From positions 1 through 44,054 of the IMG/VR virus record IMGVR_UViG_3300044612_002370: a stretch of DNA of 44,054 nucleotides; one strand, 5' to 3'. How positions within the stretch are numbered: the first letter of the stretch is position 1; each line of letters starts with the position of its first letter. The position numbers were made by a program, and so were the translations under genes. The notes under the pieces are model-generated. The model was given only the letters and a program-made list of their open reading frames with translations, ran no database searches and was not told the DNA's origin. Positions 1 to 44,054 of the stretch are shown in pieces. This stretch comes from a virus.

Positions 1-57
1 AAATGAGCCATCTTCCTGGGGGATCACCGCCGGCTTGATTCTGATTTGCCTGGCCTC
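1..57. repeat. Terminal direct repeat, left copy
   Basis: These 57 bases are identical to the last 57 of the window. The reading frame of the small terminase gene continues without a break when the two ends are joined. The simplest reading is a circular assembly linearised with a 57-base overlap, not a true phage terminal repeat. Physical genome ends cannot be deduced from it. Confidence 0.95.
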
Positions 58-120
58 CTTCACCGTTGGAGCGCTACAGCCCCTATGCCTGGCGTACTGC
101 GCCTGCGTCATCAATGGCAT
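1..120 (-). CDS. Terminase small subunit, N-terminal part (cut by window edge)
   Basis: This is the start of the small terminase subunit, which recognises phage DNA and loads the large subunit for packaging. The start is the ATG read from base 120; a second in-frame ATG lies three codons later. The first residues (MPLMTQAQYARHRGCSAPTV) form a helix-turn-helix of the type at the N-terminus of many small terminases. The frame runs through base 1 and, on the circle, continues at 43997 down to 43554, giving 187 residues. No strong ribosome site is visible upstream. The gene directly precedes the large terminase, as expected. Confidence 0.8.
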   Translation of the reverse strand, partial: MPLMTQAQYARHRGCSAPTVKEARQIRIKPAVIPQEDGSF

Positions 121-426
121 GTTTTCGGGGCAACCCTTAGCCTTAGCCTTATCCTAACGGCTAACCTAAGCCTTGCAGGTGCTTCAGGCGGGGTAGGGGT
201 TGGTGTGCTTTGCCGGGTGATCAAGTAAGGCTAATTTTTGGCCACTCGCTAGAAAAAAACCGTGGTCCGAATAACCCTCAAAATCCCAAGGCCCGGAAGG
301 ACCCAAGGCAGACCCCAGTCATGCCAAGGGCTTGCCTGCCGCGCCGAACCAGGAAATTTTCTAGGTCAACGCTTTGCGGCGCTTGATGGCCCTGAAACCA
401 GTTCACTGTGATACAAAGCGGCTTGA
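121..426. other. Non-coding stretch upstream of the small terminase gene
   Basis: 306 bases between the stop of the gpZ-like gene and the small terminase start, with no convincing open frame on either strand. Bases 135-152 hold a tandem CCTTAG repeat (two exact copies plus CCTTAT), followed by related CTAACCTAAG. An AGTTCAC half-site at about 400 matches those in the 2461-2640 cluster. In lambda-type phages the packaging site lies next to the small terminase gene, so this is the best place in the genome to look for cos or pac, but nothing in it proves that. Confidence 0.45.
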
Positions 427-1281
427 TCATCGGATGCGGGGATTGCGCTGTGCATAAGCCAGCGCCTCGGTGAAGTGCTGAGCAATCTCCGACTTGAACT
501 GCTGTTCTGCAATCGATCGCACAGGAAATTGCACCTTGTACCTGGGCTGGTCAACCAACCAGAACGCGGCACGCCGCCCGCGTTTGTAGCCAACCGTCTG
601 GGGTCGGCCGGGCTTGCCCGATCCAAACCCGGTGCCGCCTTTGGGTCCCCTGCCAGTGCGTTGCATGATCGCGCCGCCCTTGCGCCGATCTAGGTAGAGA
701 TCAACATCGCGCCGCTTTGCTGCAGTGCGGCCTCGTGAGCCAGGGCCTGCGGGTGCGTTGCTGGTTACGCCAACGTCTCGATTGGCCCCAAGCCTAGAAA
801 GCAATTGCTGATATTTGCCGCCAGTAATATTTCCCGCTGAATTAGGTTTACCAATTCCATAACCACCAGGTGTCAGAAATTTGTTGTAATACTCAGGGAA
901 CTTACGTCGAATAGCCAGCTCAGACGATTTGGCCGATCGCGTGCCGCCACGGGCCAGAACATCCATGTAGCGGCCAGAAGGCACCCCCATAGATGAATCA
1001 CGCCCTGTTGGTGAGAATGACCCATCGCCATAGTTAAAGCCAACCACGGCGGTAGGGTTGGCTCTAGTGGAGTAGCGCACCAACAGACCGCGCTTGGTCC
1101 AATTGGTTGGCTGATGAACCGCGCCACTGTTTAGGCGGCTTTTCAGGTTGGTATGAATCGATTTGGCGGTTGACGATATTGCCCGTGAGGCAACAAACGG
1201 CATCTGACCTGTGATTGTTGCAAGCCATACATCAGCTTTCCTCAGGTCTGAAGTGTCGATACTGACATTGATATTCGCCAT
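427..1281 (-). CDS. Putative minor tail protein, lambda gpZ-like
   Basis: A 284-residue basic protein beginning MANINVSIDTSDLRKADVWL and continuing with a helix of the form PFVASRAISSTAKSIHTNL. This pattern resembles the prophage minor tail protein Z family, which in lambda completes the tail end that joins the head. The C-terminal half is rich in Arg, Gly and Lys. It starts directly after the RusA stop (1282). Its position with RusA, upstream of the terminase genes and on the circle apart from the other connector genes, is unusual. The assignment is by pattern only and a different virion role is possible. Confidence 0.5.
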   Translation of the reverse strand: MANINVSIDTSDLRKADVWLATITGQMPFVASRAISSTAKSIHTNLKSRLNSGAVHQPTNWTKRGLLVRYSTRANPTAVVGFNYGDGSFSPTGRDSSMGVPSGRYMDVLARGGTRSAKSSELAIRRKFPEYYNKFLTPGGYGIGKPNSAGNITGGKYQQLLSRLGANRDVGVTSNAPAGPGSRGRTAAKRRDVDLYLDRRKGGAIMQRTGRGPKGGTGFGSGKPGRPQTVGYKRGRRAAFWLVDQPRYKVQFPVRSIAEQQFKSEIAQHFTEALAYAQRNPRIR

Positions 1282-1716
1282 CTATCCCCCCATCTCTACA
1301 TTCTGCACAATAATGTCGCATCCCTCTAGCTCCCCCTCCATGCAATATAATTTAATTGCAACAACCCGGCACACTTGAGAATCGTCTTTAAATAAAACCC
1401 CGGTGAGTGCATCAAGGGTTGACCGCTGGATTTTGTCAATATCTGGTTTGGTGATGACGTGCCTCGGGGCGGTTGCCTTGAGCTGGCCTTTGGCGTTGAA
1501 GTGGCCTTTGGGTCTTGCGAACCGAAAGGCCAGCTCAAGGAACACCGGGCCAAGTGCCATGGGAGCGCCGGCTTTCAATGCCTCCTGCCTAACGGCCTCG
1601 CGCCATGGCGCGAGGTTGGTGCTTTGCTCCACCATGATGCCGCGGCCCATATGCCGCTTTGACCCCTGAGGGGCGGGCCTGATGCCTTCGACGTTGAAGT
1701 GAATCAAATCATCCAT
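1282..1716 (-). CDS. rusA: RusA-family Holliday junction resolvase
   Basis: A 144-residue protein of normal RusA length. RusA cuts four-way DNA junctions as a metal-dependent homodimer, resolving recombination or replication intermediates before packaging. The family core is visible: KPDIDKIQRSTLDALTG with acidic residues D92 and D94 plus the neighbouring lysine, followed by a further acidic pair (D111, D112) in LFKDDSQV. The substrate-facing N-terminus has the usual APQGSKRHMGRG basic region. It lies between a NUMOD protein and a gpZ-like protein in a leftward operon, and serves the same recombination pathway as the RecE/RecT genes at 12273-14062. Confidence 0.88.
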   Translation of the reverse strand: MDDLIHFNVEGIRPAPQGSKRHMGRGIMVEQSTNLAPWREAVRQEALKAGAPMALGPVFLELAFRFARPKGHFNAKGQLKATAPRHVITKPDIDKIQRSTLDALTGVLFKDDSQVCRVVAIKLYCMEGELEGCDIIVQNVEMGG

Positions 1717-1730
1717 GCCCCAACCCTACT

Positions 1731-2390
1731 TCAAACCCGCTTTGCCGGTTCAACCACGCGCCGGTAGTGCAAACCATTGGCAGCCCAGCCATTGTTAATT
1801 GAAGCCGAAATACCCGATTTGTTAACAAATGCAGCAACAGATGCCTCTTTTATTGATTTATAGCGTTGGCCTGTTTCAATACATTCGACTTCAACAGTAT
1901 GCTTCAATCGCGGGAGATTCATGGCTACAATCTTGGAAGCGTGTATTTCCGAGTCAAATAGCTGAGTAAGCTCTGAAAGGCCAATACCCCCAAACTGGTT
2001 AGGATGCTTTTTAGCAAATTCCCGTAACGCTTTGCGAGATATACACCAATGATTATTTTTTGACTTATAGCGATAAATTGCTTTTAACTTTCCTGACAAA
2101 ATCCAGCTAAGTATTTTTTTATTGTTATATCCCGTAAGAACTGTAATGGCAGATGTTGTAATAAATTCACCTTGAGGCTTGATTGACAGACCCATGGCCT
2201 CTGCTTGCCGGGTCAAAGCCTTGGGAGTTCGAGGGGGCCGGGCTTGGTTGAACTGATCAACAACCATGTGCCACGGGATCTCCCCAGCAAGGTCCGCCAA
2301 AAGTTCGAGGTCTTCCAGCGTCCATCGCCTCCACTCACGTTTGGGTGCTGGTTGGGTCATGGCTGGTGGGGGGGGGAAGGTGGTGGTCAA
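1731..2390 (-). CDS. DNA-binding protein with SANT-like, HTH and NUMOD1-like parts
   Basis: 219 residues; an internal ATG (residue 11, MTQPAPKREW) may be the true start. The N-terminus (REWRRWTLEDLELLADLAGE) looks like a Myb/SANT-type helical DNA-binding unit. The centre (residues about 76-130) resembles a helix-turn-helix of the type that reads a YNNKKILSWILSGKLKAI segment. The C-terminus (VECIETGQRYKSIKEAS) matches the NUMOD1 repeat usually attached to homing endonucleases. No HNH or GIY-YIG nuclease is present. The AT-rich middle part differs from its neighbours, suggesting separate acquisition. It is the first gene downstream of the AGTTCAC cluster and could be its regulator. Confidence 0.6.
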   Translation of the reverse strand: MTTTFPPPPAMTQPAPKREWRRWTLEDLELLADLAGEIPWHMVVDQFNQARPPRTPKALTRQAEAMGLSIKPQGEFITTSAITVLTGYNNKKILSWILSGKLKAIYRYKSKNNHWCISRKALREFAKKHPNQFGGIGLSELTQLFDSEIHASKIVAMNLPRLKHTVEVECIETGQRYKSIKEASVAAFVNKSGISASINNGWAANGLHYRRVVEPAKRV

Positions 2391-2658
2391 GCGTGAAATT
2401 CTGGGCCGCCAATGGCATCAGCAGACCGCTGATCCCTATTTATGGCAGTCCATCCCTTGTGAGTGAACAACTGAAAACGCAGGCTATGACTGGTCTCTTC
2501 CTTGTTCATATGAAGTTCACACGCCCTCTCGATGTGAACTTCCTAGGCCGCTTTTGAAATTGTCCTAGCAAGTTCACATGTGAACTTCAAATGAACAACT
2601 CAAAACCCTGTCTCTGTCTGTCTTTTTAAAAGTTCATTCACACCGAGAAGGGAGCCAT
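2391..2658. promoter_or_regulatory. Regulatory region with clustered AGTTCAC/GTGAACT sites
   Basis: This intergenic region upstream of the leftward gene at 2390 is AT-richer than the genome. It contains a perfect 18-base palindrome, AAGTTCACATGTGAACTT, at 2570-2587. Related half-sites occur at about 2463 (GTGAACAAC-like), 2504-2520 (TTCATATGAA followed by AGTTCAC), 2533-2541 (TGTGAACTT), 2591-2597 (ATGAACA) and 2631-2641 (AGTTCATTCAC). The arrangement fits a dimeric regulator or an iteron cluster. No clear promoter hexamers were assigned. Confidence 0.65.
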
Positions 2659-4863
2659 TTAAGGAGGATCGGAACTTGAGCAGAGAAGCTCGACGAGCCT
2701 TGGGGCCAGTCGGTAGTGGCCTCTGACGCTGGGAACCCTGACCACTTCAGGCCACTTGCCGCCGCTGACCCTGGTCAGGCCATTGCGGATCGTGCCCTGG
2801 CTGTACCTGAAACGGCTTTGAAGCTCCTCGACGATCGCCCTGCTGCTCAGCGATGCCCGGCCTTTATTCATGGCTTCAGTGAGCACCTCGACAATTGCAG
2901 CGCGGCAATCCCTGATGACCTCAACGGTGTGGCAAACCGCGAGGCAGCCTGTTTCTTCGTCAATCCGGTACATGAACTCCCGCGCAGTCCCCTGGCGGCA
3001 CTTGCGAACTCTCCAACTGCGGAGCCTTGTGTTAAACCTGACGGCCTTGCCTTTCGGTCCGCCGTCCCCGTTTTCATCCATCCCCTCGGGGACCAATTCG
3101 ATCGAATGGACCACAGACGGGATTTCCTTCCAGGCCTTGGCCCCTGCAGCCTCACCGCCTGCAGTCCCATCATGATTAACCCAAACCACGGCGCAATGGC
3201 GACAGATAACTTCCTTGAAAAACGTAAGGAGGGCAGTGATCTGGCCGTTGTCGCAATAGTTGAGATCGGCTTTGGACGTGACGGCTTTGCAGGAATCGAT
3301 GATCACCAATGAAATTTGCTCCTGCCGGACAAATTCCAGAAGCCGCAAACACCCCCTTAGGGACGCCTCCCAAGCGATTGCCGCCTGTTCTGTGTCATGG
3401 GCCCACACATGCAGCCTGGGGCCACCTGCAGCGTCACTGATGGCCGGATCAGCGTCGCGGCCCATCTCCTGAATTGATCGAATCAGAGGGGCAGTGCCGG
3501 AATCGGATGCAATCAACAAGACGTGGCCTTGAGGAGCATGGGTGGCGCGATCCAAAAACCCGGCGCCATCGGTAACGGCAAACGCCATGGCAAGGGCTGC
3601 TGTGGTCTTACCAGCCCCCGCTGGGGCGTACAGAAGTGCTTGATCCTTGTCAGGGATGAAACCCTCTAGGAGCCAGTCAATGCCGGTAACACGCGACAGG
3701 TCGATTGATCGATAGTCGGGCTTCTGCTGCTGGCTTTTGCTTTCCTGCTCTTGGCGACTGAGAAGGCGAAATAGTGCGGCGGTGATTCGCCCATCGGTCT
3801 GGCGAAAGCGGGCCATGATTTCAGCCCGTATTGCCATTTCCGCATCCTCGTCACCAGCCCGAACGGCATCGAGGGCCAGGGCCAAAAGCTCGCCAAAGGT
3901 CGGTGGTTTTTCCGCCTCCTGCTGCTCCTGCTGCTCCTCAGCCTCCACCAGCGTCCAATAGGCCTCGGTGGCCGCCTCGATTATGTCGAGGATCGCGCTC
4001 TCGGGCCCATCTGGGGCGTCATCAATCGACCCGCCATCGGGAATTGAGGGCCATAGGTCGATGGCCGGTATCACGATCATGGGCAGCCCTGCCTGCGCAG
4101 CGGCCTCGGCTGCGTTCTCGGCGCGCCGTCGCCCCTCCTGTTGATGCACCGGCCGGTCGGGGCCGTCATGGTCGGCCAAGTAAACCACTCCTGGGCACCC
4201 CGCATCCCGCAGCGCCTGGTAGCGGGGCACGATCTGCTCAATAGTGTGGGCATGGCCCGGCTGGCTGATACTGACCACCCCCTCTGCAGCGCAGAGTTCT
4301 GCGCATTTTTCGCCCTCGGGTTCGAGAATCCAGCCATCGGCGCCGATCGTGTCGGCCAGGTTAAAAACGGGCCACGGGTCAGGGCCGGCGCCCTTCTCCC
4401 ATTTGTCATCCAGCAGAAGATGAAACCCGTAGAACGCCTTGTCACCGTCAGGAAGCGCCACCCGTTTAACCAACTGGGTGGGCCCATAGCGGTATGGGCT
4501 GCCGCCTGGTTCCCTAGGGGTCATCCTGGCCAGGGCCGGGGGCCGGATAGGCAAAGGCGCCGGCTGTGTCCGCGCTGGCTCGGCTGGCCGCTGCTGAATC
4601 GATCGCCTGGGGAAGCGCTGGGCCCCGTCGCGTGGTTTGTCGAGGGTGTAATGGCCTGCCCTGCCGTCCCTTGTGTTGGCGGTGAAGGCCCAGGCCTGCT
4701 CATCCGCCCCGGTCACCACCTCGCCGGGCCGGTGGTCTTTGGGGTGATGACAGATCACCTCAAGGCCGTCGGATGACATGCGGCAGTCGCTGTCTTTCGT
4801 TCTGCCGCAGACAGGGCAAGGGTTGCGCCTGCCGCTGGGGAGCAATTTTTGTTTGTCGCCCAT
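2659..4863 (-). CDS. Primase-helicase (zinc finger, TOPRIM, RecA-like ATPase)
   Basis: A 734-residue replication protein. The N-terminus has a zinc-binding motif (C16, C19, C27, C38 with following histidines) typical of phage primases. A TOPRIM-like region follows at about 175-270, with EGEKCAE and the metal-binding YLADHDG. An AAA/RepA-type ATPase occupies about 390-640, with Walker A APAGAGKTT near 414 and Walker B LVIIDS near 521. The C-terminal ~70 residues look like a winged helix. It would unwind and prime the phage DNA; the genome has no DNA polymerase, so the host enzyme is presumably recruited. Its ATG overlaps the stop of the regulator upstream (TAATG). Confidence 0.85.
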   Translation of the reverse strand: MGDKQKLLPSGRRNPCPVCGRTKDSDCRMSSDGLEVICHHPKDHRPGEVVTGADEQAWAFTANTRDGRAGHYTLDKPRDGAQRFPRRSIQQRPAEPARTQPAPLPIRPPALARMTPREPGGSPYRYGPTQLVKRVALPDGDKAFYGFHLLLDDKWEKGAGPDPWPVFNLADTIGADGWILEPEGEKCAELCAAEGVVSISQPGHAHTIEQIVPRYQALRDAGCPGVVYLADHDGPDRPVHQQEGRRRAENAAEAAAQAGLPMIVIPAIDLWPSIPDGGSIDDAPDGPESAILDIIEAATEAYWTLVEAEEQQEQQEAEKPPTFGELLALALDAVRAGDEDAEMAIRAEIMARFRQTDGRITAALFRLLSRQEQESKSQQQKPDYRSIDLSRVTGIDWLLEGFIPDKDQALLYAPAGAGKTTAALAMAFAVTDGAGFLDRATHAPQGHVLLIASDSGTAPLIRSIQEMGRDADPAISDAAGGPRLHVWAHDTEQAAIAWEASLRGCLRLLEFVRQEQISLVIIDSCKAVTSKADLNYCDNGQITALLTFFKEVICRHCAVVWVNHDGTAGGEAAGAKAWKEIPSVVHSIELVPEGMDENGDGGPKGKAVRFNTRLRSWRVRKCRQGTAREFMYRIDEETGCLAVCHTVEVIRDCRAAIVEVLTEAMNKGRASLSSRAIVEELQSRFRYSQGTIRNGLTRVSGGKWPEVVRVPSVRGHYRLAPRLVELLCSSSDPP

Positions 4864-5024
4864 TAAGGCTTGCCCTTGTGGCTGGTGGCGGCCTCAGCCT
4901 TCATCGCGTCAATAACCAGCAGCTGCATCAGGGTCGTCTTTGGGATGCCAAGGGCCTTCGCCTTGGCATCTAGCCAGAGGCGCTGGTCTTCAGACGGTCG
5001 AAAGGTCAGGGTTGCGCGAGACAT
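4863..5024 (-). CDS. Small ribbon-helix-helix-like regulator
   Basis: A 53-residue protein beginning MSRATLTFRPSEDQRLWLDA. The pattern is a short beta strand with alternating Thr/Phe/Arg followed by two helices (KAKALGIPKTTLMQLLVIDAM), as in Arc/CopG/MetJ-type repressors, which bind tandem or inverted operator half-sites as dimers. Its stop overlaps the primase ATG, so both are cotranslated. An 11-base tandem repeat lies 30 bases upstream of its start and could be its own operator. Autoregulation of the replication operon is therefore plausible but inferred. Confidence 0.6.
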   Translation of the reverse strand: MSRATLTFRPSEDQRLWLDAKAKALGIPKTTLMQLLVIDAMKAEAATSHKGKP

Positions 5025-5053
5025 CTGCGGCAGCGGGTTTGATCAATCTACAA

Positions 5054-5075
5054 CAGATCCGCATCAGATCCGCAT
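5054..5075. repeat. 11-bp tandem direct repeat, candidate operator
   Basis: Two exact head-to-tail copies of CAGATCCGCAT. The period of one helical turn puts both copies on the same DNA face, as is usual for ribbon-helix-helix operators. It lies upstream of the regulator gene starting at 5024, and immediately left of the region that must contain promoters for both divergent operons. Confidence 0.5.
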
Positions 5076-5195
5076 CAAAGGTGCTATGGTCCACCCATGG
5101 CCGCCGAACCATGACCTGGCGGCCAGCTACCGATCCCGGAGGTTCCACCATGCGCTAACCCTTGTGCCCCGCCTGGGGCTGTTTCAACTTGGGGC

Positions 5196-5400
5196 ATGGC
5201 GGGCAGTTCATGGCCCGGATATGCGCTCCCTGGCGATGCCGTCTACTGCCCGGCCCTGGTAGTAGCAACAACGGCCTCTCGCCCCTGCTACGGCAGGCGT
5301 CATCGACGAGGGACCCGTCGAGGTTTACCGCTGGCGCCAGCCGTCACTGGAGGTGGGCGGTAACAAGCGCAGACCTGTAAGGCCCCGACTTTTTAACTAA
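5196..5400 (+). pseudogene. Possible small gene with an apparent frame change
   Basis: Two protein-like segments lie in different frames. From ATG 5196 one frame reads PGDAVYCPALVVATT (about 5229-5273). Another frame, from about 5290 to the stop at 5398-5400, reads DEGPVEVYRWRQPSLEVGG and is basic at its end. The change needed is +1, so the DNA looks as if one base was inserted between about 5273 and 5300. It may be a decayed gene, a sequence error or two unrelated frames. There is no recognisable family. Confidence is low and rests on amino-acid composition alone. Confidence 0.3.
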
Positions 5401-5439
5401 ATTACTGAATCTTTCAATCCACTTTGCTTTGACATTGCC

Positions 5440-5697
5440 ATGACAAACTCACAGATTATTGAATCAGCTATTGCAATTGTGCTTGGCGAAAAGCGATTGC
5501 TTTGCCCTGGCGATACTGTTGCACACGCCAGCGACCCAATGACTTATGAATTTTACAAATATGAAAACGGTATGGCTGTTGTTGGTTTTAACGGTGTTAC
5601 TAAATCTTTTCCAATGGGAGAGGTTTTTGATGTGAATGTTGTAAATAAAGTTGCTTATGAAATTAAGTTTAATTCCTTTGCGCTATCTATGAACTAA
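5440..5697 (+). CDS. Small protein of unknown function
   Basis: 85 residues, first gene of the rightward operon 5440-8394. It has an AT-richer codon use than its neighbours. The sequence begins MTNSQIIESAIAIVLGEKRL, predicting a helix, and continues with short beta-like segments (GMAVVGFNGVTKSFPMGEVF). No family is recognised and no membrane segment or metal motif is seen. Its stop overlaps the next start (TAATG at 5695-5699), so it is translated together with the next gene. An AT-rich upstream leader is present. Confidence 0.6.
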   Translation: MTNSQIIESAIAIVLGEKRLLCPGDTVAHASDPMTYEFYKYENGMAVVGFNGVTKSFPMGEVFDVNVVNKVAYEIKFNSFALSMN

Positions 5698-5984
5698 TGA
5701 CCCACACAATTTGTCAAGACCAACGCATCACCGAAGACGGCCTTATCTGGAGGCTGACCCTAATCGCCACCCCAGGGGTTGGCACCTGGAACGTGAAAGC
5801 CACCCTGACCCGCAACGGCAGGGTCAAAGAAAGGCACGGCCGCTGGTCGTCTCGAACCGGGTGGACCAAAAACATGTGGCACCCGCTGCCAGGTTCCTTG
5901 ATCGCCCAGATCGCAGAGGAGTGGATGCGAGCCCATCCCATCACGATCTCTGATGGCGTGGTCGTTAGCCGGAGGAGGCCATGA
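5697..5984 (+). CDS. Small protein of unknown function
   Basis: 95 residues. It reads like an all-beta or alpha/beta small protein: GLIWRLTLIATPGVGTWNVK followed by ATLTRNGRVKERHGRW, then a helix (LPGSLIAQIAEEWMRAHP). No family is recognised. It overlaps its neighbours on both sides by stop/start sharing (TAATG before, ATGA after), which strongly supports it as a translated gene. Confidence 0.65.
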   Translation: MTHTICQDQRITEDGLIWRLTLIATPGVGTWNVKATLTRNGRVKERHGRWSSRTGWTKNMWHPLPGSLIAQIAEEWMRAHPITISDGVVVSRRRP

Positions 5985-6415
5985 TTTTCTGCATCGACTC
6001 TGACGGCGGCCGAATCGGTCGATTCTGGTGGGACAACAGCGGCATGAACGGCATTTTTACCAGGGCCGGTCAATTCAATACCATTTTCCGTCCTGGCCGT
6101 TGTGGCTGGCGTGAATCCTGGCCCGACGTAACTGCATCTTGGCCGGTTTCCCCATGGGGAAAGGGTGATTCTGCCGATGACTACTTTCGCGACTTTGCTG
6201 CCTTTGAACCGTGGTTTGATCGCATGACCGAAAACTGCAGTCTGGATAAAATTGATTTTACAATTATGGATATAACTGAAATGTATTCTTTGTTTGTTTA
6301 TGTTTTCAACGCTGGCTTAGAAGCCGGCCAAAATCCGTGGCGATGGGCTAAAGATGTGGAAGCTAAATTGCTATGCCAGGCTGTTGAGCCGGTGGACCGG
6401 GAGGTTGGGCCATGA
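5981..6415 (+). CDS. Protein of unknown function
   Basis: 144 residues beginning MIFCIDSDGGRIGRFWWDNS. Aromatic and acidic residues are abundant. The segment 6240-6340 is AT-rich compared with its surroundings and encodes a hydrophobic helix (EMYSLFVYVFNAGLEAG) that looks buried rather than membrane-spanning. It starts within an ATGA overlap after a good GGAGG ribosome site and ends in another ATGA overlap. No family is recognised. Confidence 0.65.
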   Translation: MIFCIDSDGGRIGRFWWDNSGMNGIFTRAGQFNTIFRPGRCGWRESWPDVTASWPVSPWGKGDSADDYFRDFAAFEPWFDRMTENCSLDKIDFTIMDITEMYSLFVYVFNAGLEAGQNPWRWAKDVEAKLLCQAVEPVDREVGP

Positions 6416-6708
6416 AAATCAGCCTCACCGGTTTGCTTCTTAATGATTCAAGGATGCACACAAAGCTAAGCAAAATTCTAACCGACGACAATAAACCTGT
6501 CTCGGCGGAATTGGCGCTTGATTTGTTGATCCAGGAATATGTAAATCTTCGACTCGGCGGTACGTCTGACCTGATTGGGCAGTCCCGTTTTATCGACCGT
6601 GAATTTGTTCTGAAGGTTCCAAACGACGGGCCTGCTGTGATACAAAGGTCAAAATTATTGAGCCATCTAACTATTACTATGCCCATTAGCGAGGAGCAAC
6701 CTGAATGA
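6412..6708 (+). CDS. Small protein of unknown function
   Basis: 98 residues, mostly helical, beginning MKISLTGLLLNDSRMHTKLS. The central part has a helix LALDLLIQEYVNLRLGG. No conserved motif or membrane segment is visible. It overlaps both neighbours by ATGA, so it is part of a chain of coupled genes. Confidence 0.6.
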   Translation: MKISLTGLLLNDSRMHTKLSKILTDDNKPVSAELALDLLIQEYVNLRLGGTSDLIGQSRFIDREFVLKVPNDGPAVIQRSKLLSHLTITMPISEEQPE

Positions 6709-6935
6709 ACATTCCTACCGCCCGCGAGGCCCTGGTCCCAGATGTCCCCGTCCCCCGTGAGCGGTATCACGAGGACGACGGCCCGGTCCTCTGGTGGCAG
6801 CTCCCGGTCATGGACGGAGAGCAACCATGGGTTGGCACGCCCAACGATTCCGACTGGCCTGGCTACCACACTCACTTGACCCCGCTGCCGCCCGCCCCGG
6901 TGGCGCCGACCCCATCACCCAACGAGGCCCCATGA
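6705..6935 (+). CDS. Small acidic/proline-rich protein of unknown function
   Basis: 76 residues with many Pro, Asp and Trp. The middle reads DDGPVLWWQLPVMDGEQPW and the C-terminus is a proline-rich, probably disordered tail (PLPPAPVAPTPSPNEAP). It overlaps both neighbouring genes by ATGA. No family is recognised. Confidence 0.55.
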   Translation: MNIPTAREALVPDVPVPRERYHEDDGPVLWWQLPVMDGEQPWVGTPNDSDWPGYHTHLTPLPPAPVAPTPSPNEAP

Positions 6936-7186
6936 TTGAACCCAAACCACGAACCGACGCCGCGCAGAAAGTTTATGAAGCTGCCCACGAGGCGTGGGTG
7001 ACAAAGCACGACCCAACCTCTATTGCCGCCGCTGCGTTTCGCGCCGCTGCAGCGCAAATTGCCGCAGAGGAGGTCCCGCCCTATCTAACGGGCGATGTTT
7101 ATTGGCCGTGGCGAAACGGTCGCGGTACGGCCGAGGAACATTTGCTCGCCATCGCCACCGAACTGGAGGGGGAGCACCATGGCTGA
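6932..7186 (+). CDS. Small alanine-rich helical protein
   Basis: 84 residues, chosen from the ATG at 6932 because it overlaps the previous stop (ATGA). The protein is strongly helical and Ala/Glu-rich, with a repeating AAAAFRAAAAQIAAEE segment and a second helix GTAEEHLLAIATELEGE. Similar short helical proteins are common in early phage operons. Function is unknown. The next ATG at 7179 overlaps its stop by 8 bases. Confidence 0.6.
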   Translation: MIEPKPRTDAAQKVYEAAHEAWVTKHDPTSIAAAAFRAAAAQIAAEEVPPYLTGDVYWPWRNGRGTAEEHLLAIATELEGEHHG

Positions 7187-7877
7187 TTCTTTTTGCGACG
7201 TGCCTCCGTACGTGCGAATCCGACCGGACGGGCAATGGCAGGGCGCCGATCACCAAAACGGCCCCTGGCGCAACATGCCAGCCCCGCAGAGGGGAACGCC
7301 GTGGCAGGCGCCCATGAAATTGCCGACTGGCTGCGAGAACGCCACGGGGGAGCCAATACCACCGCCGATCTGCTCGATGGGGTTGGGTGCCACCAGCCTG
7401 CATGCCCGGCAGGGTGGCCACCGATCGGCCCAGGGCAGGAAGATGTTGCGCACGCAGTTGGCCGTGAGCTGCGGAGGCCCGATGTCTAACCCCGTGTCAA
7501 ACGATGAGCTGGACTGGCTGATCTGGCGCGCCCTGCGGGATCGGAGCGACCGCGACGGGCACCCGACAAATGACAGCGATCTGGTGGCCGCCGCTGGGGG
7601 CAACTGGCGCCGCATCGATTCCAGAATCCAGGCCATGCGCAAAACAGGCCGGATCCAGTTCTGGAGGCACCCTCTTGCAGGTCAGGGCTTCAAGCCCCAC
7701 GGCTGGGAAGTGCTCGGCTGCCCTGGTGCCGGCGGCAGCGAGGATGGGCAATGGCATTGGCGCGAGGGCTGCGCCGATTGCCTGCGCCGCGTTAGGCCGG
7801 ATCCCGCTGATGGGGTGATCGAACCGCCTCCCATCATTGCTTTTGAGTGTGAGTTGAGGATTGAACCCAACACCTAA
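7179..7877 (+). CDS. Unknown protein, or two genes with an ambiguous frame
   Basis: One frame is open from ATG 7179 to 7877 (232 residues). The beginning (VPPYVRIRPDGQWQGAD) and the end (from MSNPVSNDELDWLIWRALRD at 7482, a winged-helix-like 131 residues) look protein-like. The middle (about 7300-7480) does not. There another frame reads AHEIADWLRERHGGANTTAD and stops at 7487-7489, overlapping an ATG at 7482 by 8 bases, which is how genes join in this operon. So two genes are likely: one ending at 7489 after an apparent -1 frame change, and one at 7482-7877. Confidence 0.5.
   Translation: MADSFCDVPPYVRIRPDGQWQGADHQNGPWRNMPAPQRGTPWQAPMKLPTGCENATGEPIPPPICSMGLGATSLHARQGGHRSAQGRKMLRTQLAVSCGGPMSNPVSNDELDWLIWRALRDRSDRDGHPTNDSDLVAAAGGNWRRIDSRIQAMRKTGRIQFWRHPLAGQGFKPHGWEVLGCPGAGGSEDGQWHWREGCADCLRRVRPDPADGVIEPPPIIAFECELRIEPNT
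7301..7489 (+). CDS. Alternative frame: possible 62-residue gene
   Basis: From GTG 7301 this frame gives a product with a good helical segment AHEIADWLRERHGGANTTAD and a C-terminus ending in GRELRRPDV. Its stop overlaps the ATG at 7482 in the same 8-base manner as other junctions in this genome. It may be a separate gene or the C-terminal half of the gene starting at 7179 after a frame change. It cannot be translated together with the uninterrupted frame as one product. Confidence 0.35.
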   Translation: MAGAHEIADWLRERHGGANTTADLLDGVGCHQPACPAGWPPIGPGQEDVAHAVGRELRRPDV

Positions 7878-8394
7878 CCCAAAACGCCCCGGTCGCCCTC
7901 GTAAGCCTGCTGTCCCCAGGGTTACACCAGAGCCTCCAGACACTACCCCGCCCGCTCCGCCACCTCCTAGCGGGGATGCAGTGGCAGCGGCTCTGATCGC
8001 CGTAGCGTCAGGCGCCGTGCCGGTTGAAGCCTGGCCCTTGCGAGCTGACGAGCCCCTCGACCGGCAGCAGGTCTGGGCCGGCAGCGGCTGGCGGTTTGCG
8101 TTCTGGTGGCAGCTGGGGGTGCTCCACCGCCTGGCTGTGGCGCTGGCCCCTGGTGGCGGCCGGTGGGAGTACGGCTGTGGCCGGTGGCCTGATTGGACGG
8201 CGGGCGCCGATGCCGTGGTGCTTGATCCGATCCACCACTTGCTGACCCCGAAGCAACGTGCCCAGTTGCAGGCACGGCTGCTGGAGTGCCCACAACGGCC
8301 GCGCCCTGCGGTGCCTGAGTATTTCCTGCGCCCTTGGCCATCGCTCAATGAGACGTTTCCGCCTGATGAGGACTGGCTGGAGCGGGCGAGCTGA
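7861..8394 (+). CDS. Protein of unknown function with a proline-rich N-terminus
   Basis: 177 residues from a TTG start at 7861, overlapping the previous gene by 17 bases. The first 40 residues are basic and then proline-rich (KRPGRPRKPAVPRVTPEPPD), like an AT-hook followed by a disordered linker. The rest is a compact, tryptophan-rich domain (WRFAFWWQLGVLHRLAVALA). Last gene of the rightward operon; it converges on the leftward group ending at 8479. The KRPGRPRK motif might contact DNA, but this is only suggestive. Confidence 0.55.
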   Translation: MNPTPNPKRPGRPRKPAVPRVTPEPPDTTPPAPPPPSGDAVAAALIAVASGAVPVEAWPLRADEPLDRQQVWAGSGWRFAFWWQLGVLHRLAVALAPGGGRWEYGCGRWPDWTAGADAVVLDPIHHLLTPKQRAQLQARLLECPQRPRPAVPEYFLRPWPSLNETFPPDEDWLERAS

Positions 8395-8412
8395 GGGCCC
8401 AACAGTTCAGTT

Positions 8413-8427
8413 GTCCGGAAATTCCGG
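8413..8427. promoter_or_regulatory. 15-base palindrome in the convergent intergenic region
   Basis: TCCGGAAATTCCGGA is a self-complementary sequence 19 bases after the stop of the rightward operon. It could be the stem of a weak terminator for the plus-strand operon (no T-run follows) or a protein-binding site. Confidence 0.35.
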
Positions 8428-8451
8428 ATGGCTGAATTTGATGCGGTCATG

Positions 8452-8473
8452 AAAAGCCCCCGGATGGGGGCGG
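8452..8473 (-). terminator. Intrinsic terminator of the leftward small-gene operon
   Basis: On the minus strand, shortly after the stop at 8479, there is a GCCCCC stem, ATCC loop and GGGGGC stem, followed directly by TTTT. This is a textbook rho-independent terminator closing the leftward group 11021-8479. Confidence 0.7.
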
Positions 8474-8478
8474 TGTGG

Positions 8479-8850
8479 TTAGTCGTCGTCCCTGGAGTGA
8501 TCGCGGTGTCTGTCCCGCGCTTCGGCATGGTCCATTGCGATGGTCCTTGCACGTTCACGGTTGCGAATGCGTTGTTCTCGCAGGGCGTCGGCCGCATGCG
8601 CTTCCCACTGTTCGGCATAGTTCGACACCAGCTGCAGCAGGCGAAAAGCCTCGGCCCGTTCGTCTCGGGCGCGTTGCCAGGCACCGGGCTCCTGAGGGTA
8701 AAAATCTCTCAGGTTGCAGGTTGCGGCCTGCAGCAATTCCTCTGTAGCCGTAGCTGCTTTCCGGACGGCTCGATACTCGGCCTCCAGGTTGGCGGCGCCG
8801 GTGCCGTTTAGGTGGATCGTGGGCAGGGTAACAGGGGTTGGGGTGCTCAT
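8479..8850 (-). CDS. Charged helical protein of unknown function
   Basis: 123 residues. After a short N-terminal part the protein is one long, charged, probably coiled-coil helix (EAEYRAVRKAATATEELLQA and onwards) ending in an extremely charged Arg/Asp/His tail. The ATG at 8850 is preceded, on the minus strand, by the ATGCCTGACCCC junction at 8899. A longer frame from that ATG exists in a different reading frame, but the 8850 start gives the more protein-like sequence. Last gene of the leftward group, followed by a strong terminator. Confidence 0.6.
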   Translation of the reverse strand: MSTPTPVTLPTIHLNGTGAANLEAEYRAVRKAATATEELLQAATCNLRDFYPQEPGAWQRARDERAEAFRLLQLVSNYAEQWEAHAADALREQRIRNRERARTIAMDHAEARDRHRDHSRDDD

Positions 8851-8891
8851 GGGTTGGATGCAGTTGGTTTGAATCTGGGGTCAGGTTGGGG

Positions 8892-9089
8892 TCAGGCATC
8901 AACCGGCACCTTCTTGACGCGCAGGGTCCCCCCGCAAAGCCTGAGGGCCCGATCACGCAGTTGCCGCGCACCGGTGATGCTGAGCTGATCGGCCCTGGCC
9001 ATGCTGCAAAATTCAGGCAACCGCCTGTCGTTAATGCGGATGCCGTGGGCCCATGTTTGGCCGTTGTGAACTTCGACGCGGTATGTCAT
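8892..9089 (-). CDS. Small protein of unknown function
   Basis: 65 residues from ATG 9089 (MTYRVEVHNGQTWAHGIRIN). An upstream start at 9161 would add low-complexity sequence that encodes the intergenic hairpin and overlaps the previous gene, so it is rejected. The sequence has two short beta-like segments followed by a basic helix (ARQLRDRALRLCGG). Its stop is the TGA inside the ATGCCTGACCCC junction sequence shared by several neighbours. Confidence 0.5.
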   Translation of the reverse strand: MTYRVEVHNGQTWAHGIRINDRRLPEFCSMARADQLSITGARQLRDRALRLCGGTLRVKKVPVDA

Positions 9090-9118
9090 GGAATGGAAGG
9101 CGACGGGATTGGATTGCT

Positions 9119-9134
9119 GCCGGGAAGCCCCGGC
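9119..9134 (-). terminator. Repeated intergenic hairpin, copy 1
   Basis: GCCGGG-AAGC-CCCGGC, a 6-bp stem with a 4-base loop, 10 bases past the stop of the 9145-9324 gene. The same stem with changed loop follows two other leftward genes (9358-9374 and 10819-10834), each flanked by GGTTGC/GGGCTGGGG-like sequence. No T-run follows, so it may slow exonucleases or act with rho rather than terminate intrinsically. Confidence 0.5.
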
Positions 9135-9144
9135 GGGCTGGGGG

Positions 9145-9324
9145 TCAAACGTACCGGCCATGGCGGATCAAGGCTTTGTGTTGTTCGCAAGCCGGCCATT
9201 TCCTGATAGATACCAATGCTAATTCAAGAGTGCTGAACTTGTCGATCAGTTCGCCATCCTTAAAGGTTGCAAAAAAGAGGCCGGGTAAGGCGGGGATGGT
9301 TTGAATTTTTTTTGCTTTGGTCAT
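9145..9324 (-). CDS. Small protein of unknown function
   Basis: 59 residues, MTKAKKIQTIPALPGLFFAT followed by FKDGELIDKFSTLELALVSI and a C-terminal basic segment. A lysine-rich start leads into a compact alpha/beta sequence. No family is recognised. It lies between the 9388-9594 and 8892-9089 genes on the same strand and is followed by the intergenic hairpin at 9119-9134. A purine-rich stretch upstream can serve as ribosome site. Confidence 0.5.
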   Translation of the reverse strand: MTKAKKIQTIPALPGLFFATFKDGELIDKFSTLELALVSIRKWPACEQHKALIRHGRYV

Positions 9325-9357
9325 GGCTGGATGTTGAGTGGCGGATGTTGAGTGGTT

Positions 9358-9374
9358 GCCGGGAAGCTCCCGGC
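9358..9374 (-). terminator. Repeated intergenic hairpin, copy 2
   Basis: GCCGGGA-AGC-TCCCGGC, a perfect 7-bp stem with a 3-base loop, 13 bases past the stop of the 9388-9594 gene. Loop and stem length differ from copy 1, but the stem and right flank (GGGCTGGGG) are the same, which looks like a shared element with compensatory change. Confidence 0.5.
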
Positions 9375-9387
9375 GGGCTGGGGGGGG

Positions 9388-9594
9388 TCAGATCACCCGG
9401 CCATTTAGCAGCAAAGTGGAATGAATGCCGCTGTCAAGGCTGAAGAACTCCTCAACGGGCTTGGCGTTGTTGATCTGATCAACCAGGCTGCGAACGACAA
9501 CCATGGCGGCTTCCCATGCGTCGGTGCCAAACTCCAGTGCGTTGACGGCGGCGCGGGCAGACTTGAGCTGGGATTGAAGGATGGCGGCGGTCAT
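9388..9594 (-). CDS. Small helical protein of unknown function
   Basis: 68 residues from ATG 9594 (MTAAILQSQLKSARAAVNAL). It contains LEFGTDAWEAAM, loosely like LQGTDFWLEL in the 10848-11021 product, so the two may be distant paralogues. Both genes have the same upstream two-block element about 50 bases before their start and the same hairpin after their stop. A start at 9672 would extend the frame over that element and is less likely. Confidence 0.5.
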   Translation of the reverse strand: MTAAILQSQLKSARAAVNALEFGTDAWEAAMVVVRSLVDQINNAKPVEEFFSLDSGIHSTLLLNGRVI

Positions 9595-9646
9595 GGCTGG
9601 CGGTGCAAGGTGGTGGCGGCTTGGGTCCCCCCTCGCCTGTCTCCGT

Positions 9647-9704
9647 AATGTAACGCCTAGATAACGCTTCAACCGTATCTAGCTGTGACGCTTCACAAAT
9701 TGTC
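9647..9704. promoter_or_regulatory. Duplicated two-block regulatory element, copy 1
   Basis: Two blocks are shared with 11067-11124 at identical spacing: an exact 21-base block (9647-9667, core TAACGCCTAGATAACGC) and TGTGACGCTT about 16 bases later, followed by ATTGTC. Within it TAACGC occurs at 9651 and 9662 (11 apart) and TGACGC at 9686. The middle is diverged, so the blocks look like binding sites. It lies 53 bases upstream of the leftward gene starting at 9594. Confidence 0.65.
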
Positions 9705-9941
9705 GCGTTTAGCCTTGGCCTGGCGGTGCAGGAATACGCGCTCAGCAACCGCCATTTTCCCCTCCGGCGTGAATCGCTCCCAGCATCGAGAACACAGCCG
9801 CCCATAAGTGCCGGTGTGGCGCCGGGGGCAGTTCTCGCACAGGAATCGCCGGCCGCCTGGTGCCAAACCCGCTTTGCGCTGGCGGTAAAGGCGCTGGCGT
9901 TGGGCTGCGGGGCTGGGGTCTGGGGTGTTGGGGTCAGGCAT
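9693..9941 (-). CDS. Small cysteine-containing protein, possible zinc finger
   Basis: 82 residues, MPDPNTPDPSPAAQRQRLYR and onwards. A CENCPRRHTGTYGRLCSRCW segment (about residues 35-54) has two Cys pairs spaced like a zinc ribbon, so a small metal-binding, perhaps nucleic-acid-binding, protein is likely. Its start is in the shared ATGCCTGACCCCAAC junction that also carries the stop of the upstream gene. Function unknown. Confidence 0.55.
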   Translation of the reverse strand: MPDPNTPDPSPAAQRQRLYRQRKAGLAPGGRRFLCENCPRRHTGTYGRLCSRCWERFTPEGKMAVAERVFLHRQAKAKRDNL

Positions 9942-10104
9942 TGGATCGCTTGATCAATATGTCCCGTACAGCATCGCTGGCATTGGAAGCACGGCGGTAG
10001 GCACTGCTCTGGCCTTTAGTCCTTCGGATGTGATCTGCAGCTTCGATGAGGGCAAAATGGGCAGCTCGCAGTGCGGTTTGCAGTTCAGTAGTGGGGTCAG
10101 GCAT
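9934..10104 (-). CDS. Small helical protein of unknown function
   Basis: 56 residues from ATG 10104 (MPDPTTELQTALRAAHFALI). Mostly one amphipathic helix, then a basic end. Start and stop both lie in ATGCCTGACCCC-type junctions, so it overlaps both neighbours by 8 bases. No family is recognised. Confidence 0.5.
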   Translation of the reverse strand: MPDPTTELQTALRAAHFALIEAADHIRRTKGQSSAYRRASNASDAVRDILIKRSNA

Positions 10105-10345
10105 CGGGCAGGGGAGGTAATCGATAATCGCCATCGAGCCGAGGCCCTAGACAAATGTCGCCAGGGCGATGGCGGAATCCATGGTCCAGATCGACCACAA
10201 CGTTGGGGCTACGGAGATCCACTCCGTACAGCCGTGCCAGCTTGGGGCTGCTGATGAAATGCTCTTGTCCGTCGTTGGCGCTGGTCACATAGCCAGGGCG
10301 CAACACGTAGCGGGGGCGACTGATTGCGCCGTTGGGGTCAGGCAT
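10097..10345 (-). CDS. Small protein of unknown function
   Basis: 82 residues from ATG 10345 (MPDPNGAISRPRYVLRPGYV). The sequence looks like a compact beta-rich domain with a basic start and the motif VVVDLDHGFRHRPGD. Both ends use the shared 8-base stop/start overlap. No family is recognised. Confidence 0.55.
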   Translation of the reverse strand: MPDPNGAISRPRYVLRPGYVTSANDGQEHFISSPKLARLYGVDLRSPNVVVDLDHGFRHRPGDICLGPRLDGDYRLPPLPDA

Positions 10346-10790
10346 TGATGTCACGGGTTATGCCGCATGTGTAACGGCGTTGGAGCAGCTCTGCTACCAC
10401 AGGTCGCAGCAGCTCTTGCAATTCCAGGTTGTAGGCGCTGGCAATGTCCGCCAGCCGGGCCCGCCGTGCCCGCTCTGCTCGGGCCATGGTGCCTCGATCC
10501 ACCAGCCCCCAGGCGGCGGCGATGGTGGCAGTGATCGGCGCTAGGGCCGGAACTGGTTGAGCGGGGAGCAGCCGCGCTGAGTCAGCAGCCAAAGCCTCGA
10601 CCTGCAGCAGGCCCCAGGTCCCGGCTGCGTAGGTGTTGACCACCGCAGCGACCAGCGCCGCGCCGATCTGCTGGCGATGGCGCCAGAGCCACTGGCCCCC
10701 GGCCGCAATGGCCAGGCCGGCCAGGGTGATCAGCAGGGGGGCGATGCGTGCCGCCGCTGCAGTGGGGTGAAGGGTTCGAGATTTGGTCAT
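10338..10790 (-). CDS. Putative membrane protein
   Basis: 150 residues. A hydrophobic N-terminal segment (IAPLLITLAGLAIAAGGQWLW) follows a basic start, and a second one (IGAALVAAVVNTYAAGTWGL) comes shortly after, then an Ala-rich third (VPALAPITATIAAAWGLV). The rest is a basic helix ending in DINA. This is compatible with a small inner-membrane protein. A holin role is possible, but the gene lies far from the other lysis-like genes. Its stop is in the shared ATGCCTGACCCCAAC junction. Confidence 0.55.
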   Translation of the reverse strand: MTKSRTLHPTAAAARIAPLLITLAGLAIAAGGQWLWRHRQQIGAALVAAVVNTYAAGTWGLLQVEALAADSARLLPAQPVPALAPITATIAAAWGLVDRGTMARAERARRARLADIASAYNLELQELLRPVVAELLQRRYTCGITRDINA

Positions 10791-10818
10791 GGGATTGGGG
10801 GGGGGGATTGGATTGGTT

Positions 10819-10834
10819 GCCGGGAAGCCCTGGC
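10819..10834 (-). terminator. Repeated intergenic hairpin, copy 3
   Basis: GCCGGG-AAGC-CCTGGC, the same stem as copies 1 and 2 with one G-T type change, 14 bases past the stop of the 10848-11021 gene and with the same GATTGGATTGGTTGC left flank as copy 1. Confidence 0.45.
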
Positions 10835-10847
10835 GCTAGTGGGGTGA

Positions 10848-11021
10848 TCAGACGAGGCTGGCGGCCTCCATGGTCCCGGCCATGGTGCGCAGAATGGCGT
10901 GCGCTTTGCAGAGTTCGGCCTGGATGTCAGCGGGCAACTCCAACCAGAAATCGGTGCCCTGCAGGGCCTCCAGTTCGTTGGCTGCGTTGGTGGCGGCTGT
11001 GTGCGCGTTGCCGAAGTCCAT
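10848..11021 (-). CDS. Small helical protein of unknown function
   Basis: 57 residues from ATG 11021 (MDFGNAHTAATNAANELEAL), then QGTDFWLELPADIQAELCKA. All-helical, no motif known. It is the first gene of the leftward group and sits 46 bases downstream of the second copy of the two-block regulatory element, with the repeated hairpin after its stop. It resembles the 9388-9594 product in its GTD-W region. Confidence 0.5.
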   Translation of the reverse strand: MDFGNAHTAATNAANELEALQGTDFWLELPADIQAELCKAHAILRTMAGTMEAASLV

Positions 11022-11066
11022 GGCGTGAAAACGATTGGATCCGGGGAACTCTGCCCCGGTGATCAG

Positions 11067-11124
11067 AATGTAACGCCTAGATAACGCCCCAGCGCCCTAA
11101 GGATGTGACGCTTTACGGATTGTC
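11067..11124. promoter_or_regulatory. Duplicated two-block regulatory element, copy 2
   Basis: Same architecture as 9647-9704: TAACGC at 11071 and 11082, TGACGC at 11106, and ATTGTC at the end, in the same orientation and spacing. It sits between the leftward gene starting at 11021 and the rightward operon beginning at 11221, so it could regulate either or both. Confidence 0.65.
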
Positions 11125-11142
11125 ATGAGGTTGGGGTTGTTT

Positions 11143-11180
11143 CGTGGCAAACCGTGGCAAACCGTGGCAAACCGTGGTAG
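11143..11180. repeat. 10-bp tandem direct repeats (iterons)
   Basis: Three exact copies of CGTGGCAAAC (11143-11172) and a partial fourth (CGTGGTAG). The 10-base period is close to one helical turn. Located 40-80 bases before the first gene of the rightward recombination/nucleotide operon, in the stretch where its promoter must lie. A repressor/activator array or a replication-initiator iteron set would look like this. Confidence 0.6.
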
Positions 11181-11220
11181 GTTCTGGAGACGCGCCACAC
11201 CCGTGCGCTCCCCCATCCCC

Positions 11221-11439
11221 ATGATCACTGACCCCCGGCACCGCGAGCTACTGCAACGGGCAATCGATGCCCAAACCTTGGTGTCCGATGAGTTGCAATC
11301 AGCTCATCGAGCGAGAATTGCATTACCGATTGACGACCCCAGACGACTAGGCGTGACAGACCTTTACCAAGACTGGGAGGCTTTGGAGCTTCTTATTTCT
11401 GGCTCTTTAGAGCTGCTGAACGAGAGGCCCCAGCCATGA
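11221..11439 (+). CDS. Small helical protein, first gene of the rightward operon
   Basis: 72 residues from ATG 11221 (MITDPRHRELLQRAIDAQTL). Two long helices, with acidic/basic surface, separated by a PIDDPRRLGV loop. No family is recognised. An upstream in-frame ATG at 11125 would translate the iteron array, so the internal start is preferred. Its stop overlaps the next ATG (ATGA). Confidence 0.6.
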   Translation: MITDPRHRELLQRAIDAQTLVSDELQSAHRARIALPIDDPRRLGVTDLYQDWEALELLISGSLELLNERPQP

Positions 11440-11582
11440 CCCTCCCATTCACCGGGGGAGTGTTTCTCGCCGGCGTGGTCTGCATCGCCTGGATCAGCAC
11501 AACCCTTCGGGCCCCTCAGATCCCGACACCGCCGCCCCATCCCTTGCTGTTCGAGCAGCACCAGCCAGTAAGGCATCCATGA
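11436..11582 (+). CDS. Small single-pass membrane protein
   Basis: 48 residues. A hydrophobic stretch (GGVFLAGVVCIAWIST, about residues 7-22) is followed by a proline-rich tail (PQIPTPPPHPLL). Both ends overlap neighbours by ATGA, which supports it as a real gene. Function unknown; small inner-membrane proteins of this type are frequent among early phage genes. Confidence 0.55.
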   Translation: MTLPFTGGVFLAGVVCIAWISTTLRAPQIPTPPPHPLLFEQHQPVRHP

Positions 11583-11920
11583 GCAAGTTGATACCAAAAC
11601 GCCGCCCCGGCCCCGGCACACGGGTCAGCGGTGCGATTTACGACGCCGTCGGCAACAGCGTAAGGGTGGACGCGCATCTATCTGCAGATGCCTACCAGCG
11701 GCTCAAGCTGTTGCAAGAAAAAACCGGCGACACCCAGGCAGGCGCCTTTCGCTCCCTAATTTTTAGGGGTGCCGAATCCCTTGGGTTCAAAGATTCGGTT
11801 TCCGCCATTGATGCGTTGGCTGCCGCCAATGGCGGGGCCAGCGATGCCAGGGCCGTGCATCACCTGATCCGGCTCGGCGCCGGACTCAGCCCAATTCTTT
11901 CCAATCCTCCAACGCCATGA
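11579..11920 (+). CDS. Putative small DNA-binding/regulatory protein
   Basis: 113 residues. A basic N-terminus (SKLIPKRRPGPGTRVSG) is followed by VRVDAHLSADAYQRLKLLQE and a second helix that resembles a ribbon-helix-helix fold (beta strand then two helices). The rest is a low-complexity Ala/Gly helix. Overlaps both neighbours by ATGA. Regulation of this operon through the iterons upstream is possible but not shown. Confidence 0.45.
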   Translation: MSKLIPKRRPGPGTRVSGAIYDAVGNSVRVDAHLSADAYQRLKLLQEKTGDTQAGAFRSLIFRGAESLGFKDSVSAIDALAAANGGASDARAVHHLIRLGAGLSPILSNPPTP

Positions 11921-12276
11921 ATCAACCATCTGATTGTGTGTCAGTGGCTGAGTTCCTGGACGCCAAACGCATTGACGCGACGATTTGCCACCTGGGAGGC
12001 CTGCGTGCATCCTGGAGGGCCATGGCCAGGCCCCAGCGGATTGATGCACTGCGGGTTGCAGCTCTAAGCCTGGGGAACATTGCTGATCGGCAGCTCCCGT
12101 TTGATCAGCGCCGCACCCGATGCCAAGTCGCTGGATCTGAAAACTGCATCTTGATGGGAGTACTCGCCCTGATTGCCTCCGCCCTGGCCTACACGGTAGG
12201 GGTTGAGCAAGGCCTCGCACGGTGCATGCAAGGAAGGGCTGTGGGAAGTGCTGTGGCTCCGACGGTGGTGCGATGA
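11917..12276 (+). CDS. Unknown protein with one C-terminal membrane segment
   Basis: 119 residues. The first 75 are soluble, helical and basic; residues about 78-100 (ILMGVLALIASALAYTVGVE) are hydrophobic enough to span a membrane, followed by a short basic tail. Overlaps the exonuclease start by ATGA at 12273-12276. No family is recognised. Confidence 0.5.
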   Translation: MNQPSDCVSVAEFLDAKRIDATICHLGGLRASWRAMARPQRIDALRVAALSLGNIADRQLPFDQRRTRCQVAGSENCILMGVLALIASALAYTVGVEQGLARCMQGRAVGSAVAPTVVR

Positions 12277-13091
12277 AAATCGCCGACTACCACCGCCACC
12301 CAGCCTGGTCCCCAACGGCGCTCAAATGCGCCGCGACCGAAACCATGGCGGTATTCAATCACCGGTTTGGCCCTGGTGCCGCGCCGTTTGTTCCGTCCGA
12401 TGACATGAATAAAGGCAGTTTGGTTGACTGCTTGCTAACGCCTCCATTTTGCATTGACGAGATGTTTGCTGTCTACGAAAATGTAGACAAGCGCACTAAA
12501 GAAGGGAAGGCTAACTGTGCCGAAGCCGCAGAAAAAGGGCTTACCGTTATCAGCTTAGCATGGCTTGCAAATGCCGAGGCAATTGTCAAAGTTCTCAAAG
12601 CTGATCCTGACATCGGCCCGGTCCTGGACAAACTAACTAAAGCGGCCTGCCAAGTTCCACACTTTTGGAACGATGAGGCCGGCCGCCCTTGTCGGATGCT
12701 GCCTGACATCATAACGATTGACGGCTGTCTTTATGATGTCAAAAAAAGCCGATCTGCCAAGCAAAAAAAATTCTATTGGCAGGCTATGGATCTTGGATAT
12801 GACTTACAAATGTCACACCTTGATCTCGGCTTTAAGGATAAATACGGTCGCCCCCCCGAAGAGATTGGCGTCATTGCTTTCGAGTGGGAAACCCCGCATG
12901 ATTGCACCTTGCTAATTCTTGATCAAGACGACATCGCCCTAGGTTTTGAAAAACGCGAAGAGGCATTCCGCCGCATCGCTGAATGCCAGACTTCTGGCAT
13001 CTGGCCCAGCTATGGGCGGCAATCTTTCCGACCGGAACGCGCCAGCGTTGCGCCATTAACCATTGATCCCGATTCTATTGAGCTTTTCTGA
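12273..13091 (+). CDS. RecE-like PD-(D/E)XK exonuclease
   Basis: 272 residues from ATG 12273, which overlaps the previous stop. It resembles the exonuclease partner of phage single-strand annealing systems (RecE C-terminal/lambda Exo superfamily), degrading one strand to expose a 3' tail. The nuclease core is visible: LPDIITIDGCLYDVKKS with D145 and the D155-x-K157 pair. An upstream GSLVDCLL corresponds to the usual GxxxHxxL motif, but here the His is Asp. The gene is directly followed by, and overlaps (TGATG), a RecT-like gene, which supports the pairing. Confidence 0.78.
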   Translation: MKIADYHRHPAWSPTALKCAATETMAVFNHRFGPGAAPFVPSDDMNKGSLVDCLLTPPFCIDEMFAVYENVDKRTKEGKANCAEAAEKGLTVISLAWLANAEAIVKVLKADPDIGPVLDKLTKAACQVPHFWNDEAGRPCRMLPDIITIDGCLYDVKKSRSAKQKKFYWQAMDLGYDLQMSHLDLGFKDKYGRPPEEIGVIAFEWETPHDCTLLILDQDDIALGFEKREEAFRRIAECQTSGIWPSYGRQSFRPERASVAPLTIDPDSIELF

Positions 13092-14062
13092 TGACTTCCT
13101 CAGCACTTGCAACACGCGACGACAGCGACGACCTAAGGGTATTTTCCCTGGATGGATTTGAAATAGCCCAAAGAATGGCCAAGTCTTTGGCGTCTTCTAC
13201 TTTGGTGCCGAAAATATACCAGGGACAGGACGGCCTGGCCAACTGCCTGATTGCATTAGAGCTTGCCAGCAGGCTAAAAGTTTCTCCAATGGTGGTCATG
13301 CAAAACATGGTTCCCATTTATGGCCGACCATCATGGAGTAGCCAGTTCTTGATTGGCACGGTAAACGCTTGCGGCAGGTTCTCGCCGTTGCGTTATATCT
13401 TCGACAATGAAGATGAGCCTACTTCTTGCTATTGCGAGGCTAAAGATCTTGCTTCTGGCGAAGTCCTGAGAGGTGAAAAAATCACTATTGCCATGGCCAA
13501 GGCTCAGGGTTGGTGGAGCCGCAAAGACTCAAAAACAGGCGCAGAAACCAGCAAATGGCCCACTATGACCGGCCAGATGTTGCGGTTTCGCGCTGCATCG
13601 TGGTGGGTGCGGGTGTTCTGCCCTGAGATTTCCCTGGGCCTTGGCACGCAGGAGGAAGCCATCGACGTAGAGGCGGTCGCCGTGGCTGAAGTACCAGCGG
13701 CAGCTATTGCCCCTGCAGTCCCCGCCCCCCTGACGCACCGGGCCGAAGAAGTGGTTGAAGCCCTCACCCCTGAACCAGAGCCCCAGGCCCCAAATTCCGA
13801 AGCTCCACCCAGTTCCCCGGATTTAGGGCCCAGCACCCTGACCTTGGAGGCCGCCAGCACTTCAGAGCAGCCCGCCCCGGCCACCGAACCTGGCACGGCT
13901 CAGCGGCTGCCCCAGGGGCGAACCATCGTGGCTGCCGACCCCCAGCCAGCGCCCGCGCCTGCCCCTGCAGCTGGCCGACGGTCCGCCGCGCCTGCCCCAG
14001 TCCGCCGGTCGGGTCCTGCTGCTGCGCCTGCTGCTGAGGCCCCGAGCCCTGGCCTGGATTGA
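13091..14062 (+). CDS. RecT-like single-strand annealing protein
   Basis: 323 residues. The first ~190 form the RecT-family core (KIYQGQDGLANCLIALELAS, MQNMVPIYGRPSWSSQFLIG), which anneals complementary single strands exposed by the exonuclease encoded directly upstream. The last ~130 residues are a low-complexity Ala/Pro/Glu tail, probably disordered, which is unusual in length and could recruit partners such as the SSB encoded at 14736. Start and stop spacing show translational coupling with the exonuclease gene. Used for recombination and possibly for concatemer formation. Confidence 0.8.
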   Translation: MTSSALATRDDSDDLRVFSLDGFEIAQRMAKSLASSTLVPKIYQGQDGLANCLIALELASRLKVSPMVVMQNMVPIYGRPSWSSQFLIGTVNACGRFSPLRYIFDNEDEPTSCYCEAKDLASGEVLRGEKITIAMAKAQGWWSRKDSKTGAETSKWPTMTGQMLRFRAASWWVRVFCPEISLGLGTQEEAIDVEAVAVAEVPAAAIAPAVPAPLTHRAEEVVEALTPEPEPQAPNSEAPPSSPDLGPSTLTLEAASTSEQPAPATEPGTAQRLPQGRTIVAADPQPAPAPAPAAGRRSAAPAPVRRSGPAAAPAAEAPSPGLD

Positions 14063-14092
14063 TCACTGCCCCATCCCATTATTCATTCCCCC

Positions 14093-14704
14093 ATGGATTC
14101 ATCTATCAATCTGTCCGAAATTTTGGCTAGCCATGCCAAATGGTTAGCTGACACAGCAACCGGAGACAGGTCCAACCTCAGCGGGGCCGACCTCAGCGGG
14201 GCCGACCTCAGCGGGGCCGACCTCAGCAGGGCCGACCTCAGCAGGGCCGACCTCAGCAGGGCCGACCTCAGCAGGGCCAACCTCAGCTGGGCCAACCTCA
14301 GCGGGGCCGACCTCAGCGGGGCCGACCTCAGCAGGGCCAACCTCAGCAGGGCCGACCTCAGCAGGGCCGACCTCAGCAGGGCCAACCTCAGCAGGGCCGA
14401 CCTCAGCAGGGCAGTGGGCTTGGCCGTTGCGGTTGATGCCCCCCAGCGACTCCAGGCCGCCATAGCCGCAGCGCTCCAGCCAGGCGCCTTAGAGATGGAC
14501 TGTTGGCATACTTGCGAAACCACGCATTGCCTAGGAGGGACTGCAATCCACCAGGCCGGCGAATTGGGCCGATTGTTGGAAGCTGTGGCAGGTCCTAATT
14601 TGGCTGCTCTTATGTTGCTGGGCCCAGAGGCTCATGCCCACTTTTTTGACAGCAACGAGGATGCAATTAAATGGATGCGGTCTGTAATGCAATCTCCGGC
14701 ATAA
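14093..14704 (+). CDS. Pentapeptide-repeat protein
   Basis: 203 residues. Residues 28-107 contain 16 perfect-length pentapeptides ([15 protein letters not shown] and NLSWA types), which fold as a right-handed quadrilateral beta-helix. The C-terminal ~90 residues (from [26 protein letters not shown]) form a separate domain with conserved-looking Cys/His and an Ala/Leu helix. The repeat is unusually uniform (D/N-L-S-G/R/W-A). Some such proteins mimic DNA and inhibit gyrase, but nothing here shows that. Follows the RecT gene with a 30-base gap. Confidence 0.75.
14174..14413 (+). repeat. 15-bp coding repeat array
   Basis: Sixteen units of the form GAC-CTC-AGC-(G/A)GG-GCC encoding the pentapeptides. 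They are nearly identical at DNA level, including third positions. This points to recent expansion or gene conversion by repeat slippage rather than long-term protein selection alone. Confidence 0.9.
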
Positions 14705-14735
14705 TTTTTATCTTTATTCCATTCAATTCCTCCCC

Positions 14736-15416
14736 ATGCAATTGATCACTCTTCTGGCCTACATCAAGGCCCCGCCCACGCTCAGCCCGTCTGGCGATAC
14801 CCAATCCGCCGCCTTCACCGCGCAGGTGGCCGCCTACAAACACGAGGATCCCCCGATGGACATTGCCGCCACTGTCTGGGGTGACGCTGCCGCCAGGGCC
14901 GCCGCCAACATCCGAGCCGGCAGCTACTCGGTCTTGTCGGGGCGGTTCAAGATTGAAAAAGGGCAGCCCTTGGAGTTCCAGGTCGAAAAATTTGATGCAG
15001 TGTCTGCCCCCGTGGATTTGGCGGGCACCAACCGGGTGGCCCTGGCAGGCAGGGCCGGCCGCGACCCTGAGGTCAGCTACTTTGAGTCGGGCGTCATGGT
15101 TGCCAAATTCACCCTGGCCGTAAACCGCCGCAGCCGGGACGATAAGCCCGACTGGTTTCCGCTAGAGATCTGGGGCAAGCAAGCCCAGGTCGCTGCCGAC
15201 TACGTGCGCAAGGGCTCATTGCTGGGCACCACCGGATCGTTCAAGCTCGACCGCTGGATCGACCGCACCACCGGAGAGGAGCGCAGCAAGCCGGTGATCA
15301 CAGTTGACCGTCTGGAGCTGCTGGGCAGTAAGCGGGACGCCGAGGGTGGAGCCGGGGCAGGTGGGTATTCGGCCCCTGGTTACGGCGGCCAATCAGACGA
15401 GGAGGTCCCTTTCTGA
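14736..15416 (+). CDS. ssb: Single-stranded DNA-binding protein with two OB-like domains
   Basis: 226 residues. The C-terminal OB fold (about 95-200) has the SSB pattern NRVALAGRAGRDPEVSYFES, NRRSRDDKPDWFPLEIWG and ends in the acidic tip SDEEVPF used to recruit partner proteins. The N-terminal ~90 residues form a second compact beta-rich domain with IKAPPTLSPSGDTQ and YSVLSGRFKIE, probably a diverged OB domain, which is not found in the usual bacterial SSB. The downstream 27-residue frame overlaps its stop. It protects single strands in replication and in the RecE/RecT pathway. Confidence 0.8.
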   Translation: MQLITLLAYIKAPPTLSPSGDTQSAAFTAQVAAYKHEDPPMDIAATVWGDAAARAAANIRAGSYSVLSGRFKIEKGQPLEFQVEKFDAVSAPVDLAGTNRVALAGRAGRDPEVSYFESGVMVAKFTLAVNRRSRDDKPDWFPLEIWGKQAQVAADYVRKGSLLGTTGSFKLDRWIDRTTGEERSKPVITVDRLELLGSKRDAEGGAGAGGYSAPGYGGQSDEEVPF

Positions 15417-15499
15417 TGGGACTCTTCACCTGGATCAACGGGCTTTTACAGCCCCAGAAAGGCACGATCATCCTTCGGGCGCTGGGGGTGAAGCCATGA
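15416..15499 (+). CDS. 27-residue small protein
   Basis: MGLFTWINGLLQPQKGTIIL continues to GVKP. It starts in a TGATG overlap with the SSB stop and its stop overlaps the next ATG (ATGA), an arrangement not expected by chance. It is amphipathic rather than membrane-spanning. It may simply couple translation of the next gene to ssb. Confidence 0.45.
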   Translation: MGLFTWINGLLQPQKGTIILRALGVKP

Positions 15500-15810
15500 A
15501 AGCCGCTGAGTTTGCTTGTTGCGCCGATCAAGCCCGCGAGTTGGGGCTGACGGTAGGTGACACAATTCAAGGCCGCCAGGATGTTGGCGAAGGCTGGAGC
15601 GAGGCCCGAATCACACTGCTTTGGTTGGGCACGACCCAATCAGTGTGGATTGTCAGCGGTCGCACAAGCCGTAACCGTTCAAGATTCGAGCGCGGCTGGT
15701 CATCTCCCTATGAGTCCGCAAACTGGGATTTGCACTGCCAAGATTGGAAGCGGGTTGCTACTCCGCCGGAGCACGCCGTCTTACTAGCGGCGCTGGTGGT
15801 GGAGCCGTGA
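15496..15810 (+). CDS. Protein of unknown function
   Basis: 104 residues from ATG 15496 (MKAAEFACCADQARELGLTV). The middle has a strand pattern with IQGRQDVGEGW and LLWLGTTQSVWIV; the end has a PPEHAVLLAALVVEP helix. Looks like a small all-beta or alpha/beta domain. Its stop overlaps the GTG of the next gene. Confidence 0.6.
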   Translation: MKAAEFACCADQARELGLTVGDTIQGRQDVGEGWSEARITLLWLGTTQSVWIVSGRTSRNRSRFERGWSSPYESANWDLHCQDWKRVATPPEHAVLLAALVVEP

Positions 15811-16187
15811 TCAAACGCCCCCTGGCTGAGCAGTTCCACCAAAAAGTGCTGGACGGCATCAAAGTCAGCACCATCAGGCCAAACCCATGGCCGGTGGGTA
15901 CTCCGATCCAGTTGTTTCGATGGGAAGGTTTACCCTACCGGAGCAAACATATAAACGGCCCAGCTGTAATTGCTCGCAGTGTAAATGGGATAATGATAGC
16001 CCGTGACGCGGCAGGCGCAATTAGCTATCATTTGGCAGGCGACAATTTACGCCATGCGATTACAGACTTATATGTGATCGAGGGCTTTGACAGCCAAGAA
16101 AAAATGAATGACTGGTTTCGCCGATTAGTAAAGCCTGGCCAAACAATCCAATCGTATCAAATGTTGTTTTCCTTAATTGAACGATGA
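15807..16187 (+). CDS. ASCH/PUA-like small protein
   Basis: 126 residues from GTG 15807 (overlap with the previous stop). KRPLAEQFHQKVLDGIKVST followed by IRPNPWPVGTPIQLFRWEGL follows the layout of ASC-1-homology (ASCH/YqfB-type) proteins: an N-terminal helix-strand with a basic residue preceding a K-x-(S/T) turn and a PVGTxIxLF strand. Such proteins bind nucleic acids or act on modified nucleosides. The C-terminal half (DLYVIEGFDSQEKMNDWFRR) fits the end of the domain. Function in the phage unknown. Confidence 0.6.
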   Translation: MIKRPLAEQFHQKVLDGIKVSTIRPNPWPVGTPIQLFRWEGLPYRSKHINGPAVIARSVNGIMIARDAAGAISYHLAGDNLRHAITDLYVIEGFDSQEKMNDWFRRLVKPGQTIQSYQMLFSLIER

Positions 16188-16381
16188 CCGGCCCCTTCTA
16201 CTTCCCTCGACCACCCAGGCCACCATCCCAGCGCAACCCCTATCTAAACGCCATGAGCGCTGCCAGTTTAATTGCCGGGTTTGCTTTTATTTTTGATGCC
16301 AATGCGATTGGATTTGTTTTTGGCATTTTGACCTGCATTTGTTTCGCTCTGACTATTTATCACGCGAGGTTTCAACCATGA
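16184..16381 (+). CDS. Small two-helix membrane protein
   Basis: 65 residues. After a proline-rich basic start (MTGPFYFPRPPRPPSQRNPY) come two hydrophobic helices (AASLIAGFAFIFDANAIGFV and FGILTCICFALTIYHA). Overlaps both neighbours by ATGA. Holin-like in shape, but it lies among nucleotide and recombination genes. Confidence 0.55.
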   Translation: MTGPFYFPRPPRPPSQRNPYLNAMSAASLIAGFAFIFDANAIGFVFGILTCICFALTIYHARFQP

Positions 16382-16752
16382 CCCCAACCCTCCACGCTCT
16401 GGCCCGCTGGCTGACCCCCTGGCGGACGATCCGCAAGCTGGAGGCGGAGAATCGGCGGCTATCTCAAGCCCTTGGCGACAGCGCCCTAGAGCCGATGATC
16501 ATGCACCAAAAACACTCCTTTGCGCCAGCTGTGTCGGAAAGAACAGATGGATCTGATACCTATCAGCAATGTGAATACTGCGACGGCACGGGCAAGGTTG
16601 ACGACTACGGCAACCCGTCCAGCGGCGATCGCGTCATTTACTGCACCTTCCCAGACTGTGGCTGCGATGGCGCGAGGTTGTGCCAGGCCGAGAAGGGCAC
16701 TAGTAGCTGCGCCGCAATGCTGAACATTGAACGCGGGTCTTTGAAGCCATGA
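16378..16752 (+). CDS. Protein with a DnaJ-type zinc-ribbon motif
   Basis: 124 residues from ATG 16378. After an N-terminal helix (TIRKLEAENRRLSQALGD, coiled-coil-like), a CEYCDGTGKV motif (CxxCxGxG, as in DnaJ zinc domains) is followed by further cysteines (CTFPDCGCDGARLC), enough to bind one or two metal ions. Starts and ends in ATGA overlaps; the stop overlaps the FGE gene start. Function unknown. Confidence 0.6.
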   Translation: MTPTLHALARWLTPWRTIRKLEAENRRLSQALGDSALEPMIMHQKHSFAPAVSERTDGSDTYQQCEYCDGTGKVDDYGNPSSGDRVIYCTFPDCGCDGARLCQAEKGTSSCAAMLNIERGSLKP

Positions 16753-17810
16753 CTTTGCGCGACCAACCCACCACCACCGAGGACCCCATGACCACTGATT
16801 CCAGCCGCGCCGGCTTTGAGTTTGCTGTGAAGTTTATCCGCGCTCAAAACGACCAGGCCCTATTCGCTAGTGCCACAGTCGCATTAGCCGAGCTGGCCTG
16901 GATTGACGCCGACCATCAGCCCCCAGCAACTAAACCGACAGCAGACCTGATCCCGCTGGCGTTTATTCCTGCTGGCAGCTTCTTGATGGGTTCGCCCGAG
17001 CACGAGCCTCACCGATCAAAAACTGAATGCCCCCAGCATGAGGTAACACTGGCCGCCTTCTGGATGGCCAAGACACCGATTACTCAGGCACAGTGGCGCA
17101 CGGTTGCGAGTTGGCCACGGGTCGAACGCGACCTAGACCTCGATCCCTCGCGCTTTAAGGGAGATAATCGTCCAGTGGAGCAGGTGAGCTGGCACGATGC
17201 AATGGAATTTTGCTATCGCCTCAGCCAGCACACCGGCAAGAACTACACCCTGCCCAGCGAAGCCCAGTGGGAGTACGCCTGCCGAGCTGGCACTACCACA
17301 TCGTTTCATTTTGGGCCCACGATTAGCACGGAGGTGGCAAATTACGACGGTAAATACATCTATGGCCAGGGCTCGAGGGGCATCTACCGCCAGCAGACCA
17401 TCGATGTAGCCAGCTTCCCGCCCAATGCCTGGGGCCTGCATGACATGCACGGCAATGTCTGGGAGTGGTGCCTCGATAAATGGCACGACAGCTACGGGGG
17501 GGCGCCAGTGGACGGTGGGGCCTGGAATGCAGTGGAGGGCGACAGCCTGGGAAAGCGCTGCGCGGCGGGTCGTGGATCAACAAACCCGCGAGCTGCCGCT
17601 CGGCCTCCCGCCTCAACAACCACCCGGACTCCCGCTACTCCAACATCGGTTTCCGCGTCTGTTGCCTCTGACGCCAGCTACTACGTGCTGCGCGGCGGGT
17701 CGTGGCTCAACTCCCCTGCGGGCTGCCGCTCGGCCTACCGCTTCAACGGCCTCCCGGTCTTCCGCTTCGACGGCATCGGTTTCCGCGTCTGTTGCCTCCC
17801 CCAGGGCTAA
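16749..17810 (+). CDS. FGE/C-type-lectin protein, DGR-type variable C-terminus
   Basis: 353 residues; the ATGA overlap at 16749 supports this start, with ATG 16788 as alternative. From about residue 72 it has the formylglycine-generating-enzyme/sulfatase-modifying fold: IPLAFIPAGSFLMGSPEHE, PVEQVSWHDAMEFCYRLS, LPSEAQWEYACRAGTTTSF, MHGNVWEWCLDKWHDSY. The fold normally ends in LRGGSW...GFRVCCL. Here the first such end (VR1) is out of frame; the frame passes through it as an Ala/Pro/Thr linker and reaches a second end (VR2, residues 314-350) in frame. Probably a diversified ligand-binding protein, not an enzyme. The gene lies in the early operon, not among tail genes. Confidence 0.75.
   Translation: MTLRDQPTTTEDPMTTDSSRAGFEFAVKFIRAQNDQALFASATVALAELAWIDADHQPPATKPTADLIPLAFIPAGSFLMGSPEHEPHRSKTECPQHEVTLAAFWMAKTPITQAQWRTVASWPRVERDLDLDPSRFKGDNRPVEQVSWHDAMEFCYRLSQHTGKNYTLPSEAQWEYACRAGTTTSFHFGPTISTEVANYDGKYIYGQGSRGIYRQQTIDVASFPPNAWGLHDMHGNVWEWCLDKWHDSYGGAPVDGGAWNAVEGDSLGKRCAAGRGSTNPRAAARPPASTTTRTPATPTSVSASVASDASYYVLRGGSWLNSPAGCRSAYRFNGLPVFRFDGIGFRVCCLPQG
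17558..17668 (+). repeat. Variable repeat 1 (DGR-type)
   Basis: 111 bases encoding LRGGSWINKPASCRSASR and NNHPDSRYSNIGFRVCCL, stopping at TGA 17669. The first 18 and last 24 bases are identical to VR2; 18 differences lie between. It is in the -1 frame relative to the frame of the upstream FGE domain, unless one base is added near 17551-17555 (GGGAAAG). Confidence 0.8.
17688..17798 (+). repeat. Variable repeat 2 (DGR-type)
   Basis: 111 bases encoding LRGGSWLNSPAGCRSAYR and NGLPVFRFDGIGFRVCCL, in the frame of the ORF from 16749, followed by PQG and a stop. It starts 130 bases after VR1, so it is in a different frame. 12 of the 13 changed codons alter the amino acid. Confidence 0.8.
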
Positions 17811-17934
17811 TTCTTTACCCTTTCATCCTTTAATTCTTTATGCTTGGCTGTTGATTATGCAAGCCCTCCCCGCTAATGCCCGCGATCAACGCTTGATGCC
17901 CGATCAAATCCAAATCACCCATCAACCCAGAACC

Positions 17935-19134
17935 ATGACCACTGATTCCGCCGACCGTGCATTGTCCCAACCCTTACCAGAAATTTCCGCAACCGGGGCG
18001 TTGACGGACATTCAGTTATGGGAATTATTGCCTGAGCGCCTAGAGCAAAACCTCTTGGCAATGGTCCAGATTGCAGCACCCCACCACAATTTGAGGCCAA
18101 TTGATCTGCTGCAAAACATAGCGCCTGATTTTGTTAATTATGCCCGCGCCGTCCTGAAGGCTAAGCCACAAGCGGCAAGGCCAAGCGAAAAGGATCTCTA
18201 CGACCTGGCGGCGGAGTTTCACGGCGACCCGGTGCCAGCGATGCGCCGTGCGCTGGAGCTGTGGGGCAACCCGCTGCGGGGGGTTCCAGCGCCTGGGGAA
18301 AACCTAGCCACCCCGCCATTCCCGGAGCCGGGTGAAGCTAAAGAGCTGCATCCGTTGTGGTATTTGGTCGAGTTCCTGGAAGGTCACTCTTCCTTTTGCC
18401 GGCAAACAGAGCCAACGGACGAGCTGGCCCAGATACTCTCCGATTCTGCCACCCTGCTCCAGCAGCAGGAAGCCGAGCTGGCCGCCCTGCGGGGGGCGCC
18501 TGGCCCCACATTCCAAGACGCCATCCGCCTAGCCCAGGGCTGCCACGACTACTCAGGCGGCCATAGCGGGGCAGAGGGGGAGGCTTGGCATGGCGCCATC
18601 GATACGGTCGTGGACGTGCTCAAGCGGGCGGCGGCTGGGCCCTGGGACAGCCAGATCAGGGCGGTGTATGGCGTTGGGGTGGAGGCCGGGGCTGGGGAGG
18701 TGGCTGAGCTGGGGCCGGTGGCCGAGCTTGACGACCAACACCGTGAGGCGGTCCACCAGGCCGTAGCCGAAGCGCTGGGCGGGGCTTACGACTGCCAGCG
18801 CGTATGGGAGGCATGGGGCGTCGGGACCATGGGCCCAGATGATTTTGTGCCGGTGGCCGAAGACAGCGACCGCGTGGCTGAGATTGCCGATGCGGCCATT
18901 GAAGCGTTCCGCGCCATTCCGCAACCAGCAACCCAGGCTGGGGAGGTGGCGTTAGCGGGCAACCGGCGATCAGCGGAATCGCTGCAGCTGGCCCACGAAA
19001 GTTGCCGTTCACTTGGAACAAAAAACGGCGACTGCCCAGATGATGAAATCTGTTGGCTGGATATGCTGCCCTGTTCTCATTACGAAAACTGTGCCACCCC
19101 GCCAGCGCCCCAGGCTGGGGAGGTGGAGGCGTGA
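17935..19134 (+). CDS. Large protein of unknown function
   Basis: 399 residues from ATG 17935 (MTTDSADRALSQPLPEISAT), whose first five codons match those of the FGE gene at 16788; in-frame ATGs at 17857 and 17896 are alternatives. The first third contains helices (LQNIAPDFVNYARAVLKA). A middle segment, TFQDAIRLAQGCHDYSGG, looks like a conserved phage domain. The C-terminus has a Cys-rich part (CWLDMLPCSHYENC) with two AGEVE-type motifs (QAGEVALAG, QAGEVEA). No function is recognised. Its stop overlaps the next GTG. Confidence 0.6.
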   Translation: MTTDSADRALSQPLPEISATGALTDIQLWELLPERLEQNLLAMVQIAAPHHNLRPIDLLQNIAPDFVNYARAVLKAKPQAARPSEKDLYDLAAEFHGDPVPAMRRALELWGNPLRGVPAPGENLATPPFPEPGEAKELHPLWYLVEFLEGHSSFCRQTEPTDELAQILSDSATLLQQQEAELAALRGAPGPTFQDAIRLAQGCHDYSGGHSGAEGEAWHGAIDTVVDVLKRAAAGPWDSQIRAVYGVGVEAGAGEVAELGPVAELDDQHREAVHQAVAEALGGAYDCQRVWEAWGVGTMGPDDFVPVAEDSDRVAEIADAAIEAFRAIPQPATQAGEVALAGNRRSAESLQLAHESCRSLGTKNGDCPDDEICWLDMLPCSHYENCATPPAPQAGEVEA

Positions 19135-19301
19135 GCACTCCCATGAGCCCCGACACCCTGGCAATCCTGGCCGCCTTCAGAGACAGCCCAACCCTGAACG
19201 AGGCCGTCGCCCAAGGCTTCAGGGCCCTGGCGCTGCTCAAGTCGGACGAACCATTGACGCCGGATCGGCTATTCCGCATCGCCGACGAGCTGGACCCGTG
19301 A
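19131..19301 (+). CDS. Small helical protein
   Basis: 56 residues from GTG 19131 overlapping the previous stop (GTGA), or 52 from ATG 19143 (MSPDTLAILAAFRDSPTLNE). All-helical, acidic, Leu-rich. No family recognised. Confidence 0.55.
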   Translation: MSTPMSPDTLAILAAFRDSPTLNEAVAQGFRALALLKSDEPLTPDRLFRIADELDP

Positions 19302-19344
19302 TCATTCCATCCCCAACCACCCTCACCCCTGACTCTCCACTTGC

Positions 19345-19860
19345 ATGACTATCCTGGCTGACTTTCAAATCCGCGCCCTTTGCGAATCGGGCATGGTCAC
19401 ACCCTTTGATCCCGAACTGCTGAATCCCGCCAGCCTGGATCTTCGCCTGGGTTCAAACATCCTGATTGAATCCAGTGAAGGCCCGGATCTTGTGCCCTGC
19501 TGCATTGCCAACTACACCCCCGCAAATCCCTATCAGGTGGTGCCAGGGCAATTCCTGCTCGCCGAAGCGGAGCCCATTTTTAACCTGCCCAATTGCATTG
19601 CAGCGCAGTTCGTGCTGAAGTCATCCCGCGCCCGTGAGGGATTGCAGCATCTGCTTGCTGGATGGTGCGATCCAGGCTGGAACGGTTCCCGCCTGACCCT
19701 TGAACTAAAAAACGTGCGCCAGCTTCATTGGGTTGGTATCTACCCAGGGCTCAAGATCGGGCAGATGAAGTTTATGAAGATGGATGCGACACCACTGGCA
19801 AGCTACGCAAAGACCGGCCGCTACAACGGGGACCAAACCGTCAGGGGGTCACGTGGATAG
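19345..19860 (+). CDS. dcd: dCTP deaminase/dUTPase-family protein
   Basis: 171 residues, ATG 19345. The trimeric dCTP deaminase fold is visible: NPASLDLRLGSNILIE at the start, then the ligand segment SSRAREGLQHLLAGWCDPGW with the Ser-Arg-Ala pair, and VGIYPGLKIGQMKFMKMD at the core. Dcd makes dUMP precursors for dTMP synthesis. The next gene encodes thymidylate kinase, so both increase dTTP. No thymidylate synthase was found, so the host enzyme would be needed. Confidence 0.82.
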   Translation: MTILADFQIRALCESGMVTPFDPELLNPASLDLRLGSNILIESSEGPDLVPCCIANYTPANPYQVVPGQFLLAEAEPIFNLPNCIAAQFVLKSSRAREGLQHLLAGWCDPGWNGSRLTLELKNVRQLHWVGIYPGLKIGQMKFMKMDATPLASYAKTGRYNGDQTVRGSRG

Positions 19861-20515
19861 GCCCAACCCAACCCCAGCCCGTGGCCGCTTCATCGTGCTA
19901 GAGGGCATCGACGGCTGCGGCAAGACCACGCAGCTGGAGGCCCTGCGCCAATGGCTGCCCACCAGCGGCCTGCTGCCCCCTGGCGCCCAGTTGGTTGTGA
20001 GCCGTGAGCCTGGGGGGACTGCCCTGGGCCAGGCGTTGCGGGAGCTGCTGCTGCACCCTCCCGACGGAACAGCCCCGGTGCCGCGTGCAGAGCTCCTGCT
20101 GTATGCGGCCGACCGCGCCCAGCATGTGGAAACCGTTCTGCGGCCGGCGCTCGATGCCGGGGATTGGGTGCTGTGCGATCGCTTCACCGGATCGACATTC
20201 GCATATCAGGGCTATGGCAGGGGCTTGCCCCTTGGCCTGATTGACACACTGTCAGACATCGCCACGGGCGATCTGCGTGCCGATCTGACCCTCTGGCTAG
20301 ACGTGTCCCTGGCCGAGTCCTGTCGCCGACGTGGTGGCCAATTAGCCGACCGCATTGAGGGGGAGGGGGTGGCGTTTCTGGGCCGTGTAGTCGCTGGATT
20401 CGAGGGCCCTGCGGGGGGGTGGGACTGGGCCCGCATCGATGCAGACTTGCCGGTAGATGTCGTGACGGAGGCCTGTTGCCGCGCCATGGTGCGCCAGTTT
20501 GGGGGGCGGGCATGA
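19853..20515 (+). CDS. tmk: Thymidylate kinase
   Basis: 220 residues from GTG 19853, chosen because it overlaps the dcd stop (GTGGATAG). dTMP is phosphorylated to dTDP. The P-loop is G18-IDGCGKT-25 in VLEGIDGCGKTTQ; the DR-motif and dTMP site are SREPGGTALGQALRELLL and YAADRAQH; the LID-type region is RRGGQLADRIEGEG. The length is normal. Its stop overlaps the methylase ATG. Confidence 0.9.
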   Translation: MDRPNPTPARGRFIVLEGIDGCGKTTQLEALRQWLPTSGLLPPGAQLVVSREPGGTALGQALRELLLHPPDGTAPVPRAELLLYAADRAQHVETVLRPALDAGDWVLCDRFTGSTFAYQGYGRGLPLGLIDTLSDIATGDLRADLTLWLDVSLAESCRRRGGQLADRIEGEGVAFLGRVVAGFEGPAGGWDWARIDADLPVDVVTEACCRAMVRQFGGRA

Positions 20516-21552
20516 CCCTGGCCGCACCCTTCCCTTACTTTGGCGGCAAGCGCCGCGCCGCTCTCCGCGTCTGGCAGGCCCTCGGCGATCCCGCTGGCTA
20601 TGTCGAGCCATTTGCCGGATCGGCTGCTGTGTTGCTGGCCCGGCCTGCATTCACCGGCCGCCGGGTTGAGACCCTGAACGATGCGGACGGCTGGCTGGTG
20701 AACACCTGGCGAGCAATTCAGCTCAGCCCTGCCGAGGTAGCCCATCACGCCTGGGGCCCCGTGGCAGAGATCGATTACCACGCTCGCTTGGCATGGCTGC
20801 AACAGCGCCGCACGCCTGACCTGGTGGCATGGCTTGAGGGCGACCCGGAGGCGCATGACGCCAAGGCTGCCGGGTGGTGGCTCTATGTGGTTGCCTGCGG
20901 CATCGGTGATCCGTTTGGCCCTGGGCCGTGGCGGGTGGTGGATGGCCATCTCCGCAAGCTGCCGCACCTGGGGGATGCGGGGCAGGGCGTGAATCGCAAG
21001 CTGCCGCACCTGGGGGATGCGGGGCAGGGCGTGAATCGCAAGCTGCCGCACCTGGGGGATGCGGGGCAGGGCGTGAATCGCAAGCTGCCGCACCTGGGGG
21101 ATGCGGGGCAGGGCCAGCTTGAGAGCTACATGGGGCAGCTTGCTGATCGCCTACGCCGTGTCCGCATCACCTGCGGATCATGGGAGCGGGCGGTGAAGCC
21201 ATCGGTTACCCGCAGCGGCGCCGGTGGCGATGGCAGCCGAGCGATCTTTTTGGATCCGCCCTACGCCACATCAGGTGATCTCTACGCCCATGTTGATGTT
21301 GACGTGGCCCTGGCCGTACGCCAATGGTGCATTACCGCTCCACGTGAGCAGCGAATCATCCTGTGTGGCTACGACGCCGAGCACGACGACCTATTGACCC
21401 ATGGCTGGACTGTTACCGAGGGCAAGGCTGGTGGAGGGGCTGGCTACAACACCAATGGCCTGAACGGTCGCCGCGAGCGGCTGTGGTTGTCACCCGCCTG
21501 TATTGGCAGTGAGCAACCCGACCTGTTCGCCTCAGCGGGGCCGGTGGCGTGA
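20512..21552 (+). CDS. D12-class DNA adenine methyltransferase with 14-residue repeats
   Basis: 346 residues from ATG 20512 (ATGA overlap with tmk). Motifs: FGGK at 10-13 and VEPFAGSAAVL near 35 for AdoMet binding, FLDPPYA near 246 as the catalytic DPPY. This is the Dam-type N6-adenine methylase fold, GATC being the likely target. Between them lies a target-recognition part expanded by a 14-residue repeat (RKLPHLGDAGQGVN), nearly four copies, perfectly repeated in DNA. Such methylation could protect phage DNA from host restriction or time replication. Converges with the 21553-21774 gene. Confidence 0.85.
   Translation: MTLAAPFPYFGGKRRAALRVWQALGDPAGYVEPFAGSAAVLLARPAFTGRRVETLNDADGWLVNTWRAIQLSPAEVAHHAWGPVAEIDYHARLAWLQQRRTPDLVAWLEGDPEAHDAKAAGWWLYVVACGIGDPFGPGPWRVVDGHLRKLPHLGDAGQGVNRKLPHLGDAGQGVNRKLPHLGDAGQGVNRKLPHLGDAGQGQLESYMGQLADRLRRVRITCGSWERAVKPSVTRSGAGGDGSRAIFLDPPYATSGDLYAHVDVDVALAVRQWCITAPREQRIILCGYDAEHDDLLTHGWTVTEGKAGGGAGYNTNGLNGRRERLWLSPACIGSEQPDLFASAGPVA
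20953..21114 (+). repeat. 42-bp perfect tandem repeats in the methylase gene
   Basis: Three full copies (20953-20994, 20995-21036, 21037-21078) and 36 bases of a fourth, all identical. The period is a multiple of three, so copy-number change keeps the frame. Complete identity means very recent expansion or continual gene conversion. Confidence 0.95.
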
Positions 21553-21774
21553 TCACCCCTCTCGAACCGCAGCACGGGCCTCCAGTTCGCAGATGCGCCG
21601 GGCGGCCTGGCGGATGATCACGCCATTCGTTACCGACTGCGTGAGCAGCACGTAAGCCTGAGCCAGCACCTGCTCGGGGGTCATCTGTTGCAGCATCATG
21701 CGGCCCCGTTCCAGGTCTGATTCGGCATCTAGCGTGAGGTTCGGCACCATCCAACTGTTCGAGGTCGAGGCCAT
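21553..21774 (-). CDS. Small helical protein of unknown function
   Basis: 73 residues, helical, with a QQMTPEQVLAQAYVLLTQSV segment and a final helix (GVIIRQAARRICELEARAAV). The ATG at 21774 overlaps the plus-strand ATG at 21773 in a CCATGG palindrome, so the two genes diverge from the same base pair. Ends one base from the methylase stop. Confidence 0.5.
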   Translation of the reverse strand: MASTSNSWMVPNLTLDAESDLERGRMMLQQMTPEQVLAQAYVLLTQSVTNGVIIRQAARRICELEARAAVREG

Positions 21775-22045
21775 GGCAGATCAGGAGCTGCAGTTGAGGG
21801 TAGGAACAGACGCAAAAGGCGGCGGCTGCTGGGAGGTGTGCATTGATGGGGTCTTACACCAGGACCGATCGCAAGCCCCCCTGCGTGCCCTGATCGAGCA
21901 GCAGCAGGGCAGGCAACCGCATAACCCCTCGGCCCGGTGGGCCCAGGTAGAACCGATCGAGGGGCTAGACGAGGATGCCGACGCGGGGCAGGCTGGCTGG
22001 GGGGGCATGGTGCAGGACGAGGGGGGCTGGCGGGGGGAGGGCTAG
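21773..22045 (+). CDS. Small acidic protein of unknown function
   Basis: 90 residues from ATG 21773 (MADQELQLRVGTDAKGGGCW). The first 50 residues look folded (WEVCIDGVLHQDRSQAPLRA); the rest is Gly/Asp/Glu-rich. It diverges from the 21774 gene and converges with the C39-like peptidase, overlapping its end by 4 bases. The frame could extend upstream, but the ATG inside CCATGG is the better start. Confidence 0.4.
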   Translation: MADQELQLRVGTDAKGGGCWEVCIDGVLHQDRSQAPLRALIEQQQGRQPHNPSARWAQVEPIEGLDEDADAGQAGWGGMVQDEGGWRGEG

Positions 22046-22623
22046 CGATCTGCAACGATCGCCCACCCCCGGCCCGGCTCAAACCGGTAGGCCCCATTCC
22101 CGATCGAGCGAACCATCCAGCGGCGGCCGAAGCGCTCCCGGCTGAAGTGCAAACCCTGGCCGTTGGGACTGAGCGTTTCGCCGGTGATCAGATCAGGATC
22201 CCCCCATGGGTCATTCACGATCACGCTGTTGCGAGTGTGGCCGATGACGATCATCCAATGCCCCCCGCCGGTCGGGCGATGCAGGGGGCCTCGATGCAGG
22301 TATCCGCAGGGAACCGGGATGCTGCGCAAGATCTGCTGCTCGATCGTCAAAAAATCGGCAACCTGCTCAAACCTCGCAGTGATGCCGTAGTGAGCTAGGG
22401 CCTGGATCTGGGCACCGACTTGGGTGGTGTCGCCGAACCGCTGCACCGTTGCCAGATACTGATCATCCCCGTTGGGCCCCTGGAGGGTGCCGGGTTTCAG
22501 GGCTTCCAGCAGCATCGCGCAACTGGATGAGAAACAGGTGCGGTCTCGTTGGCCCAGCTGCGCCGAATCCCGTTGGCGGTAATAGGGCACGCCGATCAGC
22601 GGATTAGGGGGAGCAGCTGTCAT
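22042..22623 (-). CDS. C39-like cysteine peptidase, candidate endolysin
   Basis: 193 residues. The papain-like C39 layout is clear: YYRQRDSAQLGQ then the nucleophile in DRTCFSSSCAMLL (C30), the base in GGHWMIVIGHT, and the Asn/Asp of VIVNDPWGDPDLI. There is no signal peptide. No other muramidase or amidase was found in the genome, so this is the best lysis enzyme candidate, although a role in virion or host-protein processing is equally possible. The gene is isolated on the minus strand, separate from the holin-like genes at 32186-33041. Confidence 0.65.
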   Translation of the reverse strand: MTAAPPNPLIGVPYYRQRDSAQLGQRDRTCFSSSCAMLLEALKPGTLQGPNGDDQYLATVQRFGDTTQVGAQIQALAHYGITARFEQVADFLTIEQQILRSIPVPCGYLHRGPLHRPTGGGHWMIVIGHTRNSVIVNDPWGDPDLITGETLSPNGQGLHFSRERFGRRWMVRSIGNGAYRFEPGRGWAIVADR

Positions 22624-22662
22624 GGGCCCGGTAGCATAGCGGCAACAATCTAGCCCCGCCCA
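22624..22662. promoter_or_regulatory. Divergent intergenic region
   Basis: Only 39 bases separate the starts of the peptidase gene (minus) and the 22663 gene (plus). Any two promoters must overlap or extend into the genes. No good hexamer pair was found; TATGCT on the minus strand is the only -10-like element. Confidence 0.25.
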
Positions 22663-23514
22663 ATGCCCGTTTTCACGCTCAGCAACCGGGCCCAGTACAG
22701 CCTGACGACCCCTGACATGCCATTAACAGGCACGTTCTACGGTCAATTGATGACCTCTGCTTTTACGTTTAACCGTGACACCCATGACACGATGGCCGCA
22801 ATCACCAGCGGCGAGATCACCCCTGTTACCGGCTATTTAGCAGGCGGCAAGCCGTTGGTGCTCAGTAACTCAATGAACACCACTACCGGAATCAATGCCC
22901 TAGTCATTAACCCGGTTACATGGAATGCCAATATCACGGGCGCCAGTGGGATTCTGATTTATTATCGACCATCAGCAACACCTTCTCAGCAAATAGTTTT
23001 AGGCTGCAACCACTTTGGCAGCCCTCAAAGCAGCGTTGGGGGGTTGTTCAGGGTTGAGCAAATGCAGATCGAAACCGCGCAAACAAACAACAACAGTATC
23101 ATAATTCCTTACGCAACAATTAACGCAATCATAAACAAAACCATAAACCTGAGTGCAGGCAACTTCTACGCCATGCTGCTGGGGGCTGGCTACACTCCCA
23201 GCGCCACTCATTCGTTTCGGTCAAATCTGACCAACGAAGTGACAGGCACTGGCTACACCGCTGGTGGCGTGCCTGCTCCGCTGACGATCACACGGGATGA
23301 TGCTGCTGATAAAACCATAGTGCAGGCCAATCAAATTATCCTTACGGGCGCTACAGCTTCGCCTAAATATGTGGTTTATTATCAAAGCCTTGGCGGTGCG
23401 GCTTCTGCTGACCGTGTTTTGATGATTGTAGATTGGGGCATAGTCTACCCTGCCAATGGTGCCGCGTATCCGATCAATGCCAATAGCGTTGAGATCACTG
23501 GGGTTTACGTTTAA
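22663..23514 (+). CDS. Putative virion/tail-associated protein
   Basis: 283 residues, rich in Asn, Thr, Ser and Ala with strand-like repeats (ASGILIYYRPSATPSQQIVL, NNNSIIIPYATINAIINKTI), the composition of phage fibre or capsid-decoration proteins. No membrane or catalytic motif. It lies on the plus strand next to the minus-strand tail-tip genes, so a fibre or adhesin role is inferred only from composition and position. Followed by the coupled 23514 gene (TAATG). Confidence 0.5.
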   Translation: MPVFTLSNRAQYSLTTPDMPLTGTFYGQLMTSAFTFNRDTHDTMAAITSGEITPVTGYLAGGKPLVLSNSMNTTTGINALVINPVTWNANITGASGILIYYRPSATPSQQIVLGCNHFGSPQSSVGGLFRVEQMQIETAQTNNNSIIIPYATINAIINKTINLSAGNFYAMLLGAGYTPSATHSFRSNLTNEVTGTGYTAGGVPAPLTITRDDAADKTIVQANQIILTGATASPKYVVYYQSLGGAASADRVLMIVDWGIVYPANGAAYPINANSVEITGVYV

Positions 23515-23855
23515 TGGATTTCCCTGAATCCTGTCTGCCGATCGGGAGGCCGCATACATTAGGTGATTTCAATATCGCCGCTGAACTTGATCGGCGGTTT
23601 TTATTGAGCGACACCCTGGCTGGCCAAACCGTGTCCCTGCCCCTGCCCCTGCTCAGCCCCGCACAGTTCGCCGATTTCGTGCAGCACTTCCGAACTGTGG
23701 GGCTGCTGGCATCCTGGGAGCTGCCTGCTGCGGTCTGGGTGGGGCGTGCAGTTCCCCCGACGCCGGTTCGATGGCGCTATGCCTCGGCACCATCGTGGGC
23801 CCTGCAGCCTGGCGAGCTGTGGGAGGTTGCCGGGGTTGAGCTGCGTGCGGTGTGA
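23514..23855 (+). CDS. Protein of unknown function, possible fibre partner
   Basis: 113 residues: RPHTLGDFNIAAELDRRFLL, then LPLPLLSPAQFADFVQHFRT and a Trp/Pro-rich end (VGRAVPPTPVRWRYASAPSW). Translationally coupled to the 22663 gene by TAATG. It stops one base from the opposing tail gene at 23857. May work with its upstream neighbour. Confidence 0.5.
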   Translation: MDFPESCLPIGRPHTLGDFNIAAELDRRFLLSDTLAGQTVSLPLPLLSPAQFADFVQHFRTVGLLASWELPAAVWVGRAVPPTPVRWRYASAPSWALQPGELWEVAGVELRAV

Positions 23856-23856
23856 G

Positions 23857-25131
23857 CTAAAAAATTGGCAGCGGCCCGGTCGGTACGGTATGTGGCCTGG
23901 CGGCTAAGGTGATCTGGAAATCATTGAACCGTCCATTACAGATTTGAGAATCCCCAAAGCGTTTTCCTATGTCTAAGATTGTTTGCGGGTAATTGCGAAT
24001 ATATGTAGGCACAGGATCGGGAGACACTGGAGTAATAAATGTCTGGCCGCTGACTGTCGAGAACGATGTTCTTACAAACCCAGCCGCTCTGGTCTGCTGG
24101 AAGAAGTACCAGTTCCCTGGAGAGACCACTGCTTGCCCGCTATAATCAGCTTCAAACCCGATCCGGGATCCAGGGCTATTCAAATTGTCAGCATAGTAAA
24201 CCCATCCATCTGACTCGCCTACAAAAGCATTCAAAAAGCTAAAATCTGCTGGTACAGATCCGATATTTCCTGCTGCATTTGTAATCTGAAACAACTCGTT
24301 CCTTGTGGTCAATGTTGTTAGATTAAACCAAAATCTGATTGTGTAATCTCCTGCGCCCAAGGCCTGCGCCAGTTCTACCGACAGCCAGTCTGGCGTGCTG
24401 TCGGCGCTATTCAATAGTGCAGAGCCGGCGCCCCAGCGACCTGCGCTGGCATCGATGCTGATACCGCCTTGCGTTGTTATTGACCCCGATTGGCCGCTGA
24501 CATCGGTAAAGCCCTTGTCAGCAGTCAGGGGCAGATGCACCAACACTGACCCGTAAAGAGGATCGTTCAATGGCGTCGATACGAGCCCAGCTGGCGACGT
24601 CTTCAGCAACAACAGCGTCGATTGGGACGGCGTGCCCGTAGACATCCCCGCCGCCGTGGTGGTCAACTGCACGATCGTGGATCCGCTGGGGGTGCCCGCC
24701 GGCAGGGCCCTGGCCGCTGTGGTGCGGAGCACGATGCGGGTCGAGCCGGAGGGGGTAGAGGCCCGTCGAATCCAGACCCCGACGAACTGAACGGCCAGGC
24801 GGTAGAACTCGCTGCCGGCGACCGCCCGGACGTCGTCCTGAGTAACCGGCCGCGCATAAGACCACTGAAACCCGGCCGGAGTCAGTGCCGTGGCCAGGGT
24901 GGTGGGATGAAACCCAAACGAGCGGCCCCGCTGCGCCTGCTGGTGGTCTGGCACGCTGCGGGCGTCGGCCTCGGTCAACCCGTCAAACGTCATATTCAAA
25001 ACGTCCCCGGTCGCTACCAAGTCGGCGGTGCTGGTCACGGTGCTGCCGTCGTAGCCAGCCTGCAGGGTGGCTGGGACCGTGCCAGGGGTGATTAAGACGG
25101 TGGCAGGGCGAAGGGTCGGGAATGTGGTCAT
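23857..25131 (-). CDS. Tail-tip adhesin with LamG/ConA-like C-terminal domain
   Basis: 424 residues from ATG 25131 (MTTFPTLRPATVLITPGTVP). The N-terminal half (about 1-200) has repeated short strands (TPSGSTRIVLRTTAARALPA, TPSGSTIVQLTTTAA, TPSQSTLLLLKTSPAG), three copies of a TPS-S-T unit. The C-terminal half is concanavalin-A/LamG-like: FTDVSGQSGSITTQGG, LGAGDYTIRFWFNL and NGRFNDFQITLAARPHT. Such domains bind glycans or act as fibre heads. Last leftward gene of the tail-tip block. Confidence 0.6.
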   Translation of the reverse strand: MTTFPTLRPATVLITPGTVPATLQAGYDGSTVTSTADLVATGDVLNMTFDGLTEADARSVPDHQQAQRGRSFGFHPTTLATALTPAGFQWSYARPVTQDDVRAVAGSEFYRLAVQFVGVWIRRASTPSGSTRIVLRTTAARALPAGTPSGSTIVQLTTTAAGMSTGTPSQSTLLLLKTSPAGLVSTPLNDPLYGSVLVHLPLTADKGFTDVSGQSGSITTQGGISIDASAGRWGAGSALLNSADSTPDWLSVELAQALGAGDYTIRFWFNLTTLTTRNELFQITNAAGNIGSVPADFSFLNAFVGESDGWVYYADNLNSPGSRIGFEADYSGQAVVSPGNWYFFQQTRAAGFVRTSFSTVSGQTFITPVSPDPVPTYIRNYPQTILDIGKRFGDSQICNGRFNDFQITLAARPHTVPTGPLPIF

Positions 25132-25132
25132 G

Positions 25133-27367
25133 CTATACAGGTGGCGAGGCAGGATCGGTTGTTTCCGGGAACGGTCCTGACAGCACCCCTCGATCAAAAA
25201 TATAAGGCCACGTCTGTTGATAACTGCCGTTTATCAAGTGCTGGTATTGAGTTGGCAGGCCAGTGGCCGTCCCATCTGGATTGAATGCAGCAACAAAAGT
25301 AGACTGCGAGTTTTGCTCTACAATCACTGCCCTTTGGCCTGGGCCAACCTTAATGATTCGATTTTCTATTACAATGCCCGCATATGCCCCAGGGTTTGCT
25401 AATGGATAGTCAGGGTTTAACGTCCAGCTAAACTGCAGGCTCCACTGGATCAAATCGCCTGCGGGTGGCTCCTTCGGCGGCACCGGTGGTTTTGCTGGCC
25501 CCGTTGGCGTGCCTGGTTGGGAGGGGATGCCGGGGGGATTGACCGGGCCGGTAGGGGGCAGAGGGGCAGGGGAAGCTCCACCGCCACCGCCGCCACCGCC
25601 GCCACCGCCGCCACCGCCGCCTCCACCGCCGCCTCCACCACCGCCTCCACCACCGCCGCCCAGGATGAAGCCGCCGTCCGCGTATTCGCCAGAAACCGGC
25701 CGACGCCCGTAGCGGCCATAGAACCAGACCTCGTCACTGGTCCAGCTCTCCTCGTCGGGCGCGGGGATCGAACAATCGGTCGCCCGGCTGGGGTCCGCAT
25801 CGCAGGAGGGGGCGGTGTCACCAGTCAGGAGGGTGATGTTTGCAACCTGAACCGCTGCCACGTCCATGGCAACCAGGGAGCGGCCGAGCCCATCGACCGG
25901 GCAGTGCTCCAACTGCAGGGTCAGGGTGCCCTCCCGTCCGGTGTTGGCAGAGACGATCCAATACCAGGCCACCAGGGGGCTGCTCACCCCATCCACGTCC
26001 TCGCGCTGCAGCTGCAGGGCGATCAGCTCGCCCTCTCCCAGGGTCGAGTTCCAATAGCCAGCCTTGATCGCCACCGCAGCGGAGTGCGTGATGTGCTGGC
26101 GCTTTGCCTGGCCAAACCGGATCGCCCTGGCGGCGTGAATCTCGGTTGTGCAGAACTGGCTCAGATCGTGCTCCTCCGTTGGCGCGGTTTCTGGGGTGGA
26201 GTCATAGGCCACCTCCGTGGTCCGGATCATCCTGGACAATCCGTCGGGGCCCTGCTGGCGCCAGGCCACCACGGCCCGGTAGGGGCGCCTTGCCTCAGGG
26301 CTAACCAGCTGCCAGGTGTAACTCCCATCGACGATCGCCTCGCCATCAAACACCCACGCGGGGCTCAATGGCTCGGTGTCGATAGCCCCAGATGACGTAA
26401 CGGGCAGCAGTGGCCGCAGGCCATAGCGACCAGCAATCTTTGTTTCGCGCACCATGAAATAGGGCCCAATTTTGCTCATCCAGTCGCTGATGCTGGTCGG
26501 CTCTGATAGCACCCCATTCCACCAGAAACCGTTGGCATCCATGAACCGAGCTGCTGCGGTAATCGACTCCCGATCAATCCGAACCGGTGCTGTGCGGCCA
26601 TCATTGTTCAGTAGGTATAAATAAAGTTCGCCTAAATTGTTAGAGCTGCCGTAGACATTATCCAACAGCCTGACCGATTCGACTCCATTGCGAATAAATA
26701 GATGAATCTGCCGCTTCCAGTGGCCACGGTCTGGCAGTCCGAATGGAACGCCGCCAGCCTGAAACCCGTTAAAATTTACCGCACTAAAAGAAACAGTTGT
26801 CAGGTCCTTGTGTGTGCCAACCGTGCCGCATTGCGTGGGCGCCCCTACTTTGTTGGCAACCAGATATTCGCCATTGTAAACATCAACCAGGAAGTTGCCA
26901 GGAGTCCAGGTGCCGGCAGTTTTTGGGCCATAGGACTGGCTGAAGCTCCCGACTCGGCAGCGGCCCTGGAAGACGCCATTGACCGAGATGCCGCCGAGCT
27001 TCCCCTGGGAGACGACCAGTCGCCACTTCACCGCCACGGCATTGGCCACGGGCTGGCCCCCCAGCAGGGGAGTATCAAACCGGCAGGCCGTGGCCTTCGG
27101 GCTGACGATCACCCCGCCGATGCCTGTATCTGATGGGCTGCCGCAGGTGTCGCCGATGCGCCGGCACCAGACGATGGGCGCCCGCTCCAGCAGAGTCATC
27201 GCCTGCTGGTTTGAATTCCATGGGGAGTCAACTTCGGCGCCATTGATGGCCGTAGGACGCGCCGATCCGCCCAGGGCAGTAGTCCGCACGATTGGCACTT
27301 GGTTGACCTCAAACGAGGCGCTTGGTCTGGCTGACGCCCCGTTGCTTGTAAGCGCAGCTGGGATCAT
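25133..27367 (-). CDS. Tail tip hub / central tail protein
   Basis: 744 residues from ATG 27367 (MIPAALTSNGASARPSASFE), overlapping the stop of the upstream gene; the longer frame to 27577 is judged spurious. The middle (about 90-560) reads like the hub/baseplate protein of siphovirus tails (SWNSNQQAMTLLERAPIVW, then WWNGVLSEPTSISDWMSKIG). A stretch of 28 glycines follows near residue 570, then a Pro-rich segment and a final ~110-residue domain. The hub caps the tape-measure end of the tail tube and carries receptor contacts. Confidence 0.65.
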   Translation of the reverse strand: MIPAALTSNGASARPSASFEVNQVPIVRTTALGGSARPTAINGAEVDSPWNSNQQAMTLLERAPIVWCRRIGDTCGSPSDTGIGGVIVSPKATACRFDTPLLGGQPVANAVAVKWRLVVSQGKLGGISVNGVFQGRCRVGSFSQSYGPKTAGTWTPGNFLVDVYNGEYLVANKVGAPTQCGTVGTHKDLTTVSFSAVNFNGFQAGGVPFGLPDRGHWKRQIHLFIRNGVESVRLLDNVYGSSNNLGELYLYLLNNDGRTAPVRIDRESITAAARFMDANGFWWNGVLSEPTSISDWMSKIGPYFMVRETKIAGRYGLRPLLPVTSSGAIDTEPLSPAWVFDGEAIVDGSYTWQLVSPEARRPYRAVVAWRQQGPDGLSRMIRTTEVAYDSTPETAPTEEHDLSQFCTTEIHAARAIRFGQAKRQHITHSAAVAIKAGYWNSTLGEGELIALQLQREDVDGVSSPLVAWYWIVSANTGREGTLTLQLEHCPVDGLGRSLVAMDVAAVQVANITLLTGDTAPSCDADPSRATDCSIPAPDEESWTSDEVWFYGRYGRRPVSGEYADGGFILGGGGGGGGGGGGGGGGGGGGGGGGGGGGASPAPLPPTGPVNPPGIPSQPGTPTGPAKPPVPPKEPPAGDLIQWSLQFSWTLNPDYPLANPGAYAGIVIENRIIKVGPGQRAVIVEQNSQSTFVAAFNPDGTATGLPTQYQHLINGSYQQTWPYIFDRGVLSGPFPETTDPASPPV
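25577..25660. repeat. (GGN)28 polyglycine repeat
   Basis: 84 bases coding for 28 consecutive Gly residues in the hub protein, using mainly GGC/GGT/GGA in changing order with period-9 motifs in the right half. Flanked by Pro-rich linker sequence. Copy number is likely to vary by slippage. Confidence 0.9.
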
Positions 27368-27849
27368 GTCGAAAAATCCAGCACGCAGGGCGTGCCTATC
27401 AGCTCCTGCGTGAGCACGATTGGCGGGACCGACACTGCAACCGGAGGCGGTGAGATAGTGCCGTTGATCGTGACGCCTGTGAGGAAGCCGCTGGCGGTGA
27501 TGCTGCCGACCAGGACCGAATGAACCCGACTGAGCCCGCCCAGGACAACCTCGAACTGAGTCACCTCGATCAGCCATTGGTTAGCGTTCGCATCGATCGC
27601 CAGGGCCAGAACAGCAGGGGAGTACGCGCACGTGATAGGGACGGATCCCGACACCAGGCCCGAATCAAACCCTGGGCAGTAGAACTCCTGGAACTCCCAG
27701 GACTGCAGCCCATCGCCGTCGCCAGCGTCAAAGGAAGTGAAGGGGGCGTTGTTGATCCCATCAAGCCGGTGCCAGCGCGCTTTCGCGTTGCCGCTAGGGT
27801 CCATCCACTTCAGGGTCTGGGTGTAGACGTGGGGGCCGTAGTCGGGCAT
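27364..27849 (-). CDS. Minor tail protein
   Basis: 161 residues, beta-rich: MPDYGPHVYTQTLKWMDPSG then WLIEVTQFEVVLGGLSRVHS and a C-terminal sandwich-like end (ISPPPVAVSVPPIVLTQELI). Located between tape measure and hub, the slot of distal minor tail proteins (gpM/gpL-type) in lambda-like gene order. It starts one base after the tape measure stop. Confidence 0.6.
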   Translation of the reverse strand: MPDYGPHVYTQTLKWMDPSGNAKARWHRLDGINNAPFTSFDAGDGDGLQSWEFQEFYCPGFDSGLVSGSVPITCAYSPAVLALAIDANANQWLIEVTQFEVVLGGLSRVHSVLVGSITASGFLTGVTINGTISPPPVAVSVPPIVLTQELIGTPCVLDFST

Positions 27850-29672
27850 CAGACAATCCCCAGGGCCTGGCGCCCGTCATACGCCTGGATGTGATTCCAG
27901 AGCTGACCAATCCCATCGCTCACCATGGCCTCGGCATCCTCGCGCCGGATCCATTGCGAGCCGTCGGGTTGCTGCTGGACTGGGCCCGTTTGAATCTGGA
28001 TCGTTGGGGCAAAGGTGCCGCCGCCTCTGGAGCCCCCGGCAGCGGCGCCGCTCGTGGCAGTGCGAGGGGCCGACCGATGCAGATCGATGACCTGCTCTTG
28101 AGGATGCAGCATGGCCATGAATCCGCCCAGGCCATCAAGCCCGCCAGACCGGGGGCCGTTTCCGGTGTAGCCGCCGCCGGCAAACTGGGGCACATTCACG
28201 GGCTGGATCATCCCCAACTGCGGGCCCCGCACAGCAGCGCTCACCGAATTAGCCGCCTGGATGAGGCGGTTGATCTGCTCGATGAAGCTGTTGACCGCCC
28301 GCCCTGCCAGGCTGAGGGCCGAATTGATCACCCCGCGCACGGTGCCAACAATTGATTCCCAGGCGTCGGTAATGGGCTGCACCAGGCCCACGGCATAGTC
28401 CCGCATGCCATCCATGGCCAGATTCCAGGTCTGCCCCAGGCGGGCAATAAGGCCATTCTCTGGGCCGATGATCGTGTCGAAGAATGCTGCAAAGTTGTCA
28501 CTGATATTCGGCAGAATGTTGCTGACATAGCTGCTGATGCCGTCCATCATTATGTTCCAGCCGCCGCCAATCATTGCGACGAATCCGGTGGTGGGGTTGG
28601 CGATCAGATCCCAGAGCCCCCGGAAGGCATCGGCGATCTGGTCGCGGAACGAAAAAATGACAACAGCCGTGGCCACGGCTGCCGCGCCGATCAGCACCGG
28701 GGCGGTCACAAAGCCGGCGACCAAGGCGGCCAGGCCGGTGGCTACTGGCACAATCGCGCCGGCTATGCCCGCCAGAGTGGCGCCAATGCCCAGGCCGGCA
28801 AAAGCGCCCAGCACCGTTACCACACTGGTGATGATGGGGGCCAGCAAAGTAAAGCCCACGGCCAACAGCGCCACACCGCCAACCGCTGCCTGTATCGGGC
28901 CTGGCAACATTGTGAAGGCATCAATCACCGCAGTCAGCGCCGTGGCTGTTGCATCTAGCGCCGGCAGTAAGGCCACGGTCAGCCCAGCAGCAAGACCGCC
29001 GACCTTGCCGCCAAGCATAGCCAGTTTGTCGTTATACTCATCCGCCTTTTTGGCAAATGCTGCTGTCATCTTTACGCTTAACGATTCGATAGCTTTGCCG
29101 CCTTCGTTCAGCATTGGGATCATATCCGCGCCTGACTTGCCAAACAACTGCATTGCTAAAGCTGTTTTCTCTATGCCGTCTGGCATAGTCTTAAACTTGT
29201 TTGCTATCTCTAGCGTTACCTGATCCGCCGTCTTGAGCTTACCGGCTGCATCTGTTGCGCTGATGCCCAAGGTCTGCAGTGCTTCAGATGCCGGACCCTT
29301 GCCGGTTTGTGCGGTTTCGTAGAGGCCACGGCTGAGTTTGACAAGTGATTTGGCAACCGCATCAATGTCAGTTCCTGAGGTCGCCGCTGCCTTTCTGAAT
29401 CTGGCCAGTGATTCAACGCTGACGCCGGTGCGCTGGCTCATGTCGTTCATTGAGTCGCCTAGTTCAATCGTCCTGCCCACCAGCGCCCCCAGCCCCCCAA
29501 TCGTTGCGATTGGGGCCAGGGCCCCCAGGGCACCGCTCAACGGGCCGAGCTTGCTCGTAAGCGACTGCGTGGCACCTTCTACCTGCTTGAAGGTTGAGCC
29601 CAGTTTGGCGACTTGTTCGGTGCCAATCACCTGGGCGGCGATCTTGAGGATTGCATCAAAATTGACGGCCAT
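27849..29672 (-). CDS. Tail tape measure protein
   Basis: 607 residues, long, helical, beginning MAVNFDAILKIAAQVIGTEQ and with Ala/Gly-rich helices (LGALAPIATIGGLGALVGRT). A hydrophobic stretch (about 260-340) contains several membrane-like helices (AAVGGVALLAVGFTLLAPII), as seen in tape measures that enter the cell envelope during DNA injection. The 607 residues would suggest a tail around 90 nm if about 1.5 A per residue applies. Follows the tail chaperone pair, as in lambda. Confidence 0.85.
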   Translation of the reverse strand: MAVNFDAILKIAAQVIGTEQVAKLGSTFKQVEGATQSLTSKLGPLSGALGALAPIATIGGLGALVGRTIELGDSMNDMSQRTGVSVESLARFRKAAATSGTDIDAVAKSLVKLSRGLYETAQTGKGPASEALQTLGISATDAAGKLKTADQVTLEIANKFKTMPDGIEKTALAMQLFGKSGADMIPMLNEGGKAIESLSVKMTAAFAKKADEYNDKLAMLGGKVGGLAAGLTVALLPALDATATALTAVIDAFTMLPGPIQAAVGGVALLAVGFTLLAPIITSVVTVLGAFAGLGIGATLAGIAGAIVPVATGLAALVAGFVTAPVLIGAAAVATAVVIFSFRDQIADAFRGLWDLIANPTTGFVAMIGGGWNIMMDGISSYVSNILPNISDNFAAFFDTIIGPENGLIARLGQTWNLAMDGMRDYAVGLVQPITDAWESIVGTVRGVINSALSLAGRAVNSFIEQINRLIQAANSVSAAVRGPQLGMIQPVNVPQFAGGGYTGNGPRSGGLDGLGGFMAMLHPQEQVIDLHRSAPRTATSGAAAGGSRGGGTFAPTIQIQTGPVQQQPDGSQWIRREDAEAMVSDGIGQLWNHIQAYDGRQALGIV

Positions 29673-30040
29673 CAGAAGCTCCTCTCCAGTCGCAAGAACT
29701 CGTGCTCGATCACCGCGAGGTCATCCATGATCGCGTCAACGCGCCGACGGCACCACGTCAGAAGGGCCCGCTGCATTGCTGCTTCGTGGATAAGACCTGT
29801 CCGCATCAGTTGCGGGTATCCCTCTGGGGTGTAGCCAGTGGCCCAGTGCCATTGAGTGGGGGCCACCTTGCACCAGAGCGAGAAGGCGTCCATGTTCTCG
29901 GGCCATATCCGGCAGATGGGCTCAGTAGGTTCGGGGCGATCATTGCGGGGCTGGGGCACGTAGACGATGCCTATGGCCTCGGCCGCCCGGCGCTGGCCTG
30001 CATCGTCTTGCTCCCATGTTTTGGCCGGCGCCTGGGTCAT
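29672..30040 (-). CDS. Tail assembly chaperone, T-type extension
   Basis: 122 residues (MTQAPAKTWEQDDAGQRRAA). The ATG overlaps the upstream stop (ATGA). The downstream half (DAFSLWCKVAPTQWHWATGY) is typical of the T part of lambda gpGT-like chaperones. It is in the -1 frame relative to the upstream gene and the -1 frame is open from the slippery site at 30079-30085, so a 271-residue fusion is predicted. It helps fold the tape measure and recruit tail tube subunits. Confidence 0.65.
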   Translation of the reverse strand: MTQAPAKTWEQDDAGQRRAAEAIGIVYVPQPRNDRPEPTEPICRIWPENMDAFSLWCKVAPTQWHWATGYTPEGYPQLMRTGLIHEAAMQRALLTWCRRRVDAIMDDLAVIEHEFLRLERSF

Positions 30041-30486
30041 TTGCCGATGCCATTCCCTCGCGATTTCCCTGAGGTTGACTTTTTTGCGGTTTCAGGTGCG
30101 GTTGATTCTGTCCAGGCATCAGCAATCGCCTGGGCCATCCCTGGAAATTGAATTACCTTTCTCTTTGAATCTTCGTCAAACGTCCACGGCTCCTCGTCGT
30201 AAAGCATGTCATCACCCCACCCCTGCAACACGCGATTAGCAATATGAACATAGTCAACTGATTGCACGCCCTCGGCCGCGTTGGGTGGCTCCCTGCCGTC
30301 TTCAATTGCCAGCAGTACAGCTCGATAATGCCTGATTGCTTCGTTTAGCTCTTGAATCTCCGTCTGTTCCATCCTTTCAAAAAACGCGGTAAACGTTATG
30401 TTTTGTCGCGTTCCGTCTTGCAATGTAACGTTATGCTTTACTTCCGCCCTGAATGTGTCGCCTACTTTAAGAAAATCAAAAGCCAT
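30037..30486 (-). CDS. Tail assembly chaperone, G-type
   Basis: 149 residues. MAFDFLKVGDTFRAEVKHNV is the start; the rest is acidic (FERMEQTEIQELNEAIRHYR). Position between tail tube and tape measure is the G/GT slot of lambda-like phages. Near its end the coding sequence runs GCA-AAA-AAG, an A_AAA_AAG heptamer. Frameshifted product: 136 residues from this gene, 13 linker residues, then the complete downstream product. Confidence 0.75.
   Translation of the reverse strand: MAFDFLKVGDTFRAEVKHNVTLQDGTRQNITFTAFFERMEQTEIQELNEAIRHYRAVLLAIEDGREPPNAAEGVQSVDYVHIANRVLQGWGDDMLYDEEPWTFDEDSKRKVIQFPGMAQAIADAWTESTAPETAKKSTSGKSRGNGIGK
30079..30085 (-). promoter_or_regulatory. Programmed -1 frameshift site A_AAA_AAG
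   Basis: On the minus strand the codons are GCA AAA AAG (Ala, Lys, Lys). Slipping one base back keeps the reading open through VNLREIAREWHRQ into the next gene. A_AAA_AAG is among the most efficient -1 slippery heptamers known for bacteria. No strong 3' stem could be confirmed by eye. Confidence 0.8.
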
Positions 30487-30524
30487 GAGAAAAAATCAGG
30501 GGTTAGGGTTAGCAGCTTAGGTAA

Positions 30525-31475
30525 TCAGGTCTCAACAATAGACCCTTCTTGGTTGGCAAGGTCACCAAACCGAGCTACCCATTGAATATCATAATAAGGA
30601 AGCCCCTTAACGTCAACTAACTCTACGCTAGTTAGTTGTATTCTGGGCTGGTTGAATGTCATTATGTTGCCAGCAGTGGTGCCAATCGGCAGAGTCAAAG
30701 CGCACAACGTAGAATTCTTCCGCAGTGCCGGAATGTCTAGCGTAGAGATTGCAGGCCTTGCAACCCTACACGATCCGTTAATCGCGTATTTGGTAAAGTT
30801 AATGTATGGGACACAACCAAAGTCGTCGATTAGTTCCATCGTGTTTTCTTTTACCCAAGAAAAACTGGTGAAACACAGCGGCACCGCCGTGCCTCCAACA
30901 GGCCCCAGGGTGGCGCCGCCAGGGGTTGCGGCAGCACCGTCAAAAATATTTGCATCCACCTGCGGGGGATAGGTCACGGATGCCGGGTTGGCGGCCGTCA
31001 CCGAGTCCCTATAGAGCGCCATGAATTCAGCAGTTGCCCGGAGTGGACCATTGGCCTCGGCCTCGATGGTCAACTTGTTGCAGCGGGCCCCGGCCCCCGC
31101 GTAGCGCACGCCTTCGCAATGGAACCCAACCGAGTAGGTGGTAGCAGGTGCGGGCCACGCTGGGCTGCGGGTGATGCTGGTGGCGCCGACCACTGCTTTG
31201 CCCATCCCGGCAGCCAAAGCGATTTTGTCATTGCCCGACGCTGTGCCAGGGGTGCCGCTGCCGGCCCATTCCATGGGCACCGCAAACCGCATCATTCTCA
31301 TGGTCATTGCTGACGGCTGAGGGGTCCCCGGTCGAACGCCCAGGGTTTCGCGCTCAACCGCCGAGAATTCCTGGATGGTAGGCAGGAAGTCGTAGCAACG
31401 CACGACATCCGAACCGGCCAGGGTTTCGAGGGTCCCGCTGGTGCCTTCAGGTTTGATCGTGAATAGATTGTCCAT
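30525..31475 (-). CDS. Major tail tube protein
   Basis: 316 residues (MDNLFTIKPEGTSGTLETLA). The pattern of a phage tail tube subunit is present: beta-rich, with YSVGFHCEGVRYAGAGARCN and a C-terminal Ig-like part (RIQLTSVELVDVKGLPYYDI). It sits before the chaperone pair and tape measure, which is the lambda V slot. The size allows an N-terminal tube domain plus an extra domain. Confidence 0.75.
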   Translation of the reverse strand: MDNLFTIKPEGTSGTLETLAGSDVVRCYDFLPTIQEFSAVERETLGVRPGTPQPSAMTMRMMRFAVPMEWAGSGTPGTASGNDKIALAAGMGKAVVGATSITRSPAWPAPATTYSVGFHCEGVRYAGAGARCNKLTIEAEANGPLRATAEFMALYRDSVTAANPASVTYPPQVDANIFDGAAATPGGATLGPVGGTAVPLCFTSFSWVKENTMELIDDFGCVPYINFTKYAINGSCRVARPAISTLDIPALRKNSTLCALTLPIGTTAGNIMTFNQPRIQLTSVELVDVKGLPYYDIQWVARFGDLANQEGSIVET

Positions 31476-31635
31476 CAGTCGGGGGTGGGGTGGGCGCTGG
31501 GGATGTGATCAATGGCATTTCCCGCCATTCGATCTCGTGGGGCTCTCGGTACCATTCGCCGCCGCAAGATGGCGGCTCGGGTGGTGCCGGGGGTTGGGCT
31601 GGCGGGGCTGGTGGGGCTGGTGGCTTCGGGCTCAT
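31447..31635 (-). CDS. Small proline-rich protein
   Basis: 62 residues with an N-terminal Pro/Ala repeat (PKPPAPPAPPAQPPAPPEPP), then a small part around GGEWYREPHEIEWREM. The ATG overlaps the upstream stop (ATGA), but the 3' part overlaps the tail tube start by 29 bases. Possibly a linker or a coupling frame. No function is recognised. Confidence 0.4.
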   Translation of the reverse strand: MSPKPPAPPAPPAQPPAPPEPPSCGGEWYREPHEIEWREMPLITSPAPTPPPTDGQSIHDQT

Positions 31636-32189
31636 AACCGGTTGATCTTCACGTCAGTTTGATCAGTGGCATAGGTGACATCATAAACGCATCTCATCAA
31701 AGCGGCTTGGAGGTTTGATTCGTCCGATCGACCCTTTGACTGAATCCCCCGGCACAACCCACCGAGCTTTCGAGTGCCGCTCATGACCCTGCCATGGACT
31801 GCCACGTAAAACGAATCGAGCAGCTGCCAGTTAGGGGGGTCTCCCGGTTGTCGGGGCATTGAGATGGTGACAACCACAGGCAGCGATGAGATCACCCGGC
31901 AGGTATCGCCAGGCTGATCAAGACCCTCTCCTTCCATGCCCAAATCAATTACCACCCAATCGCCGGGCCCCGCCACGCGGGAGGCATCCAGAAACAACTG
32001 TGGACGGCGGCTGCCAGGGTTGTCCACCAGCCACGGAATATCCGACTCCCCTTCGGGGGCCGCGCCCTGCAGCAGATCGGCCAGGGCAAACATGATGCGT
32101 GACCGGATCGAGAGAGACGCCAGCCACTGCGCTTCAGTCCCTGGGAACCCGCCAGCAGCGGCAATTTGATAGGCGTTGCCGATGGTCAT
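31632..32189 (-). CDS. Tail terminator-like protein with collagen-like N-terminal motif
   Basis: 185 residues. The core (RVMSGTRKLGGLCRGIQSKG, ALMRCVYDVTYATDQTDVKI) and position just before the tail tube gene fit the tail terminator (lambda gpU slot). The N-terminus AYQIAAAGGFPGTEAQWLAS carries the GTEAQWL motif usually found in collagen-like and tail-fibre proteins, which is unexpected in a terminator. Start 32189 overlaps the upstream stop. Confidence 0.5.
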   Translation of the reverse strand: MTIGNAYQIAAAGGFPGTEAQWLASLSIRSRIMFALADLLQGAAPEGESDIPWLVDNPGSRRPQLFLDASRVAGPGDWVVIDLGMEGEGLDQPGDTCRVISSLPVVVTISMPRQPGDPPNWQLLDSFYVAVHGRVMSGTRKLGGLCRGIQSKGRSDESNLQAALMRCVYDVTYATDQTDVKINRL

Positions 32190-32440
32190 GGGTTGGGAGT
32201 GCGGTCCTGCTGGGGCTCGGTTGGCCGCAAGGTTTCAGCATGCGGATCGTCGTCCAGCTTTGCCAGCAGGGTGGAACCCAGGCCGGCCGCCGCGAGCGTT
32301 CCGGAGCCGGCCGCCGTCCATCCCTGAAGGCAGTCGTCCGGGTGCAACTGGCAGACGTGGTACGCCCCCCCGGCCCCGATAAACGGAGAGGAAAAGAGGC
32401 ACAATGCAATGGCTCTGGTAATAGCGTCTCTGGCGTTCAT
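32186..32440 (-). CDS. Small membrane-associated protein, spanin/holin candidate
   Basis: 84 residues. A hydrophobic segment at residues 9-30 (RAIALCLFSSPFIGAGGAYH) is followed by a short soluble part and a Gly/Ala-rich stretch (GSGTLAAAGLGSTLLA). With one or two possible membrane segments and its place next to a coiled-coil membrane protein, a lysis role is possible. A Cys pair is present. Overlaps both neighbours. Confidence 0.4.
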   Translation of the reverse strand: MNARDAITRAIALCLFSSPFIGAGGAYHVCQLHPDDCLQGWTAAGSGTLAAAGLGSTLLAKLDDDPHAETLRPTEPQQDRTPNP

Positions 32441-32922
32441 CTCATTCCCTTCGCCAGTGCTGGGGGCATGATAAGGCCCGCCTTGCTTGAGCCATGGGGC
32501 AGCTTGTCATACAGCGCGATGCCTTGCGTCACCAACCAAATCACCACGCTTACACCGCCTGCAACTGCGGCGATCTTGATAACGATGCCATTCATATCGC
32601 TTTGCAGTTTTTCAACAGATTTTTCTAATTGCCCTGCTTCTTTCATTAATGCTTCAACAGCGCTTGAGAGTTTTATGATGTCCCTATCATGCGCATTCAT
32701 GTCTTTAACTGCGGCTTTATGGTCCGTTTGAATATCTGATATTGCTGTCTCCATCCGAGTTAGTCCTGAGCATAAGAGCTTTAGATCTCCCTGTATGGAA
32801 GTAACTTCTTGAAGCTGATCTTTAACACCGGACAATTCACCACATGCTCTATTGAGCATGTCAAACAAGCCTTTTAGGTCACTAAGCGGAACTTGTGAAA
32901 CTTGACTAAAATTTTCGCTCAC
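32437..32922 (-). CDS. Coiled-coil protein with C-terminal membrane segment, holin-like
   Basis: 161 residues from GTG 32922. Residues 10-110 form a long coiled coil (VEALMKEAGQLEKSVEKLQS). A single transmembrane segment near residues 114-140 (IKIAAVAGGVSVVIWLVTQG) is followed by a short tail. This resembles the small membrane proteins (XhlA-like) found next to holins. Its start overlaps the stop of the 40-residue gene upstream (TGTGA). A lysis role is inferred from shape and neighbours. Confidence 0.55.
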   Translation of the reverse strand: MSENFSQVSQVPLSDLKGLFDMLNRACGELSGVKDQLQEVTSIQGDLKLLCSGLTRMETAISDIQTDHKAAVKDMNAHDRDIIKLSSAVEALMKEAGQLEKSVEKLQSDMNGIVIKIAAVAGGVSVVIWLVTQGIALYDKLPHGSSKAGLIMPPALAKGMR

Positions 32923-33041
32923 AGCTCCAACCTCCCGCGCATCCAGCGACGCAGCGCCTCGGGCTTAGTTACCACCCACCACGCCACCGGGAAAAGAACT
33001 AGATGCGCCACGGTCATAATTGCAAAATCTTTTGCATCCAT
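32919..33041 (-). CDS. 40-residue membrane protein, holin candidate
   Basis: MDAKDFAIMTVAHLVLFPVA continues into a second hydrophobic stretch (AWWVV) and a strongly basic end (EALRRWMRGRLEL). One membrane segment with positive C-terminus is a common holin shape. Stop and next start overlap (TGTGA), supporting translation. Confidence 0.5.
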   Translation of the reverse strand: MDAKDFAIMTVAHLVLFPVAWWVVTKPEALRRWMRGRLEL

Positions 33042-33069
33042 GGCCAATAGCAAAGGGAGGGTGTGGCGA

Positions 33070-33168
33070 TTATAGCCTAACCATTTGGCTGTCGATGCCT
33101 GGTGGAATTACAACTTCCTGAACCATTTTCGGTGCGTTGAAGGGAGATGGAACGCAGACACGTAGCAT
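33070..33168 (-). CDS. Possible 32-residue protein
   Basis: MLRVCVPSPFNAPKMVQEVV ends in PPGIDSQMVRL and TAA. A GGAG ribosome site lies 7 bases before the ATG, at the end of the upstream fibre gene. The position in an otherwise gapless operon supports it. Function is unknown. Confidence 0.35.
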   Translation of the reverse strand: MLRVCVPSPFNAPKMVQEVVIPPGIDSQMVRL

Positions 33169-33198
33169 GTCAGTCTCCGATCAGGGGAGGGTGAGGCG

Positions 33199-34059
33199 TT
33201 AGGGGATGGCGGCAGCCAGGGCGGTCATAAGAGTGGAGACGCGAGGGCTAAGGGTTGCAAGGGTTAAAGATGAACCAATAGAGTAAAAGGCTATAGCGCA
33301 ATTCGTGGGTTGCCCAGTTGTTGGATCTCCGACTAAAATGTTAGCGTTTGCGGGACTTCCAGCAGTTTGAGTTGTGCTGTAGTTGCCACTTGAAGCGCTC
33401 CACCCGCTTACCCGCACAGTTCTGTTGGTTGACAGTTGATTGGTCCCGAAAAACCCGGTTGCAAATGGTTGTGACGCAACCGAGCCTGTACCTGTCGGGT
33501 TTACATAGGTAACGCCGTTTAGCCTAAAATTGGCGGTGCCGTTAGCATCGTGGTAAAAATAAGTATCGCCGTCGCCATTTACAATGCCAGCTGATATGCA
33601 AATGCCAGTTGTGGGGCCTGTTTCCGCTATGCTTTTCCATAACGCTAAATGCCTATTTGAATTAGTGTCTGCGTTATTGTTGCGGTTTGTGTTAATGTAT
33701 TTGTTAGTTTTGTTTGTCTTTAATCCCGTCTTCCGGTTGTAATCCCCGCTGACAAAACCAACGTTTGTCGGCGCTGCGCCCACCAGCGGCACCAGTGCTC
33801 CGGTCAACGTGCGGGCACCGGCTAAAATTGGCGCGGCTTTAATTATGCTGTTGGCCTGACTAAGAACGCCAGCGCTTGTGCCCAGATCGCCGACATTGAT
33901 TGAGTCTTGAATGAACACATCGTAAGCATCGCGCACGCCAACCTCTAAACCCAGGGTGTTGCCGGCAGCAACATCCGCTGCCACTACCCGATCAATGTAA
34001 TCTTGGACAGGGCCTATGTAGGCGTTGAATCTGCCTGTCCCTACCCAAAAAATTGCCAT
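33199..34059 (-). CDS. Putative tail fibre/appendage protein
   Basis: 286 residues from ATG 34059 (MAIFWVGTGRFNAYIGPVQD), overlapping the upstream stop (TGATG); a longer frame to 34158 is less likely. The sequence is Asn/Thr/Gly-rich (NTNRNNNADTNSNRHLALWK) and ends in AFYSIGSSLTLATLSPRVST, a C-terminal pattern common in phage and bacterial LamG-like adhesins. Located with the larger fibre gene 34736-36871. Confidence 0.6.
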   Translation of the reverse strand: MAIFWVGTGRFNAYIGPVQDYIDRVVAADVAAGNTLGLEVGVRDAYDVFIQDSINVGDLGTSAGVLSQANSIIKAAPILAGARTLTGALVPLVGAAPTNVGFVSGDYNRKTGLKTNKTNKYINTNRNNNADTNSNRHLALWKSIAETGPTTGICISAGIVNGDGDTYFYHDANGTANFRLNGVTYVNPTGTGSVASQPFATGFFGTNQLSTNRTVRVSGWSASSGNYSTTQTAGSPANANILVGDPTTGQPTNCAIAFYSIGSSLTLATLSPRVSTLMTALAAAIP

Positions 34060-34739
34060 CAGTCCGCCCTCTCCCAAGCCAGCGATTCCCGCTCCGGCGT
34101 GGCGGGGTCGTCGGCCAGGAATTGCCCATCCCCATCGCGAGCCTGCACCACGACCCACAGATTCCCAGCAGCATCAACCCATTCCTGCCCCCGTGCCGTC
34201 GCAGCCGGGCGCACGGCACCGCCCAGAGCCGCCACGAACGCTTCGGGCAGGTGCAACATCAAGGCCAGGGTGCGCACCTCCTGAAGCAGCTCAGGGCTCA
34301 CCAGCCCCCGGCGGCGCAGGGCCACCCAAGCGCTTCGGAAGTCGTCGGGGTCTGCAGCATTGGTGGCCGCTGTAAGCAGCAGGGTAGTTGGCAGGCTTAA
34401 TGCAGCCGTCAGATCCTCAGACATGGCGCCGCTCAGCAGGGTCCTGATCGCCGGATGGGCCAGCAAGGTCCGCTTAAATGTGCGCCATTCCGGCGATGGA
34501 GGCACAGGCAGGAGCGGCGCCACCGCCCAGCCCCAGCGCCACTCACCAGCCTCACGGTCAATGGTGCGGGTGTCGCTGAGGCTGTGCGTTGCCGGGTCGT
34601 ATTGAGGCGCCGTTTCACGCACGATGCGCAGCACCTCGTAGCGGGGATCGAGGCCCTCTACGGGCTCCTCATCGCGGCGGGGGTAGTTGCGGATCCGGCC
34701 GGTTTCAGTGTCAAGCAGGACGAGGTTGGGCATCATCAT
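34059..34739 (-). CDS. Accessory protein of the fibre cassette
   Basis: 226 residues. The first part (LVLLDTETGRIRNYPRRDEE) looks beta-rich, followed by helices (ALSLPTTLLLTAATNAADPD) and a basic/acidic C-terminus. Located between two fibre genes with ATGA-type overlaps at both ends. It may be a fibre chaperone or attachment protein; family unknown. Confidence 0.45.
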   Translation of the reverse strand: MMMPNLVLLDTETGRIRNYPRRDEEPVEGLDPRYEVLRIVRETAPQYDPATHSLSDTRTIDREAGEWRWGWAVAPLLPVPPSPEWRTFKRTLLAHPAIRTLLSGAMSEDLTAALSLPTTLLLTAATNAADPDDFRSAWVALRRRGLVSPELLQEVRTLALMLHLPEAFVAALGGAVRPAATARGQEWVDAAGNLWVVVQARDGDGQFLADDPATPERESLAWERAD

Positions 34740-36871
34740 GTCCTCCGCACGAACAGGTAGACCTTGAGTCCAGCCGCGGCCACCGTGCTGCCAATCTGAT
34801 CAATGTCGATTGAAATCTCGGCGTCGTCGGCCAGGCTGGTGTCCGTGATCGTTGCGGCGCTGGCGGCGGTTGTGCTGCTGGTTTCGGTGGCGTCGATGCT
34901 GAGCTTCGTACCCAGCACCGATGTTCCCGCTTCGTTGATGTCCACGATCAGCGCTGAGCCGGTCGGGGCGAGGTTGACGCTATCGCGCACCGCCAGCAAG
35001 GTGGCCGGGAATGGCATCCTGAACCGCACCTTGTTTGTGCCGGCGGTGAGCGCTGTGGTTTCATCTCCCACCGGGATCACGATCACATCGGTGTCCCGCT
35101 GGTGCGCGTGATCAGCCCGGGCCGCATTGTCGCTGGTGCCTGCCGATGCGGTGGCGGCCAAGGCTGCCGGGGCGGCGTTACTGACTTGCGTTTTCGCGGC
35201 AACATTGCCGACAATCTTGTTAATTGCCTGCAGGATTGAATCCGTTGCGGCAACAGTTCCCGCCTCAGCAACAAAGCCCGTTAAGGCCGATCCAATCGCT
35301 CGGGCAGCGGTAAAAAACAGGTTGCCGCCACTCTCGGAAAGATCACCAGTGCCCAGCGTGACAGCCCCTGTCTGCCCGTTGATTGAGTTGACGCCGGCAG
35401 TCCCTGTCGGCATTTGAACCCAATCAGCCAGCAAAGCGCCGTCATTGGCGACGATCACCCACTCGCTGGCCCCGCCATCGGTCCTAATGCACCAATCCCC
35501 ACCCTGGCCCCGGAGGGCCAGCATGGCGGCCTGGCTGCTGACCTGGCCCAGATACTGAACCAGGGCAATCGCTGGGATTTGGCTGGAGGGCAACACGCCT
35601 CCAACTAGGTCAGCCTTCGTGGCCAGGCCTGCGGTTAGCGCTGCGGGAGTTGCAAAATCACCGGTAGCGGCAGTGGCTGCCGTGCCCAGCTCAAGCCAGG
35701 TTCGCCCTGCTGCGGCATTGGCCAGCGCCAGAAATGAACGGCCATAGGCAGCAGTGCTCAGCCCCGCAATGGCGCTCAGATCGCCGTCAAGGGGCTGATA
35801 GGTGAGCGCACCATTGGCGATCGTCAGGTAGGAGGAAAGCGTCGATGCCAGTTCCGCCGGCTGCACTGCCGACGCGGCGAGGCCCCCCTGAACTGCGGTA
35901 GCGGCGCCCACGTCCCCAGGGCCCAACGTGATCACCCCCGTCTGCCCGTTGACGCTCTGCACCGGAACGATCGGCACCGGGATCTGCACCCAATTGGCCA
36001 GCAGCGCCGCGTTGTCGGCGCTCAGCACCCACATCCCGGCGGAGCTGCCATCAGTCCGCAGGCACCAGTCCCCTCGCTGCCCGGTCAGGGCCAGCATGGC
36101 GGCCTGGGAGGCAACCGCCCCCAGGTAATCGGAAATTGCTATGGCGGGAATCTGACTGCTCGGGATGACCCCGCCAACTAGATCAGCCTTCCCTGCCAGG
36201 CCCGTGGTCAGCGCCGAAGGCGTGGCAAAGTCCCCCACCGCCGCCAACGCCGCTGAGCCCAACTCAAGACTCGCGCGCCCAGTGGCAGCATTCAGCCCGG
36301 TGGCCCCGCCGGACCACTGCCCGCGCATCGAGTAGGCCGTATCCCAGTTGGTCTGGCTGGCGTTGCTCGGCAGGCTGAATCCTGACGGCAGCCCCAGGGT
36401 GAGAGTGACACCGCCGCCCGTGTTGGTACTGCTGGTAGTCCAACCGCTAGGAACCGACAGCGCAACCGACTGCACAGGGGCAACTGCCGCCGCCTCTTGC
36501 GGGGTGGTGTATCCAGGATGAGAGTCTGCTGCTGCTGCGTGCGCCGCTACTGCGGCGGCAGCCGTTCCAGCAGGGTCGCCTCCCAGCAACGCCGCCACCG
36601 CCGACAGCGGCGCATCCCCGGTATTGATCGGCCCCGCCGTGCCGGTGCCAGTGCCTGCACCAGTGGCTACAAAATAAGCGCCAACTGTATTTGATTCGGC
36701 GCCAATTGCTGTGAAAGAAGTATTACCTACGCTGATAATTTGATACGACTGCCCAACAACAAATGCCCCGGCCGTTACCGCCGCGCCGATGCGGTCCAAC
36801 ACCAGGCGGTCGCTGCCCTGGACGCTGCCCAGGTCTGGCAGTTGGGAGATCGTGATCGGCGTTTGAGTCAT
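34736..36871 (-). CDS. Tail fibre protein with repeated modules
   Basis: 711 residues. The N-terminus (ITISQLPDLGSVQGSDRLVL) is a known fibre start. Two homologous modules (about 100 residues each) share GDFATPxALTxGLAxKADLV, SSQIPAIA and SQAAMLALxGQxGDWCxRTD, each ending in NGQTGxxTLGxGD. The C-terminus (VRFRMPFPATLLAVRDSVNL, VDINEAGTSVLGTKL) looks like a jelly-roll head. It is unexpectedly located between head-tail connector and tail terminator genes. It probably forms receptor-binding side fibres. Confidence 0.75.
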   Translation of the reverse strand: MTQTPITISQLPDLGSVQGSDRLVLDRIGAAVTAGAFVVGQSYQIISVGNTSFTAIGAESNTVGAYFVATGAGTGTGTAGPINTGDAPLSAVAALLGGDPAGTAAAAVAAHAAAADSHPGYTTPQEAAAVAPVQSVALSVPSGWTTSSTNTGGGVTLTLGLPSGFSLPSNASQTNWDTAYSMRGQWSGGATGLNAATGRASLELGSAALAAVGDFATPSALTTGLAGKADLVGGVIPSSQIPAIAISDYLGAVASQAAMLALTGQRGDWCLRTDGSSAGMWVLSADNAALLANWVQIPVPIVPVQSVNGQTGVITLGPGDVGAATAVQGGLAASAVQPAELASTLSSYLTIANGALTYQPLDGDLSAIAGLSTAAYGRSFLALANAAAGRTWLELGTAATAATGDFATPAALTAGLATKADLVGGVLPSSQIPAIALVQYLGQVSSQAAMLALRGQGGDWCIRTDGGASEWVIVANDGALLADWVQMPTGTAGVNSINGQTGAVTLGTGDLSESGGNLFFTAARAIGSALTGFVAEAGTVAATDSILQAINKIVGNVAAKTQVSNAAPAALAATASAGTSDNAARADHAHQRDTDVIVIPVGDETTALTAGTNKVRFRMPFPATLLAVRDSVNLAPTGSALIVDINEAGTSVLGTKLSIDATETSSTTAASAATITDTSLADDAEISIDIDQIGSTVAAAGLKVYLFVRRT

Positions 36872-36874
36872 GGC

Positions 36875-37285
36875 TTAGAACGGCTGGGTTTGCAGCGAAC
36901 GGCCGGAGCCGGTGACCAACAACTGGCCGGAGCCGGTGCGGAGGAGGCGGGAGACTAGGGGGATGGCTATGGTGGCGGTGCGGGCTAACCTCACCATGCT
37001 CCAGCTCAGCGCCCTAGGCTCGCTGCCAGGCAGTGGCTCGGGCGCCCTTGTTGCCTTAAATGCAATGCCATCAACTACAAGCGAATGGTTATAGTCAAGA
37101 TGGCCAAATTCTGCGGTTCTGATCTTCAGCAGCCATGGGACAACCTCCACTCCATCATCAAAGACCAGCTCTTTGTTTTCCTCCAAAAAACCACGGCCAG
37201 AAACGGCGCCAGCTATTACGCTGACGCCGCCCATGAAATCCAGGGCCGCCCGATCTGCATGGGCCGATAGGCGGGCCCAGCTCAT
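36875..37285 (-). CDS. Putative head-tail joining/connector protein
   Basis: 136 residues, with VVPWLLKIRTAEFGHLDYNH and DGIAFKATRAPEPLPGSEPR. Size and position (after the capsid decoration gene) match lambda FII-type head-tail joiners. No catalytic motif. Inference mainly from synteny. Confidence 0.5.
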   Translation of the reverse strand: MSWARLSAHADRAALDFMGGVSVIAGAVSGRGFLEENKELVFDDGVEVVPWLLKIRTAEFGHLDYNHSLVVDGIAFKATRAPEPLPGSEPRALSWSMVRLARTATIAIPLVSRLLRTGSGQLLVTGSGRSLQTQPF

Positions 37286-37638
37286 CAGAAGGCGCCGTTA
37301 AGGCGGACGTTCGCCAGGGTGTCGCCAGAGGCATACGCGGTCGTCTGGGCTGGCGTGGCCGGCACAAACACGCCGATCAGAGTGTTACCACTGGCGCTGG
37401 CTGTTACGTTTTTGTTGGTGTCGTTCCAATACGCCTTCGCGCCAAGGTTAGCGGCGGCGCCAGTGGCCTTGGGTAGCTGCCATACGCCCACAAGGCTGAA
37501 TTGCCCGACCTCGCCGTTAGCCAAGGCCGCCAGCGAAACACCAAAAACAGCGCCAATCAAAGCACCAGCGCCTGACGCAACCACGTAAGGAGCGGGAAAC
37601 GGAACCGTCTTACCTTCTTGAATTTCGTTTTTAGCCAT
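37285..37638 (-). CDS. Capsid decoration-like protein (DUF2190 type)
   Basis: 117 residues, MAKNEIQEGKTVPFPAPYVV, then VGVWQLPKATGAAANLGAKA and a C-terminal VPATPAQTTAYASGDTLANV. This pattern is DUF2190, small beta-rich proteins next to the capsid gene and thought to decorate or stabilise heads. A GAGGT ribosome site lies before ATG 37638. Confidence 0.75.
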   Translation of the reverse strand: MAKNEIQEGKTVPFPAPYVVASGAGALIGAVFGVSLAALANGEVGQFSLVGVWQLPKATGAAANLGAKAYWNDTNKNVTASASGNTLIGVFVPATPAQTTAYASGDTLANVRLNGAF

Positions 37639-37690
37639 TGAATTACCTCAGGAATGGGACAAGCTGAAAGTTGTCAAAAGAAAGCATTGA

Positions 37691-39853
37691 TCAATCAACG
37701 CCAGAAGAGCGATAGATAAAGCGATAGTCGCTAAGCGTGCAGCCCCAATACATGCGAAACAGAAATTCCAAGCAGTCGGGATTCCGCTTCGTTTCAGTGG
37801 TCAGGGTTGGGCCGCTTTCGCCTTGAAGATACCCTTGAACAATTCCCTTAGAGGCTGTTTTTGCTGCCATAACGTACCACTGAAGTGCGCTAGCGCTATC
37901 AAGCCGAGCAGAATAAATGTCTTCAATAGCACCTGAATAAGAAGAAGTTGCAGGCCCTGCATTGCCTGTAAGCTGTTGAGGCATGTAATTGTTTGGCCTC
38001 AGAAATTGCTGCATAGGCCCGCGCAAAGCAGCAGGAGCCAGTGTCAACGCTGGGTCTAGCTCCAGCGGGTTACCAGCTGGATCGGTTTGCGTAGACAATT
38101 TGAGAACAGCATTGTTCCATCCGGTGTTGCCAATGGTTCCGGTTCCAGTGTTGTTATGACTGGCATGGAACAATGGCAGGCCATCAATGCCAACGTTTGC
38201 GTTGCCAGTAATAAGGCCGTAAATACCTTTAGCTTGAACACGTCGACCGCCTCGGCCAAACATATCAGGGACTTCGGCTAGTCCGCTAAGGTCGTCATTG
38301 ATAAATACCTCTTCAGCAACACGCAGACCCCGCGTATATTTGCTCAACTGCCAGGTCACTTTCCCATCTTGAAGAGTGGCGAATTGATATTCACCTCCTT
38401 CTATTCGGGCATCCGCTTTGGTCTTGTCGGTTGGTTCGCCATTTACCACCCTGATAGGCTCAAGATTGCCAGCGATAAACACCTGATTGGCAGGCTTTAA
38501 GTCGGGCAAATCTTGACGAGTTGAGAAAAGCTCCCATCTATGGTTTTCCTCGGCCCACCCGTCCATCATTGTCTTGTTGGCAACATTCGCCAGCAAGTTT
38601 GTAAAATCGTCGCTGGTATGCAATGCCAACGCAATTAGCTGGTGAGCGGATCGGCCAATTGTGTTATGCCCTCGGCTTTCAGCAAAAACGCGGGTGATCT
38701 CCATCATTCGCATTCCGGCATAAGGCCGAGCCGCGTCGCTCATGGCCTGCTCAGGCCTGATCTTGGCCCAGATCGCATCCTGTAATCCGGTCATCAGCGT
38801 ATCCCCCGCGTCGCGGGTTATCTGGATGCGGGCAGGGTGGCCCGCCTTGCTGGCGACGGTTTCAAGCGGGCCAGCGTGGGCCTTCACAATTTCGAGGGCA
38901 ACATCAGCAAACGGCTTGCCGCTGTCAACCATGGCTTGCACCGCGATAGGAGCGATATTGGCCTCGGCTGCGCAACGGCGGATTTCAATTTCGCGCTGTG
39001 CATTGGCAAGGGCCACGGAATCCGCAACAGCGGTCGAGGTAACGGGACCGATGGCGGCCTGCACTACTGCAGGAGCAGCAAGGGCAATGGGGGCAGCTTC
39101 GGTAGAAGCGACCACGGGAGGCGCTTCGGTGACGGCGGCCGGTGCGCTCCCGGCCTGATCTTGCGTGGGCATCTGTTCAGCTCGGGAGTGTTCAGGGTGA
39201 TCTCCTGATTCTATTCTAACCATTGACGCCAGGGCCTTAGACACCCACCCTGGAGGGTCAGGAAATCGCCCCGCAGGCAACGGCGGGACACTGGCCCGCA
39301 CGTCTACCGGGTCGATCACTGCATCGATCAGACCAGCCGCCAGGGCTGCTTCGGCGGTGAACCAGGTACCACCCCCCTGGGCAGCGCCCATCCACTCCAA
39401 GATCTGCTCAACCGATTGGCCCGATGCCTTGGCATAGGTGGTGGAATAAACCTGAGAGTGAACGCGCAGCATGGCCGCCGCGGCATCCATTGAATCGGCG
39501 TCTCCAACCGATCCGCCCCAACAGTTGTGGATCATCAGCAGGGCGTTGCTTGGCATCAAGCGGCGATCACCCTTGGCCTTGCTGATGGCCATTGGGACAA
39601 TCGACCCGGCAGATGCCACCAAGCCATCTACCACGTAGTCCTTCCTGCCTTTGTAGGCCGCCAACACGTTATGGATTGCAATCCCTTCGGCTGCCGCACC
39701 GCCAGGCGAAAACAGGTGAATCCTCACATCACGCCCCCCTGCAGCGTCCAGCGCTCGGGCCACGTCGTCAACCAACACATCAACCCCGACTTCGCCATAG
39801 AGCCGCAACACTGGGGCAGTGGCGGCGGCTTTAACGGTTACTCCTGGGGCCAT
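37691..39853 (-). CDS. Head maturation protease-major capsid protein fusion
   Basis: 720 residues. Residues 1-190 are a ClpP-type serine protease: LFSPGGAAAEGIAIHN, nucleophile in LVASAGSIV (S81), and IHN with H109. A linker (about 220-290) is rich in Ala and Pro. Residues from about 340 form a capsid subunit (ARPYAGMRMMEITRVFAESR, TSDDFTNLLANVANKTMMDG), of the Mu gpT-like type. The fused precursor must be cut, so the protease presumably removes itself and the linker during maturation. Fusions of this type are known in phages. Confidence 0.85.
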   Translation of the reverse strand: MAPGVTVKAAATAPVLRLYGEVGVDVLVDDVARALDAAGGRDVRIHLFSPGGAAAEGIAIHNVLAAYKGRKDYVVDGLVASAGSIVPMAISKAKGDRRLMPSNALLMIHNCWGGSVGDADSMDAAAAMLRVHSQVYSTTYAKASGQSVEQILEWMGAAQGGGTWFTAEAALAAGLIDAVIDPVDVRASVPPLPAGRFPDPPGWVSKALASMVRIESGDHPEHSRAEQMPTQDQAGSAPAAVTEAPPVVASTEAAPIALAAPAVVQAAIGPVTSTAVADSVALANAQREIEIRRCAAEANIAPIAVQAMVDSGKPFADVALEIVKAHAGPLETVASKAGHPARIQITRDAGDTLMTGLQDAIWAKIRPEQAMSDAARPYAGMRMMEITRVFAESRGHNTIGRSAHQLIALALHTSDDFTNLLANVANKTMMDGWAEENHRWELFSTRQDLPDLKPANQVFIAGNLEPIRVVNGEPTDKTKADARIEGGEYQFATLQDGKVTWQLSKYTRGLRVAEEVFINDDLSGLAEVPDMFGRGGRRVQAKGIYGLITGNANVGIDGLPLFHASHNNTGTGTIGNTGWNNAVLKLSTQTDPAGNPLELDPALTLAPAALRGPMQQFLRPNNYMPQQLTGNAGPATSSYSGAIEDIYSARLDSASALQWYVMAAKTASKGIVQGYLQGESGPTLTTETKRNPDCLEFLFRMYWGCTLSDYRFIYRSSGVD

Positions 39854-39893
39854 TGATGCTCAGATGCTGGGGGTAGTTTAAGCGTCAGCGCCA

Positions 39894-41399
39894 TCAGTCC
39901 AGCGGATCGCTGCTGCCCTCTTCTGCGCCAGGGTCAGGCGCCGAGCTGGTGAATGCAGATCCTGCCGGGCGAGCCTGGGTTACGCCAGCGTTGGAAACCA
40001 ATGCGGCATCTGTGCTCAGGATCAAGCTGGCGTCTCTGGCTCTTTGCAGGTCTCTGCTCAGCTCTTCAATTACTTCTTCAGGCACATAGCCAAAAGATAG
40101 CTGTACTTCTGACAAGCTCATAAACCCAGCCCTCACCGCCAAAATCAGCGCTGGAATTTCCTTGGTTGGATCGATCATCTCCCGACGCGGCGGGGTATGG
40201 GTCCAGCTCATTGGCCCTTTAAGCAGGCCAACCATCCGGGCTAATTCGTCGTGCCACTCACACACCGGCGCCAGCATTCCGGGGATGGAAACCTTCCCTC
40301 GCAGATAAGCAATTCGCCTACTAAACTCAAGCCATCCGCCCCTAAAGCTCGAATAATTGACGTTTGACAAATCACCCGTCATTGATTCGTAAGTAATCTC
40401 ATAGGCCGCTGCTACGGCGTGAGCGTACTCACGATGGGTGCTAACAAAATCACCGGAGCTTGGCGGGGTGAATGCTTTAAAGTCTCGACCCGGTGGGAGA
40501 TGCTCAATTGCGCCAGGCTCAATTTCATCAAAATTAACTCCGATTATTTGGTTACCATCTTCATCAAGGAGTTTATCTGCATTAACATCAGAGTCGTAGC
40601 TAACCCCAAAAAAGCAAGCTGAAATTTTATCTTTCATCTGCTGGGCCGCCCTGATGTCGCCCATATCCCGCAGGGTCAAAATCGCTGCCGTGCCAAACGG
40701 GAGCCCCATTCGCTGGCCAGCTCGCCTGCAGTCAAAATGTAAACTAATTTCTTCTTTTGGCACAAAGGTACTTTGCACCCTGACGCCAATGCCTAGCGAC
40801 GTTTCACCAGGGTGGCTGTCTCTAATCCAGTAACCCATCAAACGGCCTGCGCTATCAAACTGCTGGCCAAATAAAATATCTTGAGAATTGTCTTTATTAA
40901 AATCTAGCCAGTCAGGCTCAAGCATCTGCACCTGCAAAGGCACTATTCCATGGCGCTCAAATAGTTCAGGATATATCCGTTTTCGCACTAGCACGGCGCC
41001 GCGCACCGCTGTAGTCCTGGCCCCAACGGATTGATTGCCGTACCAATCATGGGTGCCGTAAAAATCGCTATGTCGTGATTCTGCCCAGGTTTTCCAGCTT
41101 GATTTATATTTGTTAGTTGCGCCTATAGGGGTGCTCATAATCCCATCACCAATCCAATTATTTATAATCACGCCAATCGCTCTGGAGGCGTAGGCGTCGT
41201 TATCGGCAAGATCCTGGTGCCGCTTGACCAGCCAGTAGTACGCCTGTCGCAGATCGCTGTTTGGGCCGCTGTTGTTTGTCCGCCAGCCAGAGGTTCGCCG
41301 GGTGTCCTCTGCGGCCTCAAACCGGGCCATGGTGCGACGGGCAAGCTCTCGGTCATCCCTTAGCCGCCTGCCTTTACTCTTGCCCTTACCCTTTCCCAT
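39894..41399 (-). CDS. Portal protein, lambda gpB-type
   Basis: 501 residues (MGKGKGKSKGRRLRDDRELA). The portal core is visible: LVKRHQDLADNDAYASRAIG, GTHDWYGNQSVGARTTAVRG and EEISLHFDCRRAGQRMGLPF. It forms the dodecameric channel at the packaging vertex, joined to the terminase. The end is Ser/Pro/Asp-rich. Follows the gpW-like gene and precedes the protease-capsid gene, the lambda order. Confidence 0.88.
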   Translation of the reverse strand: MGKGKGKSKGRRLRDDRELARRTMARFEAAEDTRRTSGWRTNNSGPNSDLRQAYYWLVKRHQDLADNDAYASRAIGVIINNWIGDGIMSTPIGATNKYKSSWKTWAESRHSDFYGTHDWYGNQSVGARTTAVRGAVLVRKRIYPELFERHGIVPLQVQMLEPDWLDFNKDNSQDILFGQQFDSAGRLMGYWIRDSHPGETSLGIGVRVQSTFVPKEEISLHFDCRRAGQRMGLPFGTAAILTLRDMGDIRAAQQMKDKISACFFGVSYDSDVNADKLLDEDGNQIIGVNFDEIEPGAIEHLPPGRDFKAFTPPSSGDFVSTHREYAHAVAAAYEITYESMTGDLSNVNYSSFRGGWLEFSRRIAYLRGKVSIPGMLAPVCEWHDELARMVGLLKGPMSWTHTPPRREMIDPTKEIPALILAVRAGFMSLSEVQLSFGYVPEEVIEELSRDLQRARDASLILSTDAALVSNAGVTQARPAGSAFTSSAPDPGAEEGSSDPLD

Positions 41400-41617
41400 C
41401 AGGTTGGCCGAGACATACTGAAGTAGGTGCGGCGAACCCGACGCGAGATGGTCGGCTCCGCCTCTGCGGCCATGGATTGTTCGATCCGGCGCATTTCGTC
41501 CAGGCTGCGATACATGATCTCCCGGCCGTCGCTGAATCGAGCTTTTAGGACGCCCTGATTGATCTTGCTGCGTAGCTCAGCAAGGTCCGCAGCAACATCC
41601 TCAGAGGTATAGGCCAT
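41399..41617 (-). CDS. gpW-like head-tail joiner
   Basis: 72 residues, YTSEDVAADLAELRSKINQG followed by SDGREIMYRSLDEMRRIEQS. Small, charged, with the alpha/beta layout of lambda gpW, and in the gpW position between terminase and portal. It would close the head-tail interface after packaging. Confidence 0.75.
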   Translation of the reverse strand: MAYTSEDVAADLAELRSKINQGVLKARFSDGREIMYRSLDEMRRIEQSMAAEAEPTISRRVRRTYFSMSRPT

Positions 41618-41626
41618 GGCCCCATC

Positions 41627-43561
41627 TTACCTCTTTAGCCAACCTTTGCGCCTGTCCGGGCCGCCTGTGCTGGAGCCCTTCAGCCAGCCCGATCGCTGGG
41701 GGTTTCGGGCTGGGGGCGCCACCCCTCCCCCTCCTGCCCCCGGCGCCTGGGTGCCCAGGGTGCGGGCGAGCTGGGCCCACATGGTTCCTGCTGCGTAGTT
41801 GCGTTTCACCAGCTCCAACATCCCCAAGATGTAGACCTCCAAATCCAACGGCTCGTTTCGGGCCCCCTTCTCATTCCGCCATTCAGATTGCTCAAAACCT
41901 CTGCCGTCAATTGTGGTTATAAGTTTCTCACAAGTTAAACCCTTAAAGTATTCATCTGTTGCATTTTGCCCAAAGTGCATAAACCCCGGCCCTGGCTGCT
42001 CAATGTTTAACCTTCCGTAAATAGTTCGTTTTAGAGTATGCGTGTTTATCATGTAAAGGGTAACTCCTTTTTTTATCTTGCGACCGCGTAAATTTACGTC
42101 TTGTTTTGTGCCATCGCCAAGGGTTTTAGCTTTCTTGTCGCTGCCGCCTTTGACTGCTACCACTCCCTCGTTGACCCTTTGGCGGCAGTAGTCATAGGCT
42201 TCATGCGTAAAATGCCCCCCAGTGTCAACCGCTGTCTTGTAAACCATCATGGTGCCGCCGCTTGCATGATTAAATACAGTCTTTCGAATTACGTCAATCT
42301 GCTTCCATACTTTATCTTCTGCTGGACTTCCATATACCTTTTCGTGCCATATCAGCCAGCTTTCTTCGCCCACTCCAAAGCCTTTGACCTTGATCTCTAG
42401 CCATGTGTCCTGAACGTCAACCGCAGCCAGTAACAGCAACACCCCATCTGGACAGAACCCGCTCGGATATGGGTTTGCCGCGGCACGTTGCATTAGGCCA
42501 TCGGGGCTCACTTTTGCCGTTGCAGGATCCTCCCAGGCTTCGGCCGCCCTTTTGTTGACCCAGCCCTTCAGGAGCATGGTGTCATTTTTGGCGCGCAAAA
42601 ATTCATCTCGGATCTTCTCCCAGCTCAGCCACCCATAGGGGGCATACCAGCCAGGCAGATGAAACCCTGCCGTCTCGCCATCGCCCTTGGCAGTAGCTCC
42701 CCACACCCCCCCGGCCAGCATCGCCACCTTGTGGTGCTGCGCCAACCGCTCACCGCACGTCGGGCACTTGCACCAAACTTCCCCATCCTTTTTGTCCCAA
42801 ACCATGTGCTCCCAGCGGATCACCTCGTTGCCCCCGCAGCAGGGCATGAACGCGGCAAAGCGTCGACGGTCGCTGCGGTTCTCAAACTCCCAGGTGATCC
42901 GGCACGCGCCCCTAGTGCCAGGGGTGCTGGTGATCAGGGTCTTCCTGTCGGGAAAGTTGGTCTGCCTAGCCTCGGCGTTTTCGATCGGATCGCCCTTGTC
43001 GTCAATCTCCAGGGGCAGGCTTGACGCCTCATCAACCCATAAGTTCTGGGCCGGCATCCCCTGGGCAGCGCTGCCGCTGTTGCCGCCAATGATCGACAGC
43101 AGCATGTCCCCTTGAAACTCTTTCAGGAACATGGCGTTAGCCGCGTCCCTGCTCTTGGTGCTGACCTGCTTTGCGGCAACCGCCGGGGTGTCCTTGAACA
43201 ACGGGTCAAGCCGTTGCCTTACCTGCCGCTTTGCAAAGCTCTCGGTTGGGAACAGGATCAGAAACGGCGCCGGATCCATCGCAATGGTTCGGCCCAGCCA
43301 GTTCAACCCGCATTCAGTTTTGGCCCCTGATTGGCTGCCGAAGATCAAGATCACGCGCCTGATCTTCCTCTCCCGTGGGCTCAACAGGTCCATGGGCTCC
43401 CGCAGAAACGGAACGCGATCGGTTCGCCACTGCCCAGGCTCTGAGCTGCTGCGTCTGGTCAGCTGCCGCTCGGCGTCGGCCCACTCGCTGACACTGAGAT
43501 GCAGCGGCGGTTGAATGGCCTCAATAAAGGCATCCTCGTAAATCTGGCCGCCGTCAGGCAT
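41627..43561 (-). CDS. Terminase large subunit, lambda gpA-type
   Basis: 644 residues from ATG 43561 (MPDGGQIYEDAFIEAIQPPL), which overlaps the small-subunit stop by 8 bases; the longer frame to 43621 is within the other gene. The ATPase has an A-motif ILIFGSQSGAKTE near residue 75 and B-motif LWVDEAS near 173. A zinc-like CC/CxC-PTCGE region (about 250-300) lies between the ATPase and nuclease halves. The nuclease has DVQDTWLEIKVKGFG and AVDTGGHFTHEAYDYC. It cuts concatemers and pumps DNA into the head. Confidence 0.9.
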   Translation of the reverse strand: MPDGGQIYEDAFIEAIQPPLHLSVSEWADAERQLTRRSSSEPGQWRTDRVPFLREPMDLLSPRERKIRRVILIFGSQSGAKTECGLNWLGRTIAMDPAPFLILFPTESFAKRQVRQRLDPLFKDTPAVAAKQVSTKSRDAANAMFLKEFQGDMLLSIIGGNSGSAAQGMPAQNLWVDEASSLPLEIDDKGDPIENAEARQTNFPDRKTLITSTPGTRGACRITWEFENRSDRRRFAAFMPCCGGNEVIRWEHMVWDKKDGEVWCKCPTCGERLAQHHKVAMLAGGVWGATAKGDGETAGFHLPGWYAPYGWLSWEKIRDEFLRAKNDTMLLKGWVNKRAAEAWEDPATAKVSPDGLMQRAAANPYPSGFCPDGVLLLLAAVDVQDTWLEIKVKGFGVGEESWLIWHEKVYGSPAEDKVWKQIDVIRKTVFNHASGGTMMVYKTAVDTGGHFTHEAYDYCRQRVNEGVVAVKGGSDKKAKTLGDGTKQDVNLRGRKIKKGVTLYMINTHTLKRTIYGRLNIEQPGPGFMHFGQNATDEYFKGLTCEKLITTIDGRGFEQSEWRNEKGARNEPLDLEVYILGMLELVKRNYAAGTMWAQLARTLGTQAPGAGGGGVAPPARNPQRSGWLKGSSTGGPDRRKGWLKR

Positions 43562-44054
43562 GTTGCTTGAGCCCCTTGAGGGCGTTCTCAATCTCCTCTT
43601 CAAGCAAGGCCCGCACATCATCGGGTTCGCTCATCGCGGCCAACCGCGCAGCGTTGCGGGTTGGGATGATCAGCAGCAGGTCCCGCACCTGGCGGGCGAG
43701 CTTGGCGGCCCTGGTGCGGACATCCACTTCGGTAACCACCTCGTTTCGATCTCTCAAAGCTCCGACACGCGCCCGCTCGGCGTCGTAGTGCAGCTTGCGT
43801 TTCATGCTGACATCGGCCGCCTGAATTTCATCTTCTGGTAAGCCCAGGATCAGGCTTTTTAGTTCGTTGTCACTGGGCAATCGATCGGGCCCAGTTGGAG
43901 GCGAAACAAGGGCGCCAGGTTCGGGGGAACTTTTTTTGTGGCTATTGCGAACCTTGACTGCATCCCAAAGGCGGTCGGCAATCTCAGAATCAATCAGAAA
44001 TGAGCCATCTTCCTGGGGGATCACCGCCGGCTTGATTCTGATTTGCCTGGCCTC
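43554..44054 (-). CDS. Terminase small subunit, C-terminal part (cut by window edge)
   Basis: Remainder of the small terminase. A GTG at 44024 could be mistaken for the start, but the frame stays open upstream and joins the helix-turn-helix at bases 120-1, so the full product is about 187 residues. The C-terminal half is charged and helical, as expected for the oligomerisation region. Its stop overlaps the start of the large terminase gene by 8 bases (43554-43561), which suggests translational coupling. The family assignment rests on position, size and the N-terminal helix-turn-helix. Confidence 0.8.
   Translation of the reverse strand, partial: EARQIRIKPAVIPQEDGSFLIDSEIADRLWDAVKVRNSHKKSSPEPGALVSPPTGPDRLPSDNELKSLILGLPEDEIQAADVSMKRKLHYDAERARVGALRDRNEVVTEVDVRTRAAKLARQVRDLLLIIPTRNAARLAAMSEPDDVRALLEEEIENALKGLKQHA
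43998..44054. repeat. Terminal direct repeat, right copy
   Basis: Identical to bases 1-57, so the unique circle is 43,997 bp. The repeat lies inside the small terminase coding sequence. A packaging-generated terminal redundancy would normally be either much longer or not this exact, so an assembler overlap is the more likely origin. Confidence 0.95.

Follow-up and report, generated by a model that had tools for sequence, protein, structure and literature searches.

A mirror-symmetric half-site array behind a helicase-primase gene as a putative replication origin in a probable cyanobacterial phage

The locus and its array

The window, as the whole stretch of DNA analysed here is called, is a virus record of 44,054 bp. 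It ends in a 57-bp direct terminal repeat and is therefore probably a complete phage genome, with genes for terminase, portal, tail, RecT/exonuclease, SSB, RusA and a helicase-primase aboard. Its nearest cellular matches are cyanobacteria, which makes a freshwater cyanobacterium the probable host. Genes for dCTP deaminase, thymidylate kinase and DNA methyltransferase lie side by side at 19345–21552, which suggests an altered nucleotide metabolism. A pentapeptide-repeat protein gene (14093–14704), dense in CTCAGC-type short repeats, has a relative in only one (G009) of nine related records. The large terminase (41627–43621) is mosaic, with 98% identity to that of a genome with a CGGGAA array (G005) and 32% to that of one with the same TGAAC array as the window (G001).

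The array occupies the gap between the stop codon of the helicase-primase gene (2659) and the next leftward gene, which starts at 2390 or, more likely, at an ATG at 2360 (Table 1). The earlier note described a perfect 18-bp palindrome at this place, accompanied by at least five related half-sites. The palindrome, AAGTTCACATGTGAACTT, is indeed present (2570–2587) and occurs once in the record, even when up to three mismatches are allowed; the cluster is also real, and its size had been understated, since eight RTGAACWW half-sites are found within it. Scanned over the whole record, this motif occurs 12 times in 44,054 bp, with eight copies in the array and the other four scattered, and an equal density is not seen elsewhere. 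The chance of eight of the 12 sites falling within about 180 bp has a rough bound of 1e-13. The excess over chance that had been proposed thus holds for the clustering and not for the bare heptamer AGTTCAC, which is seen six times genome-wide against 3.3 expected. One AGTTCAC, at about position 400, had been counted as a further half-site; it comes without the extended motif, is an isolated match of the kind expected by chance, and finds no support as a component of the array system.

Table 1. Features of the locus, in positions of the window
Feature	Position	Strand	Basis or remark
Whole iteron array, putative replication origin	2463..2637	.	mirror-symmetric 1-3-3-1 about ~2550; 64-nt inverted arms; kept in L002–L005
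Half-site 1 (outer), GTGAACAA	2463..2470	+	motif scan
AACGCAGGCTATGACTGGTC in outer gap	2476..2495	+	by eye resembles motif-independent element TTGCTATGACTGCG / TTGCNNTGNANNGGATYT of other array types
Half-site 2, ATGAACAA	2502..2509	-	motif scan
Half-site 3, GTGAACTT	2513..2520	-	11 bp from site 2
Half-site 4, GTGAACTT	2534..2541	+	21 bp from site 3
Central region between triads	2542..2569	.	CCTAGG...CCTAG, a short inverted repeat, encloses AATTTCAAAAG-type stretch; candidate for unwinding
Half-site 5, GTGAACTT	2570..2577	-	left half of 18-bp palindrome
Half-site 6, GTGAACTT	2580..2587	+	10 bp from site 5
Half-site 7, ATGAACAA	2591..2598	+	11 bp from site 6
Half-site 8 (outer), ATGAACTT	2630..2637	-	39 bp from site 7
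Helicase-primase gene, 734 aa	2659..4863	-	Pfam AAA_25 4.5e-17
N-terminal primase module	3945..4863	-	CPVCG...CHH zinc-ribbon-like; Toprim-like EGE...DHD by eye
C-terminal helicase module, RecA-like AAA_25 + C-terminal HTH	2659..3702	-	moves together with array
Candidate array-binding domain, C-terminal ~93 aa	2659..2940	-	predicted HTH/wHTH (SQGTIRN); alignment with type-2 wHTH
"NUMOD"/HTH_17 protein gene, 219 aa from TTG	1731..2390	-	ATG at 2360 is the probable conserved start; not array-specific

From site 1 to site 8, the start-to-start spacings are 39, 11, 21, 36, 10, 11 and 39, and mirroring about position ~2550 pairs sites 1/8, 2/7, 3/6 and 4/5, orientation included. The sole marked asymmetry is the spacing of 21 on one side against 10 on the other, a difference of about one helical turn. 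As a whole, the array is an imperfect palindrome whose arms are 70% complementary, and as single-strand DNA it folds into an extended hairpin (z = -6.5). The AT content of the central region is not conspicuously high (0.58–0.65), and the region is largely conserved across five aligned sequences. A roughly palindromic element that is independent of the motif, reading approximately TTGCNNTGNANNGGATYT or, in part of the copies, TTGCTATGACTGCGATTT, is found repeatedly within or close to arrays that belong to several helicase types: in the outer gap of the window, in the 3' outer gap of L007, before the last site group in L016 and L074, and also in L060, L063, L066–L068 and L078. It possibly serves as a binding site for a host factor or as a promoter.

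Conservation, the absence of which would have spoken against the array, is found in four relatives (L002–L005, helicase-primase at 91–94%), which hold it at identical spacing. One half-site is lost in L004 and one in L005, and 38 of the 40 site cores in the window and these relatives are intact. Deviations from the consensus amount to 2 of 200 cells in the site cores, 26 of 665 in the spacers and 114 of 1735 at the third codon positions of the neighbouring gene, a pattern that points to purifying selection on the cores, which vary less than both. A search of the sequence collection for further arrays with the window's site pattern retrieved only the four known relatives.

Array motif and helicase C-module

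The comparison covered 33 related sequences, and 34 contigs were scored for array motif against the class of the C-terminal module (C-module), which is a RecA-like AAA_25 helicase with a C-terminal HTH, a DUF3987 module or a VapE module. Motif and class match in all 34, which carry arrays of TGAAC (five contigs), CGGGAATTT (22), ATGTTGGTC (five), ATGAATGG (one) or GTGCACA (one). The less frequent classes number one to five members. Many of the 34 contigs nearly duplicate one another, so the independent pairings are fewer than 34.

The N-terminal module also occurs, at 78–92% identity, in phages whose C-modules and arrays are different, and no Pfam family specific to it was found. This Toprim-like module (~90% identity) is joined to three C-modules, each with a different array. 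Ten contigs of the first search (L006–L015) and one of the second (L017) have the N-terminal half at 78–92% over residues 1–306, a C-terminal half that differs from that of the window (32–35%), and a CGGGAATTT array directly behind the gene. In L016, an N-terminal half as in the window is joined to a C-terminal half of the DUF3987 class, and the array, of a third kind, consists of ATGTTGGTC. Used as queries, the C-terminal halves are found on other N-modules, namely Prim-Pol in L066 and L068 and another family in L063, L064, L067, L074 and L075. Despite these other N-modules, Prim-Pol included, the arrays of CGGGAA and of ATGTTGG retain their motif. L068 has the one type-2-like helicase (68% to type 2, the CGGGAA class) with an altered recognition helix (HEGSVRNN vs mostly [SNT]E[AS]T[VI]RNN), and its motif is changed to ATGAATGG. 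L078, from a cyanobacterial MAG, encodes a VapE-type protein, and its array has the motif GTGCACA.

When the 56 ORFs of the window are set against nine related records, not all of which are complete, the helicase C-module alone splits by array type, with 96–97% identity to the genomes with TGAAC arrays vs 32% to those with CGGGAA arrays. Since C-module and array are adjacent, their co-segregation could be plain linkage, as neighbouring DNA is often exchanged together, and the array might serve an unrelated function or bind a host protein. We consider this highly improbable: downstream, exchanges took place no more than a few hundred bp away, and upstream they fall within the gene itself, but none lies between C-module and array, and a host ligand would need no new motif for each helicase type. 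N-modules and downstream genes assort freely and C-module and array never do, which places recombination on both sides of the pair and not within it.

The downstream gene is one of those that assort freely. Its product had been proposed in the earlier note as the binder of the array, and its position and a weak HTH_17 match (2.3e-4, below the cut-off) would suit this role. However, its family sits behind all three main arrays: close relatives (89–95%) follow the unrelated CGGGAA arrays of L017 and G005–G008, and family members follow the ATGTTGG arrays of L075–L077. The TGAAC array of L004 has no NUMOD gene and precedes an unrelated one, a MSNPNNAN gene that also follows CGGGAA (L009, L012) and ATGTTGG (L016) arrays. 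The joint occurrence expected of the NUMOD gene and its operator is thus not seen, and there is scarcely any chance that this protein is the ligand.

The mirrored layout is not confined to the TGAAC class (type 1). Counted from the stop codon, the type 1 sites lie at 21+, 62-, 73-, 81+ | 119-, 138+, 149+, 190-, and those of type 2 (L007) at 73+, 128+, 139+, 150+ | 181-, 200-, 211-, 266-. Both types, with unrelated motifs, have a common 1-3-3-1 plan of outer site, triad, centre, triad and outer site, and in both one triad is stretched by about one turn. That unrelated words are arranged on a common plan suggests that proteins assemble here in a fixed way, for example as two oppositely facing groups of helicase protomers.

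Some of the related contigs show further repeats. Runs of about 9–14 C or G flank the type-2 arrays of L006–L015 on both sides. In L067 (4567–5020), eight CGGGAA sites are accompanied by eight copies of a second repeat family, AGTGCTACC / GTAGCA, possibly as a composite origin or the remnant of another one. On a cellular contig of Chlorogloea (L081, 10058–10500), nine CACAACC repeats follow a primase gene with a related N-terminus, which is possibly the same primase-array design within an integrated element.

The array as a putative origin

The earlier note left the choice between an operator array and a replication origin. The origin is the best-supported reading, because the array is conserved, palindromic, site-phased, located directly behind the helicase-primase gene and swapped as a unit with the C-module; the operator fits less well. 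On this comparative evidence, the array is probably the replication origin of the phage, read in cis by the C-terminal HTH of the adjoining helicase-primase.

As an operator array, it would let a phage regulator or an autoregulating helicase govern the leftward operon, which has the NUMOD/HTH gene at its head and may cross the circular junction into the late genes. Its position upstream of this operon is appropriate, palindromic operators are common, and P4-like initiators can also act as regulators. On the other hand, no sigma-70-like promoter was found in 2350–2750, no candidate regulator gene tracks the motif as the helicase C-module does, the array persists while the downstream gene changes, and eight mirror-arranged sites are more than an operator usually has, which together make this function rather unlikely. 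Another cis site of replicon maintenance, for partition (centromere), recombination/resolution or packaging, appears less probable still. Inverted half-site arrays also mark centromeres and recombination sites, and the gene for a RusA resolvase is found two genes downstream, but among the 56 ORFs compared with the nine records no co-segregating ParB-like or integrase gene was found, the specificity partner is a helicase, and the terminase genes do not follow the array (98% to type 2 G005; 32% to type 1 G001).

The weakest link of the origin reading is the HTH at the C-terminus of the window's protein, which is predicted from alignment and low-confidence models (pLDDT 57–61). In these models the C-terminal domain has the order helix-helix-helix-strand-strand-helix, and in a fold search the C-module model, also of low confidence, fits the RecA/RadA/RepA/DnaB fold, with the RepA structure 1nlf among the matches. 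The isolated C-terminal domain, a poor model, gave no match in the fold search, and by sequence no solved structure matches the C-module convincingly. The type-2 C-termini match winged-helix families weakly, and in the type 3 (DUF3987) and VapE modules no C-terminal HTH was identified. With the full helicase-primase and three C-modules as queries, no relatives were found among 50,697 named phages at E 1e-5.

If the array is an origin, the half-sites, which at distances of 10, 11 or 21 bp are in helical phase, would be occupied by several helicase protomers in two oppositely facing groups, one per mirror half. Two helicase rings would in this way be placed head to head around the central region and open it, and the fused primase domain would prime both directions. 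HTH binding, loading of a double hexamer and origin activity are all inferred. GC skew, which the earlier note had suggested as a check, is at most weakly supportive: its minimum lies 0.8–1.9 kb from the array in four genomes and about 6 kb in two (0.8–6.3 kb over the six), and it is confounded by the divergent gene boundary with which it coincides.

The helicase C-module and the array would then constitute one exchangeable specificity cassette, while the primase domain at the N-terminus and the genes downstream are exchanged independently of it. A broader reading, which we regard as tentative and rather doubtful, is that cyanobacterial phages possess plug-in replication cassettes, in which the unrelated helicase classes AAA_25, DUF3987 and VapE are swapped behind a common primase, each with its own iteron word read by the recognition helix and with the mirrored plan kept. 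The code would pair [SNT]E[AS]T-x-RN with GGGAA, and QGT/EGS-x-RN with TGAA. If true, this would be a naturally occurring recognition code, and the phages would possibly fall into incompatibility groups. From the pairing of helicase and array, it may be possible to foresee which phages in a co-infection compete for one another's origins and which ignore them.

Origins in phages of this kind are poorly described, and a full-text literature search on iteron replication origins of cyanophages found nothing relevant. The present case would make an origin recognisable from its anatomy alone, with several natural helicase/array pairs available, and DUF3987, a domain of unknown function, would likely be an origin-specific helicase.

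Comparison with known systems

The Cch and SaPI Rep helicases belong to the SF3/AAA+ class. The C-terminal domains of SaPI Rep and SCCmec Cch2, both from staphylococcal islands, bind iterons located directly 3' of their own genes (PMC7581432). The window resembles these systems in its short iterons directly downstream of the gene for their own initiator helicase and, as proposed here, in C-terminal recognition; it differs in that AAA_25 (RecA-like) or DUF3987 helicases are fused to a primase domain, the motifs are others, and the carriers are tailed phages, probably of cyanobacteria.

The alpha protein of P4 binds its repeats through a C-terminal winged helix (PMC4234260), and the P4 record shows the crr array immediately behind the alpha gene; most copies of its type-1 repeats read GGTGAACA. 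Both proteins would unite primase, helicase and a C-terminal origin binder (a winged helix in P4, predicted here), and the P4 iteron has a GTGAAC core in common with the window array. P4 alpha, however, is of the D5/SF3 type with a Pox_D5 C-terminus, unlike the AAA_25 protein of the window, and P4 requires ori1 and crr, whereas one array is seen in the window. Profile comparison of the two proteins gave no homology beyond the P-loop, and for a C-terminal winged helix homologous to that of P4 alpha (1ka8 / Pox_D5) the hhalign probability of the window's C-terminal domain was a negligible 0.4%, so the common core is a curiosity and not evidence of descent.

A putative hairpin-forming origin downstream of the replication gene and an initiator with a C-terminal winged helix are also described for the crenarchaeal plasmid pRN1 and its protein ORF904 (PMC4234260); these three traits have parallels here, the winged helix as a prediction, but pRN1 has Prim-Pol and SF3 and a stem-loop instead of iterons. 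RSF1010 has a RecA-like hexameric helicase (RepA) and an iteron origin, comparable to the helicase and the putative origin of the window, but its iterons are recognised by a separate protein, RepC (PMC4234260), while the recognition domain of the window appears to be fused to the helicase.

Two properties of SaPI/P4-type systems are found in the window and its relatives, namely an iteron array directly 3' of the helicase gene and, by comparison of the 34 contigs, an iteron sequence that follows the helicase C-terminal domain in all of them. The helicase core is not of the SF3/D5 type but AAA_25 in the window and type 2, and DUF3987 in type 3. By analogy, the window array would function like these systems, and it is not classed as a member. 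The design of a downstream origin recognised by its own helicase would thereby extend from SF3-type to RecA-like and DUF3987 helicases, and what appears to be new is that such helicases, with recognition of their own origin, are swapped as cassettes behind interchangeable primase domains.
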